From the NCBI RefSeq assembly GCF_041260155.1, contig NW_027248395.1:62001-126000 (forward strand): DNA of 64,000 nt, read 5' to 3'. Below are positions 1-64,000 of this stretch, piece after piece. The DNA comes from Ptychodera flava (Eukaryota > Hemichordata > Enteropneusta > Ptychoderidae). Within the stretch, counting starts at the first letter, position 1. Every line of letters starts with the position of its first letter. The notes below the pieces were generated by a model. The model saw nothing but the letters and a program-made list of their open reading frames with translations, was not told the DNA's origin and ran no database searches. The position numbers and the translations under genes are program-made.

Positions 1-2214
1 AATTTATTTCTCAGTTAATTTTTTTCACTTTTCTCAATTCAAGAGTTTTTCTTATTTTAAGAATAGACAAGAAAACATAAACTCAATTCAAGAATTTTAT
101 TTTCTTAATATCCCCATCTGAGCAAGATAAAAATTCTTACTCCAAATTTTACAAATTCTAGTAAACTTCTCAAAACAAGATTTTTCTTAATTTTAGATTT
201 GCCATTTTTTTCAAAACAAGTAATTTGGGAGTGTAGCTAGAAATAACATCTTGTTTTGAAATATTTCTTGTTTTCAGCTGAAAATAAGATATTCCAAAAT
301 CTGGAATTTCTGGAATTCTTTAAATTAAAAATAAGTTCGAACAGATTTCTTACATCAAGAATCTTTAAATTCTTAGAATTTTTTTGAAACCAGATGTTTC
401 CTTAATCTAAGATGTCCTTTTTGCTTGAAATCCACAAAAGAAGAAAATTAACACTGTACACCTTTCTTGAAATAATTAAAAATATTAGACAAGAAAATTA
501 ACATTGACACAATTTCTTCTTTTAATAACATGATGACCTTTGGTCATTATGTTAAAAATAGGATAAGACACAGGTTTTTTAGCTTAAAACGGACATTAGC
601 TGTATCTTTTGCCTATAGCTTTAGTTTTCTGGTTCATTTAATCCACTACAGTTTATCGTCTTAATTGCTATGTCATGCAGCCAATTTAGAGAAATTCCCA
701 TGTAAAACAAAATGCAAGACTAGATCATTTACCGACCAATTCAAGATTGGAGTCTTTCCATCTCAACATATGATGGGCCTTTTTTTTAAACGTGTTGACA
801 TTTTAACCTGCTTGTCAAAATAATACAACCAATATAGAGTCAAATTTACCACTTCAATGTTTGTTACACGTACTGGATGTTTTGTTGCAACATATTTAAC
901 TCTGCTGATAAATCAGCAAAACACAAATTCACCAGATTACAGCAGATGCCATTTCAAAGGAAGTTTCACAATTCATCGTCCTTCTGACTCAAGGGTTTAT
1001 GACATTGGTATTGTTTGTACTCAAGTCAAATCGTAGTAATGGGCATTCAAGCATGACGATATGGACTAGGATCAGAAACTGTAGTTGATATACAGAAAAA
1101 CAATACTGAAAAAATAGAAAAAGATACAGCTGGAGTCAATATAAATGAAGAATTCGTTCTTTTGTAAAAGCAAACTAAGCAGTAGCACATGCATGACTCA
1201 AAAATTATCCAAAATGGAATTGAAAAATTTCTTGAATATTGTATTTAGTGGTTTCACTATTCAACTGCACAGACCTGTTCAGTTTGTATAAACAATTGCA
1301 CAGTTCATAATTTTAGTTATGCTTATTTCGATAAACAAATTTTGATATTTTTTAAGTATTCTGATTGCCAGCATCCAATAATTTGTGTATTAATTCTGAA
1401 ATTCTATACTACTCTTTGCGTTGAAGTTTAACAACCCCAGAGCACATCACAGAACACAGTTACTTTGGTCCATTGAAACCTATATTTTTTGCAATTGTTT
1501 CTTCAGGGTATCCGATTTACAATGCAAAATTCTCAAGAGACAAATTTTACTTTCTAAATAACCAATTGTTTGTTATACTGATGATTGTTATTGTGAAATT
1601 CTACCCGATGAAAGGGAATACTTGGTTTTCGTTAGAATCTGACCTTAAATAAATCCCAACAATCATTATCATTCGAGGCAAATGAAATTTCCAGGAACAA
1701 AATACAACAACACCCACTGCCCAAACCAATAGTACAATCTCCAACCACTTGTCATTGCAGTGGTGGTAATAGTTTTCCCGAGATGGTAAGCCTTCCCTGC
1801 AAGTATACAGCACACATCAAGTTGAACTAAAGTGACAAAGTAATTTTGCAGTGGTTGAGACCAGCTTATTACAGCTGTGAATCAAGGGATTCAGCTGTCT
1901 CTCATAAGACCTGCTTGGGACTGATGGAATCATGCAATTAACCTAAATTGTTATGTATGCCCTTTACACAAAATATATTGCACACTAAGCTGTAGGACAA
2001 AAGGACCAATTTCAATTTGAAATTATTTCTGTATTTGACCAGTAATTTTCCAACTTGTGCATGGTGCATGGATTTCACAATTCCTGAGATACTGTAGAAC
2101 TTGTTATCGGTCTGAAGATTTTCAAGTGAGAGACACTTTTTAGTCTTAAAACTTTTGAAACGGGGATTTTTCAAAATGCAGGTTGGCAAGATATTTAAGA
2201 CGTTCTGTGGTAGA
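1..2214. other. AT-rich non-coding DNA with dispersed-repeat relic at the left edge
   Basis: No supported gene. Roughly the first 540 bases alternate CAAGA/TTCTTG-type motifs (for example AAAACAAG and its complement CTTGTTTT several times), which looks like an old fold-back or dispersed repeat cut by the window edge. The remainder shows no coding pattern; short open frames here look like chance. Confidence 0.5.
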
Positions 2215-2880
2215 TCTAAATTACAAGTAATACAACAAAATTCAATAGTAATAAATTAAAGGGGTTCAGAATAGGTGAGGAAAACTTAAAAGATATGAGA
2301 AGATGTGTAAGACATAAAATATTGTGGTCGGAGCTATGTGGAGAAACTCTTCATTCCCACATGACATGTGTGTCATGACTCTGAATGCTCTAAATGTCAA
2401 TCAATACAACATAATTCCAATATTAATGCTCAAATTGTTTCAGAATAGGTCAACAAGAAAGACAATTGAGGGAAACATAGATAAGTTACACAATTATGGT
2501 TGTTGGGGATGTGTTGACAGACTCTCAATTCCTACATGACAGGTGTGTGACTCTGAATGCTCTAAATGCAAATCAATACAACAAGATTCCCATGTCAATG
2601 CTCAAAATGATTCAGAATATGTCACCAGGAAAGAAAATGAAGATCAACATTGATAGATAATTCCATGCTAGCGGTTGGAGATGTGTTGAGAGCCTTTTCA
2701 TTCCCATGTGACAGGTGTGCAACTCCAAATTTTCTAAATGTCAATGGATATCATAAAATGTCAATGTCAATGCTCAAATCCAATATGTCACCAAGGAATA
2801 ACATGAAGGAAAACATTGATAAGCAAAACCATTATTATGAATAGAGATATGTTGCAAGTCTCTTCATTTCCACGTAAAAT
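2215..2880. repeat. Degenerate tandem repeat, about 170-bp unit, roughly four copies
   Basis: A recurring block contains TTCAGAATAGGTCA-like, CATTCCCACATGACAGGTGTG-like and GAATGCTCTAAATG-like segments in the same order. Anchors 'TTCAGAATA' fall near 2263, 2441, 2611 and (diverged) 2787, giving periods of about 170-178. Copies are clearly diverged. Short open frames inside it are repeat translation, not genes. Confidence 0.75.
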
Positions 2881-3058
2881 GAATGAGATATGGATAAGTC
2901 ATAGTCATAGTGCTGCAAGAGTTGTTGCGTCTCATTCCCTTCTGTAACAAGTCTATCACAAATGACAAAAAAATGATACTCACTTTGCGCTCATGCACTT
3001 CTCTATTAACAAATGTGGTGGTTTCAATCGGGTTCGAACTCACAACGTCACCTAGCGG

Positions 3059-3088
3059 AGAAGACTGTACAGTTGTATGCAGTAAGCT

Positions 3089-3157
<69 letters not shown>

Positions 3158-3200
3158 TATATATATATTGAAGACTGTACAGTTGTATGCAGTAAGCTTA

Positions 3201-3295
<95 letters not shown>

Positions 3296-3308
3296 ATATA
3301 TATATACA
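3059..3308. repeat. Two (TA)n microsatellite tracts, each preceded by the same ~35-bp segment
   Basis: The segment GAAGACTGTACAGTTGTATG followed by CAGTAAGCTTATATA occurs at about 3059 and again at about 3169. Each copy runs directly into a long alternating TA tract (about 3091-3156 and 3196-3306). The duplication therefore includes the unique lead-in as well as the microsatellite. Confidence 0.9.
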
Positions 3309-3310
3309 TA

Positions 3311-3904
3311 CACGAACGGCAATAGTTATTTGAGGGAAGCGCTTGCGCAAAAGCCTGGCCTATGACCTTTGATCTCATATTCCATGACTAAACGTAAGCA
3401 TTCCCACATGACACATTCCATTTCCCAGGTGACAGGCTCCCTGTCGCGCGCACTACCCCTATCCGGCTGTCACTTACAACCGTAAACCAACACAAATGTT
3501 TTCACTACCACGGACGAAAACGACAATCACCGCTCTGTGTTAAAAAAATCGCCGCGGTATTTCAGCGTGGTTTTAGAGCTTTGTCAATTCATTGCGATTT
3601 GAAATCAAGGTCCTGTGATTATTCTAGGACGTGCCATTGCGCAATTAAATCTCAAATAGCCGTCATTTCAACATTTGATGCGCCACTAAAGGCGCAACAT
3701 TATATGAACGGGTCGATCACACAGTTCATGTAGTTCATACACTCGCGTAGTTTCGGCCGTCCGAAGGTCATCACCTCAGTCATAGTGTGACATATAAAAC
3801 GATTCAGTTACCCATCGACCTTTGTAATTCAATACCCAGTACAGAATATACGATGGTACATAGGAAGTTGGGGAGAAAGGACTGATGTAGGGGCAACAGT
3901 GTAT
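3311..3904. other. Non-coding stretch, nothing recognised
   Basis: Somewhat more GC-rich than its surroundings around 3410-3760, with several GCGC-type motifs. I see no coding signal, RNA gene or repeat unit that I can support. Confidence 0.4.
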
Positions 3905-4440
3905 TGGAGACGTACGTAAAGTAAAGTAAGCCTTTATTGAAATCGTATCCCAGTTGGGATCTTGATCATAAAGTACATTAAAGGTTTTGCAAAAACAACA
4001 ATGAAAGAGTATATATAAATAAATATCAATATCTACATATGAGGTCAACACACTACAGGTTCATAAATAGTTTACTTTGGTTTTTTTTTTCATTTTGTCC
4101 TGTCTGAGTTTGAAACATGTACGTATGTGTGTATTTTCCCAATTCACATAGTGATGCTTTATCTGTCCTTGAAAGGATGCTTATAAGGTCTTGTGTGCCT
4201 CTAAATGCGTTTTTACAAATGGTTAGTTTGCTGAAAAAAAATCATGTCGAATGTCTGTGTAGCCTTTGCAATAAAAAAGAAAATGTATCTCATCTTCTAC
4301 TTGTTTGTTTTGGCAAATTTGGCATGCTCTGTCTATGACATCAAGGTTTCTATATCTACCTGTTTCTATGTGTAGTATGTTGGTGGCCTTCAAAAGAGAT
4401 CGAAAATAGTCATTTTAAACCAGATTTCACACTTTCTTTG
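3905..4440 (-). pseudogene. 3' end of a non-LTR retrotransposon (LINE) ORF2 with 3' tail
   Basis: Read on the minus strand, about 4440 to 4240 encodes the extreme C-terminus of a LINE reverse-transcriptase protein: an 'IETGRYRN' segment, then a cysteine-histidine knuckle. The knuckle reads CQIC, then VEDEIHFLFYC, giving C-x2-C-x9-H-x4-C. This is the usual C-terminal zinc knuckle of LINE ORF2 proteins. Stops follow, then a 3' region ending in AATAAAGGCTTACTTTACTTTAC-like sequence near 3905, which looks like the element's 3' terminus. The fragment is 5'-truncated, as LINE copies commonly are. It is a dead relic. The LINE clade cannot be set from this piece alone. Confidence 0.75.
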
Positions 4441-5010
4441 AAACAGAGAGATTCTTTTGTCAGAAATACACCTTGTCGAGTAGAATTTGTGGTATATGAT
4501 ATTTTTAATTTCACGGAATCCGTGTAAAAGTATTCAAAATGGCCGCCTCCATTGAAGTGCTCTCTTTTCAAACTCGTAGGTGTGTAGAGATTCCATTCTA
4601 AATTTCGCGTACACGCATTAGTCTTAATACTCGCTTCGCGAGCGGCCTTCGGTCGCTCTCGCTGCGCTGGCTATGATTAAAATCAAGAAAGTAACCGTTT
4701 GCTCAGAGTTCCAGCTTTAGAGTTCAAAAACTGCAGTTTCATTTTCCTTACATCTAGCGCCCTCTATGGTATGAATATGCAGGTAGACATGGCAGCCCGC
4801 AAAAACGATGTCGTCATGTTGTTCGTGTACATGTGTTTTTCTGTCGCCATTGTGCATTTTTTCGAGAGAAGATCTGCAACCTGGATGATCTGAGGCATTG
4901 AAAACTCACTGATTTTATTCTGTGTTACCCTAAAAAGTCAAATTTTATCATAAATGTCACCTAAACTACATGCATAATGTACATACATTTCTTGCCATTT
5001 CTTGTCATAA
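4441..5010. other. Non-coding stretch with a GC-rich hairpin
   Basis: No supported gene. At 4640-4658 an 8-bp stem (GAGCGGCC / GGTCGCTC, one G-T pair) closes a 3-base loop. It sits inside a run of CGC-rich sequence (4630-4672) unlike the AT-rich neighbourhood. Nothing else is recognised. Confidence 0.45.
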
Positions 5011-6243
5011 ATATGCACGTCAATTTGTTTTGTGATACGATCCAATATGGCAGCCGCGCGGCCATTTTGTTACGATTTTTTTCATGTACAGAGCCATAAC
5101 TCAGGCATATCTCAACCAATTTTATTCAAAGTTGGTACAAGGACATTGACTTATATCATACATATGCACGTCAATTTGTTATGTGAAACACTCAAATATG
5201 GCTGCCAGGCGGCCATCTTGTTACGATTTTTTCATGTCCGGAGCCATAACTCAGACATATCTCAACCAATTTTATTCAAAGTCGGTACAAAGACATCGAC
5301 CTATGTCATACATATGCACGTCGATTTGTTTTGTGATACGATCCAATATGGCCGCCAGACGGCCATTTTATTAAGATTTTTTCATGTACAGAGCCATAAC
5401 TCAGGCATATCTCAACCGATTTTATTCAAAGTCAGTACAAGGACATTGACCTATGTCAAACATATGCACGTTGATTTGTTTTGTGATACGATCCAATATG
5501 GCCGCCAGGCGGCCATTATATTACCATTTTGCATGTACAGCACCATAACTCAGACATGTTTCAACCGATTTTATTCAAAGTTGGTACAAGGAGATTGACC
5601 AATGTCATAGATATGCATGTCAATTTGTTCTGTGATAATATCCAATATGGCTGCCATACGGCCATTTTGTTAAGATTTTTTCATGTACAAAGCCATAACT
5701 CGAGGCATATCTCAACCGATTGTATTCAAAGCTGGTACAAGGACATTGACCTATGTCATACATATGCACATTGATTTGTTTTGTGATACGATCAAATATG
5801 GCCACCGTGTGGCCATTTTTATACGATTTTTTCATGTCCTGAACCATAACTCAGACATGTATCAAGCGAATTTATTCAAAGTTGGTAGAAGGACATTGAC
5901 TTATGTTATAAATATGTACGTCGATTTGTTTTACGATATGGTCTGATATGGCCACATTGTGGCAATTTTGTTATTTTTTTTTCATGTCAAGAGCCATAAC
6001 TCTGGCAAGTCTGAACTGATTTTATTCAAAGTTGGTACATGGACATTGACTTATGTCATACATATACATGTTGATTTTTTAAACAGTAAGATCAAATATC
6101 GCTGCATGGCGGCGATTTTGTTACGATTTTTTCATGTACAGGTCCATAACTCAGACATATTTCCACCAGTATCATTCAAAGTTGGTACAAGGACAATGAC
6201 CTATTTCATACATATGCTCGTCAATTTGTTTCACGTCATGTAG
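5011..6243. repeat. 150-bp tandem satellite, about eight copies
   Basis: The anchor ATATGCACGTC(A/G)ATTTGTT recurs at 5011, 5162, 5312, 5462, 5611, 5762, 5912, 6062 and 6212, a period of 149-151. Each unit contains AATATGGC(C/T)GCC, TTACGATTTTTTCATGT, AGCCATAACTC and TTCAAAGTTGGTAC. Because the unit length is a multiple of three, one frame stays open for 188 codons from 5032. That frame is repeat translation without a recognisable domain. Related units occur at 25891-26480, and a single decayed unit lies near 7550-7620. Confidence 0.9.
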
Positions 6244-6349
6244 CAGTATCATGTCAATTATTGAAGTTTCGTAATTAGGCTTATATGTCAGAAATACTGT
6301 ACCAAATTTCATGAAACTTTGTACAGATGTTAAGCTCACATTGCTTTAA

Positions 6350-6810
6350 CAGTGAAAAAGTCCTTTATCAGTGTCATTTCAATTAATTTGTAATTGCATA
6401 TGTAATGAACTTTCCTAATTAGAGTGATATATCCACAAATACTGCGTCAAATTTGATGAAACTTGATACAGATGTTGATCTCATAGTGTTATAAATACTG
6501 CATCAAACTTTATGAAATATGATACCGGTGATAATCTGTTAGTGTTAGGATAGTATGAAAAAATGTTTTGCAACATCCTGTCGACTAATTCCTAGTTGAC
6601 TCATTTAATGACCTTTAGGATAGTGGCCTACATTGGTTTTATGTTTTCATCACCATGGAACTCATTCTTGGCCATTGAGCGCCATCTGTATCAAAGTATT
6701 TTTTATCACAGACCTAATTAATGAAGAGGACTCTATCCTCTCTGAGGACCTGTAATCAAAGTACCCATTAACAAGTGGGGACTGTGTCATCAACGATGAC
6801 TTGTTTTATT
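6350..6810. repeat. Dispersed repeat unit (unfilled paralogue of the 40283-44040 repeat)
   Basis: This segment matches the two flanks of the insertion at 40411-43719. Shared landmarks are ATCCACAAATACTGCGTC, GTTGATCTCATA, ATACTGCATCAAACTTTATG, CTCATTCTTGGCCATTGAG and CATTAACAAGTGGGGA. It ends in a small inverted repeat GTCATC-AAC-GATGAC (6786-6800). Here GTTGATCTCATA is followed directly by GTGTTATAAATACTGC, that is, without the 3.3-kb insert. Confidence 0.8.
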
Positions 6811-7753
6811 TTTATTCTATCTGTACGTCTTTTCTGCCCTTAGAAAATTTCATCATTTGTGTTATGTAAAGCAACTCTCATCGAATTATGGTCGATGACA
6901 CATACTATTGAATCAACTGGTTTGAAAATCATCTCATAATAACTCAAAGCGCCAGATTCCATTCAAAGTTGATACAAGATCATTTCTACTATGATTTTTA
7001 AACTCATCCTAACTTGGCAACCAGCCTATATGTTAGGATATCATTTTACTGAGTCTGTATTTTATAATGTCTTTCTACTAAAAACTTGGGATAGTACAAT
7101 AATTTTGGGCATTTGCAACCCATGTTTCTTTTTTAATTAAGTGATAGTATACCTTCATCTTTTATTTGACTTGTGGGTCTATGAGACATCTTCTGGTCAT
7201 TTAGCTGTATTTTTTTGTTAGGAAATTAGTTGTAAATTATCTTCATTTAACATTTCATCATTTTCATGTTCATCCAAGTTTGGTGAGTGCAGTTGCTAAT
7301 ATTTCAGCCGTGATATATAAAATGAATAGTTTTACGGTAAACAGTAGTTGATTTTCTTCTCTATAATGTTCAATTGTTTAACAACGCAAAATGGCTGGTA
7401 TGGTAGTCTCCACTGACAATGTGTAGGGAACTTATAGGTTTGGTCATGTCTGTCCATCTGTCCGTGTATCTGTCAATCAGTTCACACAAATTCCTCATAG
7501 ATGCCTGGAGAGATTTCATCATACTTGGTACAAGCATTACTCCTTATGTCATATGCATATTAATTTGTTTTGTGATACGATCCATTGTGGCTACATATAA
7601 TGGCTATTTTGTTTCCTAATTCAGTATAACAGTATAGCTGACCTTAAACCACATTAATCTTGGTCTCAACATAGACAAATCTGTCTGTCTTTGTTGGTCA
7701 TGCGGCCACAGTTGGAGTACAGTTGAACCTGTTACTAATATCTCTTCAATGAC
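6811..7753. other. Non-coding, with one decayed 150-bp satellite-like unit
   Basis: No supported gene. Around 7430-7620 a segment resembling the 150-bp satellite appears once: ATACTTGGTACAAGCATTAC, then TGCATATTAATTTGTTTTGT, GATACGATCC and GGCTATTTTGTT. The rest is AT-rich and unassigned. Confidence 0.5.
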
Positions 7754-7949
7754 AGAAAAAACAAGACCTGTGACCGATATTGGACAGATACCTGAAGTGG
7801 TCAAAACAGAAGACTCTGGTTTGCAGAATAAAACAGAGGACTTTGATGTTTGGAAGAGTGATGAAGGTTCCAAGGATTCTGAAGAAACAGCAGATTCTGA
7901 TATTTCTAAGAAGTATGCAAAGTCTGAAACATCAGGATATGATGAAAGA
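7754..7949 (+). CDS. Candidate internal exon, acidic/Ser-Thr-rich, unrecognised protein
   Basis: An open, acidic, hydrophilic frame with no stop. It is rich in Glu, Asp, Ser, Thr and Lys (for example DSEETADSDISKKYAKSE) and ends at a consensus donor, GAAAGA|GTAAGG (GT at 7950), in phase 0. The likely acceptor is CTCTTCAATGACAG just upstream, though its pyrimidine tract is weak. The donor and first intron bases resemble those of the exon ending at 11099, and both encode low-complexity charged segments. This suggests repeated exons of one gene with a disordered region. No domain is recognised. It could also be an exon-like relic inside a duplicated block. Function unknown. Confidence 0.4.
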
Positions 7950-9000
7950 GTAAGGAAACAACTTTTTATCACTCAATAGGTTACAGATTGGTCCTTTCAC
8001 TCAGCTTGTTTCATTCAGTAGTAAATGCAATTCCCTAAAACATCTTCTGATTGTATGTCTAGTTTTAATACTTTGTGCATCCAATGTGTCTTTTTCATTA
8101 AATTTACTGAACTCTATGGCCTTTCGTAGAATATTTCTGTAAAATATGTATGTTTTCCTACAACTGCCATATTTATGCATATTTTTCCAAATCATTGGGT
8201 ACAACAACTGATCAAGGATTTTGTAAAGCCCACAAACAATATTAAAGAGTATACTAGCCAAGAAGTATGATAAGGATGTACTCAAGAATTCAATGGGTAC
8301 TGCAGAATTGATGAGATCAAATTTGCTTATAGGTTGAACATAAAACATCAAAGCACATTCTAATCAAATGATAAATAATTGCCAATCTTGAACATTGAAC
8401 ATGGAATAATGGAATTTCAACTTGAAAGTATGTATGAGTATGTAAGAGCAACCATTGTTGAATGACGGTTGGTTTGATCGCTGCTAAGTCCACACTTTTT
8501 TTTGGAATATCAAATTCAATTTGGTGACAATGGGGATAACATGCATAAGGAACCAGGTGATGGCACCAAACTTGTAATGGATGATTTGTTGATACGGTCC
8601 AACCCCCTTGGGACTTTATGCGTGATGCATTGACCAAAGTTGGTCACCAATGTGTGCAATGATTGGTACACCATTGTAGGGAGTCATAAAAGGTCAACCA
8701 TCTCACTGCGTGGATATCCTTGATTTTGAGTTTGGGGCTATTTAGAATTTGTTTGGTATATTTCTTTACATTTCGAAGATCGTAGGGAGACAAATGTTTA
8801 AAATAAAACAAACTAGTGAGAATGTCCTTGAACTCCTACAAGTAACTGACAGTCCCGGCTGCTTAGCTGGTGCACAACACCAGTCTATGAGTTACGCAAT
8901 GGATATTCAGGGGAAAGGGATTGAATTACCTGAGTTTCACGCTGACCCATTGCTTTTGCCAACTATCACTGATGCCTGTCACTTCCTAGACCCATCATTT
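7950..9000. other. Non-coding; nothing recognised
   Basis: Begins as the putative intron after the 7949 donor. The minus-strand frame at 8317-8637 (106 codons) and the plus-strand frame at 8749-9021 (90 codons) show no family resemblance I can name. They may be fragments of the same relic that becomes recognisable as hAT-like from 9018 onward. Confidence 0.35.
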
Positions 9001-9017
9001 CATTTTTGTCGAGTTGT

Positions 9018-9900
9018 TTAAGTTGGAGTGCCTCCAGTAATTTTAAGGCAATTGTGGCCGCCATCTTTTTCAAGGATGTGAAAATTGCCGAGCAAGTGAG
9101 ACTGCACGCCAAAGGTACTTGTTACTATCCTGATGTAGACAACAGGTTGCCCAGTCACAGAAATATATATACTTTCGTCAGTTAGAATGCTATACATATC
9201 AGCATTCTGAATTTGTTTCAATAACTTTCTTATGATAACATCACAAATTGTATTCTGTAATCTTTGGCTGTTGCCGACGACTGGTAATTGGCATAGGCAC
9301 CGACCTGGAGGTGGCCAAAATGGATACTTCAAGCAACTTCAACAAAGATGCATATTTATCAGTAGCGATAGTTTCTTCAGCCAACCAATACATGGCTTTC
9401 ATTGCCGTTACTATAGCATCGCATCTCGGTTTTGTGTGAGAACAGTTGAGATGGCTTTTTGCAGATCACACGCTTATACGTGTCTTTGACGGCCTCCAAA
9501 TGGATTTCACTGTCTGCATGCAATGCCAGTGTCAATGTTCGATAATTACAACATCAATCCAGGCTTGTGAATGGGCCGGTTTACTGGTTTCCCTGCATAT
9601 TTTGCACTTCATTCCAGCACCATCGCTGGGTGCTTCAAGCCAATTTTTCCATTCAGGTCGATCAAGCCACGGCACTTGGAACTTGCTTATTTTCACACGC
9701 TTAGCATTTTCAAACGTCACGCACTTGTTGTCAAGATCAGTGTAGATATCTGATTTTTCTGCCATGGGAGCTACTCCTTCGCCAGAGAGATCAGAAGTTG
9801 CAACAGATTCTGCGTCGACATTATTGTCCTTATTAACACAGGACTTGAAAAAATGTGTTATGAGTCTACGTCTCATGTTTGTATGATGTTCATACAACAA
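9018..9900 (-). pseudogene. hAT-like transposase relic (ZNF862/DUF4371-type), N-terminal half
   Basis: Read on the minus strand from 9900, the first open block (122 codons, 9900-9532) has an N-terminal linker. A region with WLDRPEWKNWLEAP and MKCKICRE follows, resembling the TTF-type zinc finger at the start of ZNF862/KIAA1586-like hAT proteins. A second block (9332-9018) contains YSILTDESIYISVTGQPVVY, matching the 'ILxDESTDIS' start of the DUF4371/hAT transposase core around its first catalytic Asp. The two blocks lie in different frames, and the dimerisation domain and later catalytic residues are missing. The copy is therefore frameshifted and truncated. The family is inferred from motifs only. 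Confidence 0.65.
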
Positions 9901-10679
9901 ACGTTTACGTCAAAATGAGAAAAATTTAAAATTTGCGGAATGAAGATGATCTTCAATGATTTGTTCCCCTCCTAAATATTATCAAACACATACTGAAAAC
10001 AATATTTTATCACAACGCGATAACAGGGAACAAGCATTTCTTGGAAGAGCTTTTACATAATAGAATGTATCAAAACTAATCATGTTGACTCTCCTAGGCC
10101 CACAGTCATATCGCAGGTGGGTGTATAGTACATTGTTGTACTATTCTTTTTTTTATGGAAACACATTGTTAGAATATTTTTTACAAACAAATATAGTGGC
10201 TACAGACCATGTGTCAACGCACACAGTTGGAGTATTCTGGACTGACATCATTTCAAGTGATGCAAGTCGCCCCATGATCAATTGCTAGGGGATGCCACAA
10301 GGTCAACAGAGGGCGATTTGCCCCTTCACCCCCTCTAGATGAAACACTGCCACTCATCTCAGTATTCGGCGTCTAGGTGCACCCAGGAATGAAGGAAGAT
10401 GCGACTTTGTACACATTATCATGTTAGTTAAAAAGTATACAAATGAAGTAAACATGGCAGAACTTTGAAACTTGCTAAAACTCAGTAACTACATGCCAAA
10501 CTGAGTTTAAACTTGGTATTAGGATTCTGTTAGGTAACCTAATTAAATTTGTCTAGTGAACTTGAATGTTTGTATTTTTAGTGGAATTTTTCCCATTTTG
10601 GTCAAAAAATCTTCTCTGAAATTGCTTATCTGATCTCTTTGAAACTTTGTATGCACCTCCCTTTGGATGACTTGAGTCC
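9901..10679. other. Non-coding; nothing recognised
   Basis: AT-rich sequence without supported coding potential. Near 10490-10640 there are segments like the 'CCCATTTTGGTCAAAAAATC' repeats seen again at 39.8-44.9 kb (small decayed repeat units). Confidence 0.4.
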
Positions 10680-11099
10680 ATGGTTGGTTCAGGCACTGTT
10701 CTAGATACCAATGTGGATAAGAGTGTGACTCACCAAAAACAGACAGAACTAGGAGTCACCAAAGACACTAAATCAGGGCAAAATAAAACAGAAACAACGA
10801 CAGAAAGAACAGAAGAAAATTCAAAGGTGGCTCAACGTAACGAAGTTGTGACCATGCAGGATACTGGCTATGTTGCACAGGTTACAGATGGCACAAAGGC
10901 TTCGGTAATTGAAGGTCCAATCACTAGTGAGTTGACTTCAAGAGATCCAAAATTTACAGGAGCCAAGGACACCAAAGATAAATTCTCCAGACCTACGGTG
11001 ACAGATGAAGCAATTGGCGTGACAGATGGAAGGAAGGGTATTTCTGAAGCTTTAGGCTCATCAATTGATACAGGGGACTTTAAAGTAAAGAAAAAAAAG
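10680..11099 (+). CDS. Candidate internal exon, Thr/Lys/Glu-rich, unrecognised protein
   Basis: A 140-codon open frame rich in Thr, Lys, Glu and Asp, with repeated TK/VTD/DTK motifs (such as VTDEAIGVTDGRKG). It ends in phase 0 at a consensus donor AAAAAAAAG|GTAAGG (GT at 11100). The upstream boundary is uncertain; an in-frame ATG at 10680 exists but an acceptor may be used instead. The composition suggests a long disordered segment. The exon ends like the one at 7949 (same phase, similar first intron bases), which fits duplicated exons of one unrecognised host gene. Immediately downstream the intron has received the DIRS element. Confidence 0.4.
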
Positions 11100-11319
11100 G
11101 TAAGGAAGCAGCTATTCATCATTCACAAAATATCGCACATCAGGAACTGCTCACCATGTTACACTCGGAACGCCCAGTCAGCATGATCAATCCTGATGCC
11201 GTCACCAATGCCATAACAAAAGAACTGTACCTGTGCCACACAATTGGTCCGTTTACCACACCACCACTGCCATATTTTGTCGTAAACTCGCTTGGACTTG
11301 GTCAAAAAAATCACGCGAC

Positions 11320-11905
11320 TGTCGCATAATCATGGACCTATCACAACCAAGGGATGATAGCTTCAATCACTACATCAGCAACGAAGACTACACCCTCACC
11401 TACTGCCACGTGGAAGATGCCGTTGCGATATATTAGACACTTGGCAGAGGTGCACTCCTCACAAAAGTGGTACATTAAACACGCATTCTGCCTGTGCCCG
11501 GTGGGGAAAGCAGACTGGCACCTCCTCAGCTTCAAATGGCAAGGGCTGTTCTTCTTCAATCATGTGCTACCCTTCGGCCTTCGGTTGGCACCATTCCTAT
11601 TCAACCTTCTGGCCGAAGCACTCCTCAGGATTGTCAATCACAAAGCAAACTCTCAGGACTTATTGCATTACCTGGACGACTACCTTGGTGCTGCCCCCAA
11701 CTCCCCACAATGCCACTACCTCCTTGCCACAATGATCAACACATGCTACAACCTCGCAATACCTATCGCCCTGGAAAAAGTCGAAGGTCCATCAACTACC
11801 ATCATGTTCCTGGGCATCACCTTGGATATGCTCACCATGACACTGTGTTTGCCAGACGATAAGCTACAGAACCTGCTTCAAACACTCCCAACTTGGCTCC
11901 ACTGA
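11320..11905 (+). pseudogene. DIRS reverse transcriptase fragment
   Basis: The N-terminal part carries IMDLSQPRDDSFNHYI and EDYTLTYCHVEDAV (about 11325-11430). A frame change follows, then a 183-codon block (11354-11905 frame) contains FKWQGLFFFNHVLPFGLRLA, FLFNLLAEALL, HYLDDYLGAA and FLGITLD. The LDD catalytic pair is at 11675-11680. These are the characteristic palm motifs of DIRS-type RTs, which have LDD in place of the usual YxDD. At least one frameshift separates the fingers from the palm, so no complete RT is encoded. Confidence 0.85.
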
Positions 11906-11999
11906 CACTCATGCACAAAACAGGAATTGATATCCCTCATTAGCACCTTCAGCTTCGCAAGCAAGTGCATTCCACCGCATGATCAACTTAAGCACTAAT

Positions 12000-12290
12000 T
12001 TACACAATCTTTTTGCCATGATCATTCTATCTGTTTCCTTCCGCCTCAACGCAATATGGTGGTGCGACCTCCTACACAACCACACTGCTGCCTTTGGCAC
12101 GGTAGGATCTTGTGGCTACCAAAAAGGTCACTGGTTCACTGTCGCATGGCCTGGCTCTCCCCAAGTCTCAATCGAATGGAAGGAGATGTACCCAATACTC
12201 GTCACCTGTTAAATTTACATCGCTGGTATGGGTCCCGCATGCTGTTTCATTGCGACAATCAAACTGTTGTGCACATCTGAATAAAAAGGC
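12000..12290 (+). pseudogene. DIRS RNase H-like domain fragment
   Basis: Short open pieces read GTVGSCGYQKGHWFTVAW, VSIEWKEMYPILV and RMLFHCDNQTVVHI in overlapping frames. This is the typical E-containing helix followed by the 'DNQTVV' catalytic Asp motif of the RNase H that follows the RT in DIRS elements. Frameshifts are present between the segments. Confidence 0.75.
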
Positions 12291-12381
12291 CTGACGAGAT
12301 GCCCAGACATCATGAAACTTAAATGGAGAGATTAAGAGCATTGTTGCCCAAAGCAGATACCGGCTCTACGCCTGTACCAAC

Positions 12382-13320
12382 TTGCCTATGTCCATCCTGC
12401 TTGCTACACAACGACTGACAGAACTAGCAATCGCTTATATCCATAACAATGTCGCTGAGAACACGCGACACACGTACCACGCAGGACAAACTTGTTACAT
12501 GGACTTCTGCTCATCGCACAGACTAGTGGCCTTACCCGTCACAGCTAGGGCAGCCATACTCTCTGTAAAAACCTTGGCAAACTGAGGACTGGCACACAGA
12601 ACCATTAAGGTGCACCTAGCCTTGGTGATGCATCAACACGTTGAACGTGGGTATGTTGACGACGTAATGAAACATGCTCTACTGCAATGGACACTGCAAG
12701 GGATCAGGCGAAGCAGTTGAGAAGTGCATTGGCTTGAACTACCATTCACCATTGACCTGCCCCAGCGCCTCAAGGAATGCGTACGTGAGAGTAACGACAT
12801 GTAGAGCAATGATAAGCTCATGATATGGGCAAGCTTCACACGTGACTTCATGAGAGTGAGTTCACCTCGCCAACACCAATGGAATTTGACGTATACAGCA
12901 CATTGCTAGCCAGGGACATAGTGCTAACGGACGTGATCGAAAATCAGGATAAAATCATCCAAGACTGACCATACGCCCTTTGCACACCATCCATATTGCT
13001 CCAAACGTGACCTCTATGTGTGTGCTGTCTGCGCCTGTGGGAAGTATACTGTGAACAACAGCTACATGTGCCCTGAGGAACTGGCTTCCAATTTATGGAT
13101 GGAACATAGCTCAGACAACAAAGACTAAACCAATGCCTACTGGAACGGCTTTCACATGCGGGAATTACCGATGCTAAGCTGTATGCGACACATAGCTTCC
13201 GCAGTGGTGCAGCCACAACCGCTGCCTAAAACCAGCCTGCCTGACTAGCTCATAAAGATACTACTAGGTAGATGGAGGCGTGACGCATTCGAGATCTACA
13301 TCAGGTAGAAGGTACTCTCG
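12382..13320 (+). pseudogene. DIRS tyrosine recombinase fragment
   Basis: From 12382 a 67-codon block (ENTRHTYHAGQTCYMDFC) resembles the N-terminal SAM-like core-binding domain. Near the end, HSFRSGAATTAA (histidine codon 13191-13193) is the conserved H-x-x-R box. A following RWRRDAFEIYI segment places the likely catalytic tyrosine at 13297-13299, in a different frame. Several stops and frameshifts make it non-functional. Confidence 0.75.
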
Positions 13321-14604
13321 ACATGCCAACAACTCAACGTAGGACTTGGTTCTCGGCAGGCGCTGCCAACGGTGTAATAGCACACATGAACTGTAGACAT
13401 TTGGAATGTTAGGAAGACAAGAATATATGCATCTGTCAAACAGTGATAAGTAAAACTAGAAAGCATTTGCAAGCAAAATCGAAGTTCCAGAGACCAGAGC
13501 AGCGAAGAAACAAGAGAATGTGTAACAAAGATAGGCGCAGAATAAAATAGTGCTTTGGATTTTAATATTCAAGCATGTACCTATATAGTTAGGGCTGATA
13601 GCAGTAAACACCATAATTACAACTAAAAGCAAGGCAGTCCGGGGAATTACAGCACACATATTACAAATGCCTACATGTACAGTAAAAATGCAACAGATAC
13701 ATACCGGGACGACAACGCATGGAAATGTATATCAAATGTGATTCTCGCGAGCCAGAGCAATTATTTTTGTTCTGCTGACCTACGCAAAAATCAATCGCTT
13801 GACGGGTAGCGATGAGTTGTTGCCCTAAAGAGGCGCATGGGTTACGACAATGATCAGACGAGAGGAAACATCGGACCTAGGCCGTTGAAATTGAAAACCG
13901 AGGCCACATGCATTTTCATTTGATTAAAAGCACAGACTAAAACAATTTTCATTGCTATGTCGCTGTTTTCACAAGTTACTGACCGTTTGACCTTGGAAAG
14001 TTGACTTGCTTTTACATGCAGCCAACGCATGCCATTGCGGTGACAGACAGTTCACTATGACTGCCTAGCTCTGCATGGCAGGGTCCGCTGTGTGTTAGTG
14101 GCGTTAAACGGCCTCCCACCACAGCCCTGCAGACTGATATAGGAAAAAACCGCTGGTGGCTCCTCAGAAATACGGCGGGCAGTTTCTCCGCCAAAACAGC
14201 AGATTTTGAATCCAAATTTTGCATTGATCTTCGTTTTCGAGCACACCCACCTCGCCTAGGTACACGATGTGCCCAGCCGCGCTTGTAAACTTACGGAAAG
14301 CCTACTTTTCTCTCTCTATGCGAGCGAAGCGATCGTATCCGCCGCCATTGTTAATATGAGCATTCGGGCGAAACAGTATAGCGCCACGTACAGCGAGTAT
14401 TTAGAGAAAAATAAAATCAAAAAGCAACAAAAAACAAAGCGAAAGAAAGCTAGAATTATTAATAGCTGAACGCAATATGATAGTTGAGCAATGCAAATAA
14501 AATAAATAATAAATAAACAAACAAGAAATGCCCGTAAAACCCATCAAGCTGAGCGATGACGTAATAAGCGTGTCGCAATGCATTCTGGGTAATTAAGGTA
14601 AAAT
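13321..14604. other. Non-coding; nothing recognised
   Basis: Contains no supported gene. The 66-codon frame at 14269-14469 is lysine-rich at its end (AAA-rich DNA) and has no recognisable domain. A short GCGAGCGAAGCGATCG near-palindrome occurs about 14321-14336. Confidence 0.35.
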
Positions 14605-15541
14605 TTGTGTATAGCATGTTCTATGGTAGTAATACCGGAAATAGAGAAAGAAAGATAGAAAGAAAGAAAGAAAGTGAGCAAATACTAACAGTTCAAGAGC
14701 TGGTCTCTGGAACTAATAATCCCGGTCAGGTAAGCATTGTATGCAAGTTCTGCAAAACACTGTGATCATCAGGCACCTATATCAACACAACTGAAGTACA
14801 AAAAGTGAAGTATGAATAGCATGAGTATTCCAGCGTATATTTTGAGATTTTAGCAGCGTTACACCAGACACAGCATATGTTGGATATGGTAATTAAATTA
14901 CGCTATTTGGCTTTAATACACAGCAAAGACTGTAGTCAATTCTTTGTAACACAAATGAGATGAACACTGTGATACAAATACACGAAACACTCTTGTATTC
15001 AAACACTAAAGATTGCTCTAAACACCTAACAAATTGCAAAGTATCTAGCACTGCTTTTGGCAGATGTCCTGGATGATATAAATGTTAGGACAGAGAATAG
15101 TGTTGAATGCCTACTGAGCCAGACCAGTAAATTATTGTTCTATTATAATGTAAACATCAGATTAGTGTAATTCCTACCCTTTTTCTAAGATTTCTATTCT
15201 CCAAATCTGAGATTCAGCTTAGTGACAGATAGTTTCTTCGAGCCATCATTTTTTAATGTTTTGACAATTTTATTGTACAATTTACCAGCCTTTAACATAT
15301 CTGTAGGTACATACAGAAATTAATAGACCATTTCAGACTAATTTCAACGTAAATACTTTGGCTATTTGTGATTGCAATAGAATCAGCTAATAGCAACCTG
15401 AAGAAAAGTTGCTACGTGTAAATTTGCAATGGAGGGGCTTTTAATGTTGGTATTAAAATGTAAATGGATTTGCCAAGGTAAGACTTATAATAAGTTCTTG
15501 CCTGCTTTATTTTTTTAATATACTGAGATATTTTTGTATGT
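14605..15541 (+). repeat. Triplicated block, copy A, left part (split by the LTR element)
   Basis: Aligns by eye with 23860-24720 (copy B) and partly with 26990-27230 (copy C). Shared landmarks are CAAAAAGTGAAGTA, TGGATATGGTAA, TTTGGCTT, GATACAAATACAC, AATTGCAAAGTATCTA, ATAAATGTTAGGAC, CAATGGAG and CTTGCCTGCTT. It contains an exon-like piece at about 14690-14713 ending ATCCCGGTCAG|GTAAGC. The same copy resumes at 21709 after the retrotransposon. Confidence 0.75.
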
Positions 15542-16130
15542 TGTTATGTAGGTATTTCCCCCACACTCATCATGACCTGAGTTTAATTAGTCTAGAACAT
15601 TCTCAAGGTCACTGCCCTTAATGACCTCACAACCTTGAATTCAATTAGTCATGTTTGGAATGTTCTAGAAAGTAATTAGTTGTGTAAGAGAGATAATTTT
15701 AGAACAGTAATTAGCATGTCAATAGAAGTTCTAGACTGTTCTTATTTGCTCTTATGTAAGCACATGTGTATAAAAAGGGGATGTGCACAGCTTCCAGTCA
15801 GACTTTTGGGATCGTGTCTCTTGTGTGTTACTAAACTCCAGCAGTAGTCATTCTCAAGACTTTTCAAGACCTTCACTGCCAACGCTGGATTTATACTGTA
15901 GACTTTGTGCAGCTTCAGGCCTGCAAGCCAAAGGACTATTCATTCATCCGACTGACTGTTACAACTCTGAGACTGGAGCTTTGCCGTCCAAGCTGAGATA
16001 AGTAGTCTGTACACTTTTGAAAGCTTGTATTCTATCCCCGACTTAGCAATTAGTTTTATTTTCGTAATAAATTTTGTTTAAACGTTAACTGCTGAGTTCA
16101 CCCTATTGTTCGTTTTCTCTGCACGTAACA
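15542..16130 (+). repeat. 5' LTR
   Basis: Starts TGTTATGTAGG and ends CTGCACGTAACA. It carries a TATA box TATAAAAAG (15769-15777) and a polyadenylation signal AATAAA (16066-16071). A short open frame downstream of the TATA box (15783-16001) is shared with the 3' LTR but has no recognisable domain. Confidence 0.95.
15769..15777 (+). promoter_or_regulatory. TATA box of 5' LTR promoter
   Basis: TATAAAAAG in the LTR, identical in the 3' LTR at 21348-21356. Its position about 230 bp into the LTR fits a U3/R boundary shortly downstream. Confidence 0.75.
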
Positions 16131-16133
16131 AAT

Positions 16134-16151
16134 TGGGGGCTCGTCCGGGAT
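16134..16151 (+). promoter_or_regulatory. tRNA-Pro-type primer binding site
   Basis: TGGGGGCTCGTCCGGGAT lies 3 bases after the 5' LTR. It is the 18-base sequence complementary to the 3' end of tRNA-Pro, as used by murine-leukaemia-type retroviruses. This indicates priming of minus-strand DNA synthesis by tRNA-Pro. Confidence 0.9.
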
Positions 16152-16230
16152 ACGAATATTTTGAGCCGTTTGACAACATTTTGACAGCCTTTTCAAAACT
16201 ACTACACTGTGAACTCAGCAAAATTCAATC

Positions 16231-17430
16231 ATGGCGGAATTCAAGCCAGACGAATTTATGGATGACCTTGATCGGGACACATTTAATTCCCTCAGAAAAG
16301 ACAACCTCATAGCACTGGCAAATTTCTTTAAAGTAGATGTCAAAAGATCTATGCGCAAGCGAGAAATACAGTTCAAGATTGCAAAACATTTAGTTAATTC
16401 TGGCAATTTTTAGGAGTCTGAGTCTTCCTTCGAACTCAAAAAATTAGAATTAGAAATACAGGCAGATTTGGAGTTTAGGAAATTGGAATTGGAAAAGGAA
16501 AAATTGCAAATGGAAGAAAGGGAAATGCAGGAAAAATTACGAATGAAAGACAAAAAATTACAAATGGAAGAAAGACAGAGAGAAAAGGAGAGAGAATTGG
16601 AAGAACATCGACTACAGTTAGAAATGAGACGTTTAGAGCTTGGACTGTCAGGAAAATTCTTCCCTTCAGACAAGTTTGACAGCACTAAGCATTTCAGTTT
16701 AGTTCCCCCTTTCCAAGAAAAGGATGTTGATAAATATTTCCTTCATTTTGACGAAATTGCTCAGAGTCTGAACTGGCCTAAGGAGTCCCGGTCTATGCTT
16801 CTGCAGAGTGCTTTGGTGGGTACAGCCAGAGAAATTTACATTCAGTTGTCAGTAGAGCAGGCTTCAGATTATGATTCTGTGAAGGAATTAATTCTCAAGG
16901 GCTATGAGTTGGTGCCTGAAGCTTACCGTCAGAAATTTAGGGATTGTGAGAAGGTGAAAGATCAAACCTATGTTGAATTCGCTCGGACAAAAGAACAACT
17001 GTTTGATCGTTGGTGTTCTTCGGAAAAGGTCAGTCAGATTTATGACAAATTACGACAACTTGTTTTGATTGAGGAATTTAAAAGGTGCATCCGGAGTGAC
17101 ATCAAGACGTTTATCAATGAACAAAAGGCAGATACATGGAGGTTGCTGCACGTTTGGCCGATGATTATTAATTGACTCACAAATCTTCATTTCTCAGCAA
17201 ACCATCCCTGTCCTTTTCCTACAGAGTCAATGCAGGTAAATTTAACTCCTCCTTTCATCCAAGAATTTCTCAAAGGAGAGTAGAAAATCAAATGACAGCG
17301 GTTCACAGAGTTCAAGTAACACTCCCACATCATCAGATCCCAAGTCTCAATCTCCTTCTGACAAACAGTTCGGTACACTTTCTTGTAATTATTGTAAGAA
17401 AGACGGCCATTTAATGTCAGATTGTTTCAA
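16231..17430 (+). pseudogene. gag: gag (coiled coil, SCAN-like capsid region, zinc knuckle), broken
   Basis: The structural protein forms the retrotransposon particle. The start at 16231 (ATGGCGGAATTC) follows the primer site by 80 bases. An in-frame TAG at 16411-16413 interrupts codon 61, and the same frame continues to a stop at 17173-17175. After the stop come a Lys/Glu-rich coiled coil (about 16440-16650) and a helical region (about 16708-17140) with KDVDKYFLHFDEIAQSLNW, LVGTAREIYIQLS and GYELVPEAYRQKF. This resembles the SCAN domain, which is known to derive from the gag of Gmr1-like elements. A CCHC knuckle, CNYCKKDGHLMSDC, lies at 17384-17425 in another frame, so a frameshift lies between 17140 and 17380. 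Confidence 0.85.
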
Positions 17431-17596
17431 ATTGAAAAGAAAATGTGAAGGTCGAAGTGGTCAAAGTGGATCTAAGCCCACCGGCTTATTTCTTCATCAA
17501 CTCAATTAGAGTCAATAATGTGTGCAACACATTTTCTGAGGTTAAACCGCTCTCATCCCCAATTAATGAGGTCAAGGTCAATCTCAAGATAGCATT

Positions 17597-17947
17597 ATGG
17601 GTATTTCCGATCCCTTTATTCATAATGGTTTTATATCACTTTCTAGTGATTTCTCTTCCGCTACCCCTGTCAAAAGTTTAAGAGATACTTGGGCTTCCCA
17701 GTCTCTTTTGTTGGCAGATACCCTGCCGTTTTCTGAAAAGTCATTTTCAGGTTCTAAAGTTCTTATTAAGGGGGTAGATTGTAATGACTACATTCCTGAT
17801 CCTCTCCATAATGTCTATTTGTCTTCAGACTTTGTTTCTGCACCTGTGACTTTAGGTATTAGGCCCTTTTTGCCTTTCGAAGGGATTCACCTTCTTCTTG
17901 GAAACGACCTTGCTGGGGACAAGGTCATTACAAATCCACACTTGTGA
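17597..17947 (+). pseudogene. Retroviral-type aspartic protease with altered active site
   Basis: A 116-codon open block between gag and integrase. LRDTWASQSLLL (Asp codon 17684-17686) aligns with the D-T/S-G-A active-site loop of retropepsins. The usual Gly is Trp here (TGG at 17690-17692). Downstream, IHLLLGNDLAGDKV matches the conserved 'LLGxDL' strand near the C-terminus. With the Gly lost, catalytic activity is unlikely. Confidence 0.8.
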
Positions 17948-18399
17948 CTGATAATCCTAGTTTAGATCAGGATACAGAGCCATTGAACAAGAGATACCTG
18001 ATTTATTTCCTTCGTGTGCTATTACTCGAACCATGTCAAAGAAAACTTCTGAGAATCAAAATACTCTCAAAAATAATGTCACAGATGTTGACTTAAATGA
18101 CACCTTTCTCAGTCAGGTGTTTGACACAGATCATTTCGTTATCCCTGATGGATTTGAAACTTCCAGTAAAACTTCTGCTGACCGAAGTCAGACATTTTCT
18201 AGATCAAATCTCATTGCAGAACAACACAAAGACCCAGATATTTTGTCTTTGTTTGACAGGGTAGATGATGAAGGTAAACTTCAGATAGCTCTGTTTCCTA
18301 TTATACAAAATCTGGTATTCTCATGCGTAAATGGAGACCTCCAGATGTTTTGGTTGATGACGATTGGGCTATAAAACACCAAATTGTGATTCCAAAGCC

Positions 18400-19480
18400 C
18401 TACCGTGCTGAAATATTGCGCCTGGCCCATGAAACCCCCTTGGCTGGTCATCTTAGGAGTCAGGAAAACTTATCATAAAATTCTCAGTCACTTTTATTGG
18501 CCTAATCTCAAGCAGGATGTAGCACATTTCTGTAAAATTTGTCACACATGTCAAATGGTAGGAAAGCCAAATCAGACCATTCCAAAGGCCCTTTACAGCC
18601 AATTCCTGCATTTCAAGAACCATTTAGTAGGATACTAATAGACTGTGTTGGGCCCCTACCAAAAACAAGATCAGGAAATGAGTACATGTTGACAATTATG
18701 TGTACATCAACTCTGTTCCCCGAAGCCATACCACTGAGAAATATAAAGGCAAAGACTATAGTGAGAGCTTTAGTCAACTTTTCACTTTATTTGGCCTCCC
18801 TAAATGTGTCCAGTCCGATCAAGGCTCCAACTTTATGTCTGGTATTTTTCAACAAGTAATGGATCAGCTAGGCATTAAACAGTATAGGTCATCCGCCTAT
18901 CATCCAGAAAGTCAGGGTGCTCTTGAGCGATTTCATCAAACTTTGAAAAACATGATTAGGACCTACTGTTTTGACACAGAGAAGCAGTGGGATGAAGGAA
19001 TTCATTTTCTGCTCTTTGCTGTTAGAGAGTCAATTCAAGAGACTCTTGGTTTAGCCCATTTGAGCTTGTATTTGGACATACAGTCCGTGGCCCACTTAAG
19101 CTCGTTAAAGAGAAATTCCTATCAGACGATGATGATTGTCTGAATACTTTGCAAAATGTGTCAGATTTTCGTACAAAACTCTCTAAAGCATGTGAATTAG
19201 CCAGAGAAAATCTTGAGTCATCTCAGCAGTCAATGAAAACCAAATATGATAAAAACACCTCAAAACGGAAGTTTGAACCAGGTCAAAAGTTCTTGTTCTA
19301 CTTCCAATTCCTGGCAAACCACTCCATGCTCGTTACTTTGGGCCATACCTAATTGATAAGAAATTGAGTGATTTAAATTACATCATAATAACACCTGACA
19401 GGCGAAAACAAAAACAGCTATGTCACATAAATATGCTTAAGCCATATTTGGATAGGGATAATCCTACTATAACTCAGCCT
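18400..19480 (+). pseudogene. Integrase (HHCC, DD35E, GPY/F), frameshifted
   Basis: An HHCC zinc-binding domain has its histidine part, HETPLAGH (18428-), in one frame and CKICHTC (18531-) in the next frame. The catalytic core has Asp in ILIDCVGPLP (18641), Asp in VQSDQGSNF (18817-18819) and Glu in SQGALERFH (18925-18927). The last two are separated by 35 residues, a D-D-35-E core. The C-terminal GPY/F module reads in alternate frames around 19290-19440. Several frameshifts prevent a complete enzyme. Its position upstream of the RT is diagnostic for Gmr1-type elements. Confidence 0.9.
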
Positions 19481-19639
19481 GTCAGTACCGTCAGTTCTGG
19501 CCATTATGAAGATAGTAATACTGAAACTGACTTGAGTGAAAATACTCTAAACTCAAAGCTGGGCTCGGTCAAGCTTCAGAACTCAGAATCCTGGAGAAGC
19601 TGGAGTCTACAAAGTTGGCACACCTCCAGCCAGAACAAC

Positions 19640-21030
19640 AACAACAGGTGAAAGAACTGCTCCATGAATATAAACACCTGTTTCAAGATGTTCCAACGAG
19701 GACAAACGTCATCTATCACGACGTTGATGTTGGGGACAGTAAGCCTGTAAACAACATCCATACAGACTGAATCCAACGATAGCGAAATATTTCCACGAAG
19801 AAGTAAAATACCTGCTGGACAATGACTTTATTGAACCCAGTAAAAGTAACTAGAGTTTGCCGTGCATACTTGTTCCCAATCAGATCACAGTTATCGTATG
19901 TGCACGACTTTGGAAATTCAACACTTTAACAAAGACAGACACTTTCCCGATCCCGAGGATTGATGACTGCATCGACTGAGTGGGAAAAGCCAAGTATGTG
20001 ACGAAATTTGACCTACTGAAGGGATTTTGGCAAGTCCCTCTGACGGATCGTGCTCGTGAAATATCCGCCTTTGTTACACCAGACGGATTGTTCCAGTACA
20101 AGGTGATGCCATTCGGAATGAAGAACTCTCCGGCAACGTTCCAACGGATGATCAACGATGTCATATCCGGGCTAAACGGATGTGCAGCTTACGTCGACGA
20201 CGTCGTCCTGTATAGTGACACCTGGGAAGAACACATCAAGCTCATGCGGAAGTTCTTTGAGAGACTGAGCAAAGCAATGTTGACTGTCAACCTTGCCAAA
20301 TCTGAGTTTGGTTGGGCGAGGGTGACTTACCTTGGACATACTGTAGGACAGGGTGAGGTGAAACCTGTTGATGCCAAAATCAGTGCCATTTCAAGTTTTC
20401 CCTTACCAAACTGCAAACGACAACTGATGCGCTTTCTGGGTATGGCTGGTTACTACAGAAAATTCTGTCCAAATTTCTCCACAATTACTGAGCCTTTGAC
20501 TAACTTACTTAAAAAGAAAGTAAAGTTTGTTTGGTCAGAGCAATGCCAACAGGCATTTGATACACTTAAAGCCATACTGCAAAGTGCTCCAGTGTTGTCT
20601 GCACCAGATTTCACTTTGCCATTCAAATTAGCTGTAGATGCTAGTGATACGGCTGCTGGTGCTGTTTTATTGCAAGAGGATAGTCATGGTGTAGATCATC
20701 CTGTTTGCTATTTTTTACGCAAATTTACAAATCCCAGAGAAACTACTCTACCATTGAAAAAGAGTGTTTATCTTTGATATTAGCTTTACAGCATTTTGAA
20801 GTTTATGTTACTTCTTCAAATCAGCCAAAAGTCGTCTATATTGATCACAACCCTGTTTTTCTGCAGAAATTTATAAGGCAAAAATCAGAGATTGTTAAGA
20901 TGGAGTTTAATGTTACAGGAGTTTAATCTTGATATTAGACATATCAAAGGCAGAGACAATTTAATTGCAGACTGTCTCTCTCGTATTTTGACTTCATTGT
21001 TGTTCACTTTCAAGAAATTTAACTTTAGAG
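19640..21030 (+). pseudogene. Reverse transcriptase and RNase H, frameshifted
   Basis: A 265-codon block (19980-20777) holds KYVTKFDLLKGFWQVPL, FQYKVMPFGMKNSPATFQR and the catalytic AAYVDDVVLYS (YVDD at 20190-20201). The thumb/connection motif FLGMAGYYRKFCPNFS and the RNase H start LAVDASDTAAGAVLLQ follow. A frame change near 20735 separates this from STIEKECLSLILALQHF (RNase H Glu). A further change precedes RHIKGRDNLIADCLSR (about 20935-20985). Upstream of 19980 the RT N-terminus is interrupted by stops. Typical Ty3/gypsy RT/RH order, but downstream of integrase. Confidence 0.92.
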
Positions 21031-21103
21031 TAAAAAAAAGTACTTAAATCTTTTTCAAGATTACATTTGCAAAGAAAGATTTTTCTTTGAAAAATGTTCT
21101 TTT

Positions 21104-21117
21104 TTGAAGAGGGGGTG
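21104..21117 (+). promoter_or_regulatory. Polypurine tract
   Basis: TTGAAGAGGGGGTG abuts the 3' LTR. The purine run primes plus-strand synthesis in LTR retroelements. Confidence 0.75.
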
Positions 21118-21708
21118 TGTTATGTAGGTCATTTCCCCCACACTCATCATGACCTGAGTTCAATTAGTCTAGAACATTCTCAAGGTCACTGCCCTTAATG
21201 ACCTCACAACCTTGAATTCAATTAGTCATGTTTGGAATGTTCTAGAAATGTATTATTGTTGTGTAAGAGAGATAATTTTAGAACAGTAATTAGCATGTCA
21301 ATAAAAGTTCTAGACTGTTCTTATATGCTCTTATGTAAGCACATGTGTATAAAAAGGGGACGTGCACAGCTTCCAGTCAGACTTTTGGGATCGTGTCTCT
21401 TGTGTGTTACTAAACTCCAGCAGTAGTCATTCTCAAGACTTTCCAAGACCTTCACTGCCAACGCTGGATTTATACTGTGGACTTTGTGCAGCTTCAAGCC
21501 TGCAAGCCAAAGGACTGTTCATTCATCCGACTGACTGTTACAACTCTGAGACTGGAGCTTTGCCGTCCCAGCTGAGATAAGTAGTCTGTACACTTTTAAA
21601 GCTTGTACTCTATCCCTGACTTAGCAATTAGTTTTATTTTCGTAATGAATTTTGTTTAAACGTCAACTGCTGAGTTCACCCTTTTGTTCGTTTTCTCTGC
21701 ACGTAACA
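21118..21708 (+). repeat. 3' LTR
   Basis: Same ends as the 5' LTR. About 20 scattered differences are visible by eye over 590 bases. One of them changes the polyadenylation signal AATAAA to AATGAA (21644-21649). The TATA box at 21348-21356 is intact. Confidence 0.95.
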
Positions 21709-22570
21709 ATGTGATGACATTGCTTTTTAGTTATGAAGAGAATCTTTAATTTCGCTCAAAGATGCTGCTCTTTCATACCAAGTATATTTGTGTTTAGCAT
21801 GTTCTATGGTAGTAATACCGACAATAGAGAAAGAAAGAAAGAAAGAAAAAGAAAGAAAGAAGGAAAGTGAGCAAATACTAAATTCGCTATGTAACAGTTT
21901 TGCAGACAGAACAAAAGGTTTTTTACAGCATTATTAAATTCTCACATAGAACTCTTCTGCTTCTTTGTTTCTCATTTTATTTGCAATTAAACTTGCATAA
22001 TCTTTAATGAATTAATGATTTTCTTACACATTAGCTCAAAGTAGTAAAATTGCCATCTCGGCTTGCTATTCCAGGCCGCATGTTAAGTACACTAGCCAAC
22101 AAAGTTAGCTCAATCAGAGCTAATGGTATATTTGAAAACGATTTTGCTTTCAAACCCAATTCAAATTCTGACGAGGTTACTCCCATGACAGGTAGAAATT
22201 ATTTAGTTTTCAGAGTAATTCTAATGGCCTTGGAAAACCCACATACTTTCCTGAACAAAAACAGGTTGCAGCTCACCTAAGACAGCTCACATATATGTAA
22301 AGCATTGATTTACAGCACTACCTTAGTTTTAGGCACCAAAGTAGATACTGAATTCAGGATGAAATATTTAATGGCTTTTCTGTGGTCTTTCTCTCAATTG
22401 AAATCAACTCTACTTTTCCTAACAGCTCAATGTTTCATTTTTTACAGAAGTTGGATTCAGTGCGGTAGATGAGATATTTTCTTAGAATGTTCAGCAATAT
22501 TCTAAGCAAGTTGATAAATGACTAACAATGGATAAGGAAAATAAGTTCTAGGAAACAGACTTTGCTGACT
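21709..22570 (+). repeat. Triplicated block, copy A, right part
   Basis: Continues copy A after the retrotransposon. It matches 24720-25330 (copy B) and 27215-28080 (copy C) at GAAGAGAATCTTTAATT, CTTCTGCTTC, CTCATTTT, ATAATCTTTA, AACAGGTTGCAGCTCA and, near the end, TTTTCCTAACAGCTC...AAGTTGATAAATG. It includes a GAAA-rich microsatellite (21828-21870). An exon-like piece at 22448-22475 is shortened relative to the one in copy C. Confidence 0.75.
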
Positions 22571-22573
22571 GTA

Positions 22574-23847
22574 TACCCCGGCGAAATGTCAACTTTGGTG
22601 TACTATGGTCAACAAGGTATTTGATGGTTTTTGATGTTTGACCATGAACTACCATGGTTGGCCATGATATGAGACCATAGTAGGTATTCCAATACTACGG
22701 TTTATCATGGCTGACCTGTTTATGGATATCAGCTACCATGGTTGACCATGGTATTGATGACAGATTGTATGTATGACCATGGTTACCGATGGTCAACTAT
22801 GGTTGACCATGATATTTGATGACTCATGGTAGTTTAATTTTGATGCCCTATTTTCTTGATTATCATATTGATAATAGGCTGTATGTATATACACTCCTAT
22901 ATTTACATAGTTGAGTCTCTTGACATCATTCAAAGTTGTTAGAGAGAATAATGTCATTGCCGGGAAGCTTAGACCAATTTACTGTATTCTTGTTCATGTC
23001 AGAAGACTGTGGACAACTATCGAGCTGAATTTCTTGGAATTATTGACATGGAGGGCATGAAAGCACCGCTGCAATGTCAGGAAGTTAAGACTATCTCAGT
23101 CTCACTCAATGTTTGCCTCGAAACATGATATCAACATAGGCAAGGTCATAGGTCCATTGTCATTGGACCTTTGACCCTTTACCATGATGTCACATGTCAT
23201 AAAGCAATGCATTTGATTGGCTCATTTGAAGCAGCCATCTTCAAAATTCACTTCAAACAGTTTGTCTGTTCAGTGAACAACTGGAAAGTAGCTGTGCTTT
23301 TAACATCTATTTTAGGATAAATTTTGGATATTTTGCTCGTCGAACATTCAGGGAAACATTCAGAAGATGTTGGAGGATGATCTTTGATAGAATCTGAAGG
23401 GCTTGGCTGTTATTGCAGCGGACACTGTAATGGAGGCTAAGTTTGCTGATCCTTCAGCAAGTCTGTCAAGTTATAATGACACCAGTCAGGGATTACTGGT
23501 GTTTTGCAGAGTTTTGGTGAGGTTTATACCAAGATTTTTTCCGTTCTGACAATTTTCAACCCAAGGTTTTGATTCAAAAACCATCAAATACCATTGGTTG
23601 ATGATCATGGTTGACCAAGGTTAATAACATGGTCAACCACGTTTGATGCCCATGGTCAACCATGGTTAACCATGGTTAACTACCTTGGTTTACCGTGGTT
23701 GACCATGGTTGGTGACCATGGACAACCATGGTAATTTGTGCCATTTAACAAACATGGTTGACCATGAACTACCAAGGTTGACCATGGTCATATGACCATG
23801 AACTAACATGATAGTCCATGTTAGACCACCGACACTTTCGCTGGGTA
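22574..23847. mobile_element. Non-autonomous DNA element with TGGTTGACCATGG-rich ends
   Basis: The ends are inverted repeats: TACCCCGGCGAAATGTC at 22574 and the complement of GACACTTTCGCTGGGTA ending at 23847. Inside each end lie dense copies of TGGTTGACCATGG and variants (22610-22840 and 23590-23825), many of them self-complementary around CCATGG. About 700 bases of unrelated interior carry no long open frame. TA lies outside both ends, so a TA target is plausible. The paralogous copy C reads through this site (near 28107-28125) without the element, supporting an insertion. Confidence 0.75.
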
Positions 23848-23859
23848 AAACAGAGTATC

Positions 23860-25330
23860 AACTGCTTGCCTTTCAAGAACTATGTGAGACAATAATCCCA
23901 GTTGGGGAAGAATTGTGTTCAATATCAGCAAACTCTCTGGACCATCTGGACCATCACCTGTCAACACCGCTCAAGTGCAAAAAGTGAAGTACCTAATGCA
24001 TTAGTATCCCAGTGTAGATGTTGAGATTGTAGCAGTGTTATATCTGACAAGGGATGGTGGATATGGTAAATTACACTATTTGGCTTGAATGCATGCCAAA
24101 AACTTCAGAAAATTCTTATTAAGTAACACAAATAAGATGAACATTGTGATACAAATACACTGAACAGAAGAGTGAATGAGCACTGAACAAATCTCTTATA
24201 TTCATTCACTAAATATCTTCTACAGACCTAAAAATTGCAAAGTATCTAACACTACTTTTTGTGCATATGTCTGGGATGGTATAAATGTTAGGACTAAAGA
24301 GTGTTGAGTGCCTGCTAAGCTAGTAGCCCGGTAAAATAGTGTTCTATCATAAAGTGTCAACACCAGATTAATGTGACAGTCATTTTTACCATTTTTTTCT
24401 GAGATTCCTCTCCTCTAAATCTGGGGTCAAGCTGAGTATTAAATAACTTCTCAGAGTCACTGTCTTTGACAATATTTTGTGTTCTGATATGCTTAGAAAG
24501 CAAAATGTTTTTTTCAAATAACCATTGGCTACTGATGTTTTGACAATATTATTGTAGAATCATAATAACCAGGAGAACTTCTGCCACAAGCATTTTTTAC
24601 AATGGAGAGGCTCTATTTTGGTAATTTCAATGAATTTGTCAAGATAAGGCTAATGTTCTTGCCTGCTTCATTTATTTGCATTGTAGTAAAGATATATTTT
24701 AACATGCTGACTTTGCGGTAAGTGCCTTATGAAGAGAATCTTTAATTCTGCTCATACATGCCTCACTTTTCATACAAAATACCATTGTTGCAATGAAACA
24801 GTTTTGCCAACAGACCAATTATAATTGTGTTTATATTTTTGGATAGACATTAGCAAATAATGAAAAAAAGTATTTTACAGCATAATTAAAGGCTCACATT
24901 CAACTCTTCTGCTTCTATGTTTCTCATTTTGGTTGCAAATGATTTTGCATAATCTTTAGCAAAGTAAAGGTCTTCTTTCAGATTAGCACAGAGTAGATAA
25001 AAATTGTCAACTGGGCTTGCTGCTCTTGACCATGTGATCTGTACACTGCCCAAACAAGGAAGCTCAATCACAGCGAATGGTTATTTGAAAAAAAAATTTG
25101 CTTTCATAACCAATTTAGGATGCCTGACTAGGTAACTCCCATGACGGGTAGAAATGATTAAGTTTTAAGAGTAACTCTCTAAATGACCTCTGAAAACCCA
25201 AGTACCTTCCATAGCAATAACAGGTTGCAGCTCATTTACATCTTAAGCATTGCTTGAAGATACTGCACTTAGTATAAGGCAGCTCCCCTGCATGTAAAAC
25301 ATGAACTTAAGCAATATCATTTTTCTGTAC
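23860..25330 (+). repeat. Triplicated block, copy B
   Basis: Matches copy A (14605-15541 plus 21709-22570) over its whole length at many landmarks, in the same orientation, with substantial divergence. About 24830-25010 is nearly identical to copy C at 27343-27525, unlike the rest of the alignment. No intact exon is evident; the piece corresponding to the 14690-14713 exon-like segment is TTTCAAGAACTATGTGAG (23870-) without a clear donor. Confidence 0.7.
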
Positions 25331-25379
25331 AATGGTTTCCCTATGGAGAGGGTAATGACAGTGTAGACATAGACAAGAA

Positions 25380-25890
25380 ATACTGCACAACATTTCATGA
25401 AACTTTTCACAGACGACAATCTTAGAACATCATGATGATATTGTGAGTGTCATTCAATTATCTGCTCATTTGAATATTTAATGAACTTTTGTTAGTAGTG
25501 ATATAAAACTAAAATTCCTGCATCAAACTTGATGATACGTGCAACAAATATTGATCTGTTATATATCTAATTATACTTGGAAGCATTTAGCAGTGCCAAG
25601 CTAATAAGTAGCTCAATTGAATATTTTATGAAGTTTTGTAATTAGTCATCTAACTCCGAAATAACTGCACCAAATTTGATGAATTCTGCTGCAGATACTG
25701 ATCTGACTGATATCTAACTGTGATTTAAAGCATTTAGTAGTGTGAAGTTAATTAATGGTTCATTTGCATATTTAATGAACTTTGTAATTAGGTATATAAC
25801 TCTGAAATTAGGGCACCCAAAAATTCACTGGAATCTGGTACAGATATCAATGTGATAAATATCTAATTGTACTGAGAAGTATTTGGCTGT
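25380..25890. repeat. Decayed units of the 6.3-kb repeat family
   Basis: Several diverged repeats of the pattern 'AAATACTGCA(C/T)CAAA-TTGATGAA-...-ACAGAT-TTGATCT' and 'CATTTGAATATTTAATGAACTTTTG' recur about every 120-130 bases, resembling 6290-6530. Confidence 0.6.
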
Positions 25891-26480
25891 GTCATCAATT
25901 TATTTTGCGATACAAGTCAATATGGCCGCAAGGTGGCCATATTTTTTTACGATTTTTCATGTCTTCGAATATTAATTCACACAACTGTGAATTGATTTTT
26001 TTCAAACTTGAGACAAAAGGAAAGCACTATGATCTACATGTGCCTGTGAATTTATTTAGTGATACGATCGAATCTGGCCACCAGGTGGCCATTTTTTCGC
26101 GATTTTTTATGTCTTTGAACCATTACTCAAACATCCATGTACTGATTTTGTTCAAACTTGGTACAAAGGCAAAGCACTATAATCTTGATATGCACGTCAA
26201 GTTATTTCGCGAAACGATCGAATATGGCTGCAAGGCAGCCACATTGTTTGCGATTGCTTCATGTCATTTAATCACAACTCAACATCCATGAACAGATTAT
26301 GTTCAAACTTGGCACAGAGGCAAAGCACTATGACCTACATATGCATGTAAGTTAATTTGCGAAAAGTTTGAATATGGCCGCAAGGCGGTCATTGTTTTGC
26401 AATTGTTTTATGTCATTGAACCAGAAATCAAACATCTGTAAACTGATTTTGTTCAAATTTTGAAAAAAAAAACTTGTCAC
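25891..26480. repeat. 150-bp satellite, four diverged units
   Basis: Anchors TTTTGCGATACAAG, TTAGTGATACGATCGAA, TTTCGCGAAACGATCGAA and TTTGCGAAAAGTTTGAA recur at about 25902, 26055, 26205 and 26355. Each is followed by ATGGCCGC(A/C)AGG-type and TTCAAACTTGG-type segments. Same family as 5011-6243 but a distinct subfamily. Confidence 0.8.
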
Positions 26481-26989
26481 AGAGACAGACAAGAACAAAA
26501 AATACCATTTTTTATACATAGAGAGCAAAACAGAATAAGAATGAATTCAGTTCGTGCTGACACAGATTTTCTGTCGCGAGGTTTTAATGTCAGTGGACAT
26601 TGTTGATTTTCATCGCATGTTATTTTTCACACTTACAGCTAAAACACAACTCAGACACTAAACACACCAAAGCAAACACAAGACGAGATGGCTGATGTGT
26701 TAAGCCACTTTCCCTTTATTACATTGGAAACATTTGTTTCAATCTTTAAAACTGCATGTCTGTGTGACTTTAAGGCAGTCTAAAAATAATCACTTATTAA
26801 AAAAACTGACATCAGCAGTCATTCATTGGACATTCCACAAATTACATTAGTTTGCAAATCATAGGTCATATGCAATTTGCATCAAGGTCATTCCACAGCA
26901 ACCAAGACACCAAAGATTATAACCAAGCAGACAAGCGGGACTGTGTCATCAACGATGACTTGTTCTCTAAATAAACACAGTGGAGCTAT
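26481..26989. other. Non-coding; one repeat terminus
   Basis: No gene seen. The segment GACTGTGTCATCAACGATGA followed by CTTG (26940-26963) repeats the terminal hairpin found at 6781-6803 and 44016-44039. Confidence 0.5.
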
Positions 26990-28080
26990 ATCGGTTGCTA
27001 GGTCGCTTGTTTCTTTAAGTTATCTTTTTGAATGTTTTGACAATGTTTGTTGTACAATCACTTTATTAGTTTAATACAAGCTGAAAATCGTTGCAACAAC
27101 AGATTTTACAATGGAGGGTTCTATTTTTTAATGTCAATGAATTTGCCTTGATAAGGCTTAAGATCTTGCCTGCTTTGTGCATTTGCAATATACTGACTGA
27201 TATTTTTGTACGTGCTGACTTTGCTTTAATTGATTTATTTAGAGAATCTTCAATTTTGCTTACAGGTGCTGCACTTTTCATACAGAATCCCGTTTTTTTT
27301 TTTGCTTTTTAACGTTTTTTTTTACCAACAGAACAATAATTGTGTTTATATTTTTGGATAGACATTAGCAAATAATGAAAAAAAGTATTTTACAGCATAA
27401 TTAAAGGCTCACATTCAACTCTTCTGCTTCTATGTTTCTCATTTTGGTTGCAAATGATTTTGCATAATCTTTAGCAAAGTAAAGGTCTTCTTTCAGATTA
27501 GCACAGAGTAGAAAAAAATTGTCACCTGGGCTTGCTGCTCTAGGCTGTGTGCTCAGTATACTAACCTACCAAGATAGCTCAATCAGAGTCAATGGTTATT
27601 TGAAAACAAACTAGCTTTCCAAACCAAATAGGTTTCTTCAGTGACCAGTAGAGATGAGCAAGTTTTATCGGTAGCCCTTTGAATGGCTTCTGGAGATCCA
27701 TGCACCTACTGTTTCCAACAATAACAGGTTGCAGCTCACGTATACTGTATCTATATCACTGATGCACAATACTAGCTTAATGTAAGGCACTGATTTTGGC
27801 ACTGAGTTTGAAATCAAATATTCAATGCCATGTCTGTTATCTTTCTCTCTAAAGAAATCAGCTTAACTTTTCCTAACAGCTCTATACTTCATTTTTCGCA
27901 GAAGCTGGTTTATAGAATTACCATTCCAGAGAAAAAGGAAGATTTCAGTGCAGTAGATAAGGTATTGTTCCTACCATTGAAATATTTGCAACATTTTGAA
28001 CATCAACTTTTTAAAATTAAGCATGCACAATGCCTTAAGCAAGTTGATAAATGTTAATACATTAGGAAAAAAAAATTTAT
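26990..28080 (+). repeat. Triplicated block, copy C
   Basis: Third copy of the block, in the same orientation, lacking the left third. Landmarks include ATGTTTTGACAAT, TTTTACAATGGAGGG, CTTGCCTGCTT, AACTCTTCTGCTTCTATG, AACAGGTTGCAGCTCA and TTTTCCTAACAGCTCTA. This copy keeps the best exon candidate (27902-27961). Confidence 0.7.
27902..27961 (+). CDS. Candidate 60-nt phase-0 micro-exon, unrecognised protein
   Basis: The acceptor TTCATTTTTCGCAG lies directly before 27902 and a donor AAG|GTATTG follows (GT at 27962). The 20 codons are open and read KLVYRITIPEKKEDFSAVDK, phase 0 at both ends, so the exon could be added or skipped without changing frame. Copy A has a shortened version lacking the middle and with an in-frame stop (22448-22475), showing that the segment duplicated with the block. 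The short hydrophilic peptide has no identifiable domain. It may belong to the same host gene as the charged exons at 7.8 and 10.7 kb, which is inference from strand and phase only. Confidence 0.4.
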
Positions 28081-29247
28081 TACTGATTGTTAACAGAATA
28101 TCAACTGTACCATTAGTCTTCAAATGGAAATATATACTTAGTTGAACTTAAGAAAATCTGCGCAACAAATAGAGCTAGCTTTAGAAACACAGTGCTGCCT
28201 AAAAATATGTTCAGACTTTGGCTGGGAGACTTGTCATTTTATTTGATGCCATGCCCAAGTTTTTACTGTTTGTGGTTTTGTCAAGCATGGTAGCAAAACA
28301 CTGCTGTTATGGCAGTTGCAAGAATAAATCATGTTACATTGACAAAGCCTACATGAAAGATTAATAATCTAATTTATTTATTAATCAAGTCGCGACTTGG
28401 AAAATGCAACACCAGTTTTCGCTTCATCTCTCAGTTTATTTTGAAATATCATAAAATAATTACATTTCTATAGAAAATAATAACTTTTCTATAGGCACAC
28501 CAATGCGGCAACTTCTGTGTTGAGGCAATATCAAACAGCAGCACCTTATGACAACAATGCACGCCAATAGATCACAGGGGTTATTCAGATTTCCAATCAG
28601 ATAAATTCTCACTGAGAACGACAACAAAATTTACTGTAATTTCAGATATTTCATACAATATTTGTTAGTACGTTTTGCACAGATAGGATATAGTTGTAAG
28701 AGAGTGCCTGGATTTGCTGACTAAGAATTTAAATAGTTGCAAAACAAAGTTGATTAGAAGATGAATCCTTACTGGTACAGTTCAGCAGTATGGGTATCAA
28801 TACGTAATGACAAAATTGTTGCACATTATTAGGCACACACAAGCATGCCATCCTGATTCCCAAATCAGATTTGTTCTAACACAAATTAATTGACTCAGAT
28901 CTATCTTCTTGAATGATGTAAGATAAAATGTTTGAAGTCACAAAAGTACTAAAAGTGATTAAAAATAGTAAACAAGACAAGGTAGACCAGCTGGCTGATG
29001 ATAGTATTGACTAATTATGTACACTGGTAGTCAAGACAAACAATGGCATGAAGGAAATACTATCTTTCCGCCGATTCTCAGTCACAGCTTATTATTTAAT
29101 AGCTTATTGAACTTCAGCAACGTCTTGTTTGACTAGTTTAGGACATGTTTTGCCCTGGGACATCATTCTCCATCAGCATTTAACATTTGCCATGCCAATA
29201 TTGTTTTTTATGAATATCTAGAACTGTTATTGACCCCTTGTTGAAAC
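28081..29247. other. Non-coding; nothing recognised
   Basis: AT-rich sequence up to the left end of the Kolobok element. No long open frame, repeat or RNA gene that I can support. Confidence 0.4.
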
Positions 29248-29251
29248 TTAA

Positions 29252-29280
29252 AGGGATGGTCCACCCAAAATATAATCTGC
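29252..29280 (+). repeat. Left terminal inverted repeat of Kolobok copy 1
   Basis: AGGGATGGTCCACCCAAA plus about ten partly matching bases. The first 18 bases are the exact complement of the right end (37907-37924). Confidence 0.9.
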
Positions 29281-29564
29281 TGTATACAGGTGTATATATA
29301 TGCCAGAAACGCATTTATCATAACTTTTTGCACAGAATGTGCGGTTTGTTGAAGTTATACACGAAAATAAAAATTAAAATCGGCCAATATGGAGCCTTTT
29401 CTATTCGACTGTGGGTAGCCATATTTGCTACTCATCCGTAAAGCATGCCGGGAGAAATACCCGGATGATGACGTAAAGTTTTCGGGTTTTGATGCATCGG
29501 CTAGGGGGTCTGATCTAGGGAGTCTCGTCTACCTACAACTTGTGTGCACGGGAACAACGGAAAC

Positions 29565-29917
29565 ATGCCTGCCTGTAAATATTACGGATGTGACAATGAT
29601 CGTGAGCGAGATTTGGATAAAGCATTCTATATCATTCCCAACCCGATGAAAAAACCCGCCTCTGCAAATTGTGGCTGTTAAACATCGGCACTGACATTAG
29701 TTTTCAAAACTATAAGTACAGTTCAAGTTTTTGCGTATGCGAAGACCACTTTCAAGACGATGACTTTGTCGGCAGTTCGACGATTCACAACCAAATCGGA
29801 ATAAGGAAACGACTTCGAGATGGTGCCGTACCGCAAAACTACTGGAAAACGTTGGTGAAAAGGAGCTCGAGGACATCGAAAAACGATTGAGAGAAACTCT
29901 CTCCGTAACAGAAAAGA
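29565..29917 (+). pseudogene. THAP-domain exon of the Kolobok transposase, frameshifted
   Basis: THAP is a C2CH zinc-finger DNA-binding domain used by several transposases to bind their own ends. The ATG at 29565 begins MPACKYYGCDNDRERD; the first two Cys are at 29574 and 29589. In another frame follow CKLWLLNIGTD and CVCEDHF (Cys 29738-29740, His 29747-29749), completing C2CH. An AVPQNY segment matches the conserved AVP box. One missing base near 29650 and another near 29850 split the frame. After the second, the frame reads EDIEKRLRETLSVTEK into a donor GAAAAGAG|GTTAGT (GT at 29918). The domain is therefore clear but currently broken. Confidence 0.85.
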
Positions 29918-32019
29918 GGTTAGTTGGCAATAATTTATGATTTTTCTGAGCCGCCGGAGAGTTGTGTTTTGATCACCTTTCTCACCAAAAAGTTAACTTG
30001 TTATACTTGTTATTCGGACGACATCGCATAGGTATTTAAAAACATAAATATCGTGTTATCAATTGAATCAAAGGTTTGTTTTTGCGCGGTCATATTTCAT
30101 CACAACAACGCAACTAGCGTCCGCGTCACAACACCGGAAACGATCCATACGGTAAAATGCCTAGTCTGACAAGGGTGTCAAAGAATTCAGGAAAGGGATT
30201 GATCGACTTTCTCACAACTAAAAATCACATCATGCTAGATATATCGCATAATTTCTTGTGCATGGGAAGACATTTTGTCAGTAGTCATTTATACTCTGCT
30301 AGTTCTGAATTAGAAGCTTTGCGTAGATGATAACGTTCATCATTATGGATCGCAGGCAAATGTCCGACATGAGCAAATATGAAGTTTTGTCTTACATGTA
30401 GACAAAATATTGACACGTCAGACTAAACTTTATAATTCGGCTTTTGTGTTGTAAGTTCATTTATTTTCTCGAATTTTATGCGTATCGCAAAAGCAAATTA
30501 GAGTCGAAAAATACTTAGAGATTCCGCCACTAGGCCTACATTGTAAAATACACAAATAAATTGTCGCATTTTTAGTGAAGTATACTTTCTAATGCGGAAT
30601 TACGACGGATTTTTCCCGAAACGATCTATAAGGAATTCTCGCTAAGTTTTTGATTGTTACTTGTTTTATGCTTGTTTTATGATTTGTGTGCCTTGAAGCG
30701 AGTAGGTCTGTTCACGGTTCTTTTTGGTACCGTGGTCGGTATCGACATTGCAACAAGTTGACAGCAGACAAACGGCGACTCGGAACCGCGGTTTCCGATT
30801 AGCTCACGACCAGTTGATTTGTTATTACACAGGAAAATTTTAATATTGTTTTACGTCTGCTTGTTGAAAGGATAAATCGTAGTTTAATTTTGTGCCGCGA
30901 GAACAGTTAGTGTGTTTGAAGTTTAATTTTGTGCCCCGAGAACATTAAAAGTGTGTATAACATCTATTGTTTCGCTTGACGAAGGACACTCCATTTCAAG
31001 TCGACAACTGAGCCGTTTCCGGTCGTCCGCTTTGTCTCCCTCCCTCCCTCCGAGCTCCCCATGGCACTTGAAATTGTCTCGTAAATCTGTCACTCCTTTT
31101 CCTTGGTATAAATTTATATCAGCTGGACAACTAGCACTCTGAGTTCGCATTTTTCGATAAAAAGTACGTTGTTATTAAAAAGAAGTGTCCATATTTTGAA
31201 ACCAGCGTTTCAATGGCAAAATAGGTGGAGCAAATTCGACATTCAATCCTATTCGAGCGTTTGAAATCCAACGACAAATCGAGAATAGCTTGCAATGCTT
31301 ATCGAAGTGTTTTGCCCGAAAACATATCAATTTGGTCGCTAAGTTGGCTTCGTCACCAGGCGATCGAAGATCCGTTCAACTCCATGCATTATAAACTTGT
31401 ATGGCTTCCTATGGTAACTGGTCGTTTCCGTACCCAACAGTTACGGCCGAAGTCGTTTCCAGCACTGAATTTCCCAACCCCACTGCAAGCTGTTTTGGCT
31501 GCGGGACCCGGAATATTTCGGCAGTCGATAACTAAGCGATATTGCTTCAAGTGTTTTTGTACTAGTTTAGTTTACATGCATAGAGCTCTTGTCGAACTCT
31601 ATTGAACGTGTGCTTTAGTTTGCTTTCACTTTCACGGGCATGTCGGGCATGAACGGTGAACGAACAAAAAGTTCGTTCAGGTGCCATGTGGTAGCGGCCT
31701 CCCTACGTACTGGTCACTTTCTTTTCCCAATGAGGGATTTGATTTTAGCAGTTTGTAGTATAAATTTAGAGAGTTCTAATCAATTGTAGCGTGACAGGAC
31801 ACTGGTCTGATTACTGAGAAGAGAGACGCTTGAATGTTTACACTTCAATGACCATTATAGTGAAAAGAAAAATTGAACCCCTCCCCCATCCACCCACTGT
31901 CCGTAGACACTTTACCGGTATATATAGAAAGGTGATTAAGTAGTTATATTGAAGTATACTAATTGAATATATGAGCACAATGTATTCTAAATCAAAATTT
32001 TCTGTGCTTAATTTTATAG

Positions 32020-32464
32020 TTTGTGGACAAATTGATTCTGGAATCAGAGACGCAAGAACTGGTTGAAGAAAATGGAAATCAACTGATCCAACGCATTGGT
32101 AAGTGCATTTCAAATTTCATTGTAAAATTTAGAACCCATGATCACCAATCATTTTTTGTTACATAACGTCAAACAACACTGCTTTGGTATCAACGAACTT
32201 GTATCATTTTCATAGCTGTGACTTTTGATGATAATTGTAATTGGATGTATTGTATGCATGCATGAGCTTAGAACAATATTCATCTTACAGCTATATGGCA
32301 TTGTACAAAATACATTTGATGTGCGTCTTTAGCATAACAATGTTCTCATTAATCCAACAGTTAAAAAAGTCAAGCGACATGATGACAATAACACCACCAT
32401 AGTAGTTGAATCTGGACAGAATGGGACCATATGTCATCCAACATTACTCACAAGTCAAGATCAG
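32020..32464 (+). CDS. Kolobok transposase exons 2 (32020-32098) and 3 (32361-32464)
   Basis: Exon 2 follows the acceptor GCTTAATTTTATAG and ends at GCATTG|GTAAGTG. It encodes a Glu-rich helix (KLILESETQELVEENGNQ), likely coiled coil. Exon 3 follows TTAATCCAACAG and ends GATCAG|GTGTGT, encoding KKVKRHDDNNTTIVV and onward. Exon 2 ends in phase 1 and exon 3 restores it, ending in phase 0, so exons 2, 3 and 4 join in one open frame. Coordinates cover the two exons and the 262-bp intron between them. The link to the THAP exon is less certain because that exon is frameshifted. Confidence 0.65.
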
Positions 32465-32898
32465 GTGTGTATTGTTTTATATGTATAAACTGTGTTTTTT
32501 TCTGAATTTCTGAATAACTTTAAACATTACAATTGCATAAATATTCACTAAATACTGTTTCACTGTGTAAGTTGCATTGAAGTTATAAGCAGCTGAAATG
32601 GTTTCAATGCATGTGGAATATGTGAATTTCCTCTATAATATAACAAAAATATCTTTCCATGGGCAAAAGAGTTTGCTTTGACCTTGTTGACCAAGTTTCC
32701 ATGTGTAATGAAGAGATTTGTTAAATCATAAAGTCATTTGACTGAGGACAAGTATACTCAAGAATTGTGGGTATTTCTGTACTTTTTGTATTACTTATAT
32801 TCAGAAATATGATAGGAAGACTGTTTCTTGTCAAGAAGAATCATTTAGCATTTATAAAAAAATAATCTGACTGATGCATTTTATCTTTTTATGTACAG

Positions 32899-34861
32899 TG
32901 CATTTCAAAACACACCACTGCAGAAATTGGTATTCAAACCATGGAAAATGCAAGTAATGATGTTTGCACCCAAACTATCCCAAATCAACAAGATGCTTCA
33001 GTACAGACTGACCTGGATACACAGCTGTCATACTCTCCATGTCCAAATTGCAACATAGATGTCACCAGAAGAGTGACAACCACCCGCATGATCACACCTA
33101 TTCCCAGAAATCTAGAAGTGTTGAAAATATCGAAAGATCCCATACTCCAGAACCAAGAATCATGATGACATCCCCCTTCAATGCAACATCCACACCAACA
33201 TGCAAAAACGATCAGATACCCATGAAACAACACTGTCTGACATCACAAGTCAAGACATGGACACATCACAGTCATCAATAGAAAGTGACTACGATGACGT
33301 AGAAGACCTGTCATTTAACCCAGACTCAGTTGAAGACAGCCTCACCGACACAGAAGGCGATGAACCATGCGATATTGCCAAGTCATTAGCTGAAGACAGA
33401 AAATTCATAGTTTTTGAGCAACAGTTAGATATTCTGCTAAACTGTTTAACCTGTCCCCAGTGTAATAGCAGCACATCCCCTGACGACACTAAGAAGAAAA
33501 CTACAGATGGCACACTACTTTCAGTCACAACATTCTGTTTCAATGGACATCGCATTTTACAGTGGGACTCTCAACCATGTTTTGGCAAGATGCCTGCTGG
33601 TAATCTACTGGTGTCTGCTGCCATACTGATCAGTGGTCTATCCTATCAACGCATCAGTCATTTTGCCATGCTTCTCAACTTAGAGTTTATTGGCAAATCC
33701 ACATATTTTCTCAACCAGAAGAACTATGTGTCACCATCCATCAATGCAGCTTGGGAAGAAGAGCAGAGAACAATTATCCAAGATAATTCAAGAACAACAG
33801 TCAACATTTGCGGAGATGGTCGGTGTGATTCACCTGGGTACAGTGCCAAATACTGCACATACACCGTTATAGATGAGGAATCCAGCAAAATTCTAAACTT
33901 CAGTTTAGTTCAAAGCAGTGAAGTTGGCAGCTCAAGTAGGATGGAAAAAGAAGGATGCAAGAGAGTTGTGGATTATTTGACCAGTGCAAATATAAATATC
34001 AACATCCTTGCTACAGACCGGCATGTTCAAATCAGAAGCATGTTGCTGAAAGAATACCCAGGTATAAAGCACCAATTCGACGTATGGCACTTCTCCAATT
34101 CAATCAAGAAGCGACTGACCCAAGCTGCAAAGAAGAAAGGGTGTGAAGATCTCAACCCCTGGATCAAGTCCATTTGCAATCACCTCTGGTGGTGTGCTGC
34201 TCAGTGTGAAGGTGATGAACAGCTACTGGTGGAAATGTGGTCATCAATTGGGTACCATGTGGCCAATAAGCACAAATTTCCCAGGAGGTTTAGCAAAGTG
34301 AAAGCGTGTGTACATGGTCCCATCAGCAGAGAAGCTGAGAGAAAGAAGAAGTGGATGAAGATGGGAAGTGCACCACACAAAGCCTTGATGTCTATTGTCA
34401 CTGATAAGAGAATCCTGAAGGACATCAAACACCTCAGCGAATTCTGTCATACTGGTAGTCTTGAAGTTTACCATAGTATGATGACCAAATACGTACCAAA
34501 ACGTCAAGAGTTTGACTATGAGCAGATGTTGGCCCGAACCCAACTTGCTGCACTCGACCACAATGCAAATGTGGGCCGGGCCCATCGAAGAAACAAGAAT
34601 GGTGACTTGCAGTGGAGACCTGTATGTCCAAAAGCTACCAACACATGGATAGTGAAGAAAGTGTATGAAGAAAAGTCCTACGAGTGGGCCAAGCAGCTGA
34701 TAGTATCCACCCTGCTGCAAAAGATAGGACATGACAAAAGTGTACCAGTGGCCAGTACAAGAACACACCATGTGAATAGTCTCCCAAAGAATATAGCACC
34801 TGTGCCAGCACCACCAAAAGAAGATCTGCTACAAAGGTATCAAAGCCGGTTTCAGCGATGA
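32899..34861 (+). CDS. Kolobok transposase catalytic exon (553 open codons from 33200)
   Basis: The transposase would cut and rejoin the element at TTAA. The exon starts after TTTTTATGTACAG at 32899, in phase with exon 3. The first frame (IQTMENASNDVCTQT) is open to about 33160. At least one frameshift then moves into the long frame, open from about 33125 and with its first ATG at 33200. Counting from that Met: CPQC (85-88) with C113/H117, a zinc-ribbon-like cluster; CGDGRCDSPG (D206/D210); LATDRHVQIR (D273); FDVWHFSNS (293-301); GSLEVYHSMM (E422). These are the presumed DDE residues of a Kolobok transposase. A polyadenylation signal AATAAA follows at 34905-34910. Apart from the N-terminal frameshift the catalytic exon is open throughout. 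Confidence 0.85.
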
Positions 34862-34904
34862 AAAAACTGACAATAGCACCGCAATGCAAAAGAAAAGAAA
34901 TGCA

Positions 34905-34910
34905 AATAAA
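34905..34910 (+). terminator. Polyadenylation signal after the transposase exon
   Basis: AATAAA 44 bases after the stop codon of the catalytic exon; plausible position for 3' end formation. Confidence 0.5.
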
Positions 34911-35850
34911 TGAAAACATGTAACTTGTTATGAACATAAAAGTCATCAGCACAGCTATCAATATCTGAAAATGGTACTTTCTTCTGCTGACCTGAATGCT
35001 ATTATTTTCCTGTACTTATCATTATCAGTCTTCTACCAGTACCTGTAAACAACATATTTACACAAGACATTTACTTGGTCATTTGTTTTATTGTAAACAT
35101 TGTATTTAAAATACAAGCTAGCATGTAAATGTATACAGAATTATTTATCTAGACATCCCATTCCCCAGTACAGCTGTACTGTAATTACAGAATGAATAAA
35201 GTGTCACTTTATGTGTCGCATGTAAACACCATGTGAGATAAATCTGACAAATCAAATGTGCAAATAATGCAGCAATTCGAAAAAGCAAGGTAGAAAAAAA
35301 AACAGTAGCAGTGATTCCACTGAACAAATTTTGTCGTTAAAGTGTACCTAGTCTCTTGTAGTTATTCATTTCAGACTGAGTACAGGGAACTTGAAATATG
35401 TAACTGTTTTGCCCATCCAGTGTTTCATTGCTATTCAGATATGCCTGAAGTAATGATTCTCGCTGAAAACAACTCCATAAATCGACTGTGAAAAAGGTCA
35501 CAGTTCGCAGTGATAAGCATAGTGATATTGCAACATTTCTTGGTGTTCAACTTTCAGTATTTATCATACCACAACAATGTGATTTAAGTGTTTTTAAATG
35601 TTTCTTCTTACAAATGCTTTCTTTGCATATCTTTCCACAATTTCTATGGCACTGTTTTTGAAAGAAGACTCAAATGTCATTGCTATGACAGAACCAAGGA
35701 TATATTGTAAATAGAAATATCAAAAGTTTTGTACAAATGAATGTGTTGTGTGCAATGAAAAAAGATGACAGTGACAAATGTTAAAGTCTATGATTTGTAT
35801 GAGTGTCCTTGGCAAACGGCAGTGGAAAATGTATGCTGTTGTAGTTGTGT

Positions 35851-37631
35851 TTACTTTTCCTTGAACCCAATGTAATCTTCACCGTCTCCTTTTGGGTACT
35901 TGTTTCTTATGGCAGTGACAACACAAGATGGGACAACCTTTCTCACACCTTGACCAAGACGTTGCCAGGAGTGTCCCCATGCAATAAACTGTCTGTATGC
36001 AGCCAAACGATACTGCCTGTTAAAAAAACAAAGATAGGAAATATTAATGAATATCACATTGATTTAAACTGTGACAAATAACTCTCTAGTCAAACCCTGG
36101 TCTAAATTAAAAATCACAAGTGCAGGGTAGGTACTACATGGATAAGTGACATCAAAAATTGCTGTATTGCTAAATGGACATTTAATACGGACATTTATTA
36201 CCATAAAAAATGTAATTCAAATGAAACAGCTCATAATTTTTACCAACAAAATCCTACTGTGTTTAACCACTAGATTATGACTGTAAATGCCGACATAGAG
36301 GATGTGTTTCAGATTTCGGTTTCACAAGACAAAGAGAGTAAAAATATTAACAGAAATATATCCATCGTCCTACTCTCTCACTCTCTTAAAATTATGTAAT
36401 TTTGAGCCCAGTCATAATTCAAGCAATTCCACCTAGTGCAATGTGCAAACAAACCCACTTCTCTACAATTAGAGCTGCTGACATGGGAGGAGCCCTCTGA
36501 CCCACTTCAACAAGTAAGTCGGCGGTTGCCCTGCACCCCAACAATCAATTCAAAGCAATCGTTTATGAATAATATGATAAACCATTGGCAATCCCACTAC
36601 ATTAACATCCATGAAGAACGAGTTCTTTGAGTATGGACTCGGCACAGAGGTCCATGGTTTGAGAGGGACCGTGGTTTGACTTTGAGTAGGGAAATGCTGT
36701 GTGGGTTCCAATAGAGACATGGTAGAACCACATTTGGTAATCATGCTTCACATTATTAACGTGCAGCTGGAAACACCTAACCCTACATTCTATACATTGT
36801 CATGATTGTGCTTATACCTCATGGCATGTAGTCGACCGACGAAAGCCAGGCACTAGTTGTCGGCATAAATTGTTCGAGTCAAAGACTTTGACTTATCTCA
36901 TTCAAAATGTTTTGAACAAGGTCGTGCAAGCATTTGGTTTGCTTTGATCATGGACCGTGGACGTCGCGTCATCACGCCATGTCAATCATGTTTTGATCAA
37001 GTATAGAGTCGCACTGACCAATGTCAGCGTCCACTGATCTGCATCGGCCGACTTACTGTATTTATTGACAACAACGAACACTTGAATCAATTAATCCGAA
37101 GGTTTATACACTGGCTTTACAACTTACACGGGTCCCGTCCGATGAAACTAAGATGAAACAATGTGGGCTAAACAACGGTCTACACGGCTAGAGAGAACGC
37201 GCAACTTACTTGTTTGACAGGGTTTCACTTTCAACAGTGTCGGTATGTCGACGCTTCCGGTTAAGTTCTTGTCGAATAAACGCAGTTCCAAGGACAGCAG
37301 GGTGAAGACACACTACTTTGAAATCGACGTGTTCTGTAATGCATGAGTTTGGTTCAAGTTCTGGTCTACTTTGTAGAAAGTCACACTTTTGACAGCAAAT
37401 GCATTCCACTTGCGAAGCCATTGCACTGCATTTGCCACACGAACACCAGTTGTCGCTACCTTCAAGTTCAGCGTGGTTCTCTTCCGAATCGAAAGAGTGT
37501 ATGCTGTCGTCACCTTCCGACTCTGTAGATGTGTCAATGTATTCGTCGGACAAATCTGGTTCGAAGTCATGGAATTCGCAATCGCTGAATTCAGGTTCGA
37601 AATTGTAGGGTTGAAGGCCGGGTGCTTCCAT
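35851..37631 (-). CDS. P2X7 cytoplasmic-ballast-domain protein, Kolobok passenger gene (two exons)
   Basis: Exon 1 runs 37631-37210 and exon 2 runs 36016-35851 on the minus strand. The donor AAACAA|GTAAGT and acceptor TTTGTTTTTTTAACAG|G join a Lys codon exactly (2+1), giving 195 residues with no stop; an alternative upstream Met at 37670 would give 208. The N-terminal third is acidic with repeated FEPEFSD/FEPDLSDE motifs. Then come SDNWCSCGKCSAM, ECICCQKC and SCITEHVDF. Exon 2 adds YRLAAYRQFIAWG, VPSCVVTAIRNKYP and YIGFKEK. The W-C-x-C-G-x-C, CC, CIT, AYR, PSC, IR-x-x-(Y/F)P and GFK landmarks match the C-terminal ballast of vertebrate P2X7, where cysteines bind zinc and the domain binds guanine nucleotide. 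There are no membrane segments or channel domain. Its role in the element is unknown. Confidence 0.85.
36017..37209 (-). other. Intron of the P2X7-ballast-like gene
   Basis: GT at 37209-37208 and AG at 36018-36017 on the minus strand, with a T-rich tract before the AG. 1,193 bp, no long open frame on either strand that I would call. Confidence 0.7.
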
Positions 37632-37928
37632 CGTGGTGTGCTTGTATCTCAATGTAAACCAACGGCACATAAGACCCCCTAGCGATACCCCCTAACTTCC
37701 TCAGCCCAACACGAAAACTTTACGTCATCAAAGTTGAAGCCTCGCGGAGGCATTCCGATAGGTGGCGCTTCCTTACAGCGAAAATGGCGTCATACACAAC
37801 ATAAAATAAAAACTTAATTTCTCGGACAATAAACAATAATTTTTTCATTTTTTCAACATGAATGTTACAAATATAATCTTCTTCAACTTTTAAAGGCAGG
37901 TTAATATTTGGGTGGACCATCCCTTTAA

Positions 37929-40282
37929 AGGTTATAACAAGAAATTTACAGTAATTTCTCTATCAACAAACATTTTGTGACACAAAAGGTTGGGATGTCT
38001 GTTACCTTTGCCACAAGATTACTATGAATGTAGGATATTGATCTATGTTCCATACCAGGCATGGTGGCCATGGAAACCAGCGGTTCTTCTGAGAACAGCC
38101 AGGATGTTATTGCTTACATAATGTTCCCCTTTGCTTTATTCTGACTTTCACGTTCTCGACATAAATGGAATGGTTGATGTTGTGTTCGTCAGGGACCCAT
38201 TAAAATCAAAAGCTACCATTTCACCAACAAGTTCATGTACCTGTCACTTGTTGTCATGGACATGCATAAGGAGACACTTTTGACTCAAGTCTGTCGGGGA
38301 TTTTTGACCACCTAATTTAATGTGAACTCACAAACACTCAATGCTTTAAAGATTTGCAGCCTCAAAAATGGTACAGATAGTCTGAGATCAAAAGCCATAA
38401 AATGATACTACCGCCTTTGTTAGTGTAGCCTCCAAAGGAACACACCTCACCATGGTGACATGATAGCAGTTATAACATTTAAGACTGAGTGGGAGGAAAT
38501 GTTATCTGCTGGGTGGGCAAATGGAAACGCTTGACACAAATACGGCCAGGTATTTACGGAGGTGTTAAGAGGTGATTCCGGTATTAAGATAAGCTACTGG
38601 CTGAACTGCAAAAACAAAATATTGATTTACGGTAGTTTGCTTCGGGTTCCACACACCTGGCTCTCATCCTTGCCAGTTATATAACCAGAGAAAGTGATAC
38701 ACATTGCCTCCTAGTAGCAAAAAGTTGACTTCGAGGTCAGAGGAGTGATTTTATGTGTTGTTTTATAGATGAGATGTGGACAATTAGTGCCAGATAGACT
38801 CCGTCATGTGATGTTCCTAAATAGTCCAATCAATATAGCAAATATTTATAATCAAGACCAATGTGAATTGCACGTGTTGAGGCATATTTTAATCTTGATG
38901 TGCTGAAGTCATAATGGTTATAGAAGGTTGACATAGACTAGATTGATCAGTCAATGTGTTCCAAGATTATTAGTTTAAGTGGTTTGATCGGAGAAAGCTG
39001 GCCATGTAGTTAAAGGTGTAATAGTCAGGGAGCACAGAAACTCTATGGAAGGATTGTGCTAAGCTGTTGAATTTTTTGGCAACAGTCATACATCAGTGAA
39101 CAATTACATGTGCATGAACAATAAAGTATTAATATAGGGTGGTTAGATTGCTTTTACAATGTACTCAAAGCAATTTGTCATTTTGTTTCCTATTTGTAAG
39201 CAATGCCGACAACCCTTTAGGTTATAAATTCATGATTCCTTCTCTAACGATTAATCTTTAGTCTCTAGAAGTACCGGTAGCACTGATTTGATGTGTTTTC
39301 CATGCTCTCATCTTTCTTACCTGTAATGTTCATGGAGTCAGAAACACCATCACTTCTCTTTGTATAAGGTCTTTTGATCTCAGTTACATTAATCACAAAA
39401 TATGTGTCCAAGGTTATCTATTTCCACACTCCTTGAATCAATGTGGTGACAGGACAGTTTGACCTTTAGTCCTGAAGAGCTTTTAAGTGCAGGGTGTAAT
39501 TACATTTTTGGTCAATACCTAGGGACTGGATAACAAATTTCTGAGATGGTGTGCATGATAATAATCATAGTTTGTCATGCTTGGTTGTGCTGTCAAATAT
39601 TACCTATCAAAAATGTAATGTCCACAGGAGTGATTGTTGCAATAATAATTTGACGACCAGTTACTAAATACTTTTCTTAGAACAATATTTTGCCGGGCTT
39701 TCAAAAATATTCTTCTTTCCTTTAGTTTTATTAGCTATGCTGTCAGTGACATGAAGCTTGTCTTATAGGTGGCTGTGTGGCAGTGTCCATCATCCGTCTT
39801 CAGCGTTCGTCAGTTGTTTACATTCCAAACTTCTTCAAAACAACCATTCAAATACTTTAATATTTAGAGTGTATGTTCCAAGGGATGACCTCGACAAGAT
39901 TTGTTCACATTTTGATAACACATGGAAATTTTTATTTATTGAGGCTAATTTTGCTATTTTCGTTCAAAATTTGTCTTCTCCTTGACGGCTTTTCCGACAA
40001 CTTAAATATTTTGTACAACGGTCTCTAGAGATGACTTATTCAGATATGTTTAAATTGTGATGAAATATGCAAATTTGTATGTGTAAGGCAATTTTTGACA
40101 TATTTGATCTAAAACCTTCAAAAATATTCCATTTCAAACCTGCTGGTCAGATAATATCCGCGATATAGGTCCCTGGCAATGATCTCCTGCAGATTTGTTG
40201 GAAATCGTGCGGAAATATGCAATTTGTATTTTTTGTCCCCAAGGTCACCGTCCGGGGGGACTTATTAGTCACCTTGCTTTAA
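37929..40282. other. Non-coding; decayed repeats toward the right
   Basis: No gene is supported from 37929 to 39750. From about 39760 to 40250 there are decayed units of a repeat with 'GATGAAATATGCAAATTTGT', 'GGCAATTTTTG' and 'GGCTAATTTTGCTATTTT' landmarks, which recur at 42065-42700 and 44040-44990. Confidence 0.5.
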
Positions 40283-43200
40283 AAAGACATCAATCAGTGT
40301 CATGTTTATTAATTTGTAATTACATTTTATATGAACTTTCCTATTAGAATAATACATCCACAAATACTGCGTCAAATTTGATGAAACTTGGTACAGATGT
40401 TGATCTCATACACTGTAAAAATAGCGGACGCTAGACGCGTCTTTACGCGTTCAAAATGTACATGTCGGTGTTCAAATTTGAAGGGCTAGTGTTCATATTG
40501 TTAACACTAATTTTCATAACAATTAACAATGATGTTCTAAACCTGAACACTATGTGTTAACACAATCTCCTTTAAGTGTTCAAAAACTCAGAATCACAGA
40601 AATTTTACGATACTGTGAAACAATTAACAGTCTTTAGTGTTTTTTTTACTTTACAATGGCTATATTAAATTTACTATTGCTTCACTGTCCATCAAACGTA
40701 CACGGATTTTGGTGTAACGAATTTCACACTAAGTGAAAAATATTTCCGACCTACAATTGCTGAAAGCATGTTTTTTTCTAAAAAAGGAAGTATACAAATT
40801 AATTGTACACGTTTATTACGGGTTGAAAGATTAAAAATTAGAAAAGAAAATCAGAAAACCACCATTAACGTTTTAATTTTAACATCAGGGTGCAAGATGC
40901 GTTCTACCTCTAAACACTTTGTGTTCAAGTTTGGTGTCTTTTCCTATCCCATGATGCATAAAAACGGAAGTTGCGACATTTTTCTTGTAAGCGCACCCTG
41001 AAGTCGTGATCGCGCGGAAGCAAGACCAGAAAGGGTAAGTTTCCTCTCCAAAATAGTAAAAGGTATTGGATTTCTTGAAGCATCTATATTATCATCCTTT
41101 GAAATTAATTGTATTGTACCGTTGAAATAGCTTAACTACGTGAAGAAACCTTTTTTCTTTCAGTGGCTGCTATACCAACAACAAGCTGTGACTACGCAGT
41201 GGTACTTTTGGCCATGGCCTATCGATCGATCTCACTCGGGTCAAGGGTCATCGCAACACAACTGTAGCGATAACCTTGACCTGAGCGCGATCGGTAAGCC
41301 TTGCATAGTACCGCTGCGTAATCACAGCTATAGGCACAATCGCATGTAAAACATCAGTTAAACATCGTAGAGTACACAGCATACGCGAGTTTGGCTTTTT
41401 ATTTTAATCAGTTGATGACAAGAAGCAGCAAATGTTTTGTAACAGTATTTAAAAGAGGCACTGTATATGAAAGTCTCCCCTTTTCCTTAACCTAATCAGC
41501 CCCCTTGTCTTTCATTTAAAGTTTCATCTCACCATATTACCTATTGTTGCATTATTTTCAGGATGTAAAATGTTGGATTTAACTGAATATCGAAGAGTTG
41601 TTATAGAGGTGGTACAGATAACGAAGAAGATGAGTGTACAGGTAGCTGTCTGGAAACAAGCTTGAGAACCTCAGTTCATCTCTAATGTTGATTTAAACTT
41701 CCAAGGGCCAGTAACTGAATTTTGATAAATTTCTGTATTTTTGTTCTGAATTAATCTAAGCTTCGGTAGCATGCTATAATCATCTAAATGTTGCCGGAGA
41801 ATAAGCTTTCACAGACGTGTAGTCTCCCAGACCATTCAGAGTAAAAATGTCAACTCTAAATTACTGATTATTCTAAAATTTTCACTATGAATTTTCTGTC
41901 ACTTTCTGCTTCAATTTTCCTCCCCCCTTGCATCTGATGAAGGAGACTTCATGTATTTGAAAGCTTATGCCCTTGTAACATTTAGTTGATCATAGCCTGC
42001 TACAAAACTGTACATTATTTTGTATTGTAGCTCAACACGTCTCTTGTACTTAGCAAGTGGTTTTTTGCTTTGCTGTCAGCTAAATAGGTGGATGTGTAGC
42101 GTTGTCCTCAAATTTGTACATTCAAAGGTTTTTCTTCAAAACAGCCTGTTCGAATCCTTTTATATTTGGATTACAGGTCCAAAGGGATTACCCTAATTAG
42201 ATATGTGCAAATTATGATGAAATATGCAAATTTATTTTTTGAGGCTAATTTTGCTATTTTTTTTGGCAAAAATCTTCTTCTCTTTTTCATACTTACGTCT
42301 TCAATATTTGGTAACATGTCCCTAAGAATGACCATAGTCAAATTTGTGCTAGTTGTGATGAAATATTCAAATTTGTATATTTCATGGCAATTTTTGTCAT
42401 TTTTGGTCAAAAAAATTTAAAAAAAAATCTTTTTCAAAAACTGCTAATCGAACAGCTTTGATATTTAGGACATAGATCTCTACTGATAGTCTCTTTCAGA
42501 TTGTTCAAATTATTCAGGAATTTGCAACTTTGTATTAATAGGATATTAAAGACATTTCAGACATTTTTAATACATTGAGAATTACCAGAATGTGATATAT
42601 TCAAGTCATGATGAAATCTACATTTTTTATTTTAAGGTGATTTTTACCATTTTTGGTAAAACAATTTGTATAAAAATTAATAGCAGGGTACACCAGAATT
42701 TGAAAGGTCTTTACGAATATGTTTTTAAATCTCTGAGAAGTATGTTTTTGAAATGACACCCATTTATTTCAGGGTTTATTTAAAGATATTACAAACAAAC
42801 AAACCTTTTTGTTTATGAAGGACTTTGTTGGACAAGGAAATAGGTTTACCCTGCCAACGACCCACCTTCCCCCCTTTCTGCATGTTGTGCCTTACTGTGA
42901 CACTTTGACAACTTGACATGTTGTGTTTACCATGTGAACCAGAGAAGCCTTGACTAACTTCTTTTTCTTCTAAATTTATAATTGTCTATACAAGAGGAAA
43001 TGTCTTAAAATAGCCATCTAAAAAAATGGATTATGCATTTCATATATATACATCTTTTCAACACAATAAGTATGCCACATTTTGAGCTTTTTCAGATGAT
43101 TTTTGTACATTTTAAACAAGTATGATCATAAAATGCAATCCACAATATCGTGATTTTTATTGCTTATGTTTTTGATAGAAGAGTGTTAACACTGTTGCTT

Positions 43201-44040
43201 TTTTCCTCTGACAAACTTTACATACAAAGTTGCAATGTTGACTTGCCCATTTTACAGTAAATTGTTGTATTTTACTCTAGAAATGTTTCGTGTATTTTTA
43301 GAATAAAATAATTTTACTGGATATCAATGGTCTGTAATGTTATTTCTAGGCTTGAACACCCCGTGAACGCCCAAAATTAAAGGTGTTCAACAAGCGCGCA
43401 TCATGTGTTCTAGCCTTTAACACGCTTATCATTGAACGGCGTCCATGCGTTAAAAAAGTGTTACAGCCTTTGAACGCGTAAAAGCGTTCAATTTTTTGAA
43501 CACATTTTCTGTGCAACGTGTGTTCAGATATGGAACACCATGGTGTTCAATATAATGTCTGATGAACACGTAGCGTTTAAAATCTGCACACGTGTATTCA
43601 AAAATTGAACGTTGGTTGAACATGTAGTGTTAAATTTCTGAACGTCTGGACGCGTTCAAAAAGTGTTACAAAAAGGCGTTTAATTTGTGTTCTATCCTTT
43701 AACACTCAACTTTACAGTGTAGTGTTGTAAATACTGCATCAAACTTTATGAAATGTGGTACTAGTGTTCACCTGTCAGTGTGGATAGTAAGCAAAAGTGT
43801 TTGGCAAACCTGTTGATTAATTACCAATTGACTCATTTAATGACCTTTTGTAATTAGGATGGCGGCCTATATTGGTTTTATGTTTTCGCCACAATGGAAC
43901 TCATTCTTGGCCATTGAGTCCGTCTGTATCCCAGAATTTTATCACCGACCTAATTAAGGAAGAGGACACTATTCTCTCTGAGGACTTTTAAGTAAAGTAC
44001 CCATTAACAAGTGGGGAATGTGTCATCAACGATGACTTGA
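40283..44040. repeat. Dispersed repeat unit interrupted by the 40411-43719 element
   Basis: Flanks 40283-40410 and 43720-44040 together reproduce 6350-6810. The right flank ends with the same hairpin, GTCATCAACGATGAC (44022-44036). Confidence 0.8.
40411..43719. mobile_element. Non-autonomous DNA transposon, CACTGTAAA termini, TA target duplication
   Basis: The left end CACTGTAAAAATAGCGG (40411-) and right end ACTTTACAGTG (to 43719) are inverted over CACTGTAAA. TA flanks both ends (40409-40410, 43720-43721), and the paralogue at 6484-6485 has a single TA with no insert. Both subterminal regions are packed with GTGTTCAA/GTGTTAA and complementary TTGAACAC/TTAACAC motifs (40435-40640 and 43355-43710). 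No transposase frame is visible in 3,309 bp. The interior includes a block (42065-42700) of the same repeat family found outside the element. The ends resemble TA-targeting (Tc1/mariner-like) elements, but the superfamily is not proven. Confidence 0.85.
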
Positions 44041-45176
44041 TAAGGCAATTTTTGTCACATTTAGCCAAAGGTTTCTTTTACCGAACCTCCACGTCCAATA
44101 GCTTTGATATTTGGTTCAAGAGTTCATAGAGATGATCAAAATGTGATATATTAATTGTGATGAAATCTACAACTTTGTTATTTTTTTGCAACGGCAATTT
44201 TTGCCATTTTTTGGTCAACATAATTTGTTTCTCAAAAAATATTCACTTGATAGCCTTGATATTAGGTATACAGGTTTTCTTAGGGGGTTATCTTAATTTG
44301 ACTAACTAAAAGAATCTGCAATGTTGCACTTTGGTTTTTTTTTCATTTTTGTTTTTTTCCATGTCTTATAGCTTTTATATTTGGTACACAATTTCCTAGC
44401 ATGAATATTTACATGATTCATTGAAATTATGAAGAAAACCAAAAGTGCAATTTTGTATTTTGGGGCAAAGTTTGCTATTTTTGGTCAAATGAGTCCCATG
44501 TCTTTCTTCACCTTCAAAGATACTAAAGGGTTAATTCTTAAACTCTTAACTTAAGGTTACATTTCCAACTTCTGGCAATCACATATAGTGGTGCATTTAG
44601 AAACAAGTTCAAATTTGATTTTCTGCCATTGTACACTACTTCACATTTATGTCAATTAATAAACACTAGAGATGTACATTGGATGTCGGTTCCCTGACCC
44701 CTATGTATGTAAATTATGATAAAACTTTGAAGTTTTGTGTTACTTGAGGCAATTATTACCATTTTAGTCACAAAAAAATTGTTTCTAAAATGTCTGATAG
44801 CTTAATATATTTGGTGGACATGTTCCCAGGGATGATCTCAATACGATATCTTCAAATTATGATGAAATCTGCAATTGTGTATTATCTTTTACAGCTGTTA
44901 CCATTTTTTGTCAGTTCATCCAGAATTAGCTGTCAAATATTTCCTCCTTCATCAAAACATGTGTTACAAATAGTAAGTCTCTATATAAAACAGTGAAGCG
45001 CTATCAGCGATAGGTTTGCTTGTTTAAATTTATATATTCACAAATCCATCAAAAGTCTTTGAACAACCATTAAAACAGTTGCTATCAGGTATAAACATTT
45101 AATTTTTTTCTGTAATATGTTTGCTTTGTTGTAAATTTTATATAAACAAGTAAACAATATAAATCTTATATTTCAG
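44041..45176. repeat. Decayed ~165-bp repeat units, no gene
   Basis: Recurring GTGATGAAATCTACAA, GGCAATTTTTGCCATTTTT, TTTGATATTTGG and GTCTCATAG-like landmarks, about every 160-180 bases, in the same family as 39760-40250 and 42065-42700. Too diverged to define units precisely. Confidence 0.55.
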
Positions 45177-45268
45177 GACGGCAATACACATCTACACATT
45201 GCTGCAAGATCTGGTGACATTGACAAAGTGAATGCTGCCATCAGGGCGGGAGCTGAACGTAAAAACCA
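45177..45268 (+). CDS. Candidate ankyrin-repeat exon
   Basis: Follows a good acceptor (CTTATATTTCAG|GAC). The frame reads DGNTHLHIAARSG then DIDKVNAAIRAGAE, which matches the ankyrin-repeat consensus G-x-T-x-LH-x-AA-x-x-G-...-GA for almost one complete repeat. A donor GT is available at 45269 (ACCA|GTAAAT) or at 45259 (GAAC|GTAAAA). No neighbouring repeat exon was found in the window. It could be one exon of a large ankyrin-repeat gene on the plus strand or a stranded exon copy. The gene is not identifiable. Confidence 0.5.
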
Positions 45269-46063
45269 GTAAATGAAATGTATTTTAGAGAATATTGTAA
45301 AAGAATGAAAACTTTTTTAAAAAAATAATTAAGGAGATAAAAGCGAGGATCAAAATTTTTAATGCAAATGGTTAAGATTGCTGACTATTATTAGGGATCT
45401 GCAATCTAACATTATTGTTATTGTAATGAAGATTTTTGTGTATGTACAACCTCGCGGCCAAAGGTCATAGTATCGGAAAAAAGTTAAGATTGATGGCATT
45501 GCAGATTTTAATAGGCTTGTTTTCCCTTAAATAAATGACTCTGTAACAGACATCTCTGTAACAGTATTTAAAAAGTAACTCCGTTTTACAAAATAATTTA
45601 ATTTTGGCCAAAGGAAATTTACTTTTTGATGTAAATATCTTGAGTTACTCAGAGTTTCTATGACTGCAATGTTAATCATAATCAGTATTAGTATCAGTAT
45701 CAGTATCATCAGATTACTTTTACATAAGACTACATGAGACAGCGACATGTGGCTAGTTAGTCGACAGTCAATTGAGTTGTGTAGATAACTTTCGTAGAGC
45801 TAGTAATAAATGTATTGAAAACGATATCGAGCCTCATCGTATTTCATGACAGTAAACACATCCAAATATGGCCGTTTGTCCAATTCTACGTCGCAGAAAA
45901 TGTATAAATTTGGCTTATTTTACAGTCATTGTGATGCTAAATTATTAGTGAACATACAAATCATTGTTCATCTATATGCACTTCTACTGTAGTGTAATTA
46001 GTACAGTAATTGTACGGGTTCGAGTGGGTTTACAATTCTAAACCTCACGGCTTTAGCTGGCAT
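45269..46063. other. Non-coding; short (AGTATC)n patch
   Basis: No gene supported. A small run of GTATCAGTATCAGTATCATC lies about 45691-45710. Otherwise AT-rich and unassigned. Confidence 0.4.
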
Positions 46064-46106
46064 GTTGTAAACCGCACGAGGCTGAAGGCCGAGTGCGGTT
46101 TACAAC
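46064..46106. repeat. Perfect 14-bp stem hairpin
   Basis: GTTGTAAACCGCAC (46064-46077) is exactly complementary to GTGCGGTTTACAAC (46093-46106). The 15-base spacer GAGGCTGAAGGCCGA contains a further GGC/GCC pair. Possibly a miniature fold-back element. Confidence 0.85.
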
Positions 46107-46204
46107 TTACCTACTTATACCACGAAAGAGAGAAAATTTGAAAATATCATGGCTTAGTTTTGCAGTGCTATCAGAATGATCAATTAGCATCGCGCCTTAA
46201 AACA

Positions 46205-46481
46205 TTTTGTGTCAGGTACAGCTTTCTCATTCGTGACTGCACTGATCCAGGTGCACATCAATTTGCCACGTGGTATGCTGCATGTGCATGTCACTGTGTA
46301 TCGGCCAGGCCACCAGTATGGACGCATACTCGTATATCTCCGGCACAATATATTCAAGCGAAGTGGAAAGGTTTGCTCGCAGTTTGACAACGTGATACCA
46401 CTGGATGACGGAGAGGATTTACCTAACGCAAACATGAAAGTGAAAGATTTCCTGCTCCGTGAACAGTGCACAATTGACTGA
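46205..46481 (+). CDS. Unrecognised open frame, about 90 codons, possible exon
   Basis: A frame preceded by CATTTTGTGTCAG (possible acceptor) encodes VTALIQVHINLPRGMLHVHV, then YRPGHQYGRILVYLRHNIF and VIPLDDGEDLPNANMKVKDF before a stop at 46479. The amphipathic strand-like pattern and balanced composition look protein-like. I cannot name a family. A similar piece at 46590-46674 ends YMDIIPAIRAG|GTTAGT, reminiscent of the DIDKVNAAIRAG end of the 45177 exon. Function unknown; it may be a relic. Confidence 0.3.
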
Positions 46482-46674
46482 AATACAAGAATCTCGCGTA
46501 CTTCAAAATACACGCAAGTCTACCTGGTCAGGCGTGTCAGTTTGGGATGCATGGGGACGTACCTGAAGCCAAAAACTTAGAACAACTGAAGTTCAAAGCA
46601 GCGAAGTGTTCAGGAGCCGACCAAATTTGTGGATGTATCGAATATATGGATATTATACCGGCCATTAGGGCAGG

Positions 46675-47298
46675 TTAGTTTCAATTATTTTCTTACATTT
46701 TCAGGCGTGACTGTTATCGTTATTGTTTCTTCCATCGTGTTTTTGAAAGGCCAGTTTAATGTGACATGATAATATTTGAAACGTTCGATGCAATGGGTCT
46801 ATCCCGCCCGCTGAGTGTTGTCCTTTGAACGGAGTTTCAAGTGTGGGATTCCATTACTTTCCGCTCAAATGTCATTCCTTTCCGACAGCACTATTTTCAA
46901 TTATTGATTATTTCATTAAATTTTAGATTGCTGCAGCAACTTGTTTGTATAAATAAGGGCTTCGATGAACAACTATTAAAGAATGCACTGGTCATCGTCC
47001 GATGAAGAATTTCGCACGTACACTGCGTATCAGCAATTTTCTGCAGAAAACCGTGTCTAACACTTTACAATCCCCAAAAACTGTGTTAAAAGTTGATGTA
47101 AAAGTTGAAGAGTACCATTCTTTGTGCTGCTCGTCAGATACCACTACGTTTACTAACCTCGTACACAAGTTCATCATGCCATGTTTTGATTCAAAATCAA
47201 CATGGTGATAAGTTGTCATTAAAATGTAATTTCGCTACTTCATTAAAAGTTGCGTTGTGTACAATTTGCCAGATGTTTGATTTTCGTTTGTATGTAGA
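46675..47298. other. Non-coding; nothing recognised
   Basis: Small open frames on both strands around 46990-47220 mirror one another and show no family resemblance. Confidence 0.35.
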
Positions 47299-47432
47299 TA
47301 AGTAAACCTTTACGTGTGCATTGATATGGAAATTAGTAAACCTTACATCTGTATTTATATGATAATGAAGTCTATTCATTAAACTGTAAGGTTTACTAGT
47401 TTCCATATCAATGGACCGTAATGGTTTACTTA
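47299..47432. repeat. Fold-back element, imperfect arms of about 50 bp
   Basis: The left arm starts TAAGTAAACC (47299) and contains TTGATATGGAAA and TAGTAAACCTTACA. The right arm contains TGTAAGGTTTACTA and TTTCCATATCAA and ends GGTTTACTTA (47432). The arms are complementary in order, around a short AT-rich centre. MITE-sized. Confidence 0.8.
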
Positions 47433-48899
47433 TTTGCATAAGAACAATTGGTGTTTCGATAATAAAGGTACTATGAGAACAATGTGTCACATGACCATCA
47501 GCAGTATAAAAAAATAAATAAATTCATACAGGGAAGGTAATTAGATAGTCAAAAATGTAGTGTTAAGCTTGACTAAAAATGTGCCCTTGATTGCCGGAGA
47601 ACCAAAAATAGGGTAAAATATGAAAATTAGCCATGTTTGGCAAACTCTACTCAAGAACATTGACACTTAAAAAGTGCAACCAAAGTATAGCAGCAAATAA
47701 AAACTATTTTTCAACAAGTTTTAAATATTATATGGTGAACTTACTTCCCAGATTACTGTAATTTTGACCAAAAATGTCACTTTGGTACTTAAAATGACAT
47801 TCACATTGGGTGATAAAATATGAAAAGTTACCATGTACAAATGTATATGCTAAGTCTGAGCAAGTATTTTATAGTGTCAAACCATCTTTTCTGGGATTTC
47901 TAGAAAATCGTTTGTTAAGAGTACGCATGAACATTCAGCAACAAAACTACTCTAAATGATAAAAAATGAGTGACAGAAAAACCCATTTATGCAAATTTCT
48001 CGCTTTGAATGAGTCGCCACTGGCCCTGAGATCGAGAGCATGCATGACATGTATGGAATGTACTTTTGTTAGTTAACCGCTGGCTATGAAAATTTAAGAA
48101 ATTTTAGAAATGTTTATGAAGTTTGTTGCAAAATTTTGATTAAGAAATATCTACATTAGCAAAAATAACCTACACCAAGTGTTTTCATGGCAACTATTCT
48201 TTCAATTACATTGCAAGTTACATCAACAAATTCCATTTGTATGCCAATACAGCTTATCTCAGAACCGGACATACTTATATACACACAAAATTTCACAACA
48301 CCCTGAAAATTAAATAATCTTCAACAGTTTTGATTAACATTTTCATAATTTCCTCAACATTTTTTTTGTTTTTTAACGCCTCCTATTATATAATTAAATA
48401 TTACTGTACCATTAGAATATGTGAGGTTTTAGTCTTACCATGATCAACAATATTTGTCGGTTGTTGGGAACATTCAAATTGAAACTGTAATTTGAAACTT
48501 TTGATGAAAGTTTTTTCGTTATTCTATGTGAAGTAGTCTTCAATTGCAGATACCATGACAGAAGAGTTCAGTACTGCAAAGATATGAGTATAGCACGCTG
48601 AGTTTTGAACTTCAGGGTTATGAAAATGACTGAACTGTGTCACAAAAAATTCTCTATTATTAAATCAATTGTTTCATTTTTTTAAGATTGTAGAGACTAA
48701 GAATAAGGATATTAGTAGCTTTAAACCTCGAAAAATACCAATAAGTGGAAAGGATAAAAGAAATCAACTTATTTATTTCTTTACATACTACCAAACTTGA
48801 AAGTAACGAATAATTCTAATTTAAGTGTCGATGTTCGGTGATGGAAAGGAACACAAATCATTACAAAACACTACAAACAGACATCAAAAGCAACAGAAT
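47433..48899. other. Non-coding; nothing recognised
   Basis: AT-rich sequence without coding potential, known repeat or RNA gene that I can support. Confidence 0.4.
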
Positions 48900-50048
48900 G
48901 CCCAGCATAACTTTGTGACGACAGTATTGCCAAAGACACCTGTGTGCAATCCAACTGGACAGGGGTTGATTGGTCGTCGTTGGATGAAGAATGTATTCAA
49001 ACATACTCTCTCCGTTCTGATTTTTATTTGTCACATATTCAAATTCCCCTTGAAGCATTGATGTGCAAAAACAGCAGCTGCTGCCATGGCTACCATACTA
49101 ATCAAATAGCAATGTATTACAACGACATCTGTAATGCTTTGACAAAGGCAAGTACAGACGCATTGCAGTCTCACAAACCAAAACGGTTCCACCCTATTCC
49201 AGGATGGAACGTTATGGTTAAAGAAGCTCATAGTGCGGCTCGCCATGCTTATAACATTGCTTATAACATTTCGAAATCTGCCTCTAAACCAAGGTTTCGT
49301 CCGGTAGCAGAACATATGCGTCGTACAAGATCATTTTTCAAGTATACTCTGAAAAAATGCAGGAGAGATAAAGCAGGAAGACGTGCTGACAGCATGGCAA
49401 ATACCCTACTTAAAAATGATGATAGGAATTTCTAGGCTTCTGTTGCCCGCGTAAACAACAAGAAGTCCCCTTGGCAACTTGTGTCAACAATTCTAAGGGT
49501 GAGCAAAATATTGCAAATATTTGGTGAACATTTTCAAAATATTATGAATTCTTTAAACAATGATAAACACGTCATTTTCGTACGAATGTCACTTTTCTCT
49601 GTCCCCTATGAAAATGAGAGTTTTATGTGTGTGGATGAAGTTCGTACTGTTATTGACAATCTGGCGATCGGAAAATCATCCGTTGCAGACGGCTTAGGGT
49701 AGAGCAAGTAAGCTGGCCGTACATTTCACCATGTGTTTCTCGTTAATGCTAGTTCATGGTTTTCCTCAGAACATAACAATCATTATTCCCCTTGTGAAAG
49801 ACAAAACTGCTGATTTGTCAAGTAAAAATAATATCGTCCCATCACCCTGACTATGTTCTTTCAAAAGTTCCGAACGTTTCTCTAGAATTGCTGTAAAAAT
49901 GCCTCACAACTTATGACTATCAGTTTGGTTTTAGAAAGGCCACGGTACAATATGTGTATCTTCTTAATCGGATGAAAATATGGTTTGACCCCAAAATTGC
50001 TACAAAAGGTTTCTTAACAGTTTTCTATAGAGTCAAATGTGTGTAATA
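48900..50048 (+). pseudogene. Non-LTR retrotransposon ORF2 fragment (linker and start of RT), truncated
   Basis: A 163-codon block (48944-49435) encodes the region between endonuclease and RT in LINE ORF2 proteins: HPIPGWNVMVKEAHSAARHA, MRRTRSFFKYTLKKCRRDK and RADSMANTLL. It continues through a stop and frame changes with GEQNIAN, EHFQNIMNS, VDEVRTVIDNLAIGKSSVAD, a 'PLVKDKTADLS'-like segment and finally DYQFGFRKATVQYVYLLN (about 49915-49965), an RT finger/palm motif. The element is interrupted near 50049 where the Penelope-like copy begins. The clade (CR1/L2/Jockey-like) is not resolved. Confidence 0.75.
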
Positions 50049-51929
50049 CATACTAAAGTCTACCAAAATCTGACCACCGGAAACGTGTCATTTTCAAGAT
50101 GGCGTCCAAAATGACCGCCATATACTTAAAATGGCCATAACTACTTAAATATTAAAGCTAGACTAGTGATGTCTGTGTCTACCACCACGTTTTGGTGGTT
50201 AAGGAATCCAGGTACCATATCTAGATTATAGGAAAGTGATCATAAGTCCCATAATATGCATATTTATACATGTATTAAAATAATCACTGTCATATTCTTC
50301 ATCCGGAACGTGTTGCTTATGTGGATTTTCACAATTTTTGAGGTTAGGTAGTAAAGGGAAAGCAACTCCGCACATCATTCATATTTGGATTGTTTGCATT
50401 TTGTGTATGAAATTGTGTATAATATAAGTGCATCTCATGTTTGGCTGTTTTATGTAAAATGTTGCTTAGGCATGGCTAGACGTACCCGTCATCTACGTGT
50501 CTTGATGTTACTCCGCACTGGAGCTGAGAGACTAGTGTGACACTGCGATCCTTTAGCGCTACGTTTCAAAAACAGTTTTCTTCATCAGTCGCTTAAAATT
50601 CATTCTTGACTGGTGAGACGTGTTGAATGGTTGATTGTTTTTATTTGGTAGTATGTTGTTCTACATACGTTTGTTGTTCAAGTAGGGAAGCTAGAATGTC
50701 TACTGTTTGGTCTTGTTGTGTTTGTGTAGGTTCGTGTGAACCTGAGTTCGAGCTGTTGTCGCTTTTGTGAAGTCTGGCGCTTATAAGTGTGTCGCCTATA
50801 TTTCTGTTCCTTCTATATGCGATTGTTGGTTGATTTTGGAACAGTCTTTTTAGTGTTTCGTCTTTTTCAAGTTCACTCCAGTTTTCTGTCAGGGCTTGCT
50901 TGATTTTTGTCGTTTCGATGTACGGGCTATATGTTGTTATGAAGACTACTGTATTGTTTGTGGCGTTCTTTCTTTCTTTTTGTTGTTCAAGCTGTCTTTT
51001 TCTGCTTTTATGATCTGTTTCTCTGATAATGCGTTCTATTTCATTTTTTATATCGTCGGTCTTGTAATTTTTCACTAAATTGTGTGACTTTCTGTGTAAA
51101 ATCGGCTTCGTTGTTGCATGTTCTGATGTATTGAATGTTTCACCTTTGATAAGACCTTTGAATGTTGCTGTCCGATGGCATGAGTTTCTTTGTAAGAACT
51201 GGAATGTATCTGTTGGTTTTGTGTGTGTCTTGGTGTCGAGAATGTTCTCTTTGTTATATCGACGACCTTTGTAGATAGTCAGGTCTAAATATGTGATTTC
51301 TTAAGGAGCTTTCAACGAAAATTTGAAAGTAGGATGCATTTTGTTGATGTTTGATATGAATTCATTGAGTTCGTGTTGTGTTCCGATGAAAGTCAGAAAA
51401 ACATCGTCTCTGAACCTCAGCCAGGTCGGTATTTGTTGTTCGTGTTTCTGTATTATTCTCATTTCTGTATCGTGAAATGAAATAACTGCTATTTCCCGAG
51501 ACGAGAGAGACCCCATAGAGCACCCCATATTTGCCTGTAGAATTCATCGTTGAATTCAAATGTTGTTTTTAAGATTATTTCTGGCAGAGCTATCATGCAT
51601 TTCGTTGGTGGCTGCTTGATTATGTAATTGTTTGATGATCCTTCCTGATTTAAAGGAATAGTCCACCCAAATAACAAACTGCCTTTAAAAGTTAAAGAAG
51701 ATTATTATTGTAACATTTATGATGAAAAGATGAAAAATGTGCTGTTTATTAACCTAGAAATTAATGTTTTATTAACTGATGTGTATGACGCCATTTTCGC
51801 GATATGGAAGCGCCACCTATCGGAATTCCTCAGAGAGGCTTAACTTTTGATGACGTAAAGTTTTCGTGTTTGGTTGAGGAAGTTAGGGGGTATCGCTAGG
51901 GGGTCTAGTCTACCGTACGTTTCTATTGA

Positions 51930-52180
51930 GCTACTGCCCCATAGATACACTTTGCCTTCAACCTATAACTTTGAACCGGAATTCAGCGACTCTGAACTCC
52001 AGGATTTCGAACTTGGTATTTCCGACGAAAAGACGGACACATCGATAAATTCAGAAGTAAAAGAAGGGCACGTGGCTCCACCAGTTACCGAAGGAAGCTG
52101 TACAAGCATGGCTCTTTTGGTAGCTCACCGTTACGTGGCCATGTTTGGAGCTGAACCACGGTCCCTCCACCGTGGCTGAA
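51930..52180 (+). pseudogene. Relic of the P2X7-ballast-like exon 1 in Kolobok copy 2
   Basis: An open frame contains TYNFEPEFSDSELQDFELGI, the same acidic repeat as the intact gene at 37631-37210, then diverges. The WCSCGKC box is lost, and only CTSMALLVAHRYVAMFG-like remnants mark the position of CSAMASQVECICC. Exon 2 is absent. It is non-functional, but confirms that the passenger gene belongs to the Kolobok family and not just to one copy. Confidence 0.8.
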
Positions 52181-54589
52181 CACATCTTCGATATCGCCTG
52201 GTGACGAAACGAACTCTAACTTACCCACAATGGTTGTACTTTTGGGTAGAACATTTTGATCAGCATTGCAAGCTAGCTGTTATCACTTGAAAATACGATG
52301 TTGGATTTCAAACTCCCAAAGAGAACTGTATGACGACATTGCTCCGCATGTTTAGCCATTGCAACGCTGGTTTTAAAATACGGTTAACTCTTTTTATAAC
52401 AAAGAATGATTAGCGAAAATTGCCAATTCAAAGTGCTAGTTTTTCAGTTACATATAGAAAAAGAATGAACGAACGAGGAAAAAAATTCCAAGCACCGTTC
52501 CCCATGGGGGAGGGAGGAGAGACAAAGCGGACGACCGGAAACGGCTTAGCCAGTCTGACTCTAAATGGTGCTTCCCTTATCTAACAAGCAACATTTATAC
52601 ATACACACTTTCATATTCTCCGGGGCACTAAATTAAACTTCAAACATACTTTCATGTTCTAGGAGTACTAAATGAAATTTCAAATTATCCTTTCAACGTA
52701 CAGTCATAAAAACACACTAAAATTTTCCTGTTCTCACAACTCACATTGAACTTTAAACGTAAGTTACCGGTAATTAGAAACCGCCATGGAAAGGGATCGT
52801 GAATCCGAGTAGCCGTTGCTGCTGTCAACTTGGTGCAGTCTTGGAAAAAAATAATTGAGGATGGTCAAAATCTGAAAGCTACGACTTCACGACCAGTCAT
52901 TGGGAAAACTTTTGGAAAAATTCAATACTTTCCAGCAACGTCCGGGCGACAGGTCGTGAGAGAAACGACCGAAAAATAAACCTGAAAGCCACGACCTCGC
53001 GGCCGGTCTCGGAGAAAAATGTCGGCAAAAATTCAACACTAAAGTTACAGCCACGACCTCGCGACTGGTCGTAGAGAAAAATACAGAAAAAAGGAATGAA
53101 ATAAACTACCTTTCGACAGATCGGGAGCGGGAAGATGGCAAAATTAAAAAGTCATGTACTATTATATAGCAATATGGAAAGAACAGCTCTAAGAAAAAAA
53201 TCTGAATCATGGTTACTCTACGCTACAAGAATAATGGTGTCTTAATAGCCTGACTGAGAAACGTAAAATATATTCGATCACACATATTGAGTATATGATT
53301 CCGTTTTATTTCACTTTGGAACTTAAAGTTTTCAGGCTTTAGCTCAATGATGTTATTCTATGTGCTTGCTGAGGTTGAGTGGCGTGTTTGAATTACGATA
53401 CGATGCAATCAAATCTTTGCGTAGTTACATGGAAATTTCTAGAAACCCCACAACAGAGAGCCTCGGTTTTCACTACAATCCAAAATTGTCGTACGGCCGG
53501 TCGTGCAGCGTGCTTATTAGTCTGGCAGAGACCCTGCGATTCGCGTTCTCTCCTGTTTGAACACGCGCGCCCTTCAGAGACGCGACGTGAATCCCAGGGT
53601 CTGGACGTTCTTGCAAGCGACCGGTCGGATTTCTGCCTGATCCGGGTACTTTACAGAACTCCACACATCCGTTAATCAAACAAAAAATGACAAGTACCTT
53701 AGCCAAATAAAATGAAAAATGAAAAATAAAAACATACCGCATATATAGGTCTACTAGCTAATAGTGTAATATTCTCTCCGCCCAGTTAGATAGGTGTTTC
53801 TTTTGACGTCACTACCCTTATTGAATATTCATATACTTGCAAAACGGACAGTCGCTGTGTCTGGCAGCGCGTGCTCACAGCTGCACAGCGTAGCCTTTGA
53901 ATGTAGGCCCATCGTGGGCGCGCATAAACAAGGAACAGCGACTGTGGAGAGTCTACGTGCTTATATGAAACTTTGGGTCATTTTGGACCACTTTTTGAAA
54001 TCCATTTGATAATATATTTGGGGAAAATCATATTCCGCTCTGGCAATGCAGTAACAAACTTCACTTACTGCTTCTTGTATTTATTTACAATTTAGTGGCA
54101 AAATTGCTCATTATTTTTTTCGACGCCACAAAAATATGACTCGCCGCCGTGGTATCGTAGACACATTGAACTTACAGCATGGATGCCCGATAATACGGTT
54201 TACTTTGACGTGCCTATTTATTTCTAAAAGGAAGGAGAGACTTATGTCTGAAATTTTTCCGACATCAATGAAAGTTGTCATATACGCATCTACTTCTTTC
54301 TCGAACTCTTTTGAACCTATTCTTGGCTCCAGATAACTCATGTCAACATATGGATCGTTTCCGTTGACTTGATGCGTGGATGCTGTAGTTGCGTTGATGT
54401 GGTTAAACATGCCCGAGCAAAAATACAACTTTCTATTTCAACTGATCACTTTATTATGTTTAAATACCAATGCGATGTCATCAAAATAATAAGAATAATA
54501 AGTAAACTTGTTGTAAGAAAGACGATCTCAACAAATTCTCCAGCGGTTCAGAAAAATCATAAATATTCAAACCATGAACCTCTTTTCTT

Positions 54590-54930
54590 TTATATGGAGA
54601 GTCTCTCCCACAATATATCGCCCTTGTATGTCCTCTTTTCACCAATGCATTTGCTTTCCAGTGTAAGTTTGTGGTACAGCATCATCTTGAGGTCTCTTCC
54701 TAATCCAAATTTGATTGTGGATCGTCAAACTGCCGACGAAGTCCTTCTCTTGGAAAGGGCATTTGCATACGTAAAACATGCACTGCACTTATAATTTTCA
54801 AAACTTCTGTCAGTGGCAATCTTTACCGGCAATAATTTTTAGAGGCGGTGTTTTCACTTTGGGTTTCGAATCATTCAGATGCCTTATCGAAATCTCGCCC
54901 ACGATTATTGGTACATCCCTAATTCTTACA
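54590..54930 (-). pseudogene. Relic of the THAP exon in Kolobok copy 2
   Basis: On the minus strand the sequence aligns with 29650-29860 of copy 1: a TGCGTATGC-like C-V-C segment, the GACTTCGTCGGCAGT match, ACGATCCACAATCAAAT, and a GATGATGCTGTACCAC match to the AVP box. The histidine of the C2CH set is replaced by a Pro codon and frames shift, so the domain is dead. Confidence 0.75.
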
Positions 54931-56476
54931 GGTAGGCATAAAGTATTTATGAGACTCCCTAGATCAGACCCCCTAGCCAATGCACCAAAACACGAAACTT
55001 TACGTCATCATTCGGGCATTTCTCCCGACATGCTTTGCGAGGGAGTAGAAAATGGCAGCGCACAGTCGGCTTAAAAGGTCTCCATATTGCCTGATTTTGA
55101 TATTTATTTTCATAGATAACTTCAACAAATCGCTGTTTCTGTGCAAAAAGTAATGATAAATGCTTTTATGACATACATAGAAATCTGTATGAGGCAGATT
55201 ACATTTTGGGTGGACTATTCCTTTAATGCTCGGCCCACTGATTCAACTGCCTCATCATTTGGTGTATTCGTGTACATTGAAATTACATCTAGTGTTACTA
55301 GTGTCACATTGGCCGGTACTTTGATTGTCCTAATTAAGTCTGTTGTATCTTTGATGTATGTTGATGGTTTCTTGACGATGTAAAATGTTGGACAGGAGCT
55401 TCCACTTATAATTGGCCGCCCTACGAGCTTAGTTCCTGGTGGCGACATTTCATGAATTTTCGGTAGAAGGTACCAAAGTGGTTTTCTTATTTTTCTATTG
55501 ACTGGATTCAAATATTCAAATATGGGATAGTCAATATGTTTTTCATGGTACATTTCTGTTGTGAGATTGTGTATAGTCTTCTATTGTAGTGTTTGTGTCA
55601 TCTATTGCCAATTTTGTGTACATCGTTGATAGCTAAGTTGACATTGGCATTCTCTTATGTAATCATCAGTGTTTAAAACCGCTGTCCCCCGTCCTTTATC
55701 AAACAGTTTGATGATTATCTTCTTGCTTTTCGATAGCGTTTTCAACGCTATTTTTCTGTATGTGTCATGTTTGCGTTTCGAATAGGTGTGTAAACAATAG
55801 CCGATTTTGTCGCTTCCGAATAATTTTCTAGCTTTGAGTTCTCAGTTGTATGTGGGATCCAGTTGTAGTTCATTTTGAATGGGTGTTGTACGGTTATCAA
55901 AGATCATCAAACAATTACATAATCAAGCAGCAAGCAACGAAATACATGATAGCTCTGCTAAAAATACTTAAAAAACAAAACATTTGAATTCAACATGAAT
56001 TCTACCGGGAAATATGGGATGCTCTATGCAGATATTACATTTTACGAGACAGAAATGAGAATAAAGAGAAACACAAACAACAAATACCGACCTGGCTGAG
56101 GTTCAGAGTCGATGTTTTTCTGACTTTCATCAGAACACAACACGAACTCAATGAATTCATATCAAACATCAACAACATGCATCCTACTTTCAAATTTTCG
56201 TTTGAAAGCTCCACTCAAGAAAGCATATATTTAGACATGACTATCTACAAAGGTCGTTGATACAACAAAAGGAACATTCTCGACAACAAGACACACATAA
56301 AACCGATAGATATATTCCAGTTCTTACAAAGAAATTCATGTCATACGGCAGCAACATTCAAAGGTCTTATCAAAGGTGAAACATTACGATACATCAGAAC
56401 ATGCAACAACAAAACCGATTTTACACAGAAAGTCACACAGTTTAGTGAAAAATTACAAGACCGACAATATAAAAAT

Positions 56477-57378
56477 ACTGCAATTATACGGTGTCGCTCA
56501 AATTTGATCAGAATTGAAACATAGTAGAATGGGTACCAAAGATCAACAATAAATGTTGTTTCTATCTGTTCAGTGCAGGAAAATTGTACGTTGATGTTAT
56601 GACAATGATTTCTGCACAGTACAACCAGAAAAACAACAAGAATTATTTAAACAAGAAAAACAATAATGAAAAAAGTAAATAAGGTCTGAAACTTTAGGTA
56701 CTGGAGGTCATCTTTAGCAGAATGCATAGCAGAAACTGCTAGTCCCTCTTAGTTTGAGCAGGTCTGTTAATTTCTAACAGTTCATAAACAATGGCAGAAA
56801 ATGACTCAAAGTCAGTGGAGTAGCCTGTTTCAGTCACTGGCATGCCACCACTCCTGCACATTTGCAGGATTACCCTTTCTCTCACCTCATTTGCACATTT
56901 TTGACACTGACGTGTTCATTTGAAGAACGTCACATCTAAACCCATGCATCTACCTGTACACCAAATACTGACATGGTAGCTTTGGCGGTATGGGAGCCTT
57001 TGCGTGTGACGGACACACACACATACATACATACATACATACATACATACATACATACATACATACATACATACATACATACATACATACATACATACAT
57101 ACATACATACATACATACATACATACATACATACATACATACATACATACATACATAACATACATACATACATACATACATACATACATACATACATACA
57201 TACATACATACATACATACATACAGACAGACAGACAGACAGACAGACATACAGACATACAGACATACAGACATACAGACAGGCATACAGACACCATCGAA
57301 TCACCATATAAGCTCTTTTTGGTATATATATATATATATATTATATATATATATATATATACATACCAAATACAAGCT
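56477..57378. mobile_element. 902-bp insert with 6-bp duplication AAAAAT, containing microsatellites
   Basis: Copy 1 reads GATATAAAAAATGAAATAG continuously. Copy 2 has AAAAAT (56471-56476), then 902 bp, then AAAAAT again (57379-57384). The insert starts ACTGCAATTATACGG, ends TACCAAATACAAGCT and shows no terminal inverted repeats. It contains a long (CATA)n tract and smaller CAGA and TA tracts. A retroposed or unclassified insertion is plausible. Confidence 0.7.
57017..57360. repeat. Compound microsatellite (CATA)n, (CAGA)n/(CAGACATA)n, (TA)n
   Basis: CATA repeats run from about 57017 to 57222 with one interruption near 57156, CAGACATA-type repeats to about 57292, and a TA tract at 57325-57360. 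The long open frames on both strands here (HTYI and CMYV repeats) are translation artefacts. Confidence 0.95.
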
Positions 57379-58759
57379 AAAAATGAAATGGAACGCATTA
57401 TCAGAGAAACAGATCATAAAAGCAGAAAAAGACAGCTTGAACAACAAAAAGAAAGAAAGAAAGCCACAAACAATACAGTAGTCTTTATAACAACATATAG
57501 CCCATACATTGAAACGACAAAAATAAAGCAACCCTGACAGAAAACTGGATAAACTTGAAAAAGACGAAACACTAAAAAAAATCTTCCAAAATCAACCAAC
57601 AATCGCATATAGAAGGAACAGAAATATAGGCGACACACTTATAAGCGCCAGACTTCACAAAAGCGACAACAGCTCATACTCAGGTTCACACGAACCTGCA
57701 CAAACACAACAAGACCAAACAGTAGATATTCTATCTTCCCTACTTGAACAACAAACGTATGTGGAACAACATACTACCAAATAAAAACAATCAACCATTC
57801 AACACGTCTCACCAATCAAGAATGAATTTAAGCGACTGATGAAGAAAACTCTGTTTTTGAAACGTAGCGCCAAAGGATCGCAGTGTCACACTTCTCTCCG
57901 CTCAAGTGCGGAGTAACTCAAGACACGTAAATTACGGGTACGTCTAGCCATGCCTAAGCAACATTTTACATAAAAAAGCCAAACATGAGATGCCTTTATA
58001 TTATACACAATTTCATACATAAAATGCAAACAATCCAAATATGAACGATGTGTGGAATTGCTTTCCCTTTGCTACCTAACCTCGGAAATTGTGAAAATCC
58101 GCATAAGCAACACATTCCAGATGAAGAATATAACAGTGATTATTTTTAATACATGTATAAATATGCATATTATGGGACTTATGATCACTTGCCTACAATC
58201 TAGATATGGTACATGGATTCCTAAACCACCAAAACATGGTGGTAGACAGAGAAATCACTAGTCTAGGTTTAATATTTTAGTAGTTATGGCCATTTTAAGT
58301 ATATGGCGGCCATCTTGGACGCCATCTTGAAAATGACACGTTTCCGGTGGTCAGATTTTGGTAGACTTTTAGTAGTCGCGCCAGCGGCTTACTGACTACG
58401 CATGCGCTTATTCATAATAACTATGCGAGTAACCGAAGTGTACCCTACTTTCTCAGTTGGGCGCCGCCATGTTTTTTTTTGAGTACTCGTAATAAACAAA
58501 ATACGAAACAAATTACTATGATATAGCATGCCTTTTATAAAATATACCTCTTTTATTAGCCAGTAAATGTTATTATACACCTTGTCGCTGATACAAAGTA
58601 TCGTTGATATAGATAAACGGAGAAAACTGTCGTGCACATGAACGGGGGCATACGCAAAGAATGCTGGGATTGAATTATAGAAGAGCGCCCCTGTGTCAAT
58701 AATTAGATTTCAAAATTGCAAGTTTTTAGACGGACGCTATAGTTTTCAGCTTGCAAGTG

Positions 58760-58969
58760 GAAGGTGGGCAGTGCGGTTACCATTGCAATGATAATGATTG
58801 CATAATACGTCCCTTGTTTATCGCAATAGGCTGTTATCATTGTAAAATTGCCAATTTTTGTCCAAATGTTTACACGCTACAGAAAATCTATACCTGCCCT
58901 GCTGCAGCCTGTGCAGGGTTTGACGTCGTGTGTTGCGTGAACTGCTTTCATCAGAGGAAACTGGCATAG
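58760..58969 (+). CDS. Unrecognised cysteine-rich open frame, possible exon
   Basis: About 70 codons with ten cysteines in paired arrangements: GQCGYHCNDNDC, GCYHCKIANFC, YTCPAAACAGFDVVCCVNC. It ends at a stop (58967-58969). The regular Cys spacing suggests a zinc-binding or disulfide-rich module. No family is recognised, no clear start is evident (the first codon at 58751 is TTG), and it may be one exon of a gene or a relic. It follows a GC-richer patch (58380-58480) immediately after the Penelope element. Confidence 0.3.
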   Translation, partial: EGGQCGYHCNDNDCIIRPLFIAIGCYHCKIANFCPNVYTLQKIYTCPAAACAGFDVVCCVNCFHQRKLA

Positions 58970-59816
58970 TTGGCATATAAACGTTTATGAAGTAACATTA
59001 CAGTTTATCATGAATCAATACAAATAACTTGCCAATCTTAACCTCTGGCGCGACACCAAGGGTTGAGCCCTATATAATATTATGTTATTAAGCACATTTG
59101 ACTATATAGAAAACCGTTGAGAAACCTTTTGTAGCATTTTTTGGGGTCAAACCATATTTTCAGCCGACTATCTGTAACATCAGTCTTCCTCCGGGTTCGT
59201 TCAATCGAATTCCTCATTAAATTATTGTATCTTGGTCATGTCTTTACATGTGACCTAAAGGACGACGAGGATATTACTTCCCAACGAAGGGAATTATGTG
59301 GCAGATCAAATGTACTTTGAGAAACTTTAGTAATTGTAGTATACAAGTAAAATGCGTCTTTTTAATGCTTTTTGTTACAATATTTACTGTATGCAACTTT
59401 GGTGTAACTTTACTGTTTCCGGTATTCGGCTTTACATGTCTGCCATAATAACTTTGCTTTGAAGGTTGTTGGTCTTACCACGAAATGCTAGTATTTCATT
59501 GGCTTTCGCAGAAAATGGCGTCAACAACTTTTCTTTACTGAGAAGGATATCGGCATATAGTTTTATCTGGACACTCCAGACTACTGAAAATGTTTCATTA
59601 AAGGATATACTCTCATTTGATGTCCGTTACTTTGGATTACAAGATCATTGGCGACAGCTTCTGTACCTAAGATGTTAATGTGGTTTATTCTTAATAACCC
59701 TACTGATTTTTTCCGGTTTTTGTAGTTTGATGTTCGTGTTGTGTACTGGAGTTGTTGTAGTTGTTTTTGTTTCTCTGTGGACGTTTTTTTTTTTCCATTC
59801 TGAAATAAAGTTTTAA

Positions 59817-59817
59817 A

Positions 59818-59864
<47 letters not shown>

Positions 59865-59872
59865 TAATAATA
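59817..59872. repeat. (AAT)n microsatellite
   Basis: About 16 uninterrupted AAT triplets followed by imperfect ATAATA units. Confidence 0.95.
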
Positions 59873-61275
59873 TCATAATCATAACTTACACGATGGTTCT
59901 AAATTTCCTTCCTGACATCCATATCGGCAGCTGCTTACTAAAATCTGTTGAAAAAAGTACTAAATATCGTTGTTTTCAATTCAACAAGTGATCGAATCAA
60001 CAAAATGTGCCATGAAACGGTAAAACAACAACTGATAAATAAGAAACTTTTCTCAAGAGTAACTTGAAATGCCTCGCCTGCAAGAAAATGTCATCCTGTT
60101 TGACAGTCTGCATTTTCGAGCGCCACAGCTATGTATGGTAGGTCATGGTAATCGCCGTGAAAATCGCTCACACTTGTCCAAAACATTGAACGTTTGCTTT
60201 TGAATTGCATGATTAAGCTTGTCAAAATATGTTTATTTCGTTGATAATTAATTAAATTTTTATTTTTTATTACGTTTGATAATTGAAAGACATTTTAATG
60301 TTTTTAGATGCTTTAAAAACATTCAAAACCCGCTAAAATAGCGACTATATTTGGCCAAAATTCAAACGATAAGGAAAATCAAGCTCGAGGCATGGGCTAT
60401 ATATGTATGAATACTTTCAGTCTCTTTACACTGACGCTCAAATGCGATAGAACGCTGTGTATACACATGTTCAGTGGAATAACAATAACGAGTTGAAAAC
60501 ATGGCGGCCACTTTCGCCGATGGTAGATTTTTCCATCGATTTTTTTCACTCATTTTCGTTCGTATGAATTTGAAACTACAAGAAACAATTGAGAAGAAGG
60601 GTTACCTTGAAGTATTGAGGTATTTGCTTGTAATTTGCCAAATTAAAGGAGAAAAAGAACACCCTGAATGAAAGTGTATACATAAACGTGCGTGAAATTT
60701 TAATAGCCTTGATGATTCGGGATATTTTGCATGACTTATGAATATTAATATTAAATCTGAACTATTGCGTGACACTTCCTGTGTCATAGAAGTTTTAAAG
60801 AGAAATAAGCAGCTGCATATAGAAAAAAAGCAGTAAATAACAGTCTACCGGGAGTATTATAAAGTGCAGGTGGCATCAATTTGCTTCTGTAATGTCTGCA
60901 GAGTAAAATATACAAAAATGCAATGGAGTGCACTGATAATATGTTATGTTGTTTTAAACAATGAAATAGGAACAATTTGAAGTACAATTATACATATTTT
61001 GATGGACTTTGAATCTGTCGAGTGCATATAAGTTTTTGTTTTTTATTCTCTTGCTGTAAACTGTTAAGTAAGATACAGGTGATATATTTTTTTTTTTGTG
61101 AATCCATAGTGACATTTTTGTTTGTGACACATAGAACTTGTTTATAATTCCATCAATGCACGTTTGGAATACAGACCTCAACAGCATTTGTTTTCAACAA
61201 TCTTGCCTACCGGTAACTACATGATGAATCAGTCATATTGGCCGACAAATCTTCAGAGCTATTTAGGACAGTGCA

Positions 61276-61860
61276 GTGGTTTATGATCTTCAATGTGTCT
61301 GGCCAATAGGATACACAAGGAATGATCTACCTAGCTCAACTTTACACAATCACTCATCTGCTAACCTATATGCAGAACACACAGAAGTATACACCAGAAA
61401 AGAAATCACCTATGGCACAATTCTTGGTCCTTTTGATAGCACCCCATTCACAGTTAAGGCAGCATTATGTGTCTTCATTTCTGTCAGTACCAAAGAAAGA
61501 CAAATCTGAAAGACGAACTTTCATGGATCTCTCCTTCCAATTCAATGCATCAGATAAAGACCGCATACCATGTGACAACTTCCTTGGCACCCCATACAAA
61601 TTATCTGTAACCTTCTGTGGATGATTTTATCAACATCATCAATTTTTACAGTCCTGGTTGTCATATCTTTAAGTACAACATTTGCCAATGTTACCGGTGG
61701 ATCCCCATAGACCCAGGCGACTGTCATCTTCTCGGCTTCTCCTAGCAACAAGCACTTTTCTGTGATACAAAACTTCCATTCGTCCTACGCACCCCTTACC
61801 GAAATGATACCCATTTACATAGTGTTTCCTACGGGTAACAAACATGTGTCATATGCATGT
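61276..61860 (+). pseudogene. DIRS-like reverse transcriptase fragment (second family)
   Basis: Open pieces in changing frames read TRKEITYGTILGPFDSTPFT, FLSVPKKDKSERRTFMDLSF and VDDFINIINFYSPGCHIFKY, then PIDPGDCHLLGFS and CDTKLPFVLRTPYR. This is the order seen in RTs of DIRS/Ngaro-type elements ('GPF..PPF', 'S..PKKD..RRxIxDLS', 'VDD', 'IxPxDxHLLGF', 'LPFGLRSA'). Stops and frameshifts are present and the catalytic YxDD/LDD region is not found, so this is a truncated relic. It is clearly different in sequence from the element at 11.1-13.3 kb. Confidence 0.7.
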
Positions 61861-64000
61861 TACCTATAGGTTTCAAAATATGTGTCTGACCATATTGATT
61901 TTAACTTTTCGTTATGTATTGAAAACATGGACAATACATGTTGGAAACATGTATGGCTTGAAATCCAGGCAGTTGCACCCAAATCTGTGCTGCTCAATGA
62001 AACATGTTTGTCACATGGACATTACACCCCTCCGACATGTTGGCAATCAAGAATCTATTCTCTTCCATGAAGGTCCCTCTCAAGGGTACAAGAGCTTGTG
62101 GAATATCTTTCCCGGAGAGCCCAGAATTAGATTTTCTGATCTCTTCTAGAAAGATTAACAGGTTAGCTGCCACTCTGCCTGGCAATAAGCTGCCTTTCTG
62201 CTAGTAGATTTCCTACTGATGTGCTTTATAAAACAACCTACCTTCTGCACTCTGAATTATAGTCACCCCAACAACTTGAAACATTTTTATCAGTGCTGCT
62301 GAGAAACTGCCATCACCTTACCACTTCAGAACACTGTGCTGCGCAGACAAAATAATGCGATGGCTAAAAAATTTGGTGGGAATAAAATTTAATCCACCAG
62401 ATTTTTAAAGCCAATCAACATAATCAACATTAAACTGTTAAGTTGAAAAAATGTTCAAGTGTCCATAAAGTCCAGAACTTGATATTGTCATGGCCATGAG
62501 CTCTTTTTAAAGACCTGTGATTGTCTGTATGGTTTTAGTTATTGCTTGACCTGTTATCTTGAGGTTGTCCTGTGCATATGCTGGAAAAAATAAAAAAACA
62601 TCAAGTTAGATATAAAGCTTATAACAAAATATGTAATGTTAAGAGCACATGTGTTAGAATCCTTGCTAAAAGCTGACAATTTTGACTCTTTCCACAGCCA
62701 TCAAACATTGAAGAATGAAATTCGCATGTAGTCAGAAAATAATGTCCCTCAATCTGCGAATGACCCGATGTGATTTGTTGTACAAGTAACCTTCAATTTG
62801 CGAATGACCCGATGTGATTTGTTGTACAAGTATCAATCTGTTCATATTGCAAATAGCTTCAAACTAGTGTATCCATAGACAGTGGAATCAATGGCATAAA
62901 ACAAAATATATTTTTTCAGATGATTTATCCAGCAGGAAAAAATGTTGATTGCCTCTTTATTAAGTCAATGAATTTTTTAAATTATTCATGTACGGAATAA
63001 GACAGAAACGTTGCCACAAAAATTGATCTGTACTTTATCTTAATGTATATCTGCCAAAACATTTTATCCAACTATGTTATTATTTAATTAAAACTTCATC
63101 AGTCAATTATGTATGATTTGCAAAGGTTCAAGTGAAGTAAATGTTTATTGGTATAATTCAATTAAAATTGTACAGAGTCTACTACGTAACGTCCACTCAT
63201 TTGGTTTGAGTACACATTGCATATCTACATGAACATTCTCAAGTCAAATTGGAATGCAGCATAGGAAAAAGGTAGGTCTTTGTATTAAAGGGAATTCACC
63301 AAAGAAGATTTTAACATTTATTTTTGGTAACTTATTCAAGAATTGCCATTTTTGCCATTTATAACTTGATAATTTTTACAAAAATGGATAAAAATAGTGG
63401 CAGAAGTTGCATTTTTGGGCTTCATAAACTAAATTTATTTTGAATGATGGTAAAACAGACCAAGCTTGGCGCTTTCATCACGTGATATGGCAGGGTACAT
63501 CTTCTCATTGGTATGGCATTGTACACTCTCTTACATTCATGCTAGGCTGTGAGCACTTGCATAACATACACAATAGTTAAGCAAATACATAAAGCCTGGT
63601 GTGAACATGAATGACAATGCCACACCCATCAGAAGATGGTCCCTGCCATATGACCTGATGAAAGCACCAATCCTGGCACCTTTTCCCCTGATGAAGCCCT
63701 ATAATGCAACTTTTGCCACAGATTTTATCTTATTTGTAAAAAACTGCACCAGTTATAAATGGCGAAAATTGCTTTTTCCGGAATAATTGACCTTAAAGCT
63801 AGAACATATGTAAATATCACCCGTGGCAACTTCCTCTTTAAGCCAAGCTCGAATTGCAGAGACTAACTGAGAGTACTATTCATTTAGGAATCTTAAGGTT
63901 GAATTTTACTTACCATTTAATGTTTCAAGGTTGTGGGTAAGTCTTTGATATCCAGCTCGTAGTTGTTTTCTTTTGTGAAACAAAACTCTGTTGAGAAAAA
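61861..64000. other. Non-coding; one 44-bp tandem duplication
   Basis: No gene supported. 62750-62788 and 62794-62832 are near-identical (CAAT(C/T)TGCGAATGACC...TTGTACAAGTA), a 44-bp tandem duplication with one mismatch in 39 bases. The remainder is AT-rich and unassigned to the window end. Confidence 0.5.

What the first reader, a model, noticed from the sequence alone, without database searches (positions are those of the whole stretch)
35851..37670. A P2X7 'ballast'-domain gene carried antisense inside a Kolobok transposon
Seen: within TTAA-flanked, inverted-repeat-bounded DNA, a minus-strand two-exon gene joins in frame across a consensus GT-AG intron. It encodes the cysteine and terminal landmarks of the P2X7 cytoplasmic ballast (WCSCGKC, CICC, SCIT, AYRQF, VPSC, IRNKYP, YIGFK). 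Known: in vertebrates this domain is fused to a P2X4-like channel, binds zinc and guanine nucleotide, and free-standing versions occur in other animals. Inference: a transposon that duplicates and moves this domain offers a concrete route by which a receptor could have acquired it by exon capture, and suggests the domain has a role in the transposon or host response.
Basis: partly seen in the sequence, partly recalled or inferred. Interest (0 to 1): 0.88.

Follow-up and report, generated by a model that had tools for sequence, protein, structure and literature searches.

The report
Transposon gene resembling P2X7 receptor tail

The parts
29248..37928 (.). Kolobok-type element 1, 8,681 bp including TTAA at both ends
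   Evidence: identical 19-bp ends; about 33 bp of terminal similarity at 88%
29248..29266 (+). left TTAA plus terminal inverted repeat
37910..37928 (-). right TTAA plus terminal inverted repeat
29565..29918 (+). THAP-coding region of the transposase, reading frame interrupted in this copy
   Evidence: piece 29651-29830 matches Pfam THAP at 2.6e-6; the first 38-aa piece alone gave no family; frames
32020..32464 (+). two candidate small transposase exons (about 32020-32098 and 32361-32464), splice frames not reconciled
   Evidence: AG/GT borders and open frames only
32899..34861 (+). main transposase exon; catalytic frame 33125-34861 with D, D, DxxH, E; one frame change near 33125-33165
37210..37631 (-). 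KolX exon 1 (start codon to splice donor)
36017..37209 (-). KolX intron, GT-AG, 1,193 bp
   Evidence: not tested with RNA
35851..36016 (-). KolX exon 2 with stop codon
51650..55226 (.). element 2, 3,577 bp, related non-autonomous element in reverse orientation
   Evidence: ends with 2 mismatches each; three blocks of 74%, 71% and 80% identity to element 1
51941..52057 (+). remnant of the start of KolX exon 1 in element 2, start codon lost

Best explanation
The gene is KolX, the accessory protein gene of a Kol0-type Kolobok DNA transposon in a hemichordate genome. The element inserts at TTAA by means of a THAP/DDE transposase. KolX is a small soluble protein with a low-confidence, probably disordered acidic N-terminus and a ballast fold with seven zinc-site cysteines. 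Most likely it is a trans-acting helper of transposition. Shown: ends, transposase motifs, gene model, family match, cysteines, predicted fold, and frame-biased divergence between two elements. Inferred: expression, zinc binding, the Kol0 placement (from KolX, not from a transposase tree) and the helper role (about 0.6; regulator or host-facing factor about 0.3). The P2X7 tail is the same domain fused to a channel, as published.
Confidence: 0.9

Rival explanations
1. A host ballast (nanor-like) gene was captured as a passenger by this one Kolobok copy or family.
For: The gene has an intron and stands on the opposite strand from the transposase. Free-standing ballast genes are reported across animals, with conserved linkage to two markers (PMC7016195).
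Against: A diverged second element keeps the start of KolX next to the same end; KolX is described as the regular second protein of Kol0 Koloboks.
Confidence: 0.05
2. This copy of KolX has become a host gene (domesticated) while the transposase decays.
For: KolX is intact while the transposase frame changes two or three times in this copy; NCBI annotates a near-identical protein as a gene.
Against: The ends are still identical, suggesting a fairly recent insertion. With about three frame changes in some 2.2 kb, none in 588 nt is roughly an even chance (my estimate). A near-identical protein is annotated on another contig, though that could be an allele or another assembly.
Confidence: 0.05
3. 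KolX does not help transposition but regulates it or acts on the host (for example nuclear import, repair or silencing).
For: Nothing here separates this from a helper role. The related zebrafish protein Nanor was thought to act in transcription (PMC7016195).
Against: None specific.
Confidence: 0.3
4. The ballast resemblance is a chance pattern of cysteines.
For: Identity to P2X7 is low (24-32%).
Against: 61 bits to P2RX7_C, profile match to P2X7 at 1.8e-18, fold match.
Confidence: 0.005

Closest known systems
Kol0 lineage of Kolobok transposons with KolX (Kapitonov and Jurka 2007, cited in Kojima and Bao 2022, PMC9587614)
   Same: TTAA target site, DDD/E transposase with DxxH, and a second protein with the ballast domain and its seven cysteines
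   Different: No difference established. Strand and exon structure of published KolX genes were not given in the passages seen; lineage placement by tree was not done here.
P2X7 receptor cytoplasmic ballast (PDB 6u9v, 8tr5, 9e3m, 9e3q)
   Same: Seven cysteines, fold, and the ending YxGFK
   Different: No P2X channel domain. KolX-like proteins have an eighth cysteine (C108, 58 of 58) that the three P2X7 tails lack. Of five guanine-nucleotide residues, R546, R578 and K583 have equivalents here; H547 and R574 do not.
Nanor and other free-standing ballast (ZCD) proteins (Rump et al. 2020, PMC7016195)
   Same: Short protein with the domain at its C-terminus and no other known domain
   Different: Here the gene lies between the ends of a transposon. 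Kojima and Bao propose that Nanor is a domesticated KolX.
P element transposase (review PMC7776569, passages)
   Same: THAP domain and DDE core; P and Kolobok share the C/DxxH motif; a mostly helical guanine-nucleotide binding domain takes part in transposition
   Different: In P the domain is inside the transposase; KolX is a separate protein. No homology between the two was tested.

Membership tests
Kolobok superfamily | TTAA target site duplication | tested here: met
   TTAA at both ends of elements 1 and 2; the joined flanks of element 2 at one TTAA extend an open frame by about 50 codons
Kolobok superfamily | ends 5'-RR ... YY-3' | tested here: met
   AGGG ... CCCT inside TTAA
[quoted passage not shown]
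   D206, D273, D294xxH297 and E422 invariant in 12 of 12 aligned rows; which E is catalytic is inferred
Kol0 lineage | second protein KolX with the ballast domain | tested here: met
Kol0 lineage | placement of the transposase in the Kol0 clade | not tested
   the published alignment is in a supplement that was not available; no reference members named Kol0 were held
P2X7 ballast domain | seven zinc-coordinating cysteines | tested here: met
   C63, 65, 68, 79, 80, 97 and 172 align with P2X7 C477, 479, 482, 498, 499, 506 and 572
P2X7 ballast domain | ballast fold | tested here: met
P2X7 ballast domain | guanine-nucleotide contacts R546, H547, R574, R578, K583 | tested here: inconclusive
   3 of 5 have equivalents here; across 58 KolX-like rows R546 in 57, R578 in 56, H at 547 in 2, K at 583 in 1, R574 in 0
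P2X receptor | P2X channel domain | tested here: not met
   195-aa protein; only P2RX7_C passes its Pfam cut-off

The most novel reading that the evidence does not exclude
KolX is a guanine-nucleotide-responsive subunit of the Kolobok transpososome, doing in trans what the GTP-binding insertion domain does inside the P element transposase. P2X7 would then have inherited its guanine-nucleotide site from a transposition cofactor.
Probability: 0.07. Interest if true: 0.75.

Novelty: new member of a known kind. Interest (0 to 1): 0.25.

Why it matters
The element is a clear example, in a deuterostome phylum outside the chordates, of the published idea that P2X7 took its tail from a Kolobok transposon. 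It adds a small sign of selection on KolX (third-position bias between two elements) and leaves one open question in testable form: what a zinc-site, possibly guanine-nucleotide-binding protein does for a THAP/DDE transposase.

Tried and rejected
No genome is held for the window, so copies of the element in P. flava could not be counted. KolX and the transposase were sought in viral contigs and KolX in prokaryote genome contigs: 4, 35 and 9 stretches matched a pattern and none was a relative by tblastn.

Tree of 57 KolX-like rows and 3 P2X7 tails (P0214 dropped because it lacked the motif used for trimming; 49 of 60 rows carried no label): P2X7 on a 5.59-long branch, with warnings about few columns and long branches, so it says nothing on direction.

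Intact KolX beside an interrupted transposase as a sign of domestication: rejected as statistically weak.

Codon positions in the THAP region between the two elements: 27/87 at third against 30/176 at first and second, p 0.011, counting two of three pieces. The third piece, left out of that test, showed no excess (6, 4, 4 of 27, 25, 25). The frames were taken piecewise, so I lay no weight on this.

The open frame across the empty site of element 2 looks to me like a Penelope-type reverse transcriptase (recalled). Pfam gave no family at E up to 10, the PDB search no reverse transcriptase at E up to 1, plasmids no match: name unconfirmed.

The inverted-repeat scan from 29500 began inside the element and so missed its ends. 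One search was in a wrong frame and was not used. NCBIfam gave nothing for KolX and only a sub-cut-off match for the transposase.

Papers: 'KolX' occurs in 1 paper of the held library, 'nanor' with 'Kolobok' in the same one, 'Ptychodera flava' with 'Kolobok' in none, and 'P2X7', 'ballast' and 'transposable element' together in the same one. Repbase is not held, so this very family may already be named there.

Full report
Source. The joined exons encode a protein that equals, at 193 of 195 residues, an NCBI protein named 'P2X purinoceptor 7-like [Ptychodera flava]'. The window is therefore from this hemichordate (lineage) or a very close relative. That protein is on a contig of 564,961 bases; the window's own transposase frame is listed on one of 589,952. 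A second P. flava protein of 129 aa is 93% identical over 62% of the query and then diverges within exon 1.

The gene. On the minus strand 37631-37210 joins 36016-35851 across a GT-AG intron, giving 195 aa and TAA. Pfam calls P2RX7_C at 1.9e-16. In the PDB all 4 distinct sequences with E up to 1 are P2X7, with the single sequence and with a profile (1.8e-18). Cysteines 63, 65, 68, 79, 80, 97 and 172 align with the seven of the P2X7 tail. In 58 KolX-like proteins (58 of 120 listed, of 499 found) six of the seven are in 58 of 58 and C63 in 57 of 58. An eighth, C108, is in 58 of 58 but in none of the three P2X7 tails aligned. Of the five guanine-nucleotide residues listed for rat P2X7 (PMC7016195), R546, R578 and K583 have equivalents here. 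Only the first two are general (57 and 56 of 58; K583 in 1, H547 in 2, R574 in 0), in line with what that paper found outside deuterostomes.

The element. 29248-37928 begins and ends with TTAA and identical 19-bp ends. The plus strand has a THAP piece (2.6e-6) and a 578-codon frame with 726 database matches, the window's own included. In 12 aligned rows D206, D273, D294, H297 and E422 are invariant, the arrangement given for Kolobok. Its own Pfam match (MULE, 0.01) is below cut-off. In this copy the frame changes at least once, apparently twice, in the THAP exon and once near 33125-33165; mutation, assembly error or a missed intron are all possible. Two candidate small exons have AG/GT borders, but I could not reconcile their frames. 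KolX and the transposase converge without overlap.

A second element. 51650-55226 has ends with 2 mismatches each and aligns in three blocks to element 1's left end, the interval after the THAP exon, and its right end (74%, 71%, 80%). It is a non-autonomous relative in reverse orientation. It keeps the start of KolX without the ATG and with a one-base gap. Over 39 codons the mismatches by position are 6, 6 and 18, Fisher p 6e-4, which indicates that the KolX frame was under selection while the two lineages diverged. A caution: the adjoining terminal DNA differs at only 48/291, less than the third positions, so it may be constrained itself and the neutral rate is unknown. Joining the flanks at a single TTAA extends an open frame by about 50 codons, modest support for a TTAA insertion; the host frame is unidentified.

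Comparison. Kojima and Bao 2022 (PMC9587614; outline and passages) say that the originally reported Koloboks, the Kol0 group, encode a transposase and KolX; that KolX shows clear similarity to P2X7 476-595; that it had not been pointed out that ballast proteins are part of Kolobok families; that P2X7 originated by fusion of a P2X4-like gene with KolX; and that Nanor is likely a domesticated KolX. They list hemichordates among Kolobok hosts. Rump et al. 2020 (PMC7016195; sections 11 and 13 and passages) had traced the domain across animals, Saccoglossus included; 'transpos' does not occur in its main text. They report two markers linked to ballast genes from sponge to sea urchin, which I could neither check nor reconcile with a transposon origin.

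Mechanism. Most likely KolX is a trans-acting helper of transposition (inferred, about 0.6); a regulator or host-facing role is the main rival (about 0.3). The boldest reading not excluded is a guanine-nucleotide-dependent subunit of the transpososome. It rests on the P2X7 ballast having a guanosine nucleotide site and on the P element, another THAP/DDE transposase of the C/DxxH group, needing GTP held by an almost entirely helical inserted domain (PMC7776569, passages). Against it: two of five P2X7 contact residues are missing here, three are missing in most KolX-like rows, and no homology between the two domains was tested.

Noticed in passing
window 16414-17175 and 19980-20777, +: A frame with a SCAN domain (5.9e-9) lies upstream of reverse transcriptase and RNase H frames (2.8e-30 and 9.5e-22), which looks like a Gypsy-type retroelement with a SCAN-like gag; that SCAN derives from such gags is recalled.
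   Followed up: partly
window 50641-51300 and 55215-55580, -: Frames on both sides of element 2 look to me like one Penelope-type retroelement split by the insertion (recalled); Pfam, PDB and plasmid searches did not confirm the name.
   Followed up: partly
window 37210-37631, KolX residue C108: An eighth cysteine is present in 58 of 58 KolX-like proteins aligned but in none of three P2X7 tails, a possible marker of the free-standing form.
   Followed up: partly
PMC7016195 Figure 6 (text and legend only): Conserved linkage of ballast genes to two markers from sponge to sea urchin; if the markers were themselves transposon genes the conflict with a transposon origin would vanish. Their identity was not in the text seen.
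   Followed up: no
window 56916-57537: Long simple-repeat tract that gives open frames on both strands.
   Followed up: no
window 11330-11905, +: A second reverse transcriptase fragment (RVT_1, 3.1e-13).
   Followed up: no
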